From Ignavibacteriota bacterium (GTDB taxonomy: Bacteria > Bacteroidota > Ignavibacteria > Tepidaquicellales > Tepidaquicellaceae), in assembly GCA_026390735.1 (NCBI GenBank), contig JAPLFJ010000018.1, positions 1 through 56,547 on the forward strand: a stretch of DNA of 56,547 bases. The letters run 5' to 3'. This document shows positions 1 through 56,547 of the stretch, piece after piece. Each line of letters begins with the position of its first letter. Position 1 is the stretch's first letter. Made by a program: the position numbers and the translations under genes. The notes under the pieces were generated by a model. It saw nothing but the letters and a program-made list of their open reading frames with translations. It was not told the DNA's origin and searched no databases.

Positions 1-69
1 CACATCTGTCCAAAATATTTCCTGAATATTCACGACTATATTTTTCTCAATAAAATTAATTTCTAAAAA

Positions 70-148
70 CCCTGAAAGGGTTTAATATGAATAACCACCG
101 GCGTAGCCGGTGGAACACACAAGCACCATACAACCCTGAATAGGGTTG
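70..148. repeat. REP-like array of three hairpins
   Basis: Three small GC-rich palindromes follow one another in AT-rich sequence: 70-80 (CCCTGAAAGGG), 95-113 (8-bp stem CCACCGGC with loop GTA) and 131-148 (7-bp stem CAACCCT with a 4-nt loop). A second array of the same style lies at 9948-10091. The arrangement resembles extragenic REP-type repeats; no RAYT transposase is in the window. Confidence 0.5.
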
Positions 149-244
149 AACATTCAAAGTTTAAATATACACTACAAATCAATCAATGTATTGTGAAGTA
201 TCTTAAATTGGGTTTGTATTTTAATAAGACAAATCTTCGCTTCA

Positions 245-276
245 AAATAACTAAATTTGCTCAAATTTAGTTATTT
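245..276. other. Perfect 15-bp hairpin
   Basis: AAATAACTAAATTTG is followed by CT and then its exact reverse complement, giving a 32-nt AT-rich stem-loop without a T-tract. It lies about 110 bases upstream of the HAD gene. It could be a transcript-end structure of a gene left of the window or part of the repeat segment 1-309. Confidence 0.5.
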
Positions 277-385
277 GTTAAAGTTCACAATTTATTTTGG
301 ACAGCTGTGGGAAATTTCAATAATTCGTGTACTTTTGGCATTTCAAAAGTTATTTAAATTCGTTAAAATGTACTTTGTTTAGAGT

Positions 386-1270
386 ATGCCTCTCAGGGCT
401 TTTTATTTTCATGAATTTATCGGAGCGAAAGAGATTATTAAAAAGGATTTAAAGAATATTAAGTTGATTGTTTCGGATGTTGACGGAACGCTTACTAATA
501 ACAATAATGAAGTTGGCGAAGAGACCATAGATTTAGTTAAAAAACTCGGACAAAAGGGAATACTTTTCACTTTTGCCACTCAAAGAATACATTCCTCAGT
601 TATCGATTTTGCCAGAAATCTTGAGATTGATATCCCGATTATCTCAGTTAACGGTGCTTTAATAAAAGACCTGAAGGGTAATGTTATCAGTAATTCTCTT
701 ATAAAACCGAAATATGTGAAGAAGGCAATTGACCTGGCAGAAAAATATTTTGTGAGGATTGCATTGTGTTACGGTGAAGAGATTGTCTATACAGAAAGTA
801 ATTCTGTCCTTCGTGATTTTATGTACAGGCTCGGCACAGAATACAGTCTCGTGGATAATTATAATAATTATCTTGATAATGTTCTTGAAATAATTATGCT
901 TGGTAATGAAAAGCAGACTATTAAGCATATACAGAAGAAGATGAATTTCCCCGCAAAGATATTCCATACTGCAAAATATTTCCGCTCAAGTTCGAAACAT
1001 GGTGTTTATCATCTTGAAGTCCGCAAGTCGGGTACAAGCAAGAAAACAGGTATGCAGAAACTTACAAAGCATCTTGGGTTTAAGAGAAAACAGGTTGCTG
1101 CACTCGGGGACTGGTTTAATGACAGGGATTTATTCGAATACGGCGGTTATAATGTTGCTCTGCAGAATGCTGTTGCAGAATTAAAACTTAAGGCGGATTA
1201 TGTTACAGAAAGAACGAATGATGAAGACGGTGTGGCGGAATTTCTGAAACTGGTTTATGATGCGCAGTAA
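386..1270 (+). CDS. HAD-superfamily (Cof/YidA-like) phosphatase
   Basis: A 294-residue Cof-type HAD hydrolase, a cytosolic Mg-dependent phosphatase family acting on small phosphorylated metabolites; the substrate cannot be told from sequence. Motif I is DVDGTLT with nucleophile D31 and D33. Motif II is around T65 (FATQR, replacing the usual TGR). A C2-type cap lies in the middle, and the C-terminal GDWFNDRD supplies acidic residues D242 and D246. Residues 1-22 form a short extension before the HAD core; no better ATG lies between it and motif I. No Shine-Dalgarno is evident. It stands alone, followed by a 500-base repeat-filled gap. Confidence 0.85.
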   Translation: MPLRAFYFHEFIGAKEIIKKDLKNIKLIVSDVDGTLTNNNNEVGEETIDLVKKLGQKGILFTFATQRIHSSVIDFARNLEIDIPIISVNGALIKDLKGNVISNSLIKPKYVKKAIDLAEKYFVRIALCYGEEIVYTESNSVLRDFMYRLGTEYSLVDNYNNYLDNVLEIIMLGNEKQTIKHIQKKMNFPAKIFHTAKYFRSSSKHGVYHLEVRKSGTSKKTGMQKLTKHLGFKRKQVAALGDWFNDRDLFEYGGYNVALQNAVAELKLKADYVTERTNDEDGVAEFLKLVYDAQ

Positions 1271-1769
1271 GAACAATTATGAATTATACAGTTACGAGTG
1301 AAAATCCGCCGCGGCGGACAAAACGGCAAAGAAATAGAAAAGAAAATTGGCACACTGATTTACACTGAAAGAGACTGATTTTCACAGATTAAGAGATTTT
1401 TCAGGCATAAAAACTGTAGTTCAAACATTCTTGTTTGAAACATTATGGAACAGAGCAAGAGATTTTTACAAGAATGCACAAACGACACGAATAAAAGAAG
1501 AAATGGCACAGCATAAAAGGCGATTAGAGCTGATTTTCACTGATTGTTTTTTAGGGTTAAAGATAAGAAAAGATAATTCTGGTTTACCAAAGTATGAATT
1601 AAGAATTATTAAGATAAGATTAAAGATAATTCACCACAGAGCACATCCGCCAAACAAGACGGCGGACGCATAAAACGTGCAGAGAAAAGATTTATGAGAA
1701 GTGAGAAAGTGAAGAAGTGAATTTCCGATTCCTTATAGAAAATTATATCTAATAAAATTTTATACTTAT
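1271..1769. repeat. Intergenic region of degenerate short-phrase repeats
   Basis: No credible gene. The stretch is built of recurring purine-rich words such as GGCACACTGATT, TTTCACTGATT and TTTTTAGGGTTAAAGATAAG, also found at 5740-6480 and 39640-40220. Two palindromes of the TCCGCC..GGCGGA type lie at 1305-1318 and 1646-1666. Bases 1437-1600 are duplicated at 5996-6160, with a core of about 80 bases almost identical. The open frame at 1431-1673 is an accident of this repeat, since it recurs at the second copy with a different N-terminus. Confidence 0.75.
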
Positions 1770-3389
1770 ATGAGAAAAATTGTTGAGTGTGTTCCGAATA
1801 TTTCGGAAGGACGCAATCAGGCGATTATTGATGCCTGTGCAGATGCAGTGAGAAAAGTTAAGGGTGTTAAGCTTCTTGATGTTGACCCCGGTAAATCAAC
1901 TAACCGTACTGTTTTTACTTTTGTCGGTGACCCTGAGTCTGTTGTTGAAGGTGCTTTCCAGTTTGCGAAAACAGCTTTTGAACTTATTGATATGAATCAG
2001 CACAAAGGCGAGCATCCGAGAATGGGTGCAGTTGACGTTTGTCCGTTTGTTCCTGTTGCTAACGTGACGGTTGAAGAATGTATAGATTGTGCGAAGAAAT
2101 ACGGTGAACGTGTCGGTAAAGAACTTGGGATCCCTGTTTATCTGTATGAAGAAGCATCAACAAATCCTGCAAGAAAAATGCTTAAGCAGATTCGTTCGGG
2201 CGAGTATGAAGGAATTAAAGATAAGATTTATAAACCTGAATGGAAACCCGATTTCGGTCCGCAGGAGTTTCTTCCTAAGTCAGGTGCGACGGTTACAGGT
2301 GTCAGGTTTTTCCTGATTGCTTATAACATAAATATACTCGGTACTAAAGAGCAGGCACACAGGATTGCTCTGAACATTCGTGAACAGGGAAGAAGTGCCG
2401 ATGAGCCGGGAAGACTGAAAGATGTTAAGGCAATCGGATGGTTCGTTGAAGAATACAATATGGCGCAGGTATCTATGAACCTTGATAATTTCAGGGTTAC
2501 ACCTCCGCACGTTGCGTTTGAAGAATGTCTGAAAGATGCGAAAGAAATAAATATAGCAGTCGCCGGAAGTGAACTCGTTGGACTCATTCCGCTTGAGGCT
2601 ATGCTCAAGGCGGCTGATTATTATATGGCAAAGGAAAACTTATTCATCATAGATGAAAAGCAAAAGATTCGTTTGGTTATTGAGCGTATGGGTCTGTCAT
2701 CGATTGCTCAGTTTATACCCGAAAAAAGGATTATAGAATATATGCTTGACGATGAAGTTCAGGAACCGCTTGCGAATATGTCGGTTAGGGACTTTGTTGA
2801 ACTTGTTGGTGCAAGGACATCTGCTCCGGGCGGAGGAAGTGTTTCTGCGTTGGCAGCATCGCTCGGTGCGGGACTCGGTGCAATGATGGGGTGGATGAGT
2901 TACGGAAGCAAGAAATTTGAACATCTTGACTCTAAAATGAGAAAGTTTATTCCGCCTTTACATATTGCAATGAAGGAATTGATTTCTATGATTGATGCCG
3001 ATACTAATGCGTTTAACGATTATATGCTTGCGATGCGTTTACCGAAGAATACTGACGAAGAGAAGAAAATAAGAAATCAGAAAATGCAGGAAGGATTGAA
3101 GAAAGCTGTTGAAGTTCCGCTTAAGGTTATGAGGACTGCCGACGGCTGCTGGGAATGGATGAATGAACTTGCGAAGGTTGGTAATGCTTCTTCTGCTTCT
3201 GACCTTGAAGTTGGTGCTAAATGCCTGGAAACAGGTATCTGGGGCGCGTTTAAGAACGTGAAGATAAATCTTCCGCAGATTGAAGATGCTGAATATAAAT
3301 CTAAAGTGGTTAAAGAGGGTGAGGAGATATTAGACAGGGCTTTGAAGGCGTTGAAAAAGATTGAGAAGGTTATAGCTTCGCGAGTTTAG
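1770..3389 (+). CDS. ftcD: Bifunctional glutamate formimidoyltransferase / formimidotetrahydrofolate cyclodeaminase
   Basis: A 539-residue fusion of two folate enzymes of histidine breakdown. The N-terminal part (about 1-325) moves the formimino group of formimino-glutamate to tetrahydrofolate: it has PNISEGR (9-15) and GEHPRMGA with H82, matching the catalytic histidine of the mammalian enzyme. The C-terminal part (about 335-539) is the helical cyclodeaminase giving methenyl-THF and ammonia, marked by APGGGS (352-357). Length and order equal mammalian FTCD; many bacteria keep the two as separate proteins. No hutHUI genes are in the window, so it is either a dispersed pathway member or used for one-carbon supply. 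The stop codon overlaps a 7-bp tandem repeat. Confidence 0.93.
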   Translation: MRKIVECVPNISEGRNQAIIDACADAVRKVKGVKLLDVDPGKSTNRTVFTFVGDPESVVEGAFQFAKTAFELIDMNQHKGEHPRMGAVDVCPFVPVANVTVEECIDCAKKYGERVGKELGIPVYLYEEASTNPARKMLKQIRSGEYEGIKDKIYKPEWKPDFGPQEFLPKSGATVTGVRFFLIAYNINILGTKEQAHRIALNIREQGRSADEPGRLKDVKAIGWFVEEYNMAQVSMNLDNFRVTPPHVAFEECLKDAKEINIAVAGSELVGLIPLEAMLKAADYYMAKENLFIIDEKQKIRLVIERMGLSSIAQFIPEKRIIEYMLDDEVQEPLANMSVRDFVELVGARTSAPGGGSVSALAASLGAGLGAMMGWMSYGSKKFEHLDSKMRKFIPPLHIAMKELISMIDADTNAFNDYMLAMRLPKNTDEEKKIRNQKMQEGLKKAVEVPLKVMRTADGCWEWMNELAKVGNASSASDLEVGAKCLETGIWGAFKNVKINLPQIEDAEYKSKVVKEGEEILDRALKALKKIEKVIASRV

Positions 3390-3414
3390 AATATAGAATA
3401 TAGAATATAGAATA
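3387..3414. repeat. Tandem repeat of TAGAATA, four copies
   Basis: Four exact consecutive copies of the heptamer TAGAATA begin at the ftcD stop codon (TAG at 3387-3389). Repeat-number changes would therefore leave the protein unchanged. Confidence 0.9.
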
Positions 3415-3540
3415 TGTGAGATTGAAAGATAGCACCACAGAGCCCACAGAGAAGGCACAGAGGGACACAGAGAAGAGATTAATTTAGGCAAAGAGAATAG
3501 ATAAGATCTACAAAGTAACAAGGTAACAAAGTAAGGAAGT
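3415..3540. repeat. Short-phrase intergenic repeat (CACAGAG words)
   Basis: Contains repeated words built on CACAGAG/CCCACAGAGAAGG and GTAACAAGGTAACAAAGTAA, belonging to the same degenerate phrase family as the larger intergenic regions of the window. No gene is seen. Confidence 0.6.
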
Positions 3541-3573
3541 TAGAAAGATACTGAATAAAAAGTTATAATTATA

Positions 3574-3602
3574 AGGCAGAGTAGAATCTGCCTTTTTGTT
3601 TT
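3574..3602 (+). terminator. Rho-independent terminator after ftcD
   Basis: Stem AGGCAGA / TCTGCCT (7 bp) with a 6-nt loop followed by TTTTTGTTTTT. It sits between the converging ftcD and AlbA_2 genes; the T-tract is clear only for the plus strand. Confidence 0.8.
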
Positions 3603-4244
3603 TCAGGCAATGGTATAAAATTCTTTGTTGTCGAGTCTGTGATGGCGCAGTACTCCTGCACGAACCAGGTTCACGAGTGTGCGGCTTGCACGCCTTTCTG
3701 AAATATTGGACAGTTTTTTGAATTCTCTAACTGTGATTGTATTGTTCACTTCAAGGTATTTAATCAGTGTTTTATCGAGTTCGCCGAGTGAGATGATTAA
3801 GGGTGATGAGTCGACGTTTGAGAATCTCAGTATGTTTGCTGTTTCTTTAGAGGCTATTATGGACTTGTCGTTAAACCTTACGTAGACACGTGATGTTTCT
3901 TTGTCGTTTTCGTCAATTAATCTGTGAGGTTTCTTTCTGCTTTCGGGAATTTCTATAACTACTACGTCTTTTGATTTGATTGGTATGATTTCGGTTTTAA
4001 AGATGATTTCCGGTTCGCAGTAAAATCTTGCGGCAGTATCAATCAGGTCAAGTTCGGATTTCTCACTTTCAACTCCGAAGATTTTTCCGTCATCGTCAAC
4101 TCCGAAGAAAATAAAACCTCCTTTGGTGTTTGCAAAAGCAATCATCTCTTTCGCAATCTTTTCGGGAGTGGAAAACTTCCTTTTAAACTCTATCTTCTCG
4201 TTTTCGCCTTCTTCAATAAGTTTGAAAAGTTCTATAGTGTACAT
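3603..4244 (-). CDS. AlbA_2 (Schlafen-type) domain protein with winged-helix C-terminus
   Basis: A 213-residue protein. Residues 10-125 form an AlbA_2/divergent AAA-4 domain: an E-rich start with EKIEFKRKF (17-25), then AFANTKGGFIFFGVDDDG (36-53), as in putative nucleic-acid-binding regulators. Residues about 155-213 look like a winged helix (ISERRASRTLVNLVRAGVL). A DNA-binding regulatory role is inferred; the target is unknown. It is the last gene of a minus-strand operon and abuts ruvX exactly: the ruvX stop codon is immediately followed by this ATG, suggesting translational coupling. Confidence 0.75.
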   Translation of the reverse strand: MYTIELFKLIEEGENEKIEFKRKFSTPEKIAKEMIAFANTKGGFIFFGVDDDGKIFGVESEKSELDLIDTAARFYCEPEIIFKTEIIPIKSKDVVVIEIPESRKKPHRLIDENDKETSRVYVRFNDKSIIASKETANILRFSNVDSSPLIISLGELDKTLIKYLEVNNTITVREFKKLSNISERRASRTLVNLVRAGVLRHHRLDNKEFYTIA

Positions 4245-4691
4245 TTAAACTTTATTCTTTGCCGTGTCTATGTAATCCTGTAAAATTATCTGTGCCGATA
4301 TTGAATCGAGTATTCCTTTTTCCTCTCTTTTCTTCTTGCTCAATCCTGAGTTCTGCAGGCTGTACTGAGCGAGACTGCTCGTTAGTCTTTCATCCAGAAA
4401 ATGAATCTCACATTCAAGAGAGTGTTTCTGCAAAAAATTAACAAGAGTACTCCTGAATTTATCGACGTCATCGGTTGAATGTGTTTTTTCCTGATTGAAT
4501 CTGAGAGGATAACCAATAATGATCTTACATACGTTTTCGGATTTTATCAGTGCAATGAGTTTTTCAAACGTATCTTTCCCGTTAAGGATGTGATCCCTCT
4601 GGAAAGCATATGATTTGCTCTCATCACTTACTGAAATCCCTATACGTTTTAAACCAAAGTCGATGCCGAGATATTTTGTGCCTGTGTTCAA
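4245..4691 (-). CDS. ruvX: Putative pre-16S rRNA nuclease / Holliday junction resolvase-like YqgF
   Basis: A 148-residue RNase H-fold nuclease of the YqgF family. The first acidic motif is GIDFGLKRIG with D11, the second region is IIIGYPLRFN (57-66), then FLDERLTS with D100/E101 and a final acidic residue near D129 (GILDSISAQIIL). In E. coli the family trims the 5' end of pre-16S rRNA; a resolvase role has also been proposed. Length is normal (about 140). It is the third gene of the operon pgsA - HU - ruvX - AlbA_2. Confidence 0.88.
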   Translation of the reverse strand: MNTGTKYLGIDFGLKRIGISVSDESKSYAFQRDHILNGKDTFEKLIALIKSENVCKIIIGYPLRFNQEKTHSTDDVDKFRSTLVNFLQKHSLECEIHFLDERLTSSLAQYSLQNSGLSKKKREEKGILDSISAQIILQDYIDTAKNKV

Positions 4692-4708
4692 ATATGATTT
4701 CTGATAAA

Positions 4709-5068
4709 TTACTTATCAGTGAAATCTGACTTCAGGAAATTCTTTAATAATTTACCAGGTTTAAAATGCATTTTCCTTCTGCCCGGAACGTACACAAATT
4801 CTCCTGTCTGAAGGTTTCTTGCCTTTGGTTTTGGTTTGGTTTTCTTAACTTCGAAAACTCCAAATTCTCTTATCTCAATCCTTACGATTGGGTCTGCTGA
4901 CATTATTAACTCTCTCATCGAATCAAAAAGAGAATCGACAATAACTTTTCTTGTTACTCTTTTCCCGAGTAACTTTTCTTCCATTTTTTTCTCGACATCT
5001 TTTCTTGTAAGTGTCGGAATCCTTGGCAGTGTTCTTCTGGTTTTTTTAACTTCACCGCTGTTTTCCAT
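4709..5068 (-). CDS. HU/IHF-family DNA-binding protein
   Basis: A 119-residue nucleoid-type protein. Residues about 20-112 match the HU fold: an N-terminal helical pair (LTRKDVEKKMEEKL, KVIVDSLFDSMREL), the IREFGVFEVKKTKPKPKARN strand-and-arm start, and TGEFVYVPGRRKMHFKPGKLLK at the end. HU is about 90 residues; this one has about 20 extra basic N-terminal residues (KKTRRTLPRIP). It probably bends or wraps DNA as a dimer. It lies 17 bases upstream of ruvX and just after pgsA, in one operon. Confidence 0.88.
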   Translation of the reverse strand: MENSGEVKKTRRTLPRIPTLTRKDVEKKMEEKLLGKRVTRKVIVDSLFDSMRELIMSADPIVRIEIREFGVFEVKKTKPKPKARNLQTGEFVYVPGRRKMHFKPGKLLKNFLKSDFTDK

Positions 5069-5073
5069 ATGTG

Positions 5074-5625
5074 TTAATCTCCTATAGATTTATAAAATCT
5101 CATTAAATACAGATATAATGAATAAATTATTAATATAACTGATATATAGTAAAGATAACTGATAACATTTTTTAAAAGTTCACAACTTCCGGTATTAAAT
5201 ACTGTTAATAAGATAATTATGCCTATACTGAATACGGCTGCTTTGCCCGGATAGTTGGACATTAAGACAATTTTGTTCTTCGATTTGAGGTAGAGTCCGA
5301 ATAATATTATCAGTAAATCCCTTGCTATCACTACTATGAAGAACCACGTCTCGACCCTTCCCTGAAGATAAAGAATTATTACTATGCTTACTACTGCAAT
5401 TTTATCAGCAAGCGGGTCAATGATTTTTCCGAGTTCAGAAACCTGATTTAATTTACGTGCGAGATAACCATCGAGTAAATCTGATACATACATTGCTACA
5501 AGTATTGCGGCAATAATAATTGTGTTACTGTCACTCTGATTTATCAAAAGATACATTAATGGTATTACGAGTAATACTCTTAATATGGATACCTGGTTTG
5601 ATATGTATAAAATCTCTTTTTTCAA
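5074..5625 (-). CDS. pgsA: CDP-diacylglycerol--glycerol-3-phosphate 3-phosphatidyltransferase
   Basis: A 183-residue integral membrane CDP-alcohol phosphatidyltransferase. The family signature DG-x2-AR-x8-G-x3-D-x3-D is complete (D52, G53, A56, R57, G66, D70, D74). Four or more hydrophobic segments follow. It makes phosphatidylglycerol phosphate from CDP-diacylglycerol, the first committed step to acidic phospholipids. Compared with pssA at 7770, the sequence between the signature and C-terminus and the IIDPLADK context are typical of PgsA. It is first in the minus-strand operon with the HU-like protein, ruvX and the AlbA_2 gene. Confidence 0.88.
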   Translation of the reverse strand: MKKEILYISNQVSILRVLLVIPLMYLLINQSDSNTIIIAAILVAMYVSDLLDGYLARKLNQVSELGKIIDPLADKIAVVSIVIILYLQGRVETWFFIVVIARDLLIILFGLYLKSKNKIVLMSNYPGKAAVFSIGIIILLTVFNTGSCELLKNVISYLYYISVILIIYSLYLYLMRFYKSIGD

Positions 5626-5639
5626 TGGTTTAATATCTA

Positions 5640-6580
5640 TTAATACCGAACTTAAGTAAGTTAATGAATTTAAGAATTAATTAAACTATATTATTTATGC
5701 TTTAGTTAATATATTTTTGGGGAGGATTCAGGCATCAGGCTCTTGGCAGCAGGCATTAGGGAGTAAGGAGGATACCCATTATGAATGATGAATGATGAAT
5801 TATGAATGAAGAGAAGGAATGGAGTCCGCCGCGGCGGAGCAAGAAAAGATAAAAGAAGAAATGGCACACTGATTCTCACTGAAAGAACTGATGTTCACAG
5901 ATTAAAAGATTTTCTAGAGTTAGAGCAGGAGAGCAATTATGAATTTGTCTGTAGTCCCGAACCCGCGAAGCGGCTCGCTTTATACATTCCTGTCGGAAAC
6001 AATATGGAATAGAGCAAGAAATATTTACCAGAAGGCACAAAGGACACGAAGAAGAGAAGAAATAGCACAGCATAAAAGACGATTAGAGCTGATTTTCACT
6101 GATTGTTTTTTAGGGTTAAAGATAAGAAAAGATAATTCTGGTTTACCAGATTATGAATTATGAATGAAGAGAAGGAATGGAATCCGCCACGGCGGACTGA
6201 AAGAGCTGATAAGAGCGAATTGGAATTTAGTTGGCAAGAGCAAAAGAATATTCATTGTAAGAGCAAAAAGATTCCTCCTTGGAGGGGTGGCTGCGAAGCA
6301 GACGGGGTGGGTTGGAGGTGTTTATTATTAAAAAGTAAGACCCACAACATTCCGCCGCGGCGGACCGGAAGAGCGGATAAGAACGGATAGAGATTATTTA
6401 GAGTAAGAGATATTTCCGCCAAAAATAGCGGCGGACACAAAGTACGTGGATTTTTCAGGGTTAGATATAAACATTAATCAGGATTTAATGATTAGCAGAA
6501 ATAATCATTGGTAAAGGGTTAATATTAAATGAATAAACAATTGTAAGAAGGTAATAAGTAAGCAAAATGAAAATTATAAT
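5640..6580. repeat. Long intergenic repeat region between divergent genes
   Basis: About 940 bases without a credible gene, holding whatever promoters serve pgsA (minus) and the cysteine desulfurase (plus). It contains stuttered ATGAATGATGAATTATGAAT words (5780-5815), a near-copy of 1437-1600 at 5996-6160, and palindromes TCCGCC..GGCGGA at 5825-5838, 6183-6196, 6351-6364 and 6415-6435. A GC-rich patch near 6270-6328 has the words CTCCTTGGAGGGGTGG and GCAGACGGGGTGGG. The open frames here (5806, 5939, 6160) have no family resemblance and share the repeat words, so I treat them as spurious. Confidence 0.75.
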
Positions 6581-7723
6581 ATGACAACATATCTGGATAA
6601 TGCGGCTTCAACAAAGATTGATGAGAGAGTTTTAGATGCAATGCTTCCGTACCTGAAAGAGAATTATGGTAATCCTTCTTCGGCGCATAAACAGGGGAAA
6701 TTGCTGAAAGTTTTAATTGAGGATGCAAGGGAATCTATTGCAGGTTTTTTCGGGACTAAACCAAAGGAGATATTCTTCACAAGCGGCGGAACAGAATCAA
6801 ATAATTTTGCTATTAAAGGATGTGCTTTTGCATCCGGAGGAAAATTTCACGGAATTACTTCTTCGATTGAGCATCCTGCAGTTCTCGAGACGTATAATTA
6901 TCTTTGTAAATTTGGTTTTGAGGCTGATGTTGTTAAACCTGATTCCTGCGGAATGATAAGCCCTTCTTCAATTGAAAGCAAAATTAAAGACAGTACGAAA
7001 CTTGTTTCAGTGATGCATGCGAACAATGAAATCGGGAATATAAATGATGTTAAAACCATAAGCGGCATCTGCAGGTCAAGAGGTATTCTTTTCCATAGCG
7101 ATACAGTCCAGAGTATCGGCAAGATGTCTGTTAAACCTAAAGAACTTGGTATGGATTTTCTTACGCTTTCTGCTCATAAGATTTACGGACCTAAGGGTAT
7201 CGGAATATTATTCGTTGACGGGAATGTTAAGATTGATAAATACGTTCACGGCGGAAGCCAGGAAAGGAATATGCGCGGCGGTACGGAAAATGCTGCTTCG
7301 ATTGCAGGTCTTAAGCGTGCCGTAGAAATTCTGAAGGATTCAATGGAAGATGATATTGAACATTGTGCATCTTTAAAAAATATTCTGATAAAAGAGTTAA
7401 ACGGTTCATTTTCCGGAATGTATGTGATAAACGGGAATCAGGAATGTTCTCTTCCTAATATACTGAATGTTTCATTCCTTCCTAGTAAACTGAAATTCTC
7501 ATCAGGAATGCTTCCTGTCTTGCTTGATTTAAAAGATGTGGCTGTGTCAGGCGGTTCTGCCTGTTCGTCCGGGTCGCTTAAACCGTCAGGTGTATTGCTG
7601 GAAATGGGAATAGAGGAATCTATAGCATCATCTACAATAAGAGTTTCCTTCGGAAGGTTTAATACTGTGAAGGATGTTGATATATTGATAAAGTCTTTGA
7701 AAGAGATATTCGGGAAGAACTGA
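6581..7723 (+). CDS. Cysteine desulfurase (NifS/IscS class)
   Basis: A 380-residue PLP enzyme that takes sulfur from cysteine for Fe-S cluster or thio-cofactor synthesis. It begins with the family opening YLDNAAST; FFTSGGTESNN (65-75) binds PLP phosphate, HANNEIG (146-152) follows, and SAHKIYGPKG carries the Schiff-base lysine K200. The catalytic cysteine C328 sits in SGGSACSSGS, the extended loop of the NifS/IscS group. No iscU or iscA follows, so whether it is IscS or a NifS-like paralogue is open. It stands alone, converging on pssA. Confidence 0.9.
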   Translation: MTTYLDNAASTKIDERVLDAMLPYLKENYGNPSSAHKQGKLLKVLIEDARESIAGFFGTKPKEIFFTSGGTESNNFAIKGCAFASGGKFHGITSSIEHPAVLETYNYLCKFGFEADVVKPDSCGMISPSSIESKIKDSTKLVSVMHANNEIGNINDVKTISGICRSRGILFHSDTVQSIGKMSVKPKELGMDFLTLSAHKIYGPKGIGILFVDGNVKIDKYVHGGSQERNMRGGTENAASIAGLKRAVEILKDSMEDDIEHCASLKNILIKELNGSFSGMYVINGNQECSLPNILNVSFLPSKLKFSSGMLPVLLDLKDVAVSGGSACSSGSLKPSGVLLEMGIEESIASSTIRVSFGRFNTVKDVDILIKSLKEIFGKN

Positions 7724-7769
7724 GTAAGGTAAAGAGGTGAAACAGGAATTTAAAGTTTAAAGATTGAAC

Positions 7770-8480
7770 TTATCTGGATTTCTTTGTTTTCTGAGGGATG
7801 AAAGTTGTTATTATTCCAAGAAGAACGTACAGAATACTAAGCGGGAATAAGGCTACTCCTTTTGTTACAATAATAATAATAATGCCAACCGTTAGAATTG
7901 TGAAATGCAAAGGATTTGATCTGATTGCTTTTGCGTTAAACGACGGCATTATCGGGAATCTGAATTTACTAACCATAAGCAGTGAAGTACCTATAGTAAT
8001 TACAAAAATTAAAACTTCACTTACGTTGTGAGAAAATATTTTATCGTGAAAGAATATAAGATAAGAGCACAGTATCAGTGCCGACATCGGTGTCGGGATT
8101 CCGTAGAAAACATCCTTTGTGTATCCTGTTAAGGAAATATTAAACCTTGCGAGTCTGATAGCCGAGAATGCCATTACCATTGACGATACGAGGATTCCCA
8201 TTGCATTGTAATCTTTAAAGAATGCATTGTACAAAAGGAATGAAGGTGCAAAACCGAAAGATATTACATCCGATAATGAATCGAGTTCTACTCCGAAATC
8301 CGAAGAAGAATGCAGGATTCTTGCCACAAGTCCGTCAAGAACATCGAACACCGCTGCATAACCTATGAACATAACTGCCTGTTCATATTCACCGTGTGAT
8401 GAACTGATGACTGACATAAACCCGCAAAAGGCATTCAGTATCGTAAATAAACTCGGAATAAATTTCTTGGAAATTATCAT
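7770..8480 (-). CDS. pssA: CDP-diacylglycerol--serine O-phosphatidyltransferase
   Basis: A 236-residue membrane enzyme making phosphatidylserine from CDP-diacylglycerol and serine. The CDP-alcohol phosphotransferase motif is complete: D49-G50, A53-R54, G63, D67, D71, followed by SFGFAPSFLLY, typical of the Bacillus-type PssA. About six further hydrophobic segments. It overlaps the 3' end of psd by 4 bases (ATGA), so decarboxylase and synthase are co-translated and together yield phosphatidylethanolamine. Confidence 0.92.
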   Translation of the reverse strand: MIISKKFIPSLFTILNAFCGFMSVISSSHGEYEQAVMFIGYAAVFDVLDGLVARILHSSSDFGVELDSLSDVISFGFAPSFLLYNAFFKDYNAMGILVSSMVMAFSAIRLARFNISLTGYTKDVFYGIPTPMSALILCSYLIFFHDKIFSHNVSEVLIFVITIGTSLLMVSKFRFPIMPSFNAKAIRSNPLHFTILTVGIIIIIVTKGVALFPLSILYVLLGIITTFIPQKTKKSR

Positions 8481-9145
8481 GTTAGTTCTGCTAATACTGT
8501 CATTCCTGCCGTAACTTTGTCGCCTGGCTTAACTTTTATATATGTGTTTCTGTCGAAGATTAAATCAACTCTTGAGCCGAATTTTATCATTCCAAACTTC
8601 TCTCCTGTTTTAACACTCTGGTTAAGTTTCACATCACACACGATTCTTCTTGCAACGAAACCTGCTATCTGTTTAAAGATTAATTTCTTCCCTTTAGCGG
8701 TCTCAACTCCAAGCTCGCTTCTTTCGTTCTTGTCAGAAGCTTTATGGTTGAATGCTACAAGGTATTCACCTTTGACGTAATTGAAGTACTTAAGTGTTCC
8801 GCTTACCGGATAACAGTTTACGTGAACGTTTAAAGGTGACAGGAATATGCTTAACTGCTTAACTTTTATGTCACCGAAATAATCCTTGTAAATATTTTCC
8901 ACATCTTCAATCAGAACAACCTTGCCGTCGGCAGGGGATATGACTGAATTATCTGTAAGGTTTTCAGGTAATACTCTTGAAGGGTCCCTGAAAAAGTACA
9001 GCGTAAAAAGAAGCAGGAAAAAAGATAAACTCAGGAGTAGTATTTTTATCAAAGGAATGTTTACAAAAAATGCGATAACATCCAGTGCAAGTGTTACATA
9101 GATTACTTTCATTACAACATCTTTACCGTAATTGGTTATTTTCAT
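8477..9145 (-). CDS. psd: Phosphatidylserine decarboxylase proenzyme (short type)
   Basis: A 222-residue proenzyme that decarboxylates phosphatidylserine to phosphatidylethanolamine at the inner membrane. It has two hydrophobic segments (about 12-52), the PADG motif with D73, LNVHVN with H108, and the self-cleavage site FGS at G190-S191, where the serine becomes the pyruvoyl group. The short form without the long N-terminal part is usual in this phylum. It starts 18 bases after purC and overlaps pssA by 4 bases. Confidence 0.93.
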   Translation of the reverse strand: MKITNYGKDVVMKVIYVTLALDVIAFFVNIPLIKILLLSLSFFLLLFTLYFFRDPSRVLPENLTDNSVISPADGKVVLIEDVENIYKDYFGDIKVKQLSIFLSPLNVHVNCYPVSGTLKYFNYVKGEYLVAFNHKASDKNERSELGVETAKGKKLIFKQIAGFVARRIVCDVKLNQSVKTGEKFGMIKFGSRVDLIFDRNTYIKVKPGDKVTAGMTVLAELT

Positions 9146-9163
9146 CAGTTGCTTTTTAGTCGG

Positions 9164-9871
9164 TTATTTAGATAAACGGTTTCTTATCTCAAGATAGGCA
9201 TCTTCTACCTTGCCTAAATCGAAACGGAATCTGTCTTTATCCATTTTCTCGTTTGTCTCGGAGTCCCAGAACCTGCAGGTATCGGGAGAAATCTCGTCTG
9301 CGAGAATAATGTTGCCGTTAACATCTTTTCCAAACTCAAGTTTGAAATCAACAAGTCTGATTTTTCTTTCGGCGAAGTATTTTTTCAGAAGTTCATTAAT
9401 TTTTAATGTTAATGACTTTATGAAATTTAACTCTTCTGAGTTTGCCAGTCCTAATGCATAAATATGCTCTTCGTTAAAGAGCGGGTCACCCAGTTCATCA
9501 GATTTAAGGTAGTACTCGACTATAGGATGTTTCAGTACGAATCCCTCTTTAAACCCGAACTTCTTTACTAAACTGCCGGCAGCAATGTTCCTGCAGACAA
9601 CTTCGACTTTAATTATGTCAACTTTCTTAACAATCATTTCATTGTCAGAAATCTTTTCCACGAAATGAGTAGGAATGCCGTTTGCAATCAGATGATTGAA
9701 AATCAAAGTGGTGATTTCCGTGTTCATTATTCCCTTATTAGAAATTTTGTCTTTCTTTAATCCGTTGAATGCAGTTGCATCATCCTTGAATTCCTGGATA
9801 TAAAGATCAGGCTTACCTGATATTGAATAAATTTTCTTTGCTTTGCCTTCGTATTGTAATGTCTTTTCCAA
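9164..9871 (-). CDS. purC: SAICAR synthetase (phosphoribosylaminoimidazole-succinocarboxamide synthase)
   Basis: A 235-residue cytosolic enzyme joining CAIR and aspartate with ATP in purine synthesis. Seen: YEGKAKKIY (7-15), VVCRNIAAGS, KLEFGKD and ADEISPDTCRFWD, all hallmarks of the short PurC type. It is the upstream gene of a minus-strand group with psd and pssA; the pairing with lipid genes has no obvious functional link. The upstream side is a REP-like hairpin array. Confidence 0.95.
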   Translation of the reverse strand: MEKTLQYEGKAKKIYSISGKPDLYIQEFKDDATAFNGLKKDKISNKGIMNTEITTLIFNHLIANGIPTHFVEKISDNEMIVKKVDIIKVEVVCRNIAAGSLVKKFGFKEGFVLKHPIVEYYLKSDELGDPLFNEEHIYALGLANSEELNFIKSLTLKINELLKKYFAERKIRLVDFKLEFGKDVNGNIILADEISPDTCRFWDSETNEKMDKDRFRFDLGKVEDAYLEIRNRLSK

Positions 9872-9947
9872 AGTCAGTTTTATAATTTTAATAAATTAAG
9901 GATTTTAAACGTAAAATTCTATTCTTACTTAAAGAGCTATTTCAAAT

Positions 9948-10091
9948 TCAACCCCTTGGGGGTTGACATTTGATTATTTATATCCCCCGGCTTCGCACGG
10001 GGGTTATTCACATTTAACCCCTTCGGGGTATTTAAACTTTGAAATATTACTTTAATACCCAATGGGTTTGTGTTAAACTCCCTGGGGTATT
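9948..10091. repeat. REP-like array of GC hairpins
   Basis: Successive palindromes in AT-rich sequence: 9948-9966 (TCAACCCC TTG GGGGTTGA), 9984-10003 (CCCCCGG..CGGGGG), 10017-10029 (ACCCCTTCGGGGT), 10057-10067 (ACCCAATGGGT), and a degenerate one ending near 10090. It fills the gap between purC and the rpsA terminator and resembles the array at 70-148. No gene is seen in 9872-10144. Confidence 0.6.
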
Positions 10092-10144
10092 AAAATCTTA
10101 ATATATTACTTCAAGTTATATCTTCCAAATGTTATTTTAAATCA

Positions 10145-10177
10145 TAAAAAACCCGTGCTTATGCTATAAACACGGGT
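10145..10177 (-). terminator. Rho-independent terminator after rpsA
   Basis: On the minus strand the 7-bp stem ACCCGTG / CACGGGT with a 13-nt loop is followed by TTTTTTATG, 42 bases beyond the rpsA stop codon. Confidence 0.85.
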
Positions 10178-10218
10178 CAATTCATTTACATATTAATCTG
10201 ATTCAGAATAATAACAGC

Positions 10219-12102
10219 CTAAACAGTTTCAGGCTTATCTTCAGCAGGCTTAACTGAACCTTCAACTACAGGTGCTTCAGGAACCTGGACTACCGGTGTG
10301 TTTGGTTCGTCACCGATAATGTCTTCAATCCTGAAATCAATCTGTTCTGATTCGTAAGTCTTTGCTCTTTCCTGAATGTCTTTCTGTGTGAACTTGCGCG
10401 GTATTCTGAACTTTGCAATATAATCATCAATTTCGCTCTGGTCTTTGTCTCTTAAATACTCAACAACTGAAAGAACGATTTTCTTGTTAGTCTTGTCAAA
10501 CTCGATTACTCTTGCTTTCAGAATTTCGCCTACTTTAAATAAGTCTGCAAAATTTCTTACTGAAGAAGTTGCGAGTTGTGATGCAGGAACGAATGAATCT
10601 ACCATGTCAGGTAATTCAACTATGATTCCTTTTTCAATAGTTTTCAATATCTTTGCTTCTGTATCTAATCCCGGTTTGTATTTTGTTTCGAGTGTATCCC
10701 ATGGGTTTTCAAGCAACTGCTTGTGACCGAGTGATATCTTCTGGTTTGCAACATCTATTCCGAGTATTACTACATCTATTTCATCACCCATTTTTACGAA
10801 TTCATTAACGTCAAGAATTTTCTTTGTCCATGAAAGGTCTGAGATATGTACCAATCCGTCTACACCTTCTTCGAGTTCTACAAAAATACCGAAGTTCGTG
10901 ATGTTACAGACTTTACCCTTTTGTTTGGTTCCAACAGGGAATTTGTCGAGAAGACTCTGCCACGGGTTAGGTGTTAACTGTTTCATACCTAATGACAGTT
11001 TTCTGTTATCAAAGTCAATGTTTAAAATCTGTGCTTCAACTAACTGACCCATTGTAACCATCTGGCTTGGGTTGGTAATATGCTGAGTCCAGGACATTTC
11101 ACTGATGTGAATAAGACCTTCGATACCTTTTTGAATTTCGATAAACGCACCGTAGTCTGTTAACGAAACGACTTTACCCGATACTTTATCACCGACTTTA
11201 TATTTTTCCTGAATATTATCCCATGGATGTGACTGAAGTTGTTTTAATCCAAGGTATACTCTCGATTTTTCCTGATCGAATTCGATAACGAATACATCGA
11301 TAACATCGTCAAGTTTAACGATATCCGAAGGATGATTAATTCTGCCCCATGAAAGGTCAGTAATGTGAATCAATCCGTCAAGACCGCCTAAATCAACGAA
11401 TACACCAAAGTCTGTGATAGCTTTCACAGTAGCCTTTAAAGTCATTCCCTTTTGAATGGTCTTTAAAAGTTCTTCTCTCTGTCCTGCCATCGATTCTTCG
11501 ATAAGAACCTTATGAGAAACGATAATATTCTCAATCTGATTGTTAATTTTGATAACTTTAAAGTCCATCATCTTGCCAACGTATTCATCGTAATCTCTGA
11601 TAGGCTTGGTGTCAATCTGTGAACCCGGTAAGAATGCCGTTAAACCGCTAAGGTCAACAACAAATCCGCCCTTGATTCGTCTTAAACATTTTCCTCTTAC
11701 AACTGTACCGTCTTTCTGAGCATCAACAATCTTTTCCCACATCTTGATTGAATCAGCTTTCTTTTTGGAAAGAACGAGTTGTCCCTCTTTATCTTCAATC
11801 TTTTCAAGGAAAATTTCAATTTCGTTACCTACTACCAGTTCTTCAGGATGAGCGAATTCATTAGATGAAACTCTTCCGTCTGATTTAGAACCGATGTCGA
11901 TAAGAACATCTTCACCGTGTATTGCAACGATTTTTCCTTTTACGAGTTCGTTTTCCTTGATAACGTTAAAAGTTCTTTCATAGAGCTTTAACATATCCTG
12001 AAATTCGGCTTCATCGTAGTCTGATGAGATGAATTTTGTTGAAACTTTTTCCTCGGATTTTTTAGGAGTGAGTACTGCGTCTTTCTTTATTTCGTCTGAC
12101 AT
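10219..12102 (-). CDS. rpsA: 30S ribosomal protein S1
   Basis: A 627-residue protein with six S1 RNA-binding repeats at roughly 51-118, 132-200, 218-287, 305-375, 391-461 and 478-545. Repeats 3-5 carry the clearest signature (FGVFVDLGGLDGLIHITDLSW and close variants). It binds mRNA on the small ribosomal subunit and helps initiation on messages with weak Shine-Dalgarno sequences, which are the majority in this window. The N-terminal 45 residues and the acidic, proline-rich C-terminal tail are extra relative to E. coli S1 (557). It follows cmk with a 90-base gap; the cmk-rpsA pairing is common in bacteria. Confidence 0.95.
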   Translation of the reverse strand: MSDEIKKDAVLTPKKSEEKVSTKFISSDYDEAEFQDMLKLYERTFNVIKENELVKGKIVAIHGEDVLIDIGSKSDGRVSSNEFAHPEELVVGNEIEIFLEKIEDKEGQLVLSKKKADSIKMWEKIVDAQKDGTVVRGKCLRRIKGGFVVDLSGLTAFLPGSQIDTKPIRDYDEYVGKMMDFKVIKINNQIENIIVSHKVLIEESMAGQREELLKTIQKGMTLKATVKAITDFGVFVDLGGLDGLIHITDLSWGRINHPSDIVKLDDVIDVFVIEFDQEKSRVYLGLKQLQSHPWDNIQEKYKVGDKVSGKVVSLTDYGAFIEIQKGIEGLIHISEMSWTQHITNPSQMVTMGQLVEAQILNIDFDNRKLSLGMKQLTPNPWQSLLDKFPVGTKQKGKVCNITNFGIFVELEEGVDGLVHISDLSWTKKILDVNEFVKMGDEIDVVILGIDVANQKISLGHKQLLENPWDTLETKYKPGLDTEAKILKTIEKGIIVELPDMVDSFVPASQLATSSVRNFADLFKVGEILKARVIEFDKTNKKIVLSVVEYLRDKDQSEIDDYIAKFRIPRKFTQKDIQERAKTYESEQIDFRIEDIIGDEPNTPVVQVPEAPVVEGSVKPAEDKPETV

Positions 12103-12192
12103 ATTATTTACTTCCGGTTAATTTTTCTTTCATTTTCAAACCGGATTAAAAATGAAAGTTTATTTTGTTAAATTCCTTCGGGCAATATACCC

Positions 12193-12876
12193 TCAGGGTT
12201 GAATTAAATTCGTTTCCGGGTTGGTTATTATCCTGAAAAGATAATTAACCTGTTCTTCTACTATCATGTTTGTAGTGTCAACAACTATCGCATTCTCTGC
12301 TTTTCTTAAAATCACAGGGCTCTTCTTCATTTCCATATCGTCTCTTAACTTTATTTCTCTTTCTATCTTGTCTTTTGCTATCTTCTGTCCGAAGTCCAGG
12401 AAGTCCTGGTGCCTTCTTGCAACTCTTGCACTCATATCGCTGACTAAATAAAACTTAAAGTTGGCTTTCGGGAAAACATTATTACCGATATCCTTGCCTT
12501 CCATCACCAGTCCTGAAGAACCGTCATTAAGTTTAACCAGCTTCTCGTTGATAATTCTTCTCATTGCGCCAATCTTGCTTATCTGACTTACTTTATTCGT
12601 TACATCGAGTCTTTTGAAGTTTTTAATCATATCAGCTTCTTCCTGAAAGACTGTTTCATTGGTAAACTTAAGTTCTATACCCTGCGCAACTTTACAGATT
12701 GCAAGATAATCATTAAGTTTTACGTTATTATTCAAAACATAATAAGTAACAGCACGGTAATAAGAGCCGCTATCGATGTACCTGAAACCAAGTTTATTTG
12801 CCAATAATTGAGAAGTAATACTCTTACCGGTTCCCGATGGACCATCAATCGCAATTATCAAATTTTCATTATCCAT
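12193..12876 (-). CDS. cmk: Cytidylate kinase
   Basis: A 227-residue P-loop kinase phosphorylating CMP and dCMP. The Walker A motif is GPSGTGKS (12-19), followed by YIDSGSYYRAVTYY, where most relatives have DTGAMYRA. MEGKDIGNNVFP corresponds to the conserved GRDIGTVVFP region with K replacing R, and ARVARRHQD is the lid. Despite these small changes all regions of the family are present. It is upstream of rpsA in the same direction. Confidence 0.9.
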   Translation of the reverse strand: MDNENLIIAIDGPSGTGKSITSQLLANKLGFRYIDSGSYYRAVTYYVLNNNVKLNDYLAICKVAQGIELKFTNETVFQEEADMIKNFKRLDVTNKVSQISKIGAMRRIINEKLVKLNDGSSGLVMEGKDIGNNVFPKANFKFYLVSDMSARVARRHQDFLDFGQKIAKDKIEREIKLRDDMEMKKSPVILRKAENAIVVDTTNMIVEEQVNYLFRIITNPETNLIQP

Positions 12877-13103
12877 TAAAACATCTAATCAAATTTCGAA
12901 TAACAATAAATATCACAAAAATTAAGCAATTATTCAAGGTAATAGGGGGAGTATCTGGATTGAAAGTTGAAAAAGCAGTTATTTTAGAAAAAACATCCTC
13001 AAATTACGCAAATTATGCTGATTTTGCGAATATTTATGAAAACAAACTGGAAGCTTGTCTTACAGAGTAACACAATCATCCTGCTTGTGGAAAATAACCA
13101 GAT

Positions 13104-14456
13104 TTACAACGAATATCCCGACAGTCTTTTAAACAGTGAAATTGCATAAGTATCCGTCATTCCTGCTATAAATTCACAGATTTGAAGGATTCTTGAATAT
13201 ATATCTTCTTCAGGATATCCGTCATTACCAAGAAACTGTTTTGGCAGTATATCTATAAGTTTATCGCTTAAGACATCTTCCTTTCTTAGTTTATCGCGTA
13301 AATCGTGATAATTGTTCACTGCAATTATAAACATATCAAGGAGTTTCTCCACTACATTAAATCCTGATATCTCTATCATAACCACATCCCTTGAGTTGTA
13401 AATCTTTGAAACAGAAAGTCTTTCAATTGTGTTCAGTACGTCTTTCCTGTCTTTTTTCAGTTCGTCAAGAATTGCTTTGTCATAATTCCCGTTAAGAATA
13501 TCCTTCTCGCTATCGAGAAATATCTTAGCCGATTCTTCAACGAGATAAGTTATCACTTTCGAACGCAGATATCCGATTTGCTCTTTTCTGTCCCTTATAT
13601 TCTCAAACTTGGCTTTGTTGAAATATTCTTCAGGAAGTATCGAACGGAGAATATCTCTTCCTTCTTCAAAAGGAATTAAACCGATTCGTATTCCGTCTTC
13701 AAAATCTATGATTCTGTAGCAAATGTCGTCTGCTGCCTCGACTAAATATGCAAGAGGGTGGCGTGAATATAGCCCGTCTTTATTTTGTGATATGTCAAGA
13801 CTTGAAAATACTTCGTCAAAACTTTCTTTTTCAGCATAAAAATATCCGTACTTTTTATGGATCCTTGAATAGTGCTGTTTACCTTCTTTAAAAGAAGCAC
13901 ACGGATATTTTGTAAAAGTTGCAAGAGTGCTGTAAGTGAGTGAAATATTTCCTTTAAGTATGTTATGCCTGTTTGTTAAAATCCTGAACCCGTTTGCATT
14001 ACCCTCAAAGTTAATAAGGTCAGTCCATTTTTCAGGAGCGATGGAATCTTTAAACCTGAGACCCGGACCTTTTTTAAAATAATTACTGATTGCAGATTCA
14101 CCTGAGTGTCCGAACGGGGGATTGCCGATGTCGTGAGCAAGACAGGCAGTAGCTACTACTGAACCAAAATCTTCTACAGAAACAGAATTAAGTTTATGTC
14201 TGTTTATAATCTCCGTGCCGATTTTCTTTGCCAGTGACCTTCCGACGCAGGATGTTTCAAGGCTGTGCGTAAGTCTTGTATGAACAAAATCGCTTTCCGG
14301 AAGCGGAATCACCTGTGTCTTGTCCTGCAATCTGCGGAAAGCAGAGGAGAATACAACCCTGTCGAAATCAACTTCGAAGGTTGTTCTGGTTTTACTTGCC
14401 GAATCTGTTTTAGTTTCTTCCAGTCTGTCAGAAGAAAATAGTCTTTCCCAATCCAT
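13104..14456 (-). CDS. dgt: dGTP triphosphohydrolase family protein (HD domain)
   Basis: A 450-residue HD-superfamily enzyme expected to cut dGTP (or other dNTPs) to the nucleoside and triphosphate. Seen: FRRLQDKTQV (40-49), FVHTRLTHSLE with H59 and H64, and the metal-binding ACLAHDIGNPPFGHSGE with H108/D109 and H117. Residues LVEAADDICYRIIDFEDG supply the later aspartate. Length is close to the proteobacterial enzyme. Substrate range among dNTPs is not decidable here. A clear promoter of the TTG-N20-TATTTTTG form lies at 14483-14513, about 30 bases from the ATG. Confidence 0.88.
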   Translation of the reverse strand: MDWERLFSSDRLEETKTDSASKTRTTFEVDFDRVVFSSAFRRLQDKTQVIPLPESDFVHTRLTHSLETSCVGRSLAKKIGTEIINRHKLNSVSVEDFGSVVATACLAHDIGNPPFGHSGESAISNYFKKGPGLRFKDSIAPEKWTDLINFEGNANGFRILTNRHNILKGNISLTYSTLATFTKYPCASFKEGKQHYSRIHKKYGYFYAEKESFDEVFSSLDISQNKDGLYSRHPLAYLVEAADDICYRIIDFEDGIRIGLIPFEEGRDILRSILPEEYFNKAKFENIRDRKEQIGYLRSKVITYLVEESAKIFLDSEKDILNGNYDKAILDELKKDRKDVLNTIERLSVSKIYNSRDVVMIEISGFNVVEKLLDMFIIAVNNYHDLRDKLRKEDVLSDKLIDILPKQFLGNDGYPEEDIYSRILQICEFIAGMTDTYAISLFKRLSGYSL

Positions 14457-14482
14457 CGTAATTATTTATAAGTAAGTAAATA

Positions 14483-14513
14483 CAAAAATAGACATATCGT
14501 TAAAGGAAAGCAA
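14483..14513 (-). promoter_or_regulatory. Bacteroidota-type promoter of dgt
   Basis: On the minus strand TTG (14511-14513) is followed by exactly 20 bases and then TATTTTTG (14483-14490), a full match to the TAnnTTTG -7 element known for the primary sigma factor of Bacteroidota. The start codon follows about 26 bases downstream. Confidence 0.7.
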
Positions 14514-14560
14514 GGTTTGTAAAATTTGTAACAGGTAAACGCAACAGTTCTAAAAATACC

Positions 14561-14588
14561 AAAACCCGGAATCTGAATCCCGGGTTTT
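14561..14588 (-). terminator. Terminator hairpin after the small exported protein gene
   Basis: A 9-bp stem AAAACCCGG / CCGGGTTTT with a 10-nt loop; on the minus strand it is followed by GGTATTTTTAG. It lies 15 bases past the stop codon of the gene at 14604 and upstream of the dgt promoter. Confidence 0.75.
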
Positions 14589-14603
14589 GATATAACGGAG
14601 TAT

Positions 14604-14825
14604 TCAATGATGAATGAATACTATTCTTCTGTGATGTTTCTTGTGGTGTTTAGGAGTGACATAAATTACTGGTCTTACGTAGCAGTGCTGCTTCACGTAA
14701 ACGACTCTGCGTCTTGGTCGTGCAAAGTCTTCTTCTCCTGCCTCGGATGTCTTGCTGTAAGCGTCAGCAAGGACTATCCCGAAAAACAGAACCAGAACGA
14801 AAAGAATAAATTTTGTTGTTTTCAT
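14604..14825 (-). CDS. Small exported basic, histidine-rich protein
   Basis: A 73-residue protein of unknown function. The first 20-24 residues are a signal peptide (KFILFVLVLFFGIVLADA). The mature part is strongly basic, with RPRRR and a terminal HHKKHHRR...FIHH, so metal or polyanion binding is conceivable but unproven. It has its own hairpin terminator (14561-14588), and a hairpin with a short T-run lies just upstream (14848-14874). These support a real, independently transcribed gene. I recognise no family. Confidence 0.6.
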   Translation of the reverse strand: MKTTKFILFVLVLFFGIVLADAYSKTSEAGEEDFARPRRRVVYVKQHCYVRPVIYVTPKHHKKHHRRIVFIHH

Positions 14826-14926
14826 TCTACTAAATTTAATTAATAAAAATGTAAGAATTAAAATTACTTACATTATTTTAGACAATGAAAACAACAATAG
14901 GTTTAAGTTTAAACGATTTGTCTGAA

Positions 14927-14956
14927 ATAAAAACAGCAGATCAAAAACCTGCTGTT
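14927..14956 (-). terminator. Terminator after the PepSY-like gene
   Basis: On the minus strand the stem AACAGCAG / CTGCTGTT (8 bp, 9-nt loop) is followed by TTTATTTC, 26 bases beyond the stop codon of the gene at 14982. Confidence 0.8.
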
Positions 14957-14981
14957 GTACATCCCTAAATAATATTAACTC

Positions 14982-15401
14982 TTAATCGTCGTCTGCATCT
15001 GAGCCGTCCTTATTAAAGTACAGTTCAATAATCTTGCCGTCTTTTATAATGTCTACCTCGTAAGAAACAATCCCGTTAAGGTCGTCGACCTTGTATGCAC
15101 GTTTAATCTCATTATCTTTGAATTTATCTTTCACGCTTTTCTTAACAGCGTCGGGCAGAATGTCGTAGGCAATCATCACACCTGTCTCCTGCCATTTACC
15201 ATCATCCGCAAAAGTAGTATAATAGTTTATACTGTCCGAAGTAAATTCTGCAGTATAATCATCATCATCTGTTTCCCATTTGACCGAAGTTGCATTCGGG
15301 AATTTACCTTCAAAAGCAGATTTAACTTTGTCGGGTACCTTTGTTTGTGCAAACGAAACCGTCGCGGCACAAATCATTAATATCAATAATACTCTTTTCA
15401 T
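14982..15401 (-). CDS. Exported PepSY-like domain protein
   Basis: A 139-residue periplasmic or secreted protein. Residues 1-18 are a signal peptide ending SFA-Q. The mature part has two copies of a PepSY-like pattern typical of Bacteroidota proteins: a helix VPDKVKSAFEGKFPNATSVKW followed by strands, then LPDAVKKSVKDKFKDNEIKRAYKV followed by strands. The C-terminus is acidic (DGSDADDD). Exact role is unknown; this fold is called beta-lactamase-inhibitor-like in databases. It lies 22 bases after the outer-membrane protein gene, so the two probably share a transcript. Confidence 0.75.
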   Translation of the reverse strand: MKRVLLILMICAATVSFAQTKVPDKVKSAFEGKFPNATSVKWETDDDDYTAEFTSDSINYYTTFADDGKWQETGVMIAYDILPDAVKKSVKDKFKDNEIKRAYKVDDLNGIVSYEVDIIKDGKIIELYFNKDGSDADDD

Positions 15402-15423
15402 TTTATGTTTAATTTTAATAAGT

Positions 15424-16035
15424 TTAAAATCCGTAAACTATTCCCAGTGAATAAACCGGAGTTGTTGTGCCATAATAAGGTGAATTTTTGTCGTTGAGTA
15501 CATCAACTTTCAGTTCGCCCGTAATACCGGCACCTGAATTTGCTATCTGCTGATAAAAACCTGCACCAAGGTATATGAACGGAACTTCTTTTCTTTCTTT
15601 GTCATAATAATAATTACCGCCAATTGAAGTTGCTATTAGTACAGGGTTCTCATAACTGTAATATGCAGGTTCAAGCAATGCGTAGAACTGTCTGACAGGA
15701 GCAAACCTCATTGAAATGCTCGTACCGAACTGATTGTACCCAATTGTGTTGCCGCTTGCATCTTTGTAATCGCTCTGCCAGGCACGTGAATATCCTATCT
15801 TCAGTATAGTACTGATCATATTATTAAACTTGTAACCGATTGACGGTGCAATTGTCACCTGCGAATAACTTCCAAAACTTGCGCTGAATTCTCCGCCGTA
15901 GAAAAGATTGTCAGAGAATTTCTTGGACTGCTCGGAATTTAATTTATATCCGTTTGTGCTGAAATTCAATTCCTGTGAGAATGAAAGAGAAGATAATACT
16001 AATACCAGTAAAATTGTAAATAAAGTTGTTTTCAT
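15424..16035 (-). CDS. Outer-membrane beta-barrel-like exported protein
   Basis: I start this at the ATG at 16033-16035 (203 residues) rather than at the upstream in-frame ATG at 16098, because the residues that follow form a clean signal peptide (MKTTLFTILLVLVLSSLSFS-Q). The mature part alternates polar and hydrophobic residues in short strands (YGGEFSASFGSYSQVTIAPSI, ISTILKIGYSRAW) and ends with the aromatic residue F (SLGIVYGF), as in small outer-membrane barrels. Function unknown. It is cotranscribed with the PepSY-like gene. Confidence 0.7.
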   Translation of the reverse strand: MKTTLFTILLVLVLSSLSFSQELNFSTNGYKLNSEQSKKFSDNLFYGGEFSASFGSYSQVTIAPSIGYKFNNMISTILKIGYSRAWQSDYKDASGNTIGYNQFGTSISMRFAPVRQFYALLEPAYYSYENPVLIATSIGGNYYYDKERKEVPFIYLGAGFYQQIANSGAGITGELKVDVLNDKNSPYYGTTTPVYSLGIVYGF

Positions 16036-16238
16036 ATCTTTTGTAATGTTATTTAATATAATTAAATACAATTTCTCAAAATTAATCCTTTCAATCAATA
16101 CATTAATAAATTAATCCTGTAATTTATTTGGTTAAATCAGTTACGCTCTTTTAATCTTCAGTTACTGTTTCGGTAATATTATTGCCAAAAGAAATCAGTT
16201 TTTTTAAGGACTTTATTTGGCATTGAAAAACGTGATTA

Positions 16239-18637
<2,399 letters not shown>

Positions 18638-18655
18638 TTAACAGCGGAATCGGTA

Positions 18656-19315
18656 ATGGAGTTTTTTCTGATTATTCCGGCTTCAGGTACAGGCAGCAGA
18701 TTTGGACTAAAGACTCCAAAGCAGTTTTATAGAATAGACAGTAAAGAAATTTTAATACATACACTAAATAGGTTTAATCCGAATAAAAGGGTTAAATCTA
18801 TTTTTGTTTCTACAGGAAAAGAATACGTAAAAAAGATTTCGTCATTAGTAAAAAAACACAGAATAAGTAAGGTAAGTAATGTTTGCGTGGGAGGTAAACA
18901 CAGGCAGGATTCTGTTTACAATGCATTAAAGGAAATCGACTGCAAACCGGGTGATATAATAATAGTACACGATGCAGTACGACCTTTCGTATCAGATAAA
19001 CTGATTAACAGGTTAATGGACGAATCCGGAAAATATGATTGCGTTGTGCCGGGATTACCTTTGACAAACACTGTAAAGAGGACGAATAAAAGCGGTATTG
19101 TAATTAATACAGTGCCGAGAGAAAATTTATGGAGCATACAGACTCCTCAGTTTTTTAAGTATGAGAAATTAATTAAGGCGTTTGAAATCGCAAAGAAGAA
19201 AAACATAACCGGAACTGATGAAGCTGCGCTGATGGAGTATGCAGGATTTAAGGTGAAGGTGATTGAAGGCGAAAGTTCAAACGTAAAAATTACTACAAGA
19301 AAGGATGTTCGATGA
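18656..19315 (+). CDS. ispD: 2-C-methyl-D-erythritol 4-phosphate cytidylyltransferase
   Basis: A 219-residue enzyme of the MEP isoprenoid pathway, coupling MEP and CTP. The nucleotide-binding start is IPASGTGSRFGLKTPKQF (7-24), where most relatives have PAAGxGxRM; HDAVRPFVS and QTPQFF are the other family motifs. Length is normal. It overlaps the next gene by 4 bases. Confidence 0.93.
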   Translation: MEFFLIIPASGTGSRFGLKTPKQFYRIDSKEILIHTLNRFNPNKRVKSIFVSTGKEYVKKISSLVKKHRISKVSNVCVGGKHRQDSVYNALKEIDCKPGDIIIVHDAVRPFVSDKLINRLMDESGKYDCVVPGLPLTNTVKRTNKSGIVINTVPRENLWSIQTPQFFKYEKLIKAFEIAKKKNITGTDEAALMEYAGFKVKVIEGESSNVKITTRKDVR

Positions 19316-20271
19316 AGCCCGTTGTTATATCTACATGGAAACACGGTGTTGCAGCAAACGAAGCTGCTTATGAAGTATTGATTAAAAATGGTAACTCACT
19401 CGATGCTGTCGAGAACGGCGTTAAGGTCTCTGAAGATGACCCGACAGTTTTAAGTGTGGGTTACGGCGGCCTGCCTGATGCTGACGGCAGAGTGACTCTC
19501 GATGCTGCGATAATGGACTGGAAGGCAAGAGTAGGTTCGGTGATATGTGTTGAGAATATAAAAAACCCGATTAGTCTTGCAAGACTTATTCTGGAAAAGA
19601 CTGAACATACCGTGCTTGCAGGTGACGGCGCTTATGATTTTGCGATAAAGAACGGTTTTAAGCCTCAGAGTCTGCTTACGGAAAATTCATTGAAAAGGTA
19701 TAATGACTGGAAGGCATCAGATTCAAGCAAGCCTGAAGAGATTCATACTGATGATTTTGTCAAGCCCTGGGAAAAGGGAATGGATATTAATGAAGACGGG
19801 AATCACGATACGATAGGAATGGTTGCTGTTGATAAGGACGGTCACGTATCTGCTTCCTGTACAACAAGCGGTATGGCCTGGAAATTACATGGAAGAGTAG
19901 GGGATTCTCCGATGATTGGCGCTGGCCTTTATGTTGACGGAGAAATCGGCGGAGCTGCTTCAACAGGACGCGGGGAAGAGTGCATCAGAGCATGCGGGAG
20001 TTTTCTGATTGTTGAAATGATGAGGATGGGACTTACACCAAAGGACGCATGCAGGGTTGCCTGCGAAAGAGTTTATAAACTGAATCTGCTCTCGAGTCAT
20101 AACAGGGACCATCTTTTTCAGGTTGGTTTTGTTGCGTTGAACAACAAAGGCGAATTTGGTGCGTTCAGTGTGAGACAGGGATTTCAGTATGCTGTTTATG
20201 CTGACGGAAAAAATATTCTGATTGACAGTGATTATTTATTAAACGAAGAATATATTATAGAGGATTTATAA
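19312..20271 (+). CDS. Isoaspartyl peptidase/asparaginase-family Ntn hydrolase (glycosylasparaginase-like)
   Basis: A 319-residue N-terminal-nucleophile amidohydrolase precursor. The autocleavage site is NHDTIGMVAVD, making T167 the new N-terminus and nucleophile. GRVGDSPMIGAGLY and the following GGAASTGRGEE line the active site. The pattern WKHGVAANEAAYEVL near the start and the HDT site resemble N4-(beta-N-acetylglucosaminyl)-L-asparaginase more than plant-type asparaginase, which usually has HGTVGAV. No signal peptide is visible, so it is probably cytosolic. It sits between ispD (4-base overlap) and the amidohydrolase-like gene. Confidence 0.88.
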   Translation: MKPVVISTWKHGVAANEAAYEVLIKNGNSLDAVENGVKVSEDDPTVLSVGYGGLPDADGRVTLDAAIMDWKARVGSVICVENIKNPISLARLILEKTEHTVLAGDGAYDFAIKNGFKPQSLLTENSLKRYNDWKASDSSKPEEIHTDDFVKPWEKGMDINEDGNHDTIGMVAVDKDGHVSASCTTSGMAWKLHGRVGDSPMIGAGLYVDGEIGGAASTGRGEECIRACGSFLIVEMMRMGLTPKDACRVACERVYKLNLLSSHNRDHLFQVGFVALNNKGEFGAFSVRQGFQYAVYADGKNILIDSDYLLNEEYIIEDL

Positions 20272-20282
20272 ATCTTTTAACT

Positions 20283-22076
20283 ATGGACAGATATTTAATA
20301 TTAAAGAATGCACTTGTTTTAACTCTCGATAAAGAAGATAACGTCGGATATTACAATGTAGTTATCAAGAATAACATAATACATTTAATAGATTACTATA
20401 ACGACTTAACTTCCGACAGGAATATCTATACCAAATATCCGGGAGTTAATATTATCGACGCAAAGGATAAGATAATTATTCCTGCTTTCTTTAATTCAAA
20501 TATCAATTCATCGTACGCATTAAGCAATGTATTCTTTGAAAGATTAAACTACGATAAGCTAGGTGATAACCTTTCACTCGTTCTGCTGGACAAGCATTTC
20601 ACGAGTCCCGAAAACAAGCTTGACCTTAAGACGTTAATCACATTCAGTTATTTCAGGGCACTTTCAAACGGAGAACTTTTCTTAAACGAAACTTCCAATT
20701 ATTTCAATAAAGATTTCCTGCAGGAATTTCATAAGTACAATTTCCTGATTGTACAGGATATACTCTTCACTTCGTTCAGTGAGTCATACAGCAGGTATCT
20801 CTATGAAATAAAGAAATTCCATTGTATAGGAATCAGGGATGAGTCAGATATTAATAATTATTCCCTCTCATCTGCCGCAAAAGCAGTGAAAGAAGGAAAG
20901 AGAAAAATATTCTTTGAGATACTCCAGAAGTCAACGGGTCAGGAGCACATACGAAAGACATTCTCAAAGTCGATATTTAAAGTTTTAGGTGAGAATGATT
21001 TTCTTGATAACAGGGTGATATTCTCGAATCCCGTAAACATTCAGAAAGATGAACTTGATTACCTGACGGATAAAAGAGTAAATGCTGTTTTATGTCCGAG
21101 TGATATACTTAAACTCGGAGAAAAGAAACTTGAATCTCTTGACCTTATGAAGTATGGTCTGAATGTAAGTCTGGGGACGGGGTATCTGGGAAAATCAGTA
21201 TTGTCAGAAATGAAATTATTCTCTCATCTTGTAAAGAAAGGAAATTTGTCATTCCGTTCAATACTTAAGATGGCAATCACAAATCCCGCAAGAATGTTCG
21301 ATGTTTACGAGACTCACGGAAGCATTGAAAAGAATAAAGTTGCCAATTTAATTATATTTGATGTTTCTGATTTAAGAAACTACTTCATTTCACCTGACCT
21401 GAGTTCCGAGAAAGTTGCAGAACATATTATTGAGAACCTTGATTCAAAAGATATCTCTGATATTATTGTAAAAGGAAACGTAATCAGAAGGGATTACCGC
21501 AGTAAACTGTTTGATACGGATGCAATGAAACAGACTACCTCTGCATTGTCACAGAAGATTATTGAGACAGGTAAGTACTATGAGTTCAAGGAAAAGTACC
21601 TGATGAGAAAGCGTATTAAAGACTTATCTATCGATAATAAGGAAGAGAGAAAAATTATAATTACTACAGGTGGTGAAGACTTAAGAGAATCGCGCAGTAC
21701 AGAGAATCCAATAATTTCCGACAGTGAGTTCAGGGTAATAGGTGTTCGCAAAGATGTAACTCCGATTAAATCTTCAGTTGATGATGACGATACATTTGTC
21801 AATGATTATAATGTGATTGAGATATCTGATATTAATGAGGGACTTAAATTGTACGAAGATAATGAAGTTACAATTAAAGAGAATCCGCTAAAAGACAATG
21901 CGGGATTTGATATCCCGAAGAAGAAGATATTTTTTGATGATGTCGGTAATGTTGTTGAGTCAAGCGAGGAAAAAGAAGAGATAAAAGTGATTGAAGGCAA
22001 GAAGCCAAAGGATAAAGACAAGCCTGTATCTTATAAAAAGGATAAAATGAGGTTTGGTTTTTCCGATAACGAATAA
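20283..22076 (+). CDS. Amidohydrolase-like protein lacking metal ligands, with long charged tail
   Basis: A 597-residue protein. Residues 1-425 follow the layout of SsnA/TrzN-type amidohydrolases: a beta-sandwich start (LILKNALVLTLDKEDN), then IIDAKDKIIIPAFF, where enzymes read VMPGLVNTHTH, and at the end NPARMFDVYETHGSIEKNKVANLIIFD. The metal-binding HxH is NSN here (71-73). The usual LGTDG is LGTGY (298-301), and the central histidines are also absent. Residues 425-597 form a charged, probably disordered tail. It is therefore likely a non-catalytic binding or structural protein. It converges on uvrA with no intergenic base. Confidence 0.75.
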   Translation: MDRYLILKNALVLTLDKEDNVGYYNVVIKNNIIHLIDYYNDLTSDRNIYTKYPGVNIIDAKDKIIIPAFFNSNINSSYALSNVFFERLNYDKLGDNLSLVLLDKHFTSPENKLDLKTLITFSYFRALSNGELFLNETSNYFNKDFLQEFHKYNFLIVQDILFTSFSESYSRYLYEIKKFHCIGIRDESDINNYSLSSAAKAVKEGKRKIFFEILQKSTGQEHIRKTFSKSIFKVLGENDFLDNRVIFSNPVNIQKDELDYLTDKRVNAVLCPSDILKLGEKKLESLDLMKYGLNVSLGTGYLGKSVLSEMKLFSHLVKKGNLSFRSILKMAITNPARMFDVYETHGSIEKNKVANLIIFDVSDLRNYFISPDLSSEKVAEHIIENLDSKDISDIIVKGNVIRRDYRSKLFDTDAMKQTTSALSQKIIETGKYYEFKEKYLMRKRIKDLSIDNKEERKIIITTGGEDLRESRSTENPIISDSEFRVIGVRKDVTPIKSSVDDDDTFVNDYNVIEISDINEGLKLYEDNEVTIKENPLKDNAGFDIPKKKIFFDDVGNVVESSEEKEEIKVIEGKKPKDKDKPVSYKKDKMRFGFSDNE

Positions 22077-24917
22077 TTACAACTCATCCTTTAAATATTT
22101 AGCTGTATAAGACACATCCAGGTATTTCTTCACTACCTCTTCAGGTGTACCTTCGGCGATTATTCTTCCGCCTGCTTCTCCGCCCTCGGGTCCTAAATCT
22201 ACAATCCAGTCAGCAGATTTTATCACATCAAAGTTATGTTCGATAACGAGTACTGTATTTCCTTTGTCAACGAGTTTGTTCAGTACATCAAGAAGCATCT
22301 TAATATCTTCAAAATGCAGTCCGGTAGTAGGTTCATCCAGAATATAAAAAGTTCTACCTGTCTGTACTTTCGATAATTCGGTTGCGAGTTTCACTCTCTG
22401 GGCTTCACCGCCTGAAAGTGTTGTTGCCTGCTGTCCGAGTCTTATGTAACCAAGTCCGACGTCATATAGAGTCTTAAGTTTTCTGTTTAAGGCCGGAAAT
22501 GCTTCGAAGAACTCTACTGCCTCCTCGACTGTCATATCGAGTACATCAGATATTGATTTACCTTTGTATAAAACGCTCAATGTCTCGGGGTTATATCTTT
22601 TCCCTCTGCACGAATCGCAGGTTACGTAAACGTCTGGAAGAAAATTCATTTCTATCTTCTTTAATCCGTCACCTTCGCATTCTTCGCACCGTCCGTCTTT
22701 AACGTTGAATGAAAACCTGCCAACTTTATACCCTCTGATTTTTGATTCGGGTAAAGAAGTATAAATATCCCTTATGTGAGTAAATAACCCTGTGTAAGTT
22801 GCAGGGTTGCTCCTTGGTGTCCTGCCAATAGGGGACTGATCTATCTCAATAATCTTATCTATGTTTCTGTGGAATCTGTCTTTTACGGTTTCCGAAAGAC
22901 CTTCTATTGATTTATACTCCAGCGGCTGTTCGGCTCCTTTCATAAGTTTCCTGAAAAGTATTTTGTACAGAGTGTCATTTATTAATGTTGACTTGCCAGA
23001 CCCGCTTACTCCCGTAACGCAGATGAATTTACCGAGAGGGATTTTAAGTGTAATATCTTTGAGGTTATTTCCTTTTGCTCCTTTAAGGGTTATAAACTTT
23101 CCGTTGCCTTTTCGCCTTTTTTCAGGAACAGATATAAACCTTTTCCCGCTTAAATAATCTGCCGTGATAGAATTACCTTTAAGTTTCTTCGGATTGCCGA
23201 TTGCGACAATTTCGCCGCCGTGTTCACCCGCTTTAGGTCCAAGGTCAACAACAAAATCTGCTGATTCAATCATTTCCCTGTCGTGTTCCACAACGATAAC
23301 AGTATTCCCGATGTCGCGTAGATGTTTCAATGAATTGATTAAACGGATGTTGTCCCGCTGGTGCAGACCAATGGATGGTTCGTCGAGGATGTACAGAACT
23401 CCTGTAAGTTGTGAGCCGATTTGAGTCGCAAGTCTGATTCTCTGTGCTTCACCACCTGATAATGTTTTAGCGCTTCTGCCGATAGTTAAATATTCAAGGC
23501 CGACTTCAAGAAGGAACCTGAGCCTTTCTCTTATCTCCTTAAGTATTGGACGAGCAAGGATATCTTTGCTGCTGTCAAACTTTAAACTTTCAAAATAATT
23601 ATAGGCATCAAGAATAGTAAAATTTGTAATATCGTGAATATTCTTATCATTGATTTTAACCCAGAGTGCATCTTCTTTGAGTCTGCCGCCTTTACAGGCA
23701 TTACAGACTGTAATACTCATAAAACCTTCCGACCAGTTTCTGATGTGTTGCGATGTGGTATCCCGTGAAACCTGGTCGATGTATTTAATTAATCCGTTAA
23801 ACTTATGACTGTATTCATAATGTTTGCCGACGGAATTTGTATATTCATATTTTATTTTTTCTTTACTGCCCGTCAGGATTGTATCGAGTAATTCTGAAGG
23901 ATAATCTTTTATAGAGGCATCGGGTGAAACATTATAATAAGCGAGGACACCGAATAACATCGATGATATCCAAGTCTTTTTTGGTTTACCAACGGGTGCA
24001 AAGCCGCCTTCATTGAAAGACAATTTCCTGTCGGGAAAAATCAATGATTCATCAATCTTCTTCTTCTCTCCGTGGCCGTAGCATTCTCTGCACCATCCGT
24101 ACTGGGAATTAAAAGAGAATGAGTTAGGAGCGGGTTCAGAGAAACTTCTTCCTGTCTGAGGATCTGAAAGTTTTTCATTAAATAACTTATCTTCATTACC
24201 CGAGTTAATGATAACAATGCCGTCACCATATCTCAAACCAAGTTCAAGAGAATCGTAAATCCTCATTTTAGATTTTTCGTTTACGGATAACCTGTCTATA
24301 ACTACTTCAATATCATGAATCTTAAACCTGTCAACTTTCATTCCATCGGTTATATCTTTTATCTCGCCATCAACTCTGACTTTCGTAAATCCGTCGTTCA
24401 GTATTTCCTCGAACAGTTCTCTGTAATGACCTTTACGCCCTTTAATGACTGGGCTTAAGATATTAATCTTTTCGGAATTGAACTGAGTGAGAACAAAGTC
24501 GAAGATCTGGTCTAAAGACTGTCGTGTAACAGCCATACCTGTATCAGGAGAAAACTGCGTACCGCATCTTGCAAAAAGAAGTCTGAGAAAATCATAGATT
24601 TCAGTAACGGTTCCTACTGTAGAACGCGGATTGTGTGATATAGTTTTCTGTTCTATGGAAATTGAAGGCGAAAGTCCTTCGATTTTATCCACATCAGGCT
24701 TTTCAATTCCCCCTATAAACTGTCTTGCATAAGCAGAGAGAGTTTCCATAAACCTCCGCTGGCCTTCAGCATAAATTGTGTCGAATGCGAGCGAAGATTT
24801 CCCTGAGCCCGAAAGCCCTGTAAAAACTATTAAACTGTCGCGCGGAATATCGAGGTCGATATTCTTCAGGTTATGGACTCTTGCGCCTTTTACAGATATT
24901 TTATCTAAAAATGAAAT
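22077..24917 (-). CDS. uvrA: UvrABC excinuclease subunit A (non-canonical start)
   Basis: The ATP-binding damage-recognition subunit of nucleotide excision repair. The first in-frame ATG (24749) would begin at [11 protein letters not shown], losing the first Walker A motif. The frame stays open further upstream and encodes [17 protein letters not shown] and [14 protein letters not shown], exactly as in other UvrA proteins. The only plausible starts are ATT at 24915-24917 (946 residues) or ATA two codons earlier. Also seen: zinc-binding cysteine pairs [15 protein letters not shown] and CEECEGDG...[15 protein letters not shown] twice, and the second Walker [11 protein letters not shown]. coli UvrA has 940 residues. 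Confidence 0.92.
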
Positions 24918-25045
24918 ACTTATAGTTTAAAATTTATGAACATTAAAATTAAGGCTTTTGTCTGCTTCAAACAATTCAATAATTAATAAATATATCATTG
25001 CAAAATAATTGAATCTGTGATTGATTTGTCTGAATCCTGAAGGAG

Positions 25046-25085
25046 GAATAAAAAGAGTCATACTCAAGATTAAGTATGACTCTTT
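25046..25085 (-). terminator. Strong terminator after the S8 protease gene
   Basis: A 13-bp perfect stem (AAAGAGTCATACT and complement, loop 8 nt) followed on the minus strand by TTTTATTCC, 12 bases beyond the stop codon at 25098. Confidence 0.9.
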
Positions 25086-25097
25086 AAATTATACTTA

Positions 25098-26855
25098 TTA
25101 TTTATTGCTCTTACTCTTTATTTCTTTGCCGTTTATATTTACCGAGAAATAATACTCAACTTCTTCTAAGTTTATGTTTGAACCGCCTTTGTTATTCATT
25201 ACGCATTCATAAATGCCCGAGAAATTACCATTTTCAAGCTGTTTTGTAAAAGTCATTGCCGTGGATTTAAACTTTTTGCTTTTAGGAGTTCTGTAATTAA
25301 ACTTAACGGAAGAAGCAGATGTGAAATCGGCGGATGCGAATCCTATTCTTACGGTTGTATTGTTATCTTTTACTGTAACTGCATTCTCAAGATTCCATAC
25401 TTCACCGTAGTAAAGAATTGCCTTAAAAGCATTTATCAGACCCCAGCCGTAAACGTTGTTTGGAGTTGCGGAATTGTTCGCAGTATTGCGCAGAGCTTCT
25501 CTTACCTGCATTGCCGTTAACTCAGGATGTGCAGAAAGTATAAGAGCGCAGACTCCTGCAGTGATTGGTGTTGCGAATGAAGTACCATTTGAAAAATCAT
25601 AGTGATTTCCTTCGCCCATTCTCGCTACGCATACAGACAGTCCCGGTGCAACTACATCAGGTTTTATTCTTCCGTCGCTTGTCGGGCCGTTCGAACTGAA
25701 ACTTGTAATGACGCCTTTTTTATCAACTGCACCAACTCCTATTACAGAATCTCCGTCTGATGCCGAACCTAATGAAGGAGGTTCAGTCTGATAATAGTTA
25801 CCCGTTGCATTACAGACAACTATACCATAATGAGCAGCTTTATCTCCAGCTATAGAAGTAATGGAAGTTTTTCCGTCAAAATCATTGTATGTATAAGAAT
25901 TTTCATCATAAGGTTTATCGAAACCTTTATATACCAGAGAACTTGTGATAACATCTGCGCCGTATGATTCGGCCCACTCAGCGGCTTCAAGCCAGAAATC
26001 TTCTTCCATAGGAGTTTCTGTTGCAACATATTCTGTCTTGGCAAGTATAAAATCAGAGTTGAAAGCAGGTCCTATCAGGTTGCCTTCTTTAAAACCGCCG
26101 AGACAGGAAAGAGTTGAAGTGCCGTGCCCGCCCTGGGATTGAGTGTCAGGATACTTCTGATCTTTTTCGCGTGAAGTATTTTTATCGCCGTTAATAAAAT
26201 CAAACTCTTCCAGTACATTCAGTCCTTTAAGGGATTCGTGTGTTCTCCATTCAAAACCATCGTCGAAACTTGCTACGAGAACTCCTTTACCCGTTATTCC
26301 CAGATTATGAACCGGAGGTACATTTACCAGCATCATCTGATTGTATGACTTACCATAATCGTAAACGTTCGATGAGTCAGTTAATAAACTTTCAAAATAA
26401 CTTTTCAGGAAAACAGGGGATGTATTATCAAGTCTTTGTTTGTAGAGCTTTTTAACAGCAAAGATTCTTGTTACATAATCAAGTTTCTTAATCTTGTCAA
26501 GCTGAAAAGGTGTAAGGTAAGCACTGACTCCGTTGAACCATCTTGACCTGGCAATGATTTCTATGCCGGTTGATGATATTTTCTGAACGTATTCCTCTGA
26601 AAGAGGCAGGTCACCAAATTCAATAAGGTTTTCCTTAGTGAATGTTTTTAACCTTCTGTTAACTGATCTTTCCGTAAGCAATTCAAGCCCTGATTTATAA
26701 GCGGCTGAATTGTAAGAAATGTTATCGCCCTCTTTTATTCCATTCTTATCAGCGAACACAATCCAGTATTTTGTCTTTGAAGAATCATTAGCAGAAAATG
26801 CAAGTGAAGCAGTGAATAATAAAATGAAAATATATATGACTCTAAGTTTTCTCAT
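25098..26855 (-). CDS. Exported subtilisin-like serine protease (S8)
   Basis: A 585-residue secreted protease. Residues 1-21 form a signal peptide. About 25-150 look like a propeptide (SVNRRLKTFTKENL...RSRWFNGVSAYL), and the catalytic domain spans about 175-480 with D198 (VASFDDGF), H244 (GGHGTST), oxyanion N353 (ATGN) and nucleophile S426 (NGTSFATP). Residues 480-585 are a beta-rich domain. Relatives in this phylum often end in a T9SS sorting domain; I see no clear one. It follows the ParE-like gene by 15 bases and may be read with it. Confidence 0.9.
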   Translation of the reverse strand: MRKLRVIYIFILLFTASLAFSANDSSKTKYWIVFADKNGIKEGDNISYNSAAYKSGLELLTERSVNRRLKTFTKENLIEFGDLPLSEEYVQKISSTGIEIIARSRWFNGVSAYLTPFQLDKIKKLDYVTRIFAVKKLYKQRLDNTSPVFLKSYFESLLTDSSNVYDYGKSYNQMMLVNVPPVHNLGITGKGVLVASFDDGFEWRTHESLKGLNVLEEFDFINGDKNTSREKDQKYPDTQSQGGHGTSTLSCLGGFKEGNLIGPAFNSDFILAKTEYVATETPMEEDFWLEAAEWAESYGADVITSSLVYKGFDKPYDENSYTYNDFDGKTSITSIAGDKAAHYGIVVCNATGNYYQTEPPSLGSASDGDSVIGVGAVDKKGVITSFSSNGPTSDGRIKPDVVAPGLSVCVARMGEGNHYDFSNGTSFATPITAGVCALILSAHPELTAMQVREALRNTANNSATPNNVYGWGLINAFKAILYYGEVWNLENAVTVKDNNTTVRIGFASADFTSASSVKFNYRTPKSKKFKSTAMTFTKQLENGNFSGIYECVMNNKGGSNINLEEVEYYFSVNINGKEIKSKSNK

Positions 26856-26870
26856 ATATTAAAGATTATT

Positions 26871-27167
26871 TTATAAATTAAGTTTATTAATATTCTGACG
26901 TGTATCAAATAATGTAAGTATAATAATTTTATCTCTTTTGATAAGGTAGTAAGCGGAAGTATATTTGCTTATAATTAATTTTCTGATGTTTTTTCTTTTC
27001 GTTGATTTAACTCCTAATTCAGCAAAATCAGTTAATAAATTAATTCTTGTTATTGCTTTATTGATAAAGTCCTGAGAAGCATTATGTCCCCATTCTGATC
27101 TTATATATTCTGAAATAGAATCTAATTTATCGACTGCTCTTTCTAACCATAATATACTATTTTTCAC
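26871..27167 (-). CDS. ParE/RelE-superfamily toxin
   Basis: A 98-residue protein with the ParE pattern: LWLERAVDKLDSISEYIRSEWG at the start, a central helix, then RKLIISKYTSAYYLIKRDKIIILTLFDTRQN, where the DxRQN ending is diagnostic. Members poison gyrase or, if RelE-like, cleave mRNA on ribosomes; which applies here is unknown. The start overlaps the stop of the partner gene by 11 bases, the standard antitoxin-first arrangement. Confidence 0.85.
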   Translation of the reverse strand: MKNSILWLERAVDKLDSISEYIRSEWGHNASQDFINKAITRINLLTDFAELGVKSTKRKNIRKLIISKYTSAYYLIKRDKIIILTLFDTRQNINKLNL

Positions 27168-27396
27168 CCTTCAGTCTTTTTTGCAACTTCTCATTTGAAA
27201 TAAACTTTTTTGAGTCATTACTCTCTTTTACTGCAATATCAATTTCTGTTCTTTGTTCATCAGTTAGTAAGTCCCAGAAATCTACGTTATCCTGATCTTC
27301 TTTCTGCAAAATATGAAGAAGTTCAATCAACAGTTTATCGTCTTCTATTCTGTCAATCGCTTTGAAAAGCTGATATTTAATTTCAGGTATTGTCAT
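27157..27396 (-). CDS. Probable antitoxin partner of the ParE-like toxin
   Basis: A 79-residue acidic and helical protein (PEIKYQLFKAIDRIEDDKLLIELLHIL...LLTDEQRTEIDIAVKESN...KRLKGEK). It resembles short antitoxin-type proteins of Bacteroidota found next to ParE/RelE genes, with a conserved LTxEQxxEID region. No obvious DNA-binding domain, so autoregulation may be weak or rely on another factor. Assignment rests on order, overlap and composition. Confidence 0.75.
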   Translation of the reverse strand: MTIPEIKYQLFKAIDRIEDDKLLIELLHILQKEDQDNVDFWDLLTDEQRTEIDIAVKESNDSKKFISNEKLQKRLKGEK

Positions 27397-27409
27397 TTAA
27401 TATTTATTA

Positions 27410-27440
27410 AATAAGGGTTATATGCTTTACATATAACCCT
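27410..27440 (-). terminator. Terminator after the E2 gene
   Basis: An 11-bp perfect stem AGGGTTATATG / CATATAACCCT with loop CTTTA, immediately after the E2 stop; on the minus strand followed by TTATTTAATAA. Confidence 0.8.
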
Positions 27441-27447
27441 TTATAAT

Positions 27448-28779
27448 TTAAGCCTGATAGTTTTCTAAATAATGAGCAACTCTCATAATAAATTTACCGC
27501 CGAGAGCACCATCTATTAATCTGTGATCGAATGATAATGTCAGATAAACCATTGGCCTGATTACAACGAAATCACCGTCAGGTGTTTCGAGAACTGCAGG
27601 TCTTTTCTTGATTGCACCAACTCCCATAATTGCTACCTGCGGCTGATTTATTACCATCGTACCAATAATGTTCCCGAAAACTCCATAGTTGGAAATTGTA
27701 AATGTGCCGCCTTGTATTTCATCGAGACTGAGTTTTTTAATACGGGCTCTTCTGCCTAAATCATTAACGTTTCTTGCAATACCCACTAGGTTCATTCCGT
27801 CTGCATTCTTAATTACAGGGACTATAAGTCCGCCGTTTTCCATCGCTACTGCCATTCCAAGGTTGATTTTACTTCTTGTGATAGCTTTAAATGGTTTAGA
27901 AGAATCATCGATGATGGAATTTATCAGTGGAAAATCTTTCAGCGCTTTGATAACTGCTTCAGCAATGTAAGGCATATAAGTAAGCTTAAATCCTTCTTTA
28001 GCTTCAAACTCAGGTGCTGCAAGTTTTCTTGCTTTTTCAACATTTGTCAGGTCAACTTCTGCAATTGAATTTACGTGCGGTGAAATTGCAACTGACTCTA
28101 CCATATGCTCAGCCATTTTTTGTCTGACGTTATCAAACTCGAGTACTGAAAGTCCTTCTTCGTTATAATTAATTTCCTGTTTCGGAAGTTCTTTCTTTAC
28201 CGCCGTTGAAGGAGCTGATGGTTTTGCTGCGGCAGGTTTTGAATCAACTGTTTCTGCTGCAGGTTTTGAGACTCTGTTATTAATGTATTCTAAAATATCT
28301 TTCTTGGTGACTCTACCCTGTAATCCTGTTCCTTTTATGGAAGCAAGTTCGTTAAAACCAATCCCTTCTTTCTTTGCAATGTTTAAAACCAGAGGTGAAT
28401 AAAATCCGCCATCTGCATCTACTTCTTCTGTGGTTTCAGTATTTTGTTCAGTTTTTGTTTCAACAACTTTAACTGTTTCAACTTTTACCTCTACAGTTTT
28501 CTCTGTTTTTGGTGTTTCTGATGGTATTATTTCGGCGCCTGAATCAGTTTCAAGTTTTGCGAGTACATTTCCTACTTCTACTACATCGTTTTCTTTATAG
28601 AGTAATTCCGCCATAACACCTGCTTCGGGTGACGGAACTTCAGTATCGACTTTATCAGTAGAGATTTCCAGTATTGGCTCGTCCCGTTCTACTTTATCCC
28701 CTGGTTGTTTAAGCCACTTAAGGATAGTACCTTCCATAATTGATTCACCCATCTTGGGCATAACAATATCAACTAACAT
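27448..28779 (-). CDS. 2-oxoacid dehydrogenase complex E2 (dihydrolipoyl acyltransferase)
   Basis: A 443-residue acyltransferase core of a 2-oxoacid dehydrogenase complex. Lipoyl domain 1-80 with the lipoylated lysine in STDKVDTEV (K43); an alanine/proline/valine-rich linker; the E1/E3-binding domain at about 127-165 (SPLVLNIAKKEGI..GTGLQGRVTKKDIL); a second linker; and the catalytic domain from about 210 with H419 and D423 in SFDHRLIDG. One lipoyl domain and the sequence DIVMPKMGES suggest a branched-chain or generic type rather than succinyl transferase. E1 and E3 genes are not in the window. A good Shine-Dalgarno (AGGAG) precedes the start. Confidence 0.9.
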   Translation of the reverse strand: MLVDIVMPKMGESIMEGTILKWLKQPGDKVERDEPILEISTDKVDTEVPSPEAGVMAELLYKENDVVEVGNVLAKLETDSGAEIIPSETPKTEKTVEVKVETVKVVETKTEQNTETTEEVDADGGFYSPLVLNIAKKEGIGFNELASIKGTGLQGRVTKKDILEYINNRVSKPAAETVDSKPAAAKPSAPSTAVKKELPKQEINYNEEGLSVLEFDNVRQKMAEHMVESVAISPHVNSIAEVDLTNVEKARKLAAPEFEAKEGFKLTYMPYIAEAVIKALKDFPLINSIIDDSSKPFKAITRSKINLGMAVAMENGGLIVPVIKNADGMNLVGIARNVNDLGRRARIKKLSLDEIQGGTFTISNYGVFGNIIGTMVINQPQVAIMGVGAIKKRPAVLETPDGDFVVIRPMVYLTLSFDHRLIDGALGGKFIMRVAHYLENYQA

Positions 28780-28821
28780 ATTAATTTATCTCCTGAGTAA
28801 TTGTTTAATAATATACTTAGA

Positions 28822-28833
28822 ACAAATATTTGT
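28822..28833. promoter_or_regulatory. 12-bp perfect palindrome upstream of the E2 gene
   Basis: ACAAATATTTGT lies in the 68-base gap between prs and the E2 gene, about 43 bases upstream of the E2 ATG. Its position would suit an operator. It is short and AT-rich, so chance is not excluded. Confidence 0.3.
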
Positions 28834-28847
28834 CTTAAAAATTCAGG

Positions 28848-29783
28848 CTATATGATAACATCGAACAAAGAACTGATTGATTCGTTCAGATTAGTTCTTA
28901 TTATTGCCTCCGCAAATATTGTGGCAACGCTTTTTACTTCGATTTTTTCTGAGGTCCTTTTTAAAGGGACAGTATCGGTTATATATAATTTTTCTATTGC
29001 TGATGCTTCTATCCTGTCGATTGCTTCGCCCGATAAAATCGGATGGGTGCAGGCACCATAAACTTTAAGCGCACCTTTTTCTTTAATCGCATTCACTGCA
29101 TTTACAAAGGTACCTGCTGTATCTATAAGGTCATCTATTATCAAAACGTTTTTATCCTTAACTTCACCGATGATATTCATTATCTCGGCTACATTCTGTT
29201 TTGGTCTTCTTTTATCTATTAATATCAAACCTGCGTCAAGACGTTTAGCATATGCTCTTGCCATTTTAATGCTTCCGACATCAGGTGAACATACAGCAAG
29301 GTTTGGAATCTGCATATCGTGAAAATGTTTAAGGAAAACTGCCGAGCCGTATAAGTGGTCGACAGGTATATCGAAAAACCCCTGAATCTGCGCAGCGTGA
29401 AGGTCCATTGTGATAACCCTGTCGGCACCTGCTTTTTCGAGCAGATTGGCAACAAGTTTAGCAGTGATGGAAACTCTCGGCTGGTCTTTTCTGTCCTGTC
29501 TTGCATAACCAAAGTAAGGAATGACTGCATTCACTCTTGCTGCAGAAGAACGTTTTGCGGCATCGAGCATTATCAGCATTTCCATCAGATTGTCCGAAGG
29601 AGGATTTGTTGACTGAATAATAAAAACGTCTCTTCCCCTAATGTTCTCATTGTATCGCATCCAGATTTCACCGTCTGAAAAGTGTTTTAACTCACAGGCA
29701 CCGAGCGAAACGCCTAAAACATTAACTATTTTTTCTCCAAGCTGATGAGAAGTTGTTCCGGTAAATATTTTCAAGTTTGACAT
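28848..29783 (-). CDS. prs: Ribose-phosphate pyrophosphokinase (PRPP synthetase)
   Basis: A 311-residue class I PRPP synthetase making PRPP from ribose 5-phosphate and ATP, the precursor used by purC-pathway enzymes and by upp in this window. Seen: FSDGEIWMRYNENIRG, the flexible-loop region PYFGYARQDRK, MDLHAAQIQGFFDIPVDHLY, and the PRPP loop IIDDLIDTAGT. Length is normal. It is divergent from the glycyl radical enzyme gene across 200 bases. Confidence 0.95.
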   Translation of the reverse strand: MSNLKIFTGTTSHQLGEKIVNVLGVSLGACELKHFSDGEIWMRYNENIRGRDVFIIQSTNPPSDNLMEMLIMLDAAKRSSAARVNAVIPYFGYARQDRKDQPRVSITAKLVANLLEKAGADRVITMDLHAAQIQGFFDIPVDHLYGSAVFLKHFHDMQIPNLAVCSPDVGSIKMARAYAKRLDAGLILIDKRRPKQNVAEIMNIIGEVKDKNVLIIDDLIDTAGTFVNAVNAIKEKGALKVYGACTHPILSGEAIDRIEASAIEKLYITDTVPLKRTSEKIEVKSVATIFAEAIIRTNLNESISSLFDVII

Positions 29784-29983
29784 TTTTTGAAGTAATTATT
29801 TAGGGTTAAAATTATCAATAAACTTACATTAAATCAAACCATTATAAAAGGATTTAATCCCGATAGTTTAACTTGAAATATCCGTCGGAATTCATGCATT
29901 TACAATACTCTTTTCCGTTTTATCTGTTTAAAAAATGAAGTAACTTGAAAAAGAAATAATATATTAATAATTAAATTTTATTA

Positions 29984-32473
29984 ATGCATATGAAGCTCTC
30001 AGATAAAGAAGTCCAGTCCACTCCTTCAACAGAAAGAGTTAGCCTAATACGGTCGAGATATTTAAACGAACCGCTCTATATAGATTCAGAATACATTAAA
30101 TATTATACCGAAGCACACAGTAAAACAGACGGGCAGAATGTTTTTGAAAGGCGGGCGGAATCCCACTCTTATGCAATGGAACATCTTACTCCGGTAATCC
30201 GTGAGTTCGACCTTATTGCAGGAAGTAAAACTCGATATGTTCGCGGCGCAATCCCATATTGCAATTATGCCTCGCGTTATATTCTTCGTGAATTCAAGAA
30301 TGAAGAAGCCGAGGCTCAGGACGCATTTACGGATATTGGCGAAGGCGGCGGCATAGCTAAGGCAAAGGAGATTGCCAAAAAAGGCGAATATGAATTTTTC
30401 TGCAAAAAATATCTTATCAGCAAGGAAGATAAAAATACATTAAAGAGTTCTGCTGAGTATTTTCTCGGTAAGAGTATGCAGGACGTAGGGGATTCTCTCT
30501 GGAAAAATGTTTACGATAAGGCCGAATACATAGATAAAGGATGGCAGGCTGGACTTTACACTGCTCCGCACGACCCTGCGCCAGAAGGAAGGTATGTGCT
30601 TGATTTTGAAACTGCTCTTAATCAGGGATTAAATGGAATCATTGAGAGATTAAAAGATAAAATTAAGAATGCAGAAGTAACCGATTTCAAGTCGGCGGAA
30701 AAGATTTATTTCTGGCGTGCAGGTATCCGAACACTCGAAGCGACAATCCAATGGGCAAAGAACTACGGCCTTGAAGCAGAAAGGCTTTCTAAAAAAGAGA
30801 AAGACCCTGACAGAAAAAAGGAACTGGAAGAAATTGCAGAGAGATGTTTTTATGTCCCTGCAAACAAACCCCGAAATTTCCGCGATGCAATGCAGTCATT
30901 CTGGTTTATATATATTGCAGGGCATATAGAAGGTGCACACCTTGGTTATTCGCCGGGAAGGTTTGACCGATATATGTATCCATTCTATAAAATGGATAAA
31001 GATGCGGGTACGATAACAGATGCCGAAGTGCTTGAACTTCTTGAAATATTACGCGTGAAGATGACGGAGATTGAATATGTTGCTTCTTTTTCCTGGGCTG
31101 GGCTTGGCTCAGGAAATCTGTTTCAGAATATGATTCTTGCAGGACTTGATGAAAAAGGACACCGTGGCGATAATGAACTTTCTTTATTAATTCTGCAATC
31201 TGCGATTAATTGCCAGACAACACAACCAACGTTATCTATATGGTATGACGACTCGTTGAGTGAAGAGTTTTTGTTAAAGGCAATTGACTGTGTAAAGACG
31301 GGATGTGGTTTTCCTGCATGGTTCAACCTTAAAGTTTTCATTCAGCACGAACTGCAGAAATCAAATCTGCCTGTTTCTGTAATACGTAAGTATGCGGCAA
31401 TGGGAGGATGTACAGAACCTACTATGGAAGGAATGAGCTATGGAGTAGTTCAGGCAGGATTCATAAATCACGGTAAACTTTTTGAACTTGCAATGAACGG
31501 CGGGAAAGACCCGCGTACAGGAATTCAGTTCGATGAAACTAAAATACCATCTGATTTTGAAGAATTATATATTGCGTATAAATTTCATTTGAGGAATTCT
31601 ATTCGCAACTGGCAGAGATACTGGAACTTTGTTATGTCTGCACACAGGCAGACCTGTAACCTGATTTTTTCGTCCGTACTTGTCAGGGATTGCATTGAGA
31701 GGGGACTTTCTCTGGACGACGGAGGTGCAGTATGTAACGGTACTCCGACTACTCTCAGCAGCGGAATGGTAAATGTTGTAAATTCTCTAGCAGTCGTAAA
31801 GAAACTTGTGGACGATGAGAAACTGTTATCAATGGATGAGATGCGTACTGTGATTTCAAAAAACTGGGAAGGATACGATAAAATAAGGAATAAAGCAGTA
31901 TCTGTTCCTAAATGGGGTAATAACAATGATTATGCCGACAGTATATACGAAGATTTGTTCGATGTGTATTGCGGATACGTTTCAGAACAGAAAAATTATC
32001 TCGGTGAACCTTATGACCCGTCTATGCTGGCAATAAGCACACATGCACCATTCGGTAAAGTCTGCGGAGCAACTCCCGACGGAAGGTTCGAAGGCGAAAC
32101 TCTATGCGACGGAGTCACTTCTCCGTTCCCCGGGACCGATACAAACGGGCCGCTTGCAGTATTGCTTTCGGCAGGAAAGATTGACCATTCTAAAATCCGC
32201 GGCGGACTTCATAACATGAAATTCCATCCGACAGTTTTGAAGGGAATACAGGGTTCTAAGAAACTATTAAGTCTGATTAAAACTTATTTCGATACACTCG
32301 GATTCCAGATACAGTTTAATGTTGTTGACAGCGGGATGCTAGCTGATGCACAGAAGCATCCTGAAAATTACAGGGACTTAATCGTTCGTGTTGCGGGATT
32401 CAGTGCGTTCTTTGTTGAACTTGGAAAAACCATTCAGGATGAAATCATCAGGCGAACCGAACATAGCATCTGA
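29984..32473 (+). CDS. Glycyl radical enzyme, dehydratase/lyase type, substrate unknown
   Basis: An 829-residue pyruvate formate-lyase-like enzyme. The radical glycine is G805 in RVAGFSA near the C-terminus; the thiyl cysteine is C476 in GGCTEPTMEG, with E478 two residues later. The C-x-E pair is found in eliminating or decarboxylating members (glycerol dehydratase, choline lyase, hydroxyproline dehydratase, hydroxyphenylacetate decarboxylase), whereas true PFL has adjacent cysteines; this is therefore not PFL. The exact GCTEP is unusual, since GCVEP is common. The first ATG (29984) is followed by another two codons later. It is followed by its activase with a 35-base overlap. No microcompartment genes are nearby. 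The enzyme is expected to be oxygen-sensitive. Confidence 0.9.
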   Translation: MHMKLSDKEVQSTPSTERVSLIRSRYLNEPLYIDSEYIKYYTEAHSKTDGQNVFERRAESHSYAMEHLTPVIREFDLIAGSKTRYVRGAIPYCNYASRYILREFKNEEAEAQDAFTDIGEGGGIAKAKEIAKKGEYEFFCKKYLISKEDKNTLKSSAEYFLGKSMQDVGDSLWKNVYDKAEYIDKGWQAGLYTAPHDPAPEGRYVLDFETALNQGLNGIIERLKDKIKNAEVTDFKSAEKIYFWRAGIRTLEATIQWAKNYGLEAERLSKKEKDPDRKKELEEIAERCFYVPANKPRNFRDAMQSFWFIYIAGHIEGAHLGYSPGRFDRYMYPFYKMDKDAGTITDAEVLELLEILRVKMTEIEYVASFSWAGLGSGNLFQNMILAGLDEKGHRGDNELSLLILQSAINCQTTQPTLSIWYDDSLSEEFLLKAIDCVKTGCGFPAWFNLKVFIQHELQKSNLPVSVIRKYAAMGGCTEPTMEGMSYGVVQAGFINHGKLFELAMNGGKDPRTGIQFDETKIPSDFEELYIAYKFHLRNSIRNWQRYWNFVMSAHRQTCNLIFSSVLVRDCIERGLSLDDGGAVCNGTPTTLSSGMVNVVNSLAVVKKLVDDEKLLSMDEMRTVISKNWEGYDKIRNKAVSVPKWGNNNDYADSIYEDLFDVYCGYVSEQKNYLGEPYDPSMLAISTHAPFGKVCGATPDGRFEGETLCDGVTSPFPGTDTNGPLAVLLSAGKIDHSKIRGGLHNMKFHPTVLKGIQGSKKLLSLIKTYFDTLGFQIQFNVVDSGMLADAQKHPENYRDLIVRVAGFSAFFVELGKTIQDEIIRRTEHSI

Positions 32474-33377
32474 TTGTGCACTGATATTTGATGTACAGGA
32501 TTTATCTGTTCAGGATGGTCCGGGTATCCGAACAACTGTTTTTATGAAAGGTTGTCCTTTGAAATGCAAATGGTGTGCTAACCCTGAAGGTCAGAACCTT
32601 CACGTAGAGTTTATGCATATTAAATCTCTGTGCGGGAAAAATTATAATTGTGTTTTCGTCTGCCCATATCATTCTGCAACTGCGGAAAATGATTATCCTG
32701 AATTCAATCACAGTATCTGCAATGATTGTGTAACACGTGAATGTGTTGACCACTGTCCTTCACAGGCAATTAAATTTACAGGCAGGTATTTAACAACGGA
32801 TGAGCTGATTAAAAGAATAAGACCAAACTTATCATACTATAAAAATTCAGGGGGGGGAGTTACTTTTTCAGGCGGTGAACCTTTCCTGCAGGCTGGTTTC
32901 ATAAGTAATTTCATTGAGAATACGCAGCCTTTGGGTTTGTCAGTAGGGGTAGAAACCTGCGGAATGTTCGACTGGGAAGAAGTGAAAAAGATTGCAAATA
33001 AATTTGATTTCATTTACTTTGATTTAAAGTGTATGGACAGCGATGTACATAAAAGTGTGACAGGTAGTGAAAATGTGAAAATACTAAATAACCTGAAAAA
33101 CCTTACCCAGATGAACAATGAGAACATAACTGTTTCTGTTCCTGTTATTCCGGGAGTAAATGATTCTGATGAACAGATAAAAGATATTGCAGTGTTTTGC
33201 AAAGATATCGATATTAAACGAATAAGGCTTTTGCCCTATCATTTTCTCGGTGAGAGTAAATACGCAAACCTTGGAAGAACATACTTAATGGAAAAAGACT
33301 TATCAGTTCCTCAGCATATACTTGCGGGTCTTAAGAAAACCGTAGAAGTCCTTGAAATTCATTGCAGTATAGAATAG
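32439..33377 (+). CDS. Glycyl-radical enzyme activating protein (radical SAM)
   Basis: I start this at the ATG at 32439 (312 residues), overlapping the enzyme gene by 35 bases; an earlier ATG at 32388 would overlap more and adds residues absent from the family. The core starts IFDVQDLSVQDGPGIRTTVF, then the radical-SAM cluster CPLKCKWC (CxxxCxxC). A ferredoxin-like insert follows with CNDCVTRECVDHCP, and an incomplete first set (CGKNYNCVFVCP) with one cysteine fewer than usual. SGGGVTFSGGEP is the SAM-binding GGE motif. It installs the glycyl radical on G805 of the neighbour. Confidence 0.9.
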   Translation: MKSSGEPNIASDCALIFDVQDLSVQDGPGIRTTVFMKGCPLKCKWCANPEGQNLHVEFMHIKSLCGKNYNCVFVCPYHSATAENDYPEFNHSICNDCVTRECVDHCPSQAIKFTGRYLTTDELIKRIRPNLSYYKNSGGGVTFSGGEPFLQAGFISNFIENTQPLGLSVGVETCGMFDWEEVKKIANKFDFIYFDLKCMDSDVHKSVTGSENVKILNNLKNLTQMNNENITVSVPVIPGVNDSDEQIKDIAVFCKDIDIKRIRLLPYHFLGESKYANLGRTYLMEKDLSVPQHILAGLKKTVEVLEIHCSIE

Positions 33378-33395
33378 AGTTATTATAATTTCTAA

Positions 33396-34493
33396 TCAGG
33401 CCGAATAGAATTTCTTAATAGTATCGCAGACTTCCAGCACCTGTTCCTTCTTCAGTTCAGGGAAACTCGGAAGGTTAATCCCGCGTATTGCAAGTTCTTC
33501 TGCAACTCTGAATTTCTGATATGTATGCGTAAACATCGGCATCGTATGAGCAGGATAAAATGTCGGACGAGTTTCAATCCCATTATCAGAAAGAAATTTT
33601 CTTAATGCCTCTCTGGTTTTTACATTTTCTGTCATTATCGAATACATCCAGTATGAATGAACTGTGTCCTTCGCTTCTTTATGAGTGACAACAGGAAGTT
33701 CTTTTAGGTTTTCGTTATAAGTATCTGCTATAAATCTTTTCTTCTTTAAAATATCTTCTGCCCTTTCAAGTTGTGCAAGTCCTATCGCCGCACAGATGTT
33801 TGTCATCCTGTAATTGTATCCGATAACATCGTGCCAGTATTCTCTTACAGTAGAAACACCGTGCATCTTTAAATGATAAGCTTTGTCGTAAAGATAATAA
33901 TCGTTCGATACAACCATTCCGCCTTCACCCGTTGTGATAGTTTTATTTCCATAGAAGCTGAATGTTGATATGTTTCCGAATGTTCCTGCGTACTTACCTT
34001 TGTACTGAGAGCCGAAAGCTTCTGCGCAATCTTCAATCACAAAAAGATTGTTATCATTTGCGATTTTCATTATAGCATCCATATCACACATCTGTCCGTA
34101 AAGATGAACAACCATAATGGCTTTAGTTTTCGGCGTAATCTTTTTCTTAATGTCTTCAGCGTCCATCTGCCAGGTTTCTTCAACAGAATCAACGAATACA
34201 GGCGTCGCGCCTGTGTAGATAATCGAACTCACAGAAGCAATGTACGTAAATGTCGGAACGATAACCTCGTCGCCTGAAGTAATACCAAGTGTTTCAAGAG
34301 CAAGATGAAGTGCAGTAGTCCCGTTGGAAACAGCAGTCGCATACTTAACGTTTATAAACTCCGAGAATTTATCTTCAAATTCCTTTATGAATTTTCCTTT
34401 AGAGGAAATCCAGGTGGAGTCCAGGCATTCATTAACGTATTTCTTTTCGTTACCCGCTAAATTCGGTATGTACAGAGGAATCTTATATCCCAT
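33396..34493 (-). CDS. DegT/DnrJ/EryC1/StrS-family sugar aminotransferase
   Basis: A 365-residue PLP enzyme that transaminates nucleotide-linked keto sugars. Seen: SNGTTALHLALETLG (56-70), GDEVIVPTFTYIAS, IEDCAEAFGS with D155, and the Schiff-base lysine K184 in FYGNKTITTGEGG. The pattern is closest to GDP-perosamine-synthase-like members, but the sugar is not certain. It ends an envelope-sugar cluster with three GT9 glycosyltransferases and wecB on the same strand and starts 5 bases after the first of them. Confidence 0.88.
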   Translation of the reverse strand: MGYKIPLYIPNLAGNEKKYVNECLDSTWISSKGKFIKEFEDKFSEFINVKYATAVSNGTTALHLALETLGITSGDEVIVPTFTYIASVSSIIYTGATPVFVDSVEETWQMDAEDIKKKITPKTKAIMVVHLYGQMCDMDAIMKIANDNNLFVIEDCAEAFGSQYKGKYAGTFGNISTFSFYGNKTITTGEGGMVVSNDYYLYDKAYHLKMHGVSTVREYWHDVIGYNYRMTNICAAIGLAQLERAEDILKKKRFIADTYNENLKELPVVTHKEAKDTVHSYWMYSIMTENVKTREALRKFLSDNGIETRPTFYPAHTMPMFTHTYQKFRVAEELAIRGINLPSFPELKKEQVLEVCDTIKKFYSA

Positions 34494-34498
34494 AATAA

Positions 34499-35641
34499 TT
34501 ATTTTTTAAAATTATTAACTGAGCTAATTATTTTGTTTAAATCAATCATATCTATGCACTCAAGGTTGTTCGGACATTTGCGTTTCCAGCAAGGAGAACA
34601 CTCAAGGTCTTTCGGAAACAGCTTAACGCCGTAATCATAAAGTTCAATTTCCTGATGACAGGAAAGTCCGTACCAGCTAATTATATATTTCTGCAAAGCA
34701 ATTGCAAGGTGCATTCCGAAACTATCACCCGATACAACAATATCAGGAATTGACATATAGCAGGCACCGCGTCTAATACCTTCTGTAGTCGGAGTATTTA
34801 TTATTCTGCGCTTTTGGTCATCACTGAAACTGTTAAATATAATATTGTTCCTTTCAGAGTCTTCTCTTCCGCCAAGAAGCATAATCATATTCTTCTCATT
34901 CTTAATTAATTCTTCGATTAACTTGACGTGCTGTTCAATCGTCATTTTCTTGTTTGGAAACAATTCTGAGCAACCTGTATTAAAACCTACGTATATTTTA
35001 TTCGAATCATATTTGAAAGATGTTTTGTAACTGTCAACGTGTGCCTGTTCTTCTTCAGTAAGACTGAAAACATACCTGTCTCTTTCATACTTAAGCTCGA
35101 ATACATCGTGAATTATTTCAACTCCTGTTTTAGTATTCTCTCTGAATTTTTTCTGGTCATCTATTCCGAGTATATAACTTTCCATTGCAGTTTCATTAGC
35201 AGGTACAATCTTTCCGTCTCCGTTAAGCAGGAAACCGAGTTTCTTTTTAGCTTTCACTTCATTCGTAAATGCACAGGCATAATCAGATTTATCAGCGTTC
35301 ATAACTAAATCATATTCTAAATTTCTTGCAATCATACGGCTCTCATCAGACCAAAGGAAAAGTTTGTCAATGTATTCATTATTAAAAAGAATCTTTTCTG
35401 CATTCGGCATAGTCATCCAGTGAATTGTACTGACAGGAAATTTCCTTTTTAATGCAGGAAGCAGGGGAGTATTATCAAGTACGTTTCCCAGGGCATCAAG
35501 AGATACTATCAGGATTTTTGTTCCCATCTTTCCTTCTTCATCCATAGCACAGCCGCTTTCAAGGCAGTTGTAGTATGGTTTGCAGGGTTTATATCCTGAA
35601 AACTTTTTACAGTTGGGTATTGTCAGATCTTTTAATTCCAT
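34499..35641 (-). CDS. Glycosyltransferase family 9 (heptosyltransferase-like), first of three
   Basis: A 380-residue GT-B enzyme of the ADP-heptose:LPS heptosyltransferase family. The GT9 core begins near residue 42 (KILIVSLDALGNVLDNTPLLPALKRKFP), later VGFNTGCSELFPNKKM, IPDIVVSGDSFGMHLAIAL, and the C-terminal CSPCWKRKCPNNLECIDMI. About 40 N-terminal residues with four cysteines (C11, C20, C26, C31) precede the core and are not typical; they could bind a metal. DALGN replaces the usual D.IGD. Donor and acceptor unknown. Confidence 0.83.
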   Translation of the reverse strand: MELKDLTIPNCKKFSGYKPCKPYYNCLESGCAMDEEGKMGTKILIVSLDALGNVLDNTPLLPALKRKFPVSTIHWMTMPNAEKILFNNEYIDKLFLWSDESRMIARNLEYDLVMNADKSDYACAFTNEVKAKKKLGFLLNGDGKIVPANETAMESYILGIDDQKKFRENTKTGVEIIHDVFELKYERDRYVFSLTEEEQAHVDSYKTSFKYDSNKIYVGFNTGCSELFPNKKMTIEQHVKLIEELIKNEKNMIMLLGGREDSERNNIIFNSFSDDQKRRIINTPTTEGIRRGACYMSIPDIVVSGDSFGMHLAIALQKYIISWYGLSCHQEIELYDYGVKLFPKDLECSPCWKRKCPNNLECIDMIDLNKIISSVNNFKK

Positions 35642-35642
35642 T

Positions 35643-36659
35643 CTATATTATTATATGTTTTAAAACTTCTTCGGTTGATATTCCATTCTCAATGCCACAT
35701 TGTTTCTTATCACTGCTGCAATTAGAATCGCAGAAATCTTTTGCTACTTCAAGGTTAATTGATTTCCTATTTAATACACCCCAGTGTTTAACACAGTTCA
35801 TAGGTCTTTTGCAGTGAATTCCTATGCATTTTCTGTCTAAAGCATCAGCAAGATGTATAGGGCCTGTAGAAGAACATACCATTAAGTCGGCTACAGAAAT
35901 AATCTTAATCAGTTTCCTTAAGTCATCTATATCGTCTGAAACATCTACAATTCTTTTATCGTTTATTTCTTTTACTTTCTTTTTAAATTCCTGTGTCATT
36001 TCAAAAGCAGTAAGCAGAATTGCAAAATCCTTATCTGGGTACTTGCTGACAATTTTGTTAAGGAGTTCATAATATTTATCTTCACCCCAGTTAGGTGCTG
36101 AGTTTTTAGAACCTGTGTGAAGAACTATTCTGAAAGTGTCTTTATTAATATTCTTACTAATCAGGTAATCATGTATATCTGTTTTCTCCTGTTCAGAAAC
36201 AAATATCTCTGGCTGATAATTATCAGTTTTCACGCCAATCTTTCTTGCAAGGTCCATGCAATAATCTGCCTCGTGCCTTAAAGGAGTATAATTATTGCGT
36301 GAAACACTTTTCATAAATGTAATTATTTCGTACAATATTCTTCCTACTCCAATTCTTTGTTTCACTCTGCCCCAGAACAACTGGTATGCTGCTCTTTCAG
36401 TCGGGTGAATGAGAAGACCATAATCAAACTTCAACGATTTAATCTTCTTAACAACCTCCCGGAAAGTTTCTTTTGACAAATCATCTGTTATGATTTCATC
36501 AATGTATGGATTATTCCAAAGAATCTTAGCAGTGTTCGGCTGAGTTAAAGTTGCCACGAATGCATCGGGGAAAACTTTTTTAATCTCACGCGGAATTGCA
36601 GTAATCATAACAACATCACCTACTCTGTCCGTGCGCACTATTAATATTCTCTTTGACAT
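35643..36659 (-). CDS. Glycosyltransferase family 9 (heptosyltransferase-like), second of three
   Basis: A 338-residue GT9 enzyme: RILIVRTDRVGDVVMITAIPREIKKVFP opens the fold, then VVLHTGSKNSAPNWGEDKYYEL for donor binding and ADLMVCSSTGPIHLADALDRKCIGI with the family's STGPxHLA motif. The C-terminus has four cysteines (DFCDSNCSSDKKQCG). It probably works on the inner face of the cytoplasmic membrane on LPS core or a similar glycolipid. It is one base from the neighbouring GT9 gene on one side and directly abuts the other. Confidence 0.88.
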   Translation of the reverse strand: MSKRILIVRTDRVGDVVMITAIPREIKKVFPDAFVATLTQPNTAKILWNNPYIDEIITDDLSKETFREVVKKIKSLKFDYGLLIHPTERAAYQLFWGRVKQRIGVGRILYEIITFMKSVSRNNYTPLRHEADYCMDLARKIGVKTDNYQPEIFVSEQEKTDIHDYLISKNINKDTFRIVLHTGSKNSAPNWGEDKYYELLNKIVSKYPDKDFAILLTAFEMTQEFKKKVKEINDKRIVDVSDDIDDLRKLIKIISVADLMVCSSTGPIHLADALDRKCIGIHCKRPMNCVKHWGVLNRKSINLEVAKDFCDSNCSSDKKQCGIENGISTEEVLKHIII

Positions 36660-37700
36660 CTATTTCTTCTGAATATTAAGGTTGTTTTTCTTAATTAACT
36701 CTTCAAATTTCACGAGAATGGATTGTTTGGATAATTCAGTCATACATACATTCCCAATCTCGCATTCAAGAAGGTTACAGTGCAGGCAATCAAGTTTTGT
36801 ATTCTCAACAGTGACATTATGTTCGCCATAAGGACCCTGAAGTTTTGGGTTAGTAGGACCATAAATTCCCAGAACAGGAACTTCTGCAGCACCCGCAAGG
36901 TGCAGAGGTCCTGAATCATTCCCAATCACGACTTTACATGTTTTAATTAAAGCAGCTAAATATCTTATCGGACTGTCTGGAATTATAAATGAAATATCTT
37001 TGAAATGATTTTTAATCTCCTGTGCATCTTTAAACTCTTTTTTATTGCCCCACAGAATCAGGAACTTTACGTTGTACCTGCTGTGTATTAAAGACATCAG
37101 TTCAATATAATCTTTAATCTTATATCTTTTAGATTCCCATCCGCCTGTTATAGCCAGACCTACGAGAAAATCATTTTCCAGTTTGTTATCTTTTATGTAC
37201 TTATCGGCATATTCTTTGTGAACTACGTTGACGGACAGATTGAGTTTCTTTGATATAATAGGAATTCCCGCTTTAATAAGTGCATCGAGATTAAAATCAC
37301 TGTTATGTACTTCGCCGCCTCTTCCGACTATTTTAATGTTATAAGCATAACTTCTGCCTCTGAATCTGAAACCAATCCTGTATTTAGCACCTGTAACATA
37401 AGTTAACAATGCAGTTCTCGGATTTCCAAAAAGATCGATGACAAGGTTATATCCTTTATCTCGTATGTGCCTGAGCAAATCCCATGATTTATCTATTCTT
37501 GCGTCGAATGTTAAAACTCTGTCGATGTAATGATTGTCCATTAATACATCACGGTTTTTAATAAGAGTAAGATAATCAATATGTGCATTCGGGAAGTACT
37601 CTCTTAAATTTGGTAATACAGGAGTTGACATAAGCACGTCGCCTATGCCTCCGAATTTTATCACAAGAATCTTTCTTACATCGTCTTTGTTGATTTTCAA
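36660..37700 (-). CDS. Glycosyltransferase family 9 (heptosyltransferase-like), third of three
   Basis: A 346-residue GT9 enzyme with KILVIKFGGIGDVLMSTPVLPNL (the IGD loop), LAITGGWESKRYKIKDY, CKVVIGNDSGPLHLAGAAEVPVLGIYGPTNP (NDSGPxHLA), and CLHCNLLECEIGNVC near the end. It is the most canonical of the trio, closest to WaaF/WaaC types. Together with gmhA and waaA elsewhere in the window it supports heptose-containing LPS core, though the true donor sugar is not provable here. Confidence 0.9.
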   Translation of the reverse strand: MKINKDDVRKILVIKFGGIGDVLMSTPVLPNLREYFPNAHIDYLTLIKNRDVLMDNHYIDRVLTFDARIDKSWDLLRHIRDKGYNLVIDLFGNPRTALLTYVTGAKYRIGFRFRGRSYAYNIKIVGRGGEVHNSDFNLDALIKAGIPIISKKLNLSVNVVHKEYADKYIKDNKLENDFLVGLAITGGWESKRYKIKDYIELMSLIHSRYNVKFLILWGNKKEFKDAQEIKNHFKDISFIIPDSPIRYLAALIKTCKVVIGNDSGPLHLAGAAEVPVLGIYGPTNPKLQGPYGEHNVTVENTKLDCLHCNLLECEIGNVCMTELSKQSILVKFEELIKKNNLNIQKK

Positions 37701-37701
37701 A

Positions 37702-38418
37702 TCAAATATTCTCTAAAATTATAAAATTGTTTTCCTTCGATGTCACTTTTGTATCAAATAATACTTTAGACTTATAACTGCATAAGTCATTTATTGTACA
37801 ATCGTAACATTCTGGTTTTATTGCTTTACATACATTTCTTCCGAAACGAATCAAGTTCGTATGAAAAGAAATTTTATATTTATCAGGAATAATCTTACCC
37901 GATAATTCAAACGTTTCGTCAGGTGTCTTTGTATCAACTGCGCCTACCCGGTTTAATATTCTGTGTATATGAGTATCAACGGGAAAAACTTCTCTTCCCA
38001 TACCAAATGCAAGTACACAGGAGATAGTTTTCTTCCCGATTCCTTTGTACTGCAGCAACTCTTCATAAACTTCATCATCAGACATTTTCTTCAGGTAATT
38101 TAGTGATAAATTACCAAAGTTTTTATACATCAAATTAAGCATCTCTTTAATGTTTGCAGATTTAGTATTTGCCAGGCCGCAAACTTTAATCGATTTTTTT
38201 ATTCTATCAATAGGGGAGTTCATTACTTCTTCCCATTTCCTGAATTCTTTCTTTAAATTAGTGAATGCTATATACGATGTCTTGTCAGTTGTATTCTGCG
38301 AAAGTTTTGTCGCAATCAGTACATCCATTAAATCAGGTTTCCGTTTTACAGGTTTCCTTTTCTCACCGAAAGAATCCTCTATCCGGTTTATAATTTTCTC
38401 AAGCCGTTTTAGAGTCAA
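37702..38418 (-). CDS. nth: Endonuclease III (DNA glycosylase/AP lyase)
   Basis: A 238-residue base-excision repair enzyme. Helix-hairpin-helix YKGIGKKTISCVLAFG carries the catalytic lysine, VDTHIHRILNRVG the catalytic aspartate, and the C-terminal C-x6-C-x2-C-x5-C set (CKAIKPECYDCTINDLC) binds a [4Fe-4S] cluster. It is slightly longer than the E. coli enzyme (211). It lies inside the glycan gene cluster, overlapping the 3' end of wecB by 4 bases, one base before the GT9 genes; the association looks positional rather than functional. Confidence 0.92.
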   Translation of the reverse strand: MTLKRLEKIINRIEDSFGEKRKPVKRKPDLMDVLIATKLSQNTTDKTSYIAFTNLKKEFRKWEEVMNSPIDRIKKSIKVCGLANTKSANIKEMLNLMYKNFGNLSLNYLKKMSDDEVYEELLQYKGIGKKTISCVLAFGMGREVFPVDTHIHRILNRVGAVDTKTPDETFELSGKIIPDKYKISFHTNLIRFGRNVCKAIKPECYDCTINDLCSYKSKVLFDTKVTSKENNFIILENI

Positions 38419-39551
38419 GCCCTGCTACGTAAAATTTTGTCAATAATTACTTTTACTATTCTCGGAGCAGTCTGACCGTCATACAGTTTCAGTTTACGTC
38501 TGTTCTTGGCATTACCGTTCAATATCTTTTTAATCTCATTTACAATATTTGGTCCGTTGCTTCCGCACAGTATATTGGAACCGTGTTTGATAGTAATCGG
38601 CCTTTCTGTATTCTCCCTCAGAGTTAAGCAGGGAATATTCAAATATGAAGTTTCTTCCTGAATACCGCCCGAATCTGTAATGACAAATTTTGAATTTACC
38701 GTAAGTGAAAGGAAATCTATGTATCCAATTGGTTCAGTGAGTATAAGATTCTTTACTTTATCAAGTTCACTGTACAGATTAAATTTCTCTATCATCTTTA
38801 TAGTTCTCGGATGAACAGGGAAAACTATATCAAAGTCCGGGTTAAGTTTATTAATATGCTTAAATATACCTAGTATATTCAGGAAGTTTGATTTTGAATC
38901 AACGTTGGACGGTCTGTGCAGGGTTACCAGTGCATAATTCTTTTGAGTTATACAAAGGTCTTTAAGTATTTTTGATTTCCTTGCTTTTGGTAAATAACCG
39001 ATTAATGAGTCAATCATAATATTGCCAACGAAGAATATTCTGCTGCTTTCGATACCGCTATTATGGAGATTAGTCATTCCGTCTTCTTCCGGAACGAATA
39101 AATAATCTGCGAGTGAGTCAGTAACGAGGCGGTTTATTTCTTCGGGCATATTCCTGTCGAAACTTCTGAGTCCGGCTTCGATATGTGCAACAGGAACAGG
39201 CTTACCGTTCTGCAGAATCTTTGCACAAACTATTGAAGCAGCAAGTGTAGAATTTATATCACCATATACCAATACCAGGTCAGGTTTTTCTTTGAGTACA
39301 ACTTTCTCGAATTTAACCATCATTTCTGCTGTCTGTTCTGCGTGAGAACCTGAACCTACTCCAAGATTTATGTGAGGTTTTGGCAAACCAAGTTGTTTGA
39401 AGAAAATTTCAGAAAGCTGTTTATCATAATGCTGTCCTGTATGTACAATTTTATGCAGGACTTTATTCTTGTGTTTGAGTAATTCCTTGTGCAGGGGAGC
39501 CATTTTCATAAAATTTGGCCTTGCACCGACAACGGAGATAATTTTCTTCAA
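38415..39551 (-). CDS. wecB: UDP-N-acetylglucosamine 2-epimerase (non-hydrolysing)
   Basis: A 378-residue cytosolic epimerase making UDP-ManNAc from UDP-GlcNAc, a precursor of surface polysaccharides. Seen: SVVGARPNFMKMAPL, HTGQHYD, VLVYGDINSTLAASI, VAHIEAGLRSFDRNMPEEINR, FPVHPRTI, and ITDSGGIQEE, all strictly family. It is the first gene of the minus-strand cluster that continues with nth, three GT9 genes and the DegT aminotransferase. Upstream is a 776-base repeat-filled gap. Confidence 0.93.
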   Translation of the reverse strand: MKKIISVVGARPNFMKMAPLHKELLKHKNKVLHKIVHTGQHYDKQLSEIFFKQLGLPKPHINLGVGSGSHAEQTAEMMVKFEKVVLKEKPDLVLVYGDINSTLAASIVCAKILQNGKPVPVAHIEAGLRSFDRNMPEEINRLVTDSLADYLFVPEEDGMTNLHNSGIESSRIFFVGNIMIDSLIGYLPKARKSKILKDLCITQKNYALVTLHRPSNVDSKSNFLNILGIFKHINKLNPDFDIVFPVHPRTIKMIEKFNLYSELDKVKNLILTEPIGYIDFLSLTVNSKFVITDSGGIQEETSYLNIPCLTLRENTERPITIKHGSNILCGSNGPNIVNEIKKILNGNAKNRRKLKLYDGQTAPRIVKVIIDKILRSRA

Positions 39552-40327
39552 TCTGTATTGTTAAATTTTAAATTTTGCAAATTTAGTTAAATTAGACTCT
39601 ATAATAAACGAAAAAACAAATCATAGAATTGGGGAGAGGATAAATAAGAGATTAGTGATTAAAGATTAAAGATAAAAGATTTAGAGATTGCAACACTGAG
39701 ACCACAGAGTAGAGCTTTAAACAGAGACCACAGAGAAAAGATTTTTTTAGGGTTAAAGATAAGATAAAAGATAGAGATCACAGAGAAGAGATTTTTAGGG
39801 TAAGAGATAAGCAAAAATACCGATGAATCGGAATTAGTAAAGTAAGAAACTTAAGAATGGAACGCGGATGACGCGGAAAGAACGGATTAGAAGAAGAGAT
39901 GGCACACTGATTTTAATGATGAAAAGCTGATTTGCACTGATACAAAATACTTAGGAATGGAACGCAGATTTACACTGATTGAACTGATTTTCACGGATTT
40001 TAAAGTATTGAATAATTAAAAGAGAAGAGATATCCGCGAATTACACTAATTATACGAATTACGCGAATTAGAGAAAGAAAAGAGATGAGAGATTGTAACA
40101 CAGAGAAGAGAATATTTAGGGTAAGAGATAAGATCAAAAATAGAGATCAAAGAGAAGAGATTATTCAGGGTGTAAGGGATAAAAAGACAGCGGAAGCATT
40201 AATATCGATGTAAGGGTTAAATATTATGAAATAGTCGACTTTTACACTCGAAAATGTGGTTTAAATTTTGTATATTTATAATCTATTCAGGAAAAATTCA
40301 TTTTATAAATAATAATTTTTAATCTTT
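39552..40327. repeat. Intergenic region of degenerate short-phrase repeats
   Basis: No gene is seen between divergent wecB and rocD. The middle (39640-40220) is made of recurring words: CACAGAGAAGAGATTTTTAGGG, AAGATAAAAGAT, GGCACACTGATTTT, AACGCGGATGACGCGGAA, TTACACTAATTATACGAATTACGCG. Many are shared with 1271-1769, 3415-3540 and 5740-6480. They form approximate, not exact, tandem repeats. The last 100 bases before rocD are AT-rich and probably hold its promoter. Confidence 0.75.
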
Positions 40328-41524
40328 ATGAACACAAAAGAATACATTGAAATAGAAGAGAAATTTGGCGCACATAATTACCATCCATTGGATGTCGTAA
40401 TTGAAAAAGGTGAAGGTGTCTGGGTATGGGATGTTGACGGGAATAAATATCTTGATTGTCTTGCTGCATATTCAGCGGTAAATCAGGGACATTGCCACCC
40501 AAGGATTATTAATGCGATGAAAGAACAGGCGGGAAAAGTAACTTTAACTTCACGTGCATTCAGGAATAACCAGCTTCCTTTACTTTGCAAAGAACTTTGC
40601 GAATTAACGGGGTATGAAATGGTATTACCGATGAATTCAGGTGCGGAAGCAGTTGAGACAGCTTTGAAGGCAGTAAGAAAATGGGGGTACACGATTAAGA
40701 AAGTCCCTGAGAATCAGGCAGAAATAATAGTCTGTACTAATAATTTTGCGGGAAGAACGATATCGATAGTCAGTTTTTCTACGGAAGAACAATACAAATC
40801 AGGTTTCGGTCCTTTAACACCCGGATATAAAGTTGTAAAATACGGCGATACAGAAGATTTTGAAAAAGCGATTACACCGAATACAGTAGCATTTATAGTT
40901 GAGCCAATACAGGGCGAAGGCGGAGTGATTGTTCCACCTGCAGGATATTTGAAGAAGACTTTTGATTTATGCAAGAAGAATAATATATTATTCGTTGCAG
41001 ACGAAATACAGTCAGGACTTGGAAGAAGCGGAAAAATGTTCGCTTATATGTATGATGATATAAAGCCTGATTTAGTAACGATAGGTAAGGCACTTTCCGG
41101 AGGATGTTATCCTGTATCAGCTGTCTTATCATCGAAAGAGATTCTCGGAGTATTCAAACCGGGAGACCACGGTTCAACGTTTGGCGGTAATCCACTCGGC
41201 AGTGCAGTTGCAAGAGAAAGTCTAAAAGTACTTGTTGAAGAGGGATTAATAGAGAAATCGTTTGAACTTGGCAATTATTTCAGGGATAAATTAAATGCAA
41301 TAGGTTCAAAACACGTAAAGGAAATCCGCGGTAAAGGATTGTTTATCGGTGTAGAATTAAAGCCTGAAGCAGGCGGTGCAAGAAAGTATTGTGAAGGGTT
41401 AAAGAATCTTGGTGTATTATGTAAAGAGACGCATGAAAACGTAATCAGGTTTGCTCCTCCTCTTGTGATAAAGAAGGAAGAAATAGACTGGGCAGTAGAG
41501 CAGGTAAAGAAAGTATTATCATAA
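40328..41524 (+). CDS. rocD: Ornithine aminotransferase
   Basis: A 398-residue class III PLP aminotransferase converting ornithine and 2-oxoglutarate to glutamate semialdehyde and glutamate. N-terminal YIEIEEKFGAHNYHPLDVV and VWDVDGNKYLDCLAAYSAVNQGHCHP are typical of ornithine rather than acetylornithine aminotransferases. EPIQGEGG (192-199), DEIQSGLGRSGK (225-236), and Schiff-base K254 in TIGKALSGG complete the site. It stands alone between a repeat region and the rplM promoter. Confidence 0.93.
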   Translation: MNTKEYIEIEEKFGAHNYHPLDVVIEKGEGVWVWDVDGNKYLDCLAAYSAVNQGHCHPRIINAMKEQAGKVTLTSRAFRNNQLPLLCKELCELTGYEMVLPMNSGAEAVETALKAVRKWGYTIKKVPENQAEIIVCTNNFAGRTISIVSFSTEEQYKSGFGPLTPGYKVVKYGDTEDFEKAITPNTVAFIVEPIQGEGGVIVPPAGYLKKTFDLCKKNNILFVADEIQSGLGRSGKMFAYMYDDIKPDLVTIGKALSGGCYPVSAVLSSKEILGVFKPGDHGSTFGGNPLGSAVARESLKVLVEEGLIEKSFELGNYFRDKLNAIGSKHVKEIRGKGLFIGVELKPEAGGARKYCEGLKNLGVLCKETHENVIRFAPPLVIKKEEIDWAVEQVKKVLS

Positions 41525-41614
41525 ATACAGTATATTCAGATAATAAACAGACACAGGCAGGAGTATGAAATACACTGCTTGAATTTTAAAATATAAATAT
41601 CATTACAGTTTACA

Positions 41615-41645
41615 TTGACAATAAATTATAATAATGTTAAATTGT
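41615..41645 (+). promoter_or_regulatory. Promoter of rplM-rpsI
   Basis: TTGACA (41615-41620), 17 bases, then TAAATT (41638-41643). Read the Bacteroidota way this is TTG-N20-TAAATTGT. The rplM ATG is about 20 bases downstream of the -10 element. Confidence 0.6.
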
Positions 41646-41664
41646 ATGTTTTAATGAATAAGAG

Positions 41665-42123
41665 ATGAAAGAATCGATAAAAAGATCAGTTAGAATTACA
41701 AAATATGCCACAAGGGATGAAAACCCTAATAACTGGTATGTTGTTGATGCCGATGGAAAAGTCCTCGGTCGTCTTGCAAGCGAAGTTGCAAAAAGAATAA
41801 GAGGTAAGTATAATCCTCACTACACACCAAACGCCGATTTAGGTGACTGGATTGTTGTTATTAATGCCGAGAAGGTAAGAGTAACAGGAAAAAGAGCTGA
41901 GTTAAAGGATTATAAAACCCACACAAGATATCCGGGCGGACAGAGAATCAAATCTTACAAAGAGATGATAACAGAAACTCCCGAAAGAGTTGTTGAGTTA
42001 GCAGTAAAAAGAATGTTGCCAAAGACAAAACTGGGAGCAACATTAATATCTAAATTAAAAGTATACAAAGGTTCAACACATCCACACGATGCTCAGAAAC
42101 CGGTTGTATTAAACATTTTATAA
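41665..42123 (+). CDS. rplM: 50S ribosomal protein L13
   Basis: A 152-residue L13. WYVVDADGKVLGRLASEVAKRIRGK, YTPNADLGDWIVVINAEKVRVTGKR and ELAVKRMLPKTKLG are the family blocks. It is a few residues longer at the N-terminus than E. coli L13 (142). It pairs with rpsI as in most bacteria. Confidence 0.97.
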   Translation: MKESIKRSVRITKYATRDENPNNWYVVDADGKVLGRLASEVAKRIRGKYNPHYTPNADLGDWIVVINAEKVRVTGKRAELKDYKTHTRYPGGQRIKSYKEMITETPERVVELAVKRMLPKTKLGATLISKLKVYKGSTHPHDAQKPVVLNIL

Positions 42124-42147
42124 GAATTTGAAAATTTAATTTTTTTG

Positions 42148-42540
42148 ATGGCTACAAGTACATTAATAACAGTCGGTAGAAGAAAAACAGCAGTTGCCAG
42201 GGTTCAGTTAATCTCGGGTAATGGTGTTGTTACTATCAACGGAAAGAGCGCAATAAATTTCCTGAAAAAGGAAGAGCACTTGAAGAACATAATGCAGCCT
42301 TTTGCAGTAACAGCAACAGAGGGCACATACGATGTTAGGATTAACGTCAATGGCGGCGGATTCAGAGGTCAGATTGATGCGATTAAATTAGGGATTGCAA
42401 GATCTCTGGTTGAGATTAACGAAGAGCTTAAACCACCTTTAAGAAAGAGTGGATTTATGACAAGAGATCCGAGAATGGTTGAAAGAAAGAAATACGGAAG
42501 ACCAAAAGCAAGAAAGAGATTCCAGTTCTCGAAGAGATAA
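42148..42540 (+). CDS. rpsI: 30S ribosomal protein S9
   Basis: A 130-residue S9 starting at the ATG at 42148; the open frame also contains a TTG one codon earlier, which I do not use. TVGRRKTAVARVQLISGNG opens it, GGGFRGQIDAIKLGIARSL is central, and the basic tail ends RPKARKRFQFSKR, whose last arginine contacts P-site tRNA. It follows rplM by 24 bases. Confidence 0.97.
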   Translation: MATSTLITVGRRKTAVARVQLISGNGVVTINGKSAINFLKKEEHLKNIMQPFAVTATEGTYDVRINVNGGGFRGQIDAIKLGIARSLVEINEELKPPLRKSGFMTRDPRMVERKKYGRPKARKRFQFSKR

Positions 42541-42653
42541 CAGAATAAAGATTTTTTATAAACTAATTAAAAAAACATATTCTCTGATTTCGATACACCT
42601 GTGTTCCGCTTGCGGAATGTGTGGAGAAAAATGATGGGGATAGAAGATTAACA

Positions 42654-42726
42654 AAAGCCAACTTAAAAACCCCTTTTCGGGGCACACCTATATAGCGTAA
42701 TGCTAATCTGTGAATGTACTGGCTTT
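42654..42726 (+). promoter_or_regulatory. Possible structured leader of the rpsB mRNA
   Basis: Between rpsI and rpsB, AAAGCCA (42654-42660) pairs with TGGCTTT (42720-42726), enclosing a 59-nt region with an inner hairpin CCCC-TTTT-GGGG-like (near 42670-42682). A further hairpin, TTCCGC/GCGGAA, lies at 42604-42617. The closing stem ends 20 bases before the rpsB ATG, just ahead of a strong Shine-Dalgarno (AGGAGA). Ribosomal S2 leaders that mediate autoregulation are known in other bacteria; equivalence is inference. Confidence 0.4.
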
Positions 42727-42746
42727 AGTAATAGGAGATAAATAAT

Positions 42747-43490
42747 ATGTCAAGAGTACAAATCGAAGATTTGTTGTTAGCAGGTTCACATTTCGGTCAC
42801 TTAACCAGAAGATGGAACCCAAAGATGAGAAAATACATCTTTATGGAAAGAAACGGGATTCACATCATTGATTTAAAGAAAACAGCAAACTTAATCGATG
42901 AAGCATGTAATGCAGTTTCTAAAATTGCCACAGAAGGAAAGAAAATCCTTTTTGTCGGAACAAAAAAACAAGCCAAAGCAATCATCAAAGAACAGGCAGT
43001 AAGATGCGATTCATTCTACGTTTCAGAAAGATGGCTCGGCGGTATGTTAACCAATTTCAACACAGTAAGAAAGAGCATCAAAAAGCTTACTACTTTGCAG
43101 AAGATGGAAAACGACGGAACGATTGAAAAATTCGTGAAGAAAGAAAGACTGATAATGATGCGTGATAAAGAGAAACTTGAAAAAGTACTTAACGGTATTT
43201 CCACGATGACAAAACTCCCGGGTGCACTTTTCCTGGTTGATATTAAGAAAGAACACATTGCAATCGACGAAGCAAGGAAACTTAACATTCCTATCTATGC
43301 AATAGTTGATACAAACTGTGACCCTGAAGTTATTGATTATCCGATTCCTGCAAACGATGACGCAGTAAAGTCGATTGAAATAATAACAAGAGCATTTGCC
43401 GAAGCAGTAATTGAAGGCAATCAGTATGCAAAGCAAAGAAGAGAAGACGAGACAGAAGAGATGAAAGAGAAAATGGAAGCCAACAAATAA
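42747..43490 (+). CDS. rpsB: 30S ribosomal protein S2
   Basis: A 247-residue S2. [60 protein letters not shown] and [11 protein letters not shown] are the family blocks. The C-terminal 20 residues are highly charged. It has one of the few strong Shine-Dalgarno sequences of the window and a possible structured leader. It heads the rpsB-tsf-pyrH-frr operon. Confidence 0.97.
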
Positions 43491-43524
43491 AACTACACAG
43501 AAAAATTTAAAGATTATAATAAAA

Positions 43525-44376
43525 ATGGCAGTAACAATAGAATTAATAAAAGACTTAAGAGAAAAATCCGGAGCCGGTATGGCAGACTGCAAGAAGGCTC
43601 TTGAAGAAACCAATGGAGATATTCCAAAGGCTATTGAATACCTTAGAAAAAAAGGTGCGGCTATGGCAACAAAGAGAGCTGACAAGATTGCAAAAGAAGG
43701 TGCCGTAAAATCAAGCATCAGCGAAGATAAATCAAAAGGTGTAATAGTGGAAATTAACTGTGAGACTGACTTTGTAGCAAAAGGCGACGGATTCCAGAAT
43801 TTCACACAGAACATTGCCAACATTGCACTTGCGAACGATGTAAACGATGCAGCACATTTACTTGGAGTAAAAGGTGCAGATGGTTTAACAGTACAGGAAA
43901 TAATAGACGGTATGATGGGAAGTGTCGGAGAGAAGATTGAATTAAGAAGAGTAAGACTTATTAAAGTAGACGGTGGTTTTGTATCAACTTACATTCACTT
44001 TGGAAGTAAAGTCGGTGCAATAGTCGGTTTAAAAGGTAAGTTTGCAGAAGAAGCGAATGACATAGGCCAGAAGATTGCAATGCAGGTTGTTGCAATGACT
44101 CCTATAAATGTGAGAAGAGATGAAGTTTCGGCAGACGTTATTGAGAAGGAACTTGAAATATTCCAGACACAGGCACGCAACGAAAAGAAACCTGAGAACA
44201 TAATAGAGAAAATTACGATGAACAGACTTGAGAAATTCTTCCAGGAAAACTGTTTACTTGAGCAGGAATACATTCAGGATTCAAGCAAGAACATCGGTGA
44301 TTTAGTAAAGGAATACGCAAAGAAAACAGGTGACGAATTTGACGTCACGGAAATGGCAAGATTCCAGTTAGGATAA
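43525..44376 (+). CDS. tsf: Translation elongation factor Ts
   Basis: A 283-residue EF-Ts, the nucleotide exchange factor of EF-Tu. N-terminal LIKDLREKSGAGMADCKKALEE with the UBA-like fold, then VEINCETDFVAKGDGF, which contacts EF-Tu. Residues about 55-200 form the core and about 210-265 the coiled region. The conserved rpsB-tsf order holds, with a 34-base gap. Confidence 0.97.
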   Translation: MAVTIELIKDLREKSGAGMADCKKALEETNGDIPKAIEYLRKKGAAMATKRADKIAKEGAVKSSISEDKSKGVIVEINCETDFVAKGDGFQNFTQNIANIALANDVNDAAHLLGVKGADGLTVQEIIDGMMGSVGEKIELRRVRLIKVDGGFVSTYIHFGSKVGAIVGLKGKFAEEANDIGQKIAMQVVAMTPINVRRDEVSADVIEKELEIFQTQARNEKKPENIIEKITMNRLEKFFQENCLLEQEYIQDSSKNIGDLVKEYAKKTGDEFDVTEMARFQLG

Positions 44377-44388
44377 TAATTAAATTAA

Positions 44389-45105
<717 letters not shown>

Positions 45106-45122
45106 TTAAATAATTATAAGTT

Positions 45123-45680
45123 ATGATTAAAGATATTTTAAAAGTTACAAAAGACAGAATGTTAAAAGCAGTTGACCATTTAACTGCTGAATTCATAAAA
45201 GTCAGAACAGGCAAAGCATCTATAGGACTTTTGGAGGGTGTCAAAGTAGATTATTACGGAACACCGACTCCAATTAATCAGGTAGGAAATCTGAATACAC
45301 CTGATTTTCATACAATCACGGTTCAGCCATGGGATAAGACAGTCATCCCTATCATAGAAAAAGCAATACTGAACGCTAACCTTGGATTAAATCCTTCGAG
45401 TGACGGAACATTGATAAGAATTCCTATTCCACCACTTAACGAAGAAAGAAGAAAAGAACTCGTAAAGCATACGAAGAAGTTAGCCGAAGAAGCAAAGGTA
45501 TCGGTTAGGAATATAAGACGTGATGAAATAGAAAAACTGAAGAAAATTGAGAAGGAAGATCACATTTCCGAGGATGACCGTAAACACGGAGAAACTGAAA
45601 TCCAGAAGCTTACGGACCAGTACATTAAAGAAGTAGATGCATTAGTACAGAAGAAAGAAAAAGAAATAATGGAAGTTTAA
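45123..45680 (+). CDS. frr: Ribosome recycling factor
   Basis: A 185-residue RRF that, with EF-G, splits post-termination ribosomes. LTAEFIKVRTGKAS, VDYYGTPTPINQVGN, IRIPIPPLNEERRKELVK and VSVRNIRRDEIEKLKK are complete family motifs. It is the fourth gene of the rpsB operon. Confidence 0.97.
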   Translation: MIKDILKVTKDRMLKAVDHLTAEFIKVRTGKASIGLLEGVKVDYYGTPTPINQVGNLNTPDFHTITVQPWDKTVIPIIEKAILNANLGLNPSSDGTLIRIPIPPLNEERRKELVKHTKKLAEEAKVSVRNIRRDEIEKLKKIEKEDHISEDDRKHGETEIQKLTDQYIKEVDALVQKKEKEIMEV

Positions 45681-45695
45681 TCAACTTCCCAGGTT

Positions 45696-46973
45696 ATGGT
45701 AAAGATATGGTTTTTAGTCTATAATATACTTTTTCTGCCTTTGATTTGGGTTGGGTTCAGATTGTTATCTTTATTTAATCCAAAAATAAGAGAAGGATTC
45801 AAAGGCAGGAAAAAGATTTTCAGTGATATTAAAGGCTGGAACCTTGACGACAGCAAAAGCAAGATTATTTTTCACTCATCCTCTTTAGGGGAATACCAGC
45901 AGGCAATTCCAATCATTACAGAACTCCGGAAAAAGAACTATCAGATTATTACTACGTTCTTTTCACCTTCGGGATACAAAAATTCAAAGACACTTTTATC
46001 GGACATTAAGAAGACTTACTTACCTTTTGATTCATACCCAAACGTCAAAAAGTTCTTTGACGTATTAAAGCCTGAAATGGTTATATTAATGAGGTATGAT
46101 TTATGGTTTAACTTTTTATACTATGCTCAGAAAACGGGAGTTAAGATAATCATTGCAAACGCTAGGTATGACGAGAATGACATATTCTGGAAGGTTCCTT
46201 TTGTGAAGTCGATAAAGAAGGCAATGTACGGAATGGTTGATAAAATGTTTGCGATAGATGAATCTGATTACAGTAATTATCTGAAGCTTATGGACGGATA
46301 CAAGACGCAGGTGATAAAAGCAGGAGATTCCAAGTTTGAAAGAGTTTTTGAAGCTTCGAAATCGATTAAAAAGGAAGAAGTAATAAACCCGCGAATAATT
46401 GAAGGGAAGAAGGTTTTTGTGGTCGGCAGTTCCTGGAAAGATGACGAAGATATAATCCTTCCTGTGTTGAGTAAGGTATTAAAATACAATGAAAACATAT
46501 TTACTTTCCTTGTCCCGCACGAGCCCAAAGATACCAAGATTGAGGCTATTGAAGAAAACCTGAAGAATGAATATCCGAACCTGAAGTCTATCAGATTATC
46601 AGACATAGAAAATTATTCTAACGAGAATTTTGTTATAGTTGACAGTATAGGTAAATTAATGAGTTTATACTCGATTGCATATCTGGCTTATGTCGGAGGT
46701 GGATTACGAACGGGATTGCATAATGTTTTAGAACCTGCAATATTTAACATACCTGTTTTCTTTGCCAACGAAGTGAAGAATTCAGATGAGGACGAAATAC
46801 TGGTTGAAAAAGGATGCGGCATACTGGTAAGCACAAGAAATCAGTTTTACAGGGATTTGAGAAGAATATTAAGTGATGAAAAATATTACAGAGAATCCAG
46901 CGAAGGGTGTAAATATGTATTTGACGAGACTTTAGGCACAACTAAAAAAATTATAGAAAATATCATAAACTAA
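45696..46973 (+). CDS. waaA: 3-deoxy-D-manno-octulosonic acid (Kdo) transferase
   Basis: A 425-residue GT30 enzyme transferring Kdo from CMP-Kdo to lipid A precursor on the cytoplasmic side of the inner membrane. An N-terminal hydrophobic anchor (about 4-25), then FHSSSLGEYQQAIPII, with the catalytic glutamate region usually written ASVGE, YLPFDSYPNVKKFF, VGSSWKDDEDIILPV and AYVGGGLRTGLHNVLEPA. It shows that the organism makes Kdo-containing LPS. It follows frr by 15 bases. Confidence 0.92.
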   Translation: MVKIWFLVYNILFLPLIWVGFRLLSLFNPKIREGFKGRKKIFSDIKGWNLDDSKSKIIFHSSSLGEYQQAIPIITELRKKNYQIITTFFSPSGYKNSKTLLSDIKKTYLPFDSYPNVKKFFDVLKPEMVILMRYDLWFNFLYYAQKTGVKIIIANARYDENDIFWKVPFVKSIKKAMYGMVDKMFAIDESDYSNYLKLMDGYKTQVIKAGDSKFERVFEASKSIKKEEVINPRIIEGKKVFVVGSSWKDDEDIILPVLSKVLKYNENIFTFLVPHEPKDTKIEAIEENLKNEYPNLKSIRLSDIENYSNENFVIVDSIGKLMSLYSIAYLAYVGGGLRTGLHNVLEPAIFNIPVFFANEVKNSDEDEILVEKGCGILVSTRNQFYRDLRRILSDEKYYRESSEGCKYVFDETLGTTKKIIENIIN

Positions 46974-46974
46974 T

Positions 46975-47559
46975 ATGTTTGAAAGAAAAAGTTTCATAAC
47001 GGAATCTCTGAAACAAAGTTCTGAGATTAAATTAAAAGTTCTGGATACCTGCTTTGATGATATACTGAAAGCGGCTGATATAGTACTGGATTGTGTAAGG
47101 AGCGGAAACAAACTTATGCTTTGCGGTAACGGAGGAAGTGCTGCCGATTCACAGCATCTTGCTACAGAGTTTATGATAAGATTATCGCACGATATTAACA
47201 GGAAGGCGATACCGGCGATTGCACTTTCGACAGATTCGTCTAATCTGACTGCTGGCGGCAACGACATAGGTTTTGATAATATATTCGCAAGGAATATTGA
47301 GGGGATAGGCAGGAAAGGTGATGTACTGATTGGGATTTCGACCAGCGGTAATTCAAAGAACATAATTAAAGCAGTCCAGACAGCAAAATCAATAGGCGCA
47401 AAGACAATATGTTTTTTAGGCAGCGGAGGTGGCAAATTAAAGGATGAATGTGATTTGCCAATCGTAGTGCCATCGGATAATGTACAGAGAATACAGGAAT
47501 CGCATATAACCATAGGTCATATACTCTGCGAGATAACAGAGAGAGAACTATACGGATAG
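46975..47559 (+). CDS. gmhA: Phosphoheptose isomerase (SIS domain)
   Basis: A 194-residue SIS-domain isomerase making D-glycero-D-manno-heptose 7-phosphate from sedoheptulose 7-phosphate, first step to ADP-heptose. MLCGNGGSAADSQHLATEF carries the catalytic glutamate, DSSNLTAGGND and GISTSGNSKNI bind phosphate, and the late HITIGHILCE the catalytic histidine. It starts one base after waaA, so Kdo and heptose steps are co-expressed. Confidence 0.93.
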   Translation: MFERKSFITESLKQSSEIKLKVLDTCFDDILKAADIVLDCVRSGNKLMLCGNGGSAADSQHLATEFMIRLSHDINRKAIPAIALSTDSSNLTAGGNDIGFDNIFARNIEGIGRKGDVLIGISTSGNSKNIIKAVQTAKSIGAKTICFLGSGGGKLKDECDLPIVVPSDNVQRIQESHITIGHILCEITERELYG

Positions 47560-47575
47560 AAATATTCACTCAAAG

Positions 47576-48847
47576 ATGAAATTCACAAGTTACGCAAAAT
47601 GTGTTGACTATTTATTCTTACTCGAGAGAGTCGGGATAAAATATGATTTAAATAATATAAAGAAACTCACCGGATTATCAGACAATCCTCATAAGAAATT
47701 CAAGTCCATCCATATAGCAGGAACAAACGGTAAAGGTTCAACTGCTTCCATTGTAGCATCAGTCCTGAAAGAAAGCAAATACAAAGTTGGATTGTACACT
47801 TCTCCTCACATAAAAGACTTCAGGGAGAGAATCAGGATTAACGGAAAGACAATTCCGAAAGATTACGTAATCGATTATACGAACAGGTTGTATAAAGATA
47901 TTGAGAGAATAAAACCGAGTTTCTTTGAAGTAACGACTGCTATGGCATTTAAATACTTTGCAGACAATAAAGTTGATTTCGCGGTGATTGAATGCGGACT
48001 TGGCGGAAGGCTTGATTCAACTAACATACTGCAGCCTGTTGTCTCAGTAATAACAAGTATCTCAATAGACCATACCGAATATTTGGGGAATACGATAAAG
48101 AGCATTACTTATGAAAAAGCAGGAATTATAAAGAGGCATATACCGTGTGTTACAGGTAATTTAACAGATTACCAGTTAAACATTATAAAGAAAGTATGCA
48201 GGGACAGGAAGTCTGAATTAATTGACTCGAAAGCAATAACTCTGAAGAGCAGATTTATTCACGGTTCAGGATATGAAATATCTTTCTTAGGTGAAAAACT
48301 GATACTGCCTTTATACGGTAAGTACCAATTGAATAACTTAAAGACTGCATTTGCCGTATTGTTTTACTTAATAGGTGAAAACAAAGCGGAAACCGGATTA
48401 TCTGAAATTAAAAGCGGATTGGCTAAAATAGAAGTTAATACAGGGTATAAATACAGATTACAGAAAATATCCGACAATCCACAGATAGTACTTGATGTAT
48501 CACACAATGCAGACGGCCTCAGAAAGTTAAAGGAAAGTATAAAACTTTTCAGGTACAGGAAGCTGATTATAATTTTCGGAATGATGTTTGATAAGGAAAT
48601 AGGTAAATGCATAAATGAATTGGAAAAATTAAATGGATTTATGATATTTACAAAGCCTGATTATAAAAGAGCTGGAAAGCCGGAAGATTTTGCTGCTCAT
48701 TTATCAAACCGGAAGAGTTTTGTTATTAAGGAGAACGTACAGGATTCATACAAACACGCAAAAGCAATCTCAAAGAAAGACGACTTAATACTTGTAACAG
48801 GTTCATTTTTCATGGTAAGTGATTTTTTAAAATTTTATAAACGATAA
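47576..48847 (+). CDS. folC: Folylpolyglutamate synthase / dihydrofolate synthase
   Basis: A 423-residue Mur-ligase-type enzyme adding glutamate to folates. IAGTNGKGSTASIVAS is the P-loop, YTSPHIKDFRERIRING the substrate loop, IECGLGGRLDSTN the second metal region, and SIDHTEYLGNTIKSITYEKAGIIK the carbamylated-lysine stretch. Bifunctionality with dihydropteroate is likely but not proven. The stop overlaps the next ATG by one base. Confidence 0.93.
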   Translation: MKFTSYAKCVDYLFLLERVGIKYDLNNIKKLTGLSDNPHKKFKSIHIAGTNGKGSTASIVASVLKESKYKVGLYTSPHIKDFRERIRINGKTIPKDYVIDYTNRLYKDIERIKPSFFEVTTAMAFKYFADNKVDFAVIECGLGGRLDSTNILQPVVSVITSISIDHTEYLGNTIKSITYEKAGIIKRHIPCVTGNLTDYQLNIIKKVCRDRKSELIDSKAITLKSRFIHGSGYEISFLGEKLILPLYGKYQLNNLKTAFAVLFYLIGENKAETGLSEIKSGLAKIEVNTGYKYRLQKISDNPQIVLDVSHNADGLRKLKESIKLFRYRKLIIIFGMMFDKEIGKCINELEKLNGFMIFTKPDYKRAGKPEDFAAHLSNRKSFVIKENVQDSYKHAKAISKKDDLILVTGSFFMVSDFLKFYKR

Positions 48848-49533
48848 TGATAAAGGCGATAATATTCGATCTGGATAATACATTAGTAGATTTTATGACT
48901 ATGAAAGACCGTGCTATTGATGCTGCTGTTCATGCTATGGTTGATTCAGGGCTGAACATGACGCAGGCACAGGCAAAAGATAAAATAAATGCCATATACA
49001 AAAGAGAAGGTATTGAATATCAGCAGGTATTCGATGAATTCCTGAAAGATGAATACGGATGTATTGATAATAAAATAATATCGGCAGGAATAGTCGCATA
49101 CAGGACTGCCCGCGAGGCAGCATTAAAACCATACCCGAAAGTATTCCCGACATTAATCGAATTAATCAAGATGGGAATAAAACTTGCGATTGTATCGGAT
49201 GCGCCTTCGAATGAGGCGTGGTTAAGATTGTCATACTTAAACTTCCATCATTTATTCGATGTGATAATTACTTACGATGAGTCACGCGAAAGAAAGCCGT
49301 CACCTGCTCCTTTTAATCTTGCTTTGAGCAAGTTAAATTTATCGGCAAAGGAATGTCTGATGATAGGGGACTGGGCAGACAGGGATGTTGTTGGTGCGAA
49401 GGCAGTAGGAATGAAGACAGTTTTTGCGAGATACGGTGATACCTTTAATACCGTTAATCCCGGTTCGGATTATGACATAAATTCAATATCAGAATTAATT
49501 AATATAGTTAAGAAGGAAAACAATATTGTATGA
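48847..49533 (+). CDS. HAD-IA family hydrolase (YjjG/haloacid dehalogenase-like)
   Basis: A 228-residue phosphatase with C1 cap. Motif I IIFDLDNTLVDF (D9, D11); motif II IVSDAPS; motif III lysine in ERKPSPAPF; motif IV GDWADRDVVGAK. Substrate is unknown: nucleotides or phosphoglycolate are typical for the family. It overlaps acpS by 4 bases. Confidence 0.85.
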   Translation: MIKAIIFDLDNTLVDFMTMKDRAIDAAVHAMVDSGLNMTQAQAKDKINAIYKREGIEYQQVFDEFLKDEYGCIDNKIISAGIVAYRTAREAALKPYPKVFPTLIELIKMGIKLAIVSDAPSNEAWLRLSYLNFHHLFDVIITYDESRERKPSPAPFNLALSKLNLSAKECLMIGDWADRDVVGAKAVGMKTVFARYGDTFNTVNPGSDYDINSISELINIVKKENNIV

Positions 49534-49895
49534 TTAAGGGAGTAGGAATAGATATAATAGACATTAAAAGAATAAAATCCGTTATAGAAAAGTTCGGTGA
49601 GAAGTTCTACGAAAAGATACTCACTGAAAAGGAAATAGAATATTGCAAATCATTTAAAGCAAAACCCGAACCGCATTTTGCGGGGAGGTTCGCATCGAAA
49701 GAAGCATACTCAAAAGCACTGGGAACGGGTATTTCCAGAGAATTCAAGTGGAAAGACATTGAGATACTTAATGATGAAAGAGGCAAGCCGTACATACATC
49801 ACACGACTGAGAATGAATATTCAAAAGGGAAATATCACGTAAGCATCTCACATACTGATGAATATGCAACTGCCGTTGTAATCTGGGAGGATTAA
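49530..49895 (+). CDS. acpS: Holo-[acyl-carrier-protein] synthase
   Basis: A 121-residue phosphopantetheinyl transferase activating acyl carrier protein with CoA. GVGIDIIDIKRI holds the metal ligand D8, and HFAGRFASKEAYSKALG the second acidic ligand E58; HVSISHTDEYATAVV ends it. Length is normal. It ends five bases before the next gene. Confidence 0.95.
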   Translation: MIKGVGIDIIDIKRIKSVIEKFGEKFYEKILTEKEIEYCKSFKAKPEPHFAGRFASKEAYSKALGTGISREFKWKDIEILNDERGKPYIHHTTENEYSKGKYHVSISHTDEYATAVVIWED

Positions 49896-49899
49896 GAAA

Positions 49900-50379
49900 A
49901 TGGAATCAGGACCATCAAAAGAACAATTAGAAAGTCTGTTTAAGACGAGCAGAAAATACTTTGACGAAATGGCAAAGGAATATTATGCAAAGGACAGAGA
50001 CTTTTACAATAAGAACTTTGCACCGTTCTATTCCAATCCGTTAATTGCCGCGAAAAGCGGAGGTAAACCTGCAAAGCTGGTTATTGCGGTTAGTCTTTTT
50101 GTGCTTATTATGGGATTATCAGCAGTAATGCTGATGTTTTTTACTCAGGATAATACTGAAAAGAAACCAGTCCGTGAGACAGATAAATATCAGGAACCGG
50201 CTAAAAAGGAAAATCAGAAATCTGCAACTTCGGTTAAAGATTCGGCTGAGAAAATAAGAATAAAGGCAGAGGAAGAGTTGAAAAAGAAAGAGGCGGATGT
50301 TAAGAATGAAGAAACTGATGTGAAAGAGAATACAGGTAAAAGGGAAGTTAGAAACAAACCTGTGGAAAGGACAAGGTAA
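49900..50379 (+). CDS. Small membrane protein of unknown function
   Basis: A 159-residue protein. Residues 1-58 are charged and aromatic (RKYFDEMAKEYYAKDRDFYNKNF), 60-81 form one transmembrane helix (LVIAVSLFVLIMGLSAVMLMFF), and 85-159 are a highly charged, probably disordered tail. No signal peptide, so the N-terminus may face the cytoplasm with the tail in the periplasm. It is the last gene of the long plus-strand operon and converges on rel with no spacing, so it has no terminator of its own. Confidence 0.7.
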   Translation: MESGPSKEQLESLFKTSRKYFDEMAKEYYAKDRDFYNKNFAPFYSNPLIAAKSGGKPAKLVIAVSLFVLIMGLSAVMLMFFTQDNTEKKPVRETDKYQEPAKKENQKSATSVKDSAEKIRIKAEEELKKKEADVKNEETDVKENTGKREVRNKPVERTR

Positions 50380-52611
50380 TCAGCTGTAGAACCTTGACGC
50401 GCTGAATATACCTTTGTGGTTGTTTATCTTTTCGATTACAGAGTTTAACTGTTTTAAGTTTTCAATCTCAATAATCATTGTACCCTCAAACATTGAACTT
50501 TTAGTGAATATATTAATACTTCTTATATTAAGTTTAAAGTTCTTGGAAAGTGTTTCAGTAAGTTCGTTAAGTACGCCAGGTTTGTCCTCACCGATAATTT
50601 TAATACCGCCGACAAACTCAACCCCTTTTGTCTCACCCCAGTTTATTTCAACTATCCTGTCAGGTTCGAGAAGATAAAGGTTTATAATGTTGTTACAGTT
50701 CTTTCTGTGAATCTTTATTCCTTCGGTTTGAGTCACAAAGCCAATTACATCATCACCTGGAATCGGGTTACAGCATTTGGCATAGTCATACTTGATTCCC
50801 TGTATGTTAGTGTTATCGGATTTAGAGCCGAGAGATATACTTTTATTATTATCCTGAGCCTGTTTCCTGAATCTGTCTATACTCTCAACTTCTTTTGCTT
50901 CTGCAGTTGCAGAACTCTCTGCACTTGATAAAGCCTCCATCTGCTGGAGTTTGTTTTTATCTTCGAGAAACTCTATTACTTCAGCAGCCTTATCGTTAGA
51001 AAGTGCAACTTCGTAGTAGAAATTCTGAAGGTCTTTATACTTCAGTCTCTGAAGGACATCCAGCAGGGAATCATCGTTAATATGAATCTTGTGTTTCTTA
51101 AGTTTCTTTTCAAAGATTTCTTTCCCTTCTGCATACTGCTTCCGTCTTTCAACGTTGAAGAATTTTTTAATGTCTGACTGAGCTTTATGCGTGACAACAA
51201 ACTTTTCCCAGTCAAGTTTCGGCTTCTGGTTTTTGGAAGTAATAATCTCAATCTGGTTACCGCTTTTCAACTGGGTATCGAGAGGAACAATCTTGCCGTT
51301 AACCTTCGCGCCGATACACTTCATACCGACCTGAGAGTGTATAGCAAAAGCAAAATCAACAGGAGTTGCACCTGCAGGAAGGATTTTAAGTTCGCCTTTA
51401 GGAGTGAAACAGTAAATCTCATTCTGAAACAGTTCAAGTTTAAAGTTTTCGATAAGTTGTCCTGTGGTTATATCGTCACGGGAGGCATTCTCAAATGTCT
51501 CTCTTATATTCTTCATCCACTCTTCAATCTTCTGGTCATTAATATTCAGGTTTTCCTTGTATTTCCAGTGAGCTGCGATACCTTTCTCGGCGATTTCGTG
51601 CATTTCTCTTGTTCTTATCTGCACTTCAACCCGTTTACCTTCACTGCTCATTACAGTTGTGTGCAATGACTGATATCCATTTTGTTTAGGTACAGAGATA
51701 AAGTTCTTAAACCTTTCAGGAATCGGTGCATACATCTGAGAGACTATACCATACACTGAAAAACAATCGTATTTATTCGGAGAATCCAGAATAATCCTAA
51801 CAGCCAGCAAATCATAAATATCATCGAAGCCTTTTTGCTGTTTCAGTAATTTGAGGTGAATGCTGTAAATATGTTTTGCCCTTGCGAAAATTTCAAACTT
51901 AAAATTCTCTTTCACTAAATTCTCTTTAATAGGCTCAATGAACTTCTTCAAGAATTTCTCACGCTCACGTTTCTTATCCTTGATATGGTTAGCGATTTCA
52001 TCGTAGTCTTTCCTGTATAGATATTTAAAAGACAAGTCTTCAAGTTCACTTTTCAGTTTGGACAGTCCGAACCTATGAGCCAGAGGAGCATAGATATCGA
52101 GTGTCTCCTGAGCCATACGATACTGTCTTTTATTAGAAAGGAATTCCAGGGTTCTCAGGTTATGAAGTCTGTCAGCAAACTTAATTAACATAACCCTTAA
52201 ATCAGATGTCATGGAAAGCAGCATCTTCTTGTAAGATTCAATCTGCTTAAGTTCATAGTTCTCGAAGAGACCTTCAATCTGAGTTGCACCGTCGACAATC
52301 TCTGCCACGGCATCACCAAACTCAGCTTTAATATCTTTGATAGTAAATTTAGTATCCTCAACAACGTCGTGCAGAAGTGCAGCTGCAATCGCAATGTCAT
52401 CAATCGGGATTTCCTTGGCAAGAATAAGGGCAACTTCGTACGGATGAGTAAAATAAGGTTCGCCCGAAGCTCTCTGGTCATTTTTATGAGCCTCAAGAGC
52501 GAACCTGAAAGCATTGGTAATTAATTTCTCATTAACCCTTTTAGCGGAAAGATTAATCTTGGCATTAGTTATTAATTCATCGAGTTTCTTTTTATTAAAA
52601 TTACTAAACAT
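50380..52611 (-). CDS. rel: Bifunctional (p)ppGpp synthetase/hydrolase
   Basis: A 743-residue long RSH alarmone enzyme. Hydrolase HD domain (about 30-190) with H56, H81/D82 and D146 retained, so it should degrade as well as make (p)ppGpp. Synthetase domain about 240-370 (FDDIYDLLAVRIIL, NGYQSLHTTV, EVQIRTREMHEIAEKG). TGS domain about 395-455 (CFTPKGELKILPAGATPVDFAF); ACT domain at the C-terminus (about 668-743). It is likely the organism's main stringent-response enzyme. It follows upp by 20 bases. Confidence 0.93.
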   Translation of the reverse strand: MFSNFNKKKLDELITNAKINLSAKRVNEKLITNAFRFALEAHKNDQRASGEPYFTHPYEVALILAKEIPIDDIAIAAALLHDVVEDTKFTIKDIKAEFGDAVAEIVDGATQIEGLFENYELKQIESYKKMLLSMTSDLRVMLIKFADRLHNLRTLEFLSNKRQYRMAQETLDIYAPLAHRFGLSKLKSELEDLSFKYLYRKDYDEIANHIKDKKREREKFLKKFIEPIKENLVKENFKFEIFARAKHIYSIHLKLLKQQKGFDDIYDLLAVRIILDSPNKYDCFSVYGIVSQMYAPIPERFKNFISVPKQNGYQSLHTTVMSSEGKRVEVQIRTREMHEIAEKGIAAHWKYKENLNINDQKIEEWMKNIRETFENASRDDITTGQLIENFKLELFQNEIYCFTPKGELKILPAGATPVDFAFAIHSQVGMKCIGAKVNGKIVPLDTQLKSGNQIEIITSKNQKPKLDWEKFVVTHKAQSDIKKFFNVERRKQYAEGKEIFEKKLKKHKIHINDDSLLDVLQRLKYKDLQNFYYEVALSNDKAAEVIEFLEDKNKLQQMEALSSAESSATAEAKEVESIDRFRKQAQDNNKSISLGSKSDNTNIQGIKYDYAKCCNPIPGDDVIGFVTQTEGIKIHRKNCNNIINLYLLEPDRIVEINWGETKGVEFVGGIKIIGEDKPGVLNELTETLSKNFKLNIRSINIFTKSSMFEGTMIIEIENLKQLNSVIEKINNHKGIFSASRFYS

Positions 52612-52631
52612 ATATTCCGCAAAAGATTTAT

Positions 52632-53279
52632 TTACAAAGTTCCGAACATACGATCGCCTGCATCTCCAAGACCAGGAAGGATATAACCTCTTTCATTCAG
52701 TTTCTGGTCGATACTGCAGGTGTATATATTAAAGCTTTTTCTTTCTGTATTACCGAACCTGTTGTCAATTGCCTTAAGACCTTCAGGTGCGCATAAAAGC
52801 GAGACCACGCTGATGTTATCAAAACCCATATTAAGAAGGTATTCGATTGTGAATATCACGCTACCGCCTGTTGCAATCATTGGGTCGAGTATAACTATTT
52901 TAGTATTCTTCTTATCCTTCAGTTTCGGAAACTTAAAATAGTACTTAATCGGCTTAAGAGATTCTTCATCGCGGTAAAGACCGATGTGGCTTATCTTTGC
53001 TTCAGGGTATAAATCAATAAAGCCCCTCGTCAGACCAAGACCTGCACGGAGAATAGGAAGCAGAACGATGTTCTGTTTTATTCTTGTGCCATTGGTAGTC
53101 TTTAAAGGAGTAGTGACGCTGATTTTCTCTCCTTTTAATTCAGCATAGAAAATAGAAGCCAGCAGATACGACAGTCTGTCAACGGTTGACTTAAACTCTG
53201 ATGTTGTTGTATTCTTGTCTCTAAGCACAGTTAAATGGTGTGCTACCAGCGGATGTTCAATAACGGCTACATTCTTCAT
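52632..53279 (-). CDS. upp: Uracil phosphoribosyltransferase
   Basis: A 215-residue salvage enzyme making UMP from uracil and PRPP. HPLVAHHLTVLRDKNT at the start, LPILRAGLGL, the PRPP loop LDPMIATGGS, and the uracil-binding ILPGLGDAGDR. It lies between the lipoprotein gene (4 bases) and rel and is probably cotranscribed with both. Confidence 0.95.
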   Translation of the reverse strand: MKNVAVIEHPLVAHHLTVLRDKNTTTSEFKSTVDRLSYLLASIFYAELKGEKISVTTPLKTTNGTRIKQNIVLLPILRAGLGLTRGFIDLYPEAKISHIGLYRDEESLKPIKYYFKFPKLKDKKNTKIVILDPMIATGGSVIFTIEYLLNMGFDNISVVSLLCAPEGLKAIDNRFGNTERKSFNIYTCSIDQKLNERGYILPGLGDAGDRMFGTL

Positions 53280-53283
53280 ATAA

Positions 53284-54315
53284 TTATAATAAATCTATGT
53301 TAAGGTTTGTTTTCAAAGTCTGCTTTGAATTTGCAGATTGTCCTTTTGCTGATAATTTCAAATTCATAAAGATATTCGTATTAGTCTCTTTTTTCACGAC
53401 ACATCCTTTTGATAAATCTATAGTGACAGTACCTTTGCCGCCTGCTTCTTCGTTGGACAATTTAATATTCATACCCTGCTGTTTTTCTTCCTTGCTGAGG
53501 AATTCAATACCAAGGGTTGCTTCGATACTTATTACAACTCCTTTGTCGGTTTTAACGTCCATAAGTTTATAGCTGAGAATATTCCTGATAGGGAATACTG
53601 AAAGGGAAGTCTCACTGTTGAAAGCCCACGAAGAATCCTTGTACACTTCATTATCCGGGAACTTCTGGAACTGGTTCTGAATGATAGACTTTAATGCTTC
53701 AGAGCCCATAGATTCCTTAATCTTTGCTTTCTCTTCTGCTTTCAGAGTATCGCCGAGTGCCTTGAATATTTTCTCGTGAATCTGTTCCAGTTCTATGACC
53801 TCAGAGATTTCACCTTTAGGCGAAAGTCTGAACTTGAATTCCTGTCCTGCGAGGGCATTGTACTGTATATAATCAATCTTTGCACTTACGGAATCTTTCT
53901 TATTCGAATTATAAACCTGCACTATTGAAGAATCGCGTGCGATTAACTTTTCTGTTATGATAATACTGTCATACTTCATTTTAAAGGTGATATAACCGGA
54001 AGCATTAACATCTGCAACTTCCTGCGAATAGTAATAAGTCATAGATTGTTCGCTGGAAATTTCTTCATTACCTGTACTGGGACTTTGTTCAGTTGAAAAA
54101 GTCTTGGCAGTCATTTTATAATTAAACTTCTCACCTTTAGCAGGTGCATATTTCAATGTAACCTTCTGACCGTTAGCATCAGACTTAACAAATTCTGTTG
54201 CGTTGGTTTTAGTTGTGTTTTTGGTAGTCCCTTCATCTTTTTTATTACAGGAAGAAAGTGAAATGAAAGAAACAAAAACAACAATAATAACGAATAATAA
54301 ACTTAGTTTTCTCAA
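53284..54315 (-). CDS. Lipoprotein of unknown function
   Basis: A 343-residue exported lipoprotein. Signal peptide with lipobox LSSC (cysteine at 23), then a low-complexity Asn/Thr/Lys linker, then a beta-rich domain (VTLKYAPAKGEKFNYKMTAKT, GYITFKMKYDSI, FRLSPKGEISEVIEL). It resembles the DUF6263-type proteins of Bacteroidota; no enzymatic motif is visible. It is preceded by a good Bacteroidota promoter at 54351-54382. Confidence 0.75.
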   Translation of the reverse strand: MRKLSLLFVIIVVFVSFISLSSCNKKDEGTTKNTTKTNATEFVKSDANGQKVTLKYAPAKGEKFNYKMTAKTFSTEQSPSTGNEEISSEQSMTYYYSQEVADVNASGYITFKMKYDSIIITEKLIARDSSIVQVYNSNKKDSVSAKIDYIQYNALAGQEFKFRLSPKGEISEVIELEQIHEKIFKALGDTLKAEEKAKIKESMGSEALKSIIQNQFQKFPDNEVYKDSSWAFNSETSLSVFPIRNILSYKLMDVKTDKGVVISIEATLGIEFLSKEEKQQGMNIKLSNEEAGGKGTVTIDLSKGCVVKKETNTNIFMNLKLSAKGQSANSKQTLKTNLNIDLL

Positions 54316-54671
54316 AATGAATATCTCTTTTAATTAATAAAATATTGAGATAAATATACGACTAATAATAAGCATTTTCAAAGTATTACGAATTACAGTC
54401 CTGCACAGGATATAATTCAGGCAGAAATCTGTTTTGCTGAATTAATACACTGACAACATGACTCTTCACTAATAATACTATTTATTTTACGGTTTTTGCC
54501 GACCTGTATTAAAACCAGCGTTAATGATGTTTTGAAAGCAAACTTTTTTTAAATTTCTTATCTTAGTCTGTGATTGGTCTGTGATTAGTATCCGATTGGT
54601 CTCCCATTTGGCTCATGATTTATACTGTTAGCCGAATAAGAAAGAAAATGTTTTGAATATAAAATTAGGAC
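54316..54671. other. Intergenic region without a gene
   Basis: Apart from the lipoprotein promoter at its left end, I see only AT-rich sequence and a short imperfect repeat near 54568-54620 with words TCTGTGATTGG, TCTGTGATTAG, TATCCGATTGG, CCCATTTGG. No open frame of note. Confidence 0.5.
54351..54382 (-). promoter_or_regulatory. Bacteroidota-type promoter of the lipoprotein gene
   Basis: On the minus strand TTTG (54379-54382) is followed by 20 bases and TATATTTA (54351-54358), close to TAnnTTTG. The ATG at 54315 is about 36 bases downstream. Confidence 0.6.
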
Positions 54672-54702
54672 TTGAAAAAAGGAAAATTATAGATTATTTT
54701 TG
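54672..54702 (+). promoter_or_regulatory. Bacteroidota-type promoter of tRNA-Gly
   Basis: TTG (54672-54674), 20 bases, then TATTTTTG (54695-54702), a full TAnnTTTG match, ten bases before the first tRNA base. Spacing is identical to the dgt promoter. Confidence 0.75.
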
Positions 54703-54712
54703 TAATCTAAAT

Positions 54713-54785
<73 letters not shown>

Positions 54786-54829
54786 CTTTGCATATATAAA
54801 TGTTGAACTCCGCTCTGCGGACTTAACAT

Positions 54830-54874
54830 GGTGTCGTACTCCGCCGGGGCGGACTTAAGAGGTCAGTCTGCAAA
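54830..54874 (+). pseudogene. 5' half of tRNA-Cys with palindrome in the D-arm (copy 1)
   Basis: Matches intact tRNA-Cys from its first base through the anticodon loop (GGTGTCGTAC ... GGTCAGTCTGCAAA), except that the D-arm stretch CCAAGTGG is replaced by TCCGCCGGGGCGGA (54840-54853). Similarity ends just after the anticodon loop. Confidence 0.8.
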
Positions 54875-54907
54875 GAGTTTAAAGTTAGTACAATGTTCAC
54901 AATATAT

Positions 54908-54952
54908 GGTGTCGTACTCCGCCGGGGCGGACTTAAGGGGTCAGTCTGTAAA
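54908..54952 (+). pseudogene. 5' half of tRNA-Cys with palindrome in the D-arm (copy 2)
   Basis: Same structure as copy 1: palindrome 54918-54931 in the D-arm, then CTTAAGGGGTCAGTCTGTAAA. The anticodon position reads GTA instead of GCA. The break is again just after the anticodon loop. Confidence 0.8.
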
Positions 54953-54999
54953 GAGTATAAGGTTAGAGTATAATTTAGAGTACTAGGTTAATAATAAAT

Positions 55000-55073
55000 G
55001 GTGTCGTACCCAAGTGGCTTAAGGGGTCAGTCTGCAAAACTGTTATTCATCGGTTCGAATCCGATCGACACCT
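55000..55073 (+). tRNA. tRNA-Cys (anticodon GCA)
   Basis: A 74-nt cloverleaf: acceptor GGTGTCG/CGACACC, D arm CCC..GGG, anticodon stem TCAGT/ACTGT around loop CTGCAAA (anticodon GCA) with one T-T mismatch at the stem top, variable TATTC, T arm ATCGG-TTCGAAT-CCGAT, discriminator T as needed by CysRS. CCA not encoded. It is the only complete copy in a cluster of five partial or full copies. Confidence 0.95.
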
Positions 55074-55087
55074 CTCAAATACCTGAG

Positions 55088-55333
55088 ATGTATTACACAT
55101 ATGTTTTAAAGAGCAAGAAAGACAATAAATTATATGTTGGTCAAACCTCAAATTTACTTCGAAGAATAATAGATCATAATCTCGGACTAGTCAAATCCAC
55201 AAAACATAGAAAACCTTTGATAAAAGTATATCACGAGACTTTTAATACCCGTTCTGAAGCAATGAAAAGAGAGAGTTATTTTAAGACAGGTGTAGGAAGA
55301 GACTTTTTATACAAACTAATAAACAAAAAGTAA
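55088..55333 (+). CDS. Single-domain GIY-YIG nuclease-family protein
   Basis: An 81-residue protein starting at the ATG at 55088; the frame is open upstream through the tRNA, but those residues are translated tRNA sequence. YTYVLKSKKDNKLYVGQTSNLLRRI gives the GIY and YIG strands (as TYV and YVG) and the catalytic arginine region; the later KVYHETFNTRSEAMKRESYFKTG has the conserved glutamate (E). Such stand-alone genes are often found right behind tRNA genes in Bacteroidota. The stop codon TAA (55331-55333) overlaps the start of a 3' tRNA-Cys half. Role unknown; DNA nicking is the family activity. Confidence 0.88.
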   Translation: MYYTYVLKSKKDNKLYVGQTSNLLRRIIDHNLGLVKSTKHRKPLIKVYHETFNTRSEAMKRESYFKTGVGRDFLYKLINKK

Positions 55334-55377
55334 AACTGTTATTTCCGCCGCGGCGGATTCGAATCCGATCGACACCT
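55332..55377 (+). pseudogene. 3' half of tRNA-Cys with palindrome in the T-arm (copy 1)
   Basis: Begins at the anticodon loop (AAAACTGTTATT) and ends with the exact tRNA 3' end (TTCGAATCCGATCGACACCT). CATCGG, the 5' strand of the T stem, is replaced by TCCGCCGCGGCGGA (55344-55357). With the intact tRNA it makes a direct repeat of 20 bases or more flanking the GIY-YIG gene. Confidence 0.8.
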
Positions 55378-55472
55378 CAAGACAATTTTAAATTTGAAAT
55401 TTCAAAGTTTAAATTTGAAAGAATTCCATATTTTCCATAATTCCTAACCCTTGAGTTATTTAGATAAGCTAC
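55378..55472. other. AT-rich spacer between 3' tRNA halves
   Basis: Holds AT-rich palindromic words (TTTAAATTTGAAATTTCAAA). The same words follow the second 3' half at 55517-55556, showing that the duplication included downstream flank. No gene seen. Confidence 0.5.
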
Positions 55473-55516
55473 AACTGTTATTTCCGCCTCGGTGGATTCG
55501 AATCCGGTCGACACCT
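55473..55516 (+). pseudogene. 3' half of tRNA-Cys with palindrome in the T-arm (copy 2)
   Basis: AACTGTTATT, then TCCGCCTCGGTGGA (55483-55496), then TTCGAATCCGGTCGACACCT. The single change in the palindrome still allows a G-T wobble pair, and the changed T-stem base shows this copy has drifted more than copy 1. Confidence 0.8.
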
Positions 55517-55885
55517 CAAAACAATTGTAAATTTTAAATTTGAAATTGCAAATCTAAAAAAGGTGAAATATATTCTTTTTCCTGCGACTCTACTGTTGCA
55601 AATCTTTTTTCACTAAACCTAAAAAATCTCTTCTCCTCTTTGTGTCCTTTGTATCTTTGTGGTGAAATCTTTTATCGTTTGTTTTCTCTAACCCTATTAA
55701 TATTTCAATAGGTAAATCAGTTGTTATATGTATTAACCAGTCAGCGTTTGTATCTCTATCCTGTCATTTGCATATTTAAAAATGCTTTTGTCGTCAATTC
55801 TTTCCATATTAGATGCAAATAAGGCTGAAATATTACGTGTTATCGTTACCTTAAGCTGATTTTTTTAAACTAAAATATTTTAGAA
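55517..55885. repeat. Intergenic region with reverse-oriented phrase repeat
   Basis: No gene. 55517-55556 repeats the flank of the first 3' half. Bases 55600-55672 are the reverse complement of the phrase family seen elsewhere (TTTGTGTCCTTTGTATCTTTG, ATCTCTTCTCCTC). The rest is AT-rich and probably contains the promoter of the exported protein gene. Confidence 0.55.
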
Positions 55886-56431
55886 ATGAGAAAACTCTTT
55901 ACTCTTTTGATGCTGGCTATTATTGTCAGTTTTACGTTTGATGCAGGAGCACAAACGGGACCGTGGCAATGGTCACATCCAACACCCCAGGGAAATACTT
56001 TACGTTACGTGAAGTACTGGGATGCAAACAACTGGTATGCAATCGGATATGTCGGAACATTCATGAAGACATCGAATGCAGGAACAACATGGACTCTCAA
56101 TAATCTTGCCGGTGTGAAATACGGACTTTCCGGACAAAGAAATACAATGTACGATGCTCACTTCTTTAATCAGAGCACAGGTATTGCGGTTGGATCAGGT
56201 TCTACTGCAGATTATGAATATCACTCTGGTATAGTAAGAACAACAAACGGCGGAACAACCTGGGATTCAGTAACTGTCGCACCATTCACTACAGGTACTA
56301 TATATCAGGTTTATTTCACGAACGCATTGACAGGTTATGTTGTCGGAACTATTACACCTAAACTGTTCAGAACAAATGACGGTGGTTTAACATGGAACGG
56401 AATTACAGAGGGTGTAAAATTTTTTGTGTAA
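55886..56431 (+). CDS. Exported YCF48/BNR-type beta-propeller protein, truncated by an IS
   Basis: A signal peptide (1-22, ending DAGA-Q) is followed by repeated strands with GTFMKTSNAGTTWTLNN, GIVRTTNGGTTWDSV and KLFRTNDGGLTWNGI, the Asp/Asn-box T(S/N)xGGxTW repeats of YCF48-like or sialidase-type propellers. Such proteins in this phylum are usually several hundred residues long with a C-terminal sorting domain. Here the frame stops after only three repeats. The last residues (about GVKFFV) lie in sequence that looks like the end of an IS256-family element, so the original gene is broken at about residue 175. Confidence 0.8.
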   Translation: MRKLFTLLMLAIIVSFTFDAGAQTGPWQWSHPTPQGNTLRYVKYWDANNWYAIGYVGTFMKTSNAGTTWTLNNLAGVKYGLSGQRNTMYDAHFFNQSTGIAVGSGSTADYEYHSGIVRTTNGGTTWDSVTVAPFTTGTIYQVYFTNALTGYVVGTITPKLFRTNDGGLTWNGITEGVKFFV

Positions 56432-56547
56432 ATATAAAAAAACATCACAATATTAATTTAGCAATTCTATCTTTAAAAATCACAGATAAATGTGCAATTA
56501 TAAAAGCCCATTTTTGAACAGGCATATTCCACTTTTTAGACAAATCT
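56411..56547 (-). mobile_element. End of an IS256-family insertion sequence
   Basis: The region from about 56411 (GGTGTAAAATTTTTTGTGTA, a likely terminal inverted repeat) to the window edge carries the 3' end of a mutator-type transposase on the minus strand. The outer boundary is estimated; no target duplication can be checked because the other end lies outside the window. Confidence 0.7.
56445..56547 (-). CDS. IS256-family (mutator-type) transposase, C-terminal fragment
   Basis: The last 33 residues of a frame open at the window edge: KKWNMPVQKWAFIIAHLSVI then FKDRI and the stop at 56445-56447. The pattern KKW-x-MP-x2-x-W-x6-L-x2-F-x-DR is the characteristic C-terminus of IS256/mutator DDE transposases. 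The rest of the gene is beyond the window. Confidence 0.75.
   Translation of the reverse strand, partial: DLSKKWNMPVQKWAFIIAHLSVIFKDRIAKLIL

Follow-up and report, generated by a model that had tools for sequence, protein, structure and literature searches.

How does a tRNA gene come to be surrounded by halves of itself, with a nuclease gene in their midst? This question is raised by the tRNA-Cys locus of an Ignavibacteriota bacterium, contained in a stretch of 56,547 nt (the window, meaning here the whole stretch of DNA that was analysed). A first-pass annotation of the letters had proposed that an element carrying a fresh tRNA-Cys together with a GIY-YIG endonuclease gene had inserted repeatedly into the anticodon loop of the resident tRNA-Cys, each time restoring its function, and had named tandem duplication followed by decay as the rival.

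Structure of the tRNA-Cys locus

By direct reading and a repeat scan, the order on the plus strand is two 5' pieces, the intact tRNA-Cys, the GIY-YIG gene and two 3' pieces. The order and positions given by the annotation are thus real (the second 3' piece starting at 55471), as is the split at the anticodon loop, where the 5' pieces end and the 3' pieces begin. The only tRNAs called by ARAGORN in the window are the two listed here:

54713..54786, plus strand: tRNA-Gly (GCC), resident neighbour (ARAGORN; relatives)
54805..54826, plus strand: candidate third, decayed 5' piece, weakly resembling (by eye) the palindrome and CTTAA of the two clear 5' pieces
54830..54874, plus strand: 5' piece 1 of tRNA-Cys, with a palindrome (54840-54853) replacing part of the D arm, and an anticodon-loop end
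54908..54952, plus strand: 5' piece 2 of tRNA-Cys, with a palindrome (54918-54931) replacing part of the D arm, and an anticodon-loop end
55000..55074, plus strand: intact tRNA-Cys, anticodon GCA (ARAGORN; RF00005, 60.8 bits)
55088..55333, plus strand: GIY-YIG open reading frame of 81 aa, catalytic domain only, UPF0213-like (PF01541; solved structures; catalytic residues)
55332..55378, plus strand: 3' piece 1 of tRNA-Cys, with a palindrome (55344-55357) replacing the 5' strand of the T stem
55471..55517, plus strand: 3' piece 2 of tRNA-Cys, with an imperfect palindrome (55483-55496, TCCGCCTCGGTGGA)

The locus is compact, with gaps of 13-92 bp between its features, and the stop codon of the GIY-YIG gene (55331-55333) overlaps the start of the first 3' piece. 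The anticodon-loop ends of the 5' pieces read CTGCAAA and CTGTAAA. Apart from the GIY-YIG gene, all open reading frames in 54801-55517 have at most 52 aa, and the list of frames for this region holds no recombinase gene between the halves. In three of the four pieces, part of a tRNA arm is replaced by the perfect palindrome TCCGCCNNGGCGGA; the fourth piece has an imperfect one. These palindromes inside the pieces had been missed in the annotation.

Both pairs of pieces belong to longer direct repeats: one of 61 nt (D2, 93% identical) comprises the 5' pieces and the spacer after each, and one of 90 nt (D1, 86% identical) the 3' pieces and their downstream flank. Repeated nested insertion predicts an older GIY-YIG gene between the two 3' pieces, and the 92 bp that separate them (55379-55470) contain none. 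This part of the original proposal is therefore not supported; a simple nested double insertion is unproven for the window, since no older GIY-YIG gene precedes the second 3' piece. Because the spacers are shared and no older GIY-YIG gene lies between the 3' pieces, the doubling of the 5' pieces and of the 3' pieces probably reflects later local duplications.

The tRNA-Cys locus in related genomes

The stretch with tRNA-Cys and the GIY-YIG gene was searched in 59 genomes (that of the window and 58 relatives), of which 46 matched, and 30 loci were read. A tRNA-Gly was called beside tRNA-Cys in 28 of these 30, the window included. Only four have a GIY-YIG gene beside tRNA-Cys: the window, G002 (same genus), G011 (another genus) and G032 (another family). 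No GIY-YIG gene was found within 1.5 kb on each side of tRNA-Cys in G003, of the same genus, and in G001 the contig ends 36 bp past the tRNA. In G002 (L011/L037) the order is tRNA, GIY-YIG gene, 3' piece, GIY-YIG gene, 3' piece, one of the gene copies containing a run of N. G011 has two tandem palindrome-bearing 5' pieces, the tRNA, the GIY-YIG gene and a 3' piece that begins in the D arm. Altered copies occur also where there is no GIY-YIG gene, as three tandem copies with two palindromes each in G030 (L015) and as one copy each in G036 and G033.

The pieces of the window genome (G000), G002 and G011 match the intact tRNA-Cys of their own genome at positions that vary among genomes (GGTGTC or GGCGTC, by eye), so that an imported tRNA copy is not evident at tRNA-Cys.

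Small GIY-YIG genes beside tRNA genes

PF01541 matches were collected blind to tRNAs in the same 59 genomes and in 30 of the 33 named genomes to which a search with the protein of the window had led, the latter by title mostly bins of candidate phyla (Patescibacteria). We read 178 loci, taken by score among the matches listed and skipping some at contig ends (they include 29 + 40 new loci from relatives and 30 + 40 from named genomes). Leaving out open frames above 600 nt, domains below 60 aa and identical domains gave 170 genes, and 166 once the four reached through tRNA-Cys (L002, L008, L011, L032) were set aside.

Among these 166 small genes, from loci among the matches listed, 82 have a tRNA at 300 bp or less, and for the other 84 no tRNA is called at that distance. 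The wider set gives 85 of 170, covering all 20 isotypes, with the tRNA downstream of the gene in 47 cases and upstream in 38; within 500 bp there are 88 of 170, and every one of the 88 is on the strand of its tRNA (both counts among the matches listed). At L032 the tRNA-Cys is concealed by a run of N, which makes tRNA-Gly the nearest one called. From tRNA density, below 1% would be expected in the genome of the window, which has 40 tRNA matches in its 4.0 Mb; for the same number of tRNAs in 1 Mb the figure would be about 3%. As a control family of similar size we used the ParE toxin, for which one of 30 loci, out of 39 genomes with a match, was within 300 bp of a tRNA. Matches to PF01541 numbered up to 13 in genomes of about 1.2 Mb and 11 in Marixanthotalea marina XHP0103, a named strain rather than a metagenome bin (both among the matches listed).

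Twenty loci without a called tRNA were scanned with Rfam: two adjoin a tmRNA and four adjoin tRNAs missed by ARAGORN. At the tmRNA loci (L104, L108) the GIY-YIG gene lies some 100-130 bp upstream on the same strand, with GC-rich palindromic sequence in between. In these 20 loci a group I intron appeared at L092 and at none of the 19 others. There (G053:C72, 1801-2047) a tRNA with anticodon GTA (by eye) contains the intron (RF00028, 91.8 bits) and is followed by a GIY-YIG gene and palindrome-bearing 3' pieces. A second GIY-YIG gene of the window genome (L001, G000:C25) has on one side a 3' half of tRNA-Pro with its terminator and on the other a further 3' piece, which contains two palindromes and is followed by that terminator again; at L188 the GIY-YIG reading frame enters a tRNA-Leu gene and stops within it; and at L324 the anticodon arm of the 5' piece seems to supply the start codon. 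A somewhat longer type of GIY-YIG gene (L082, L088, L091) has palindromes on both sides and no tRNA neighbours.

The GIY-YIG protein

The window protein matches PF01541 over residues 1-67 of 81 (E 3.4e-16, 59.7 bits). The catalytic residues of GIY-YIG nucleases are Tyr, Tyr, Arg and Glu; invariant in all 85 tRNA-linked proteins (median length 83 aa) are Tyr5, Tyr16, Gly18, Arg26, His30, Glu62 and Lys66. With both the domain and the catalytic residues present, we assign the protein by sequence to the GIY-YIG nuclease superfamily. In seven of seven close pairs dN (0.045-0.166) was below dS (0.30-2.2, saturated in three), and the gene is therefore under purifying selection.

The nearest solved structures are the UPF0213 proteins 1YWL (EF2693; E 8.8e-8) and 1ZG2 (BH0048; E 0.0034), which share sequence family and size and whose entries are named hypothetical. 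Matches to the structures of SLX1 (E 0.9) and pelota (E 0.86) are at noise level. In PHROGs the protein falls near homing endonucleases (E 3.4e-7), and in NCBIfam all matches are below cut-off, the best being a group I intron endonuclease model (E 0.0014). Modular homing endonucleases of the SegB or I-TevI type have a separate DNA-binding part after the catalytic domain. Such a part is absent here, as PF01541 takes up residues 1-67 of the 81.

We also followed tRNA isotype on a tree of the GIY-YIG proteins, built with FastTree only. It changes 47 times, whereas shuffled isotypes needed 67 changes on average and never fewer than 62. Within the relatives alone there are 14 changes against 25, and within the other phyla 33 against a mean of 38, a weak signal; none of 300 shuffles reached the observed value in any of the three comparisons. 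The tRNA partners have therefore been kept to a degree and switched often, and part of the isotype signal may be due to vertical descent.

Pieces of tRNA and their breakpoints

The layout is not confined to tRNA-Cys. Of 84 tRNAs with a GIY-YIG gene within 300 bp, 53 have one or more pieces of their own sequence within 700 bp, and a control with other isotypes in the same regions gave matches in 9 of 385 pairings. Control tRNAs without a GIY-YIG gene had pieces in 7 of 49 cases, namely 2 of 24 in the window genome and 5 of 25 at tRNA-Cys of relatives, and further pieces without the gene were seen at tRNA-Asp of G091 and at L326. The latter (tRNA-Ala of G030) has tandem altered copies or 3' pieces. 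At L137, the tRNA-Phe of the window genome, a 5' piece with two palindromes lies upstream and an inverted copy of the 5' part of tRNA-Phe downstream, again with no GIY-YIG gene.

Upstream pieces are centred in the 5' half of the tRNA in 48 of 54 cases, and downstream pieces in the 3' half in 43 of 55. In the list of pieces, all 54 upstream ones stop short of the final 15 nt of the tRNA, and all 55 downstream ones lack its first three. The breakpoints vary along the tRNA, and the idea of the anticodon loop as a fixed site is not supported: a 3' piece starts in the D arm in G011, and at L133 one begins near tRNA position 5.

This distribution also bears on a different origin of the halves, in which integrative elements with a tyrosine recombinase would have left them at tRNA attachment sites and the GIY-YIG genes would be their cargo. 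Some 3' halves do resemble the borders of attachment sites (L312 and L321, and L087 judging by eye from an integrase-like frame). On the other hand, pieces are as frequent upstream (54) as downstream (55), their breakpoints vary along the tRNA, and in the loci inspected the halves are separated by a few hundred bases with no recombinase. We regard this origin as highly improbable.

Insertion or duplication

The order of the pieces is not diagnostic by itself, because a tandem duplication that ends within the gene would also place 5' pieces upstream and 3' pieces downstream. Piece order was accordingly dropped as proof of insertion and replaced by a flank test and by comparisons of empty and filled loci. 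In the flank test, the 40 nt beyond the outermost piece were compared with the 40 nt beside the intact tRNA, with the 99th percentile of a cross-locus control as cut-off. The two readings can be separated in this way because duplication would copy the flank too.

The outer flank was unlike the inner one in 26 of 30 loci on the 5' side and in 17 of 25 on the 3' side, despite an average identity of about 99% between the flank-tested pieces and the tRNA (a high value being favoured by the search for near-exact matches). Flanks were alike, as after a duplication, at the remaining 4 of 30 loci on the 5' side and 8 of 25 on the 3' side; for pieces of at least 25 nt, these numbers were 0 of 8 and 2 of 9.

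At tRNA-Asp, empty and filled alleles could be compared. In five genomes (G038, G024, G015, G005 and G014; L320, L313, L315, L317 and L319) a terminator directly follows the intact tRNA, with matches of 74-83% identity that include about 18 nt of the tRNA and are weak in G005 and G014 (E 5e-5 and 6e-4). In G035, G033 and G039 (L310, L311, L314) the homologous terminator comes after a palindrome-bearing 3' piece, and the intact tRNA and the GIY-YIG gene are located upstream of this displaced piece. Where compared (L101/L311, L230/L310), the intact copy of the filled loci has a different terminator. One empty genome (G038) and two filled ones (G035, G039) belong to one genus. The comparison covers 12 of 14 matching loci, among them a filled locus with another terminator (L323) and three with no called tRNA at the match (L312, L321, L316). 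Two of the last, in G038 and G024 (L312, L321), are lone 3' halves of tRNA-Asp with the native terminator, situated beside intact genes and without a GIY-YIG gene; together with L087 they are the tRNA-Asp 3' halves similar to attachment-site borders mentioned above.

At tRNA-Ala the evidence comes from the other side of the gene. About 180 nt of upstream sequence lead into an intact tRNA in G032 (L325, 89% identity) and G030 (L326, 86%), and in G038 (L324) the same upstream region leads into a 5' piece with a hairpin, followed by the GIY-YIG gene and the intact tRNA. Here 11 of 14 matching loci were compared: L327, L328, L329 and L336 match the upstream coding part only, with no tRNA after it, and L330, L332, L333 and L334 match elsewhere, L330 being a filled tRNA-Ala locus (also L079). 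Further cases of presence and absence were found at tRNA-Asp in another genus, where G044 and G090 have neither piece nor GIY-YIG gene, G054 is filled and G091 has only a 5' piece (three loci were inspected; G089, L274, has the tRNA-Asp and no GIY match). In the genus of the window, tRNA-Asp is empty in the window genome and has a GIY-YIG gene in G002 (L102) and in G003 (L096, its frame interrupted by a stop), while tRNA-Phe has one in G001, the window genome showing just a 5' piece there.

As far as the comparison of alleles goes, these loci show insertion into tRNA-Asp and tRNA-Ala genes, one native half and its native flank being displaced outward with a second copy of that half in place, so that an intact tRNA stands beside the insert. 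They also show the nuclease gene between the displaced half and the completed tRNA, on the strand of the tRNA. The central idea of the annotation, namely that a resident tRNA is split by a GIY-YIG-bearing insert while a working copy stays, is thus supported at other tRNAs by the empty and filled loci and by the unlike flanks, and it is by analogy with them that we attribute the tRNA-Cys locus of the window to a GIY-YIG insertion. The element need not bring a whole tRNA: at L310, L311 and L314 only a 3' piece is seen, and a replacement half would therefore be enough. The pieces at tRNA-Cys and tRNA-Asp match the intact tRNA of their own genome, and the terminators of the restored copies differ from the native ones.

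Tandem duplication from a point within the tRNA gene, with later decay of the copies and the GIY-YIG gene as a bystander or located at the duplication joint, would account for the shared spacers of the doubled pieces in the window, for the GIY-free tandem copies at L015 and L326 and for the minority of loci with similar flanks. As a general explanation we find it unlikely, in view of the flanks that differ in most loci around nearly identical pieces, the rarity of similar flanks next to long pieces and the native terminator or upstream region that remains outside the displaced half. It also leaves unexplained why GIY-YIG genes, unlike ParE, should occupy such sites.

Palindromes in the displaced pieces

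A palindrome is present at 76 of 109 tRNA pieces and in 82 of 1155 random windows of the same regions. Where it directly adjoins the piece (37 loci), the D loop, the anticodon arm and the T arm account for most of the sites; in tRNA-Asp it replaces positions 51 to 60 at L099, L102 and L242. When both sides of a locus have a palindrome, its site in the tRNA is the same at L254, L239 and L217 and different at L130, L188, L205 and in the window.

Exact copies of TCCGCCNNGGCGGA number 48 in the genome of the window, which is 4.0 Mb in size; the pattern written backwards, used as control, has none. Three copies are in the tRNA-Cys locus. All other 45 were read: one is in a tRNA-Phe piece (L068/L137) and no tRNA piece was seen at the rest. 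Within the window the pattern is found also at 1305, 5825, 6183 and 6351, and several copies in the genome sit inside other repeated-looking sequence. In G054 and G091 an otherwise similar 5' piece of tRNA-Asp contains different palindromes at the same spot. Considering the scattered copies and this difference, we regard the palindrome as a host-wide repeat, and the notion that it is part of the element was abandoned.

Yet another explanation, which concerns the way the target is found and is compatible with insertion, is that a structure-directed, Slx1-like nuclease would act on DNA that forms hairpins or cruciforms (tRNA and tmRNA genes, palindromes) and its gene would accumulate at the breaks. 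In line with this are the palindrome enrichment, the GIY-YIG genes beside tmRNA (L104, L108), some tRNA-less genes between palindromes (L082, L088, L091), a protein that consists of the catalytic domain alone, and its nearest solved relatives, UPF0213 and, at E 0.9, SLX1. Against it, 45 of the 48 palindromes in the window genome are not near any of its six GIY-YIG matches, the isotype follows the GIY-YIG tree, which points to some sequence preference, and SLX1 is matched no better than pelota. We consider this explanation somewhat unlikely.

Comparison with known systems

The closest parallel is SegB of phages T4 and T6, a free-standing GIY-YIG homing endonuclease that cuts inside tRNA genes, adjoins tRNAs in phages and, in T-even phages, drives tandem amplification of a tRNA plus segB with a truncated joint (PMC13096335). 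We interpret its motif RAWTSGAAC as the complementary strand of the T-loop consensus. Both are GIY-YIG nucleases adjoining tRNA genes of many isotypes; unlike SegB, a phage gene, the present family is chromosomal and of about 83 aa, and a scan of viral contigs with one peptide pattern found one locus. The sections consulted report for SegB neither a place between displaced tRNA halves nor palindromes in such halves (PMC13096335).

The mORFs of fungal mitochondria, endonuclease genes accompanied by a duplicated gene end in atp6 and atp9 of Glomus and Allomyces (a GIY-YIG type in atp9), are similar in another respect. The mORF brings a replacement 3' end, creating a hybrid gene, and the native end is displaced downstream (PMC3630166, PMC4019555). 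In both cases an endonuclease gene enters an essential gene, the native end is displaced and the gene is restored. The mORFs belong to mitochondrial protein genes and are larger inserts, whereas the present element has tRNA genes as target and displaces 5' halves too. Group I introns, some with homing endonucleases, also invade bacterial tRNA genes (PMC3984707); they restore function by splicing, while here a second tRNA copy does so. Insertions in rRNA genes of CPR bacteria sparsely encode GIY-YIG proteins (PMC11270868). We found no description of the present arrangement in bacterial chromosomes among the titles and abstracts listed for the open-licence PMC literature, nor in the consulted sections of PMC13096335, PMC3630166 and PMC11270868.

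A model of the element

Taking these observations together, the window quite probably contains a single representative of a chromosomal element that is widespread and consists of a very small GIY-YIG gene with tRNA genes as its insertion sites. The insert would split the resident tRNA, one half being displaced outward with its native flank, and a second copy of the displaced half would complete an intact tRNA. We suppose that the nuclease cuts tRNA genes without the insert, as phage SegB cuts tRNA genes, and that repair then either uses the insert-bearing copy as template or duplicates part of the locus on the spot, with only those repairs surviving that leave one intact tRNA. The element would in this way be copied by homing, and the restoring half would arrive with the insert rather than by local duplication. 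Both the cleavage and the homing by the GIY-YIG protein are inferred. A point against the model is the protein itself, an 81-aa catalytic domain with no further part that might direct it to a tRNA gene. The GIY-YIG gene may be transcribed together with the tRNA, which would explain why it is never found antisense. The host palindrome in the displaced half probably either removes the recognition site or breaks the homology that would otherwise collapse the repeat.

A bolder version is possible, though we hold it only tentatively: minimal selfish elements of about 0.3 kb would reside inside essential bacterial tRNA genes, their catalytic-domain-only nuclease opening tRNA and tmRNA genes via foldback, each insertion bringing or making the missing half and taking over the tRNA promoter, and the palindrome-tagged halves being immune to cutting and to recombination.

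Similar arrangements recur in distant bacteria and at many tRNA genes, as if a selfish element were invading essential tRNA genes without killing its host. If this is true, bacterial tRNAs would provide a documented case of a selfish gene that enters an essential gene with neither intron nor intein, and one origin of tRNA pseudogenes and of tRNA arrays would be identified. Small GIY-YIG genes are numerous, and if those adjoining tRNAs are tRNA-gene homing elements, a little-studied set of nucleases would gain a life style.
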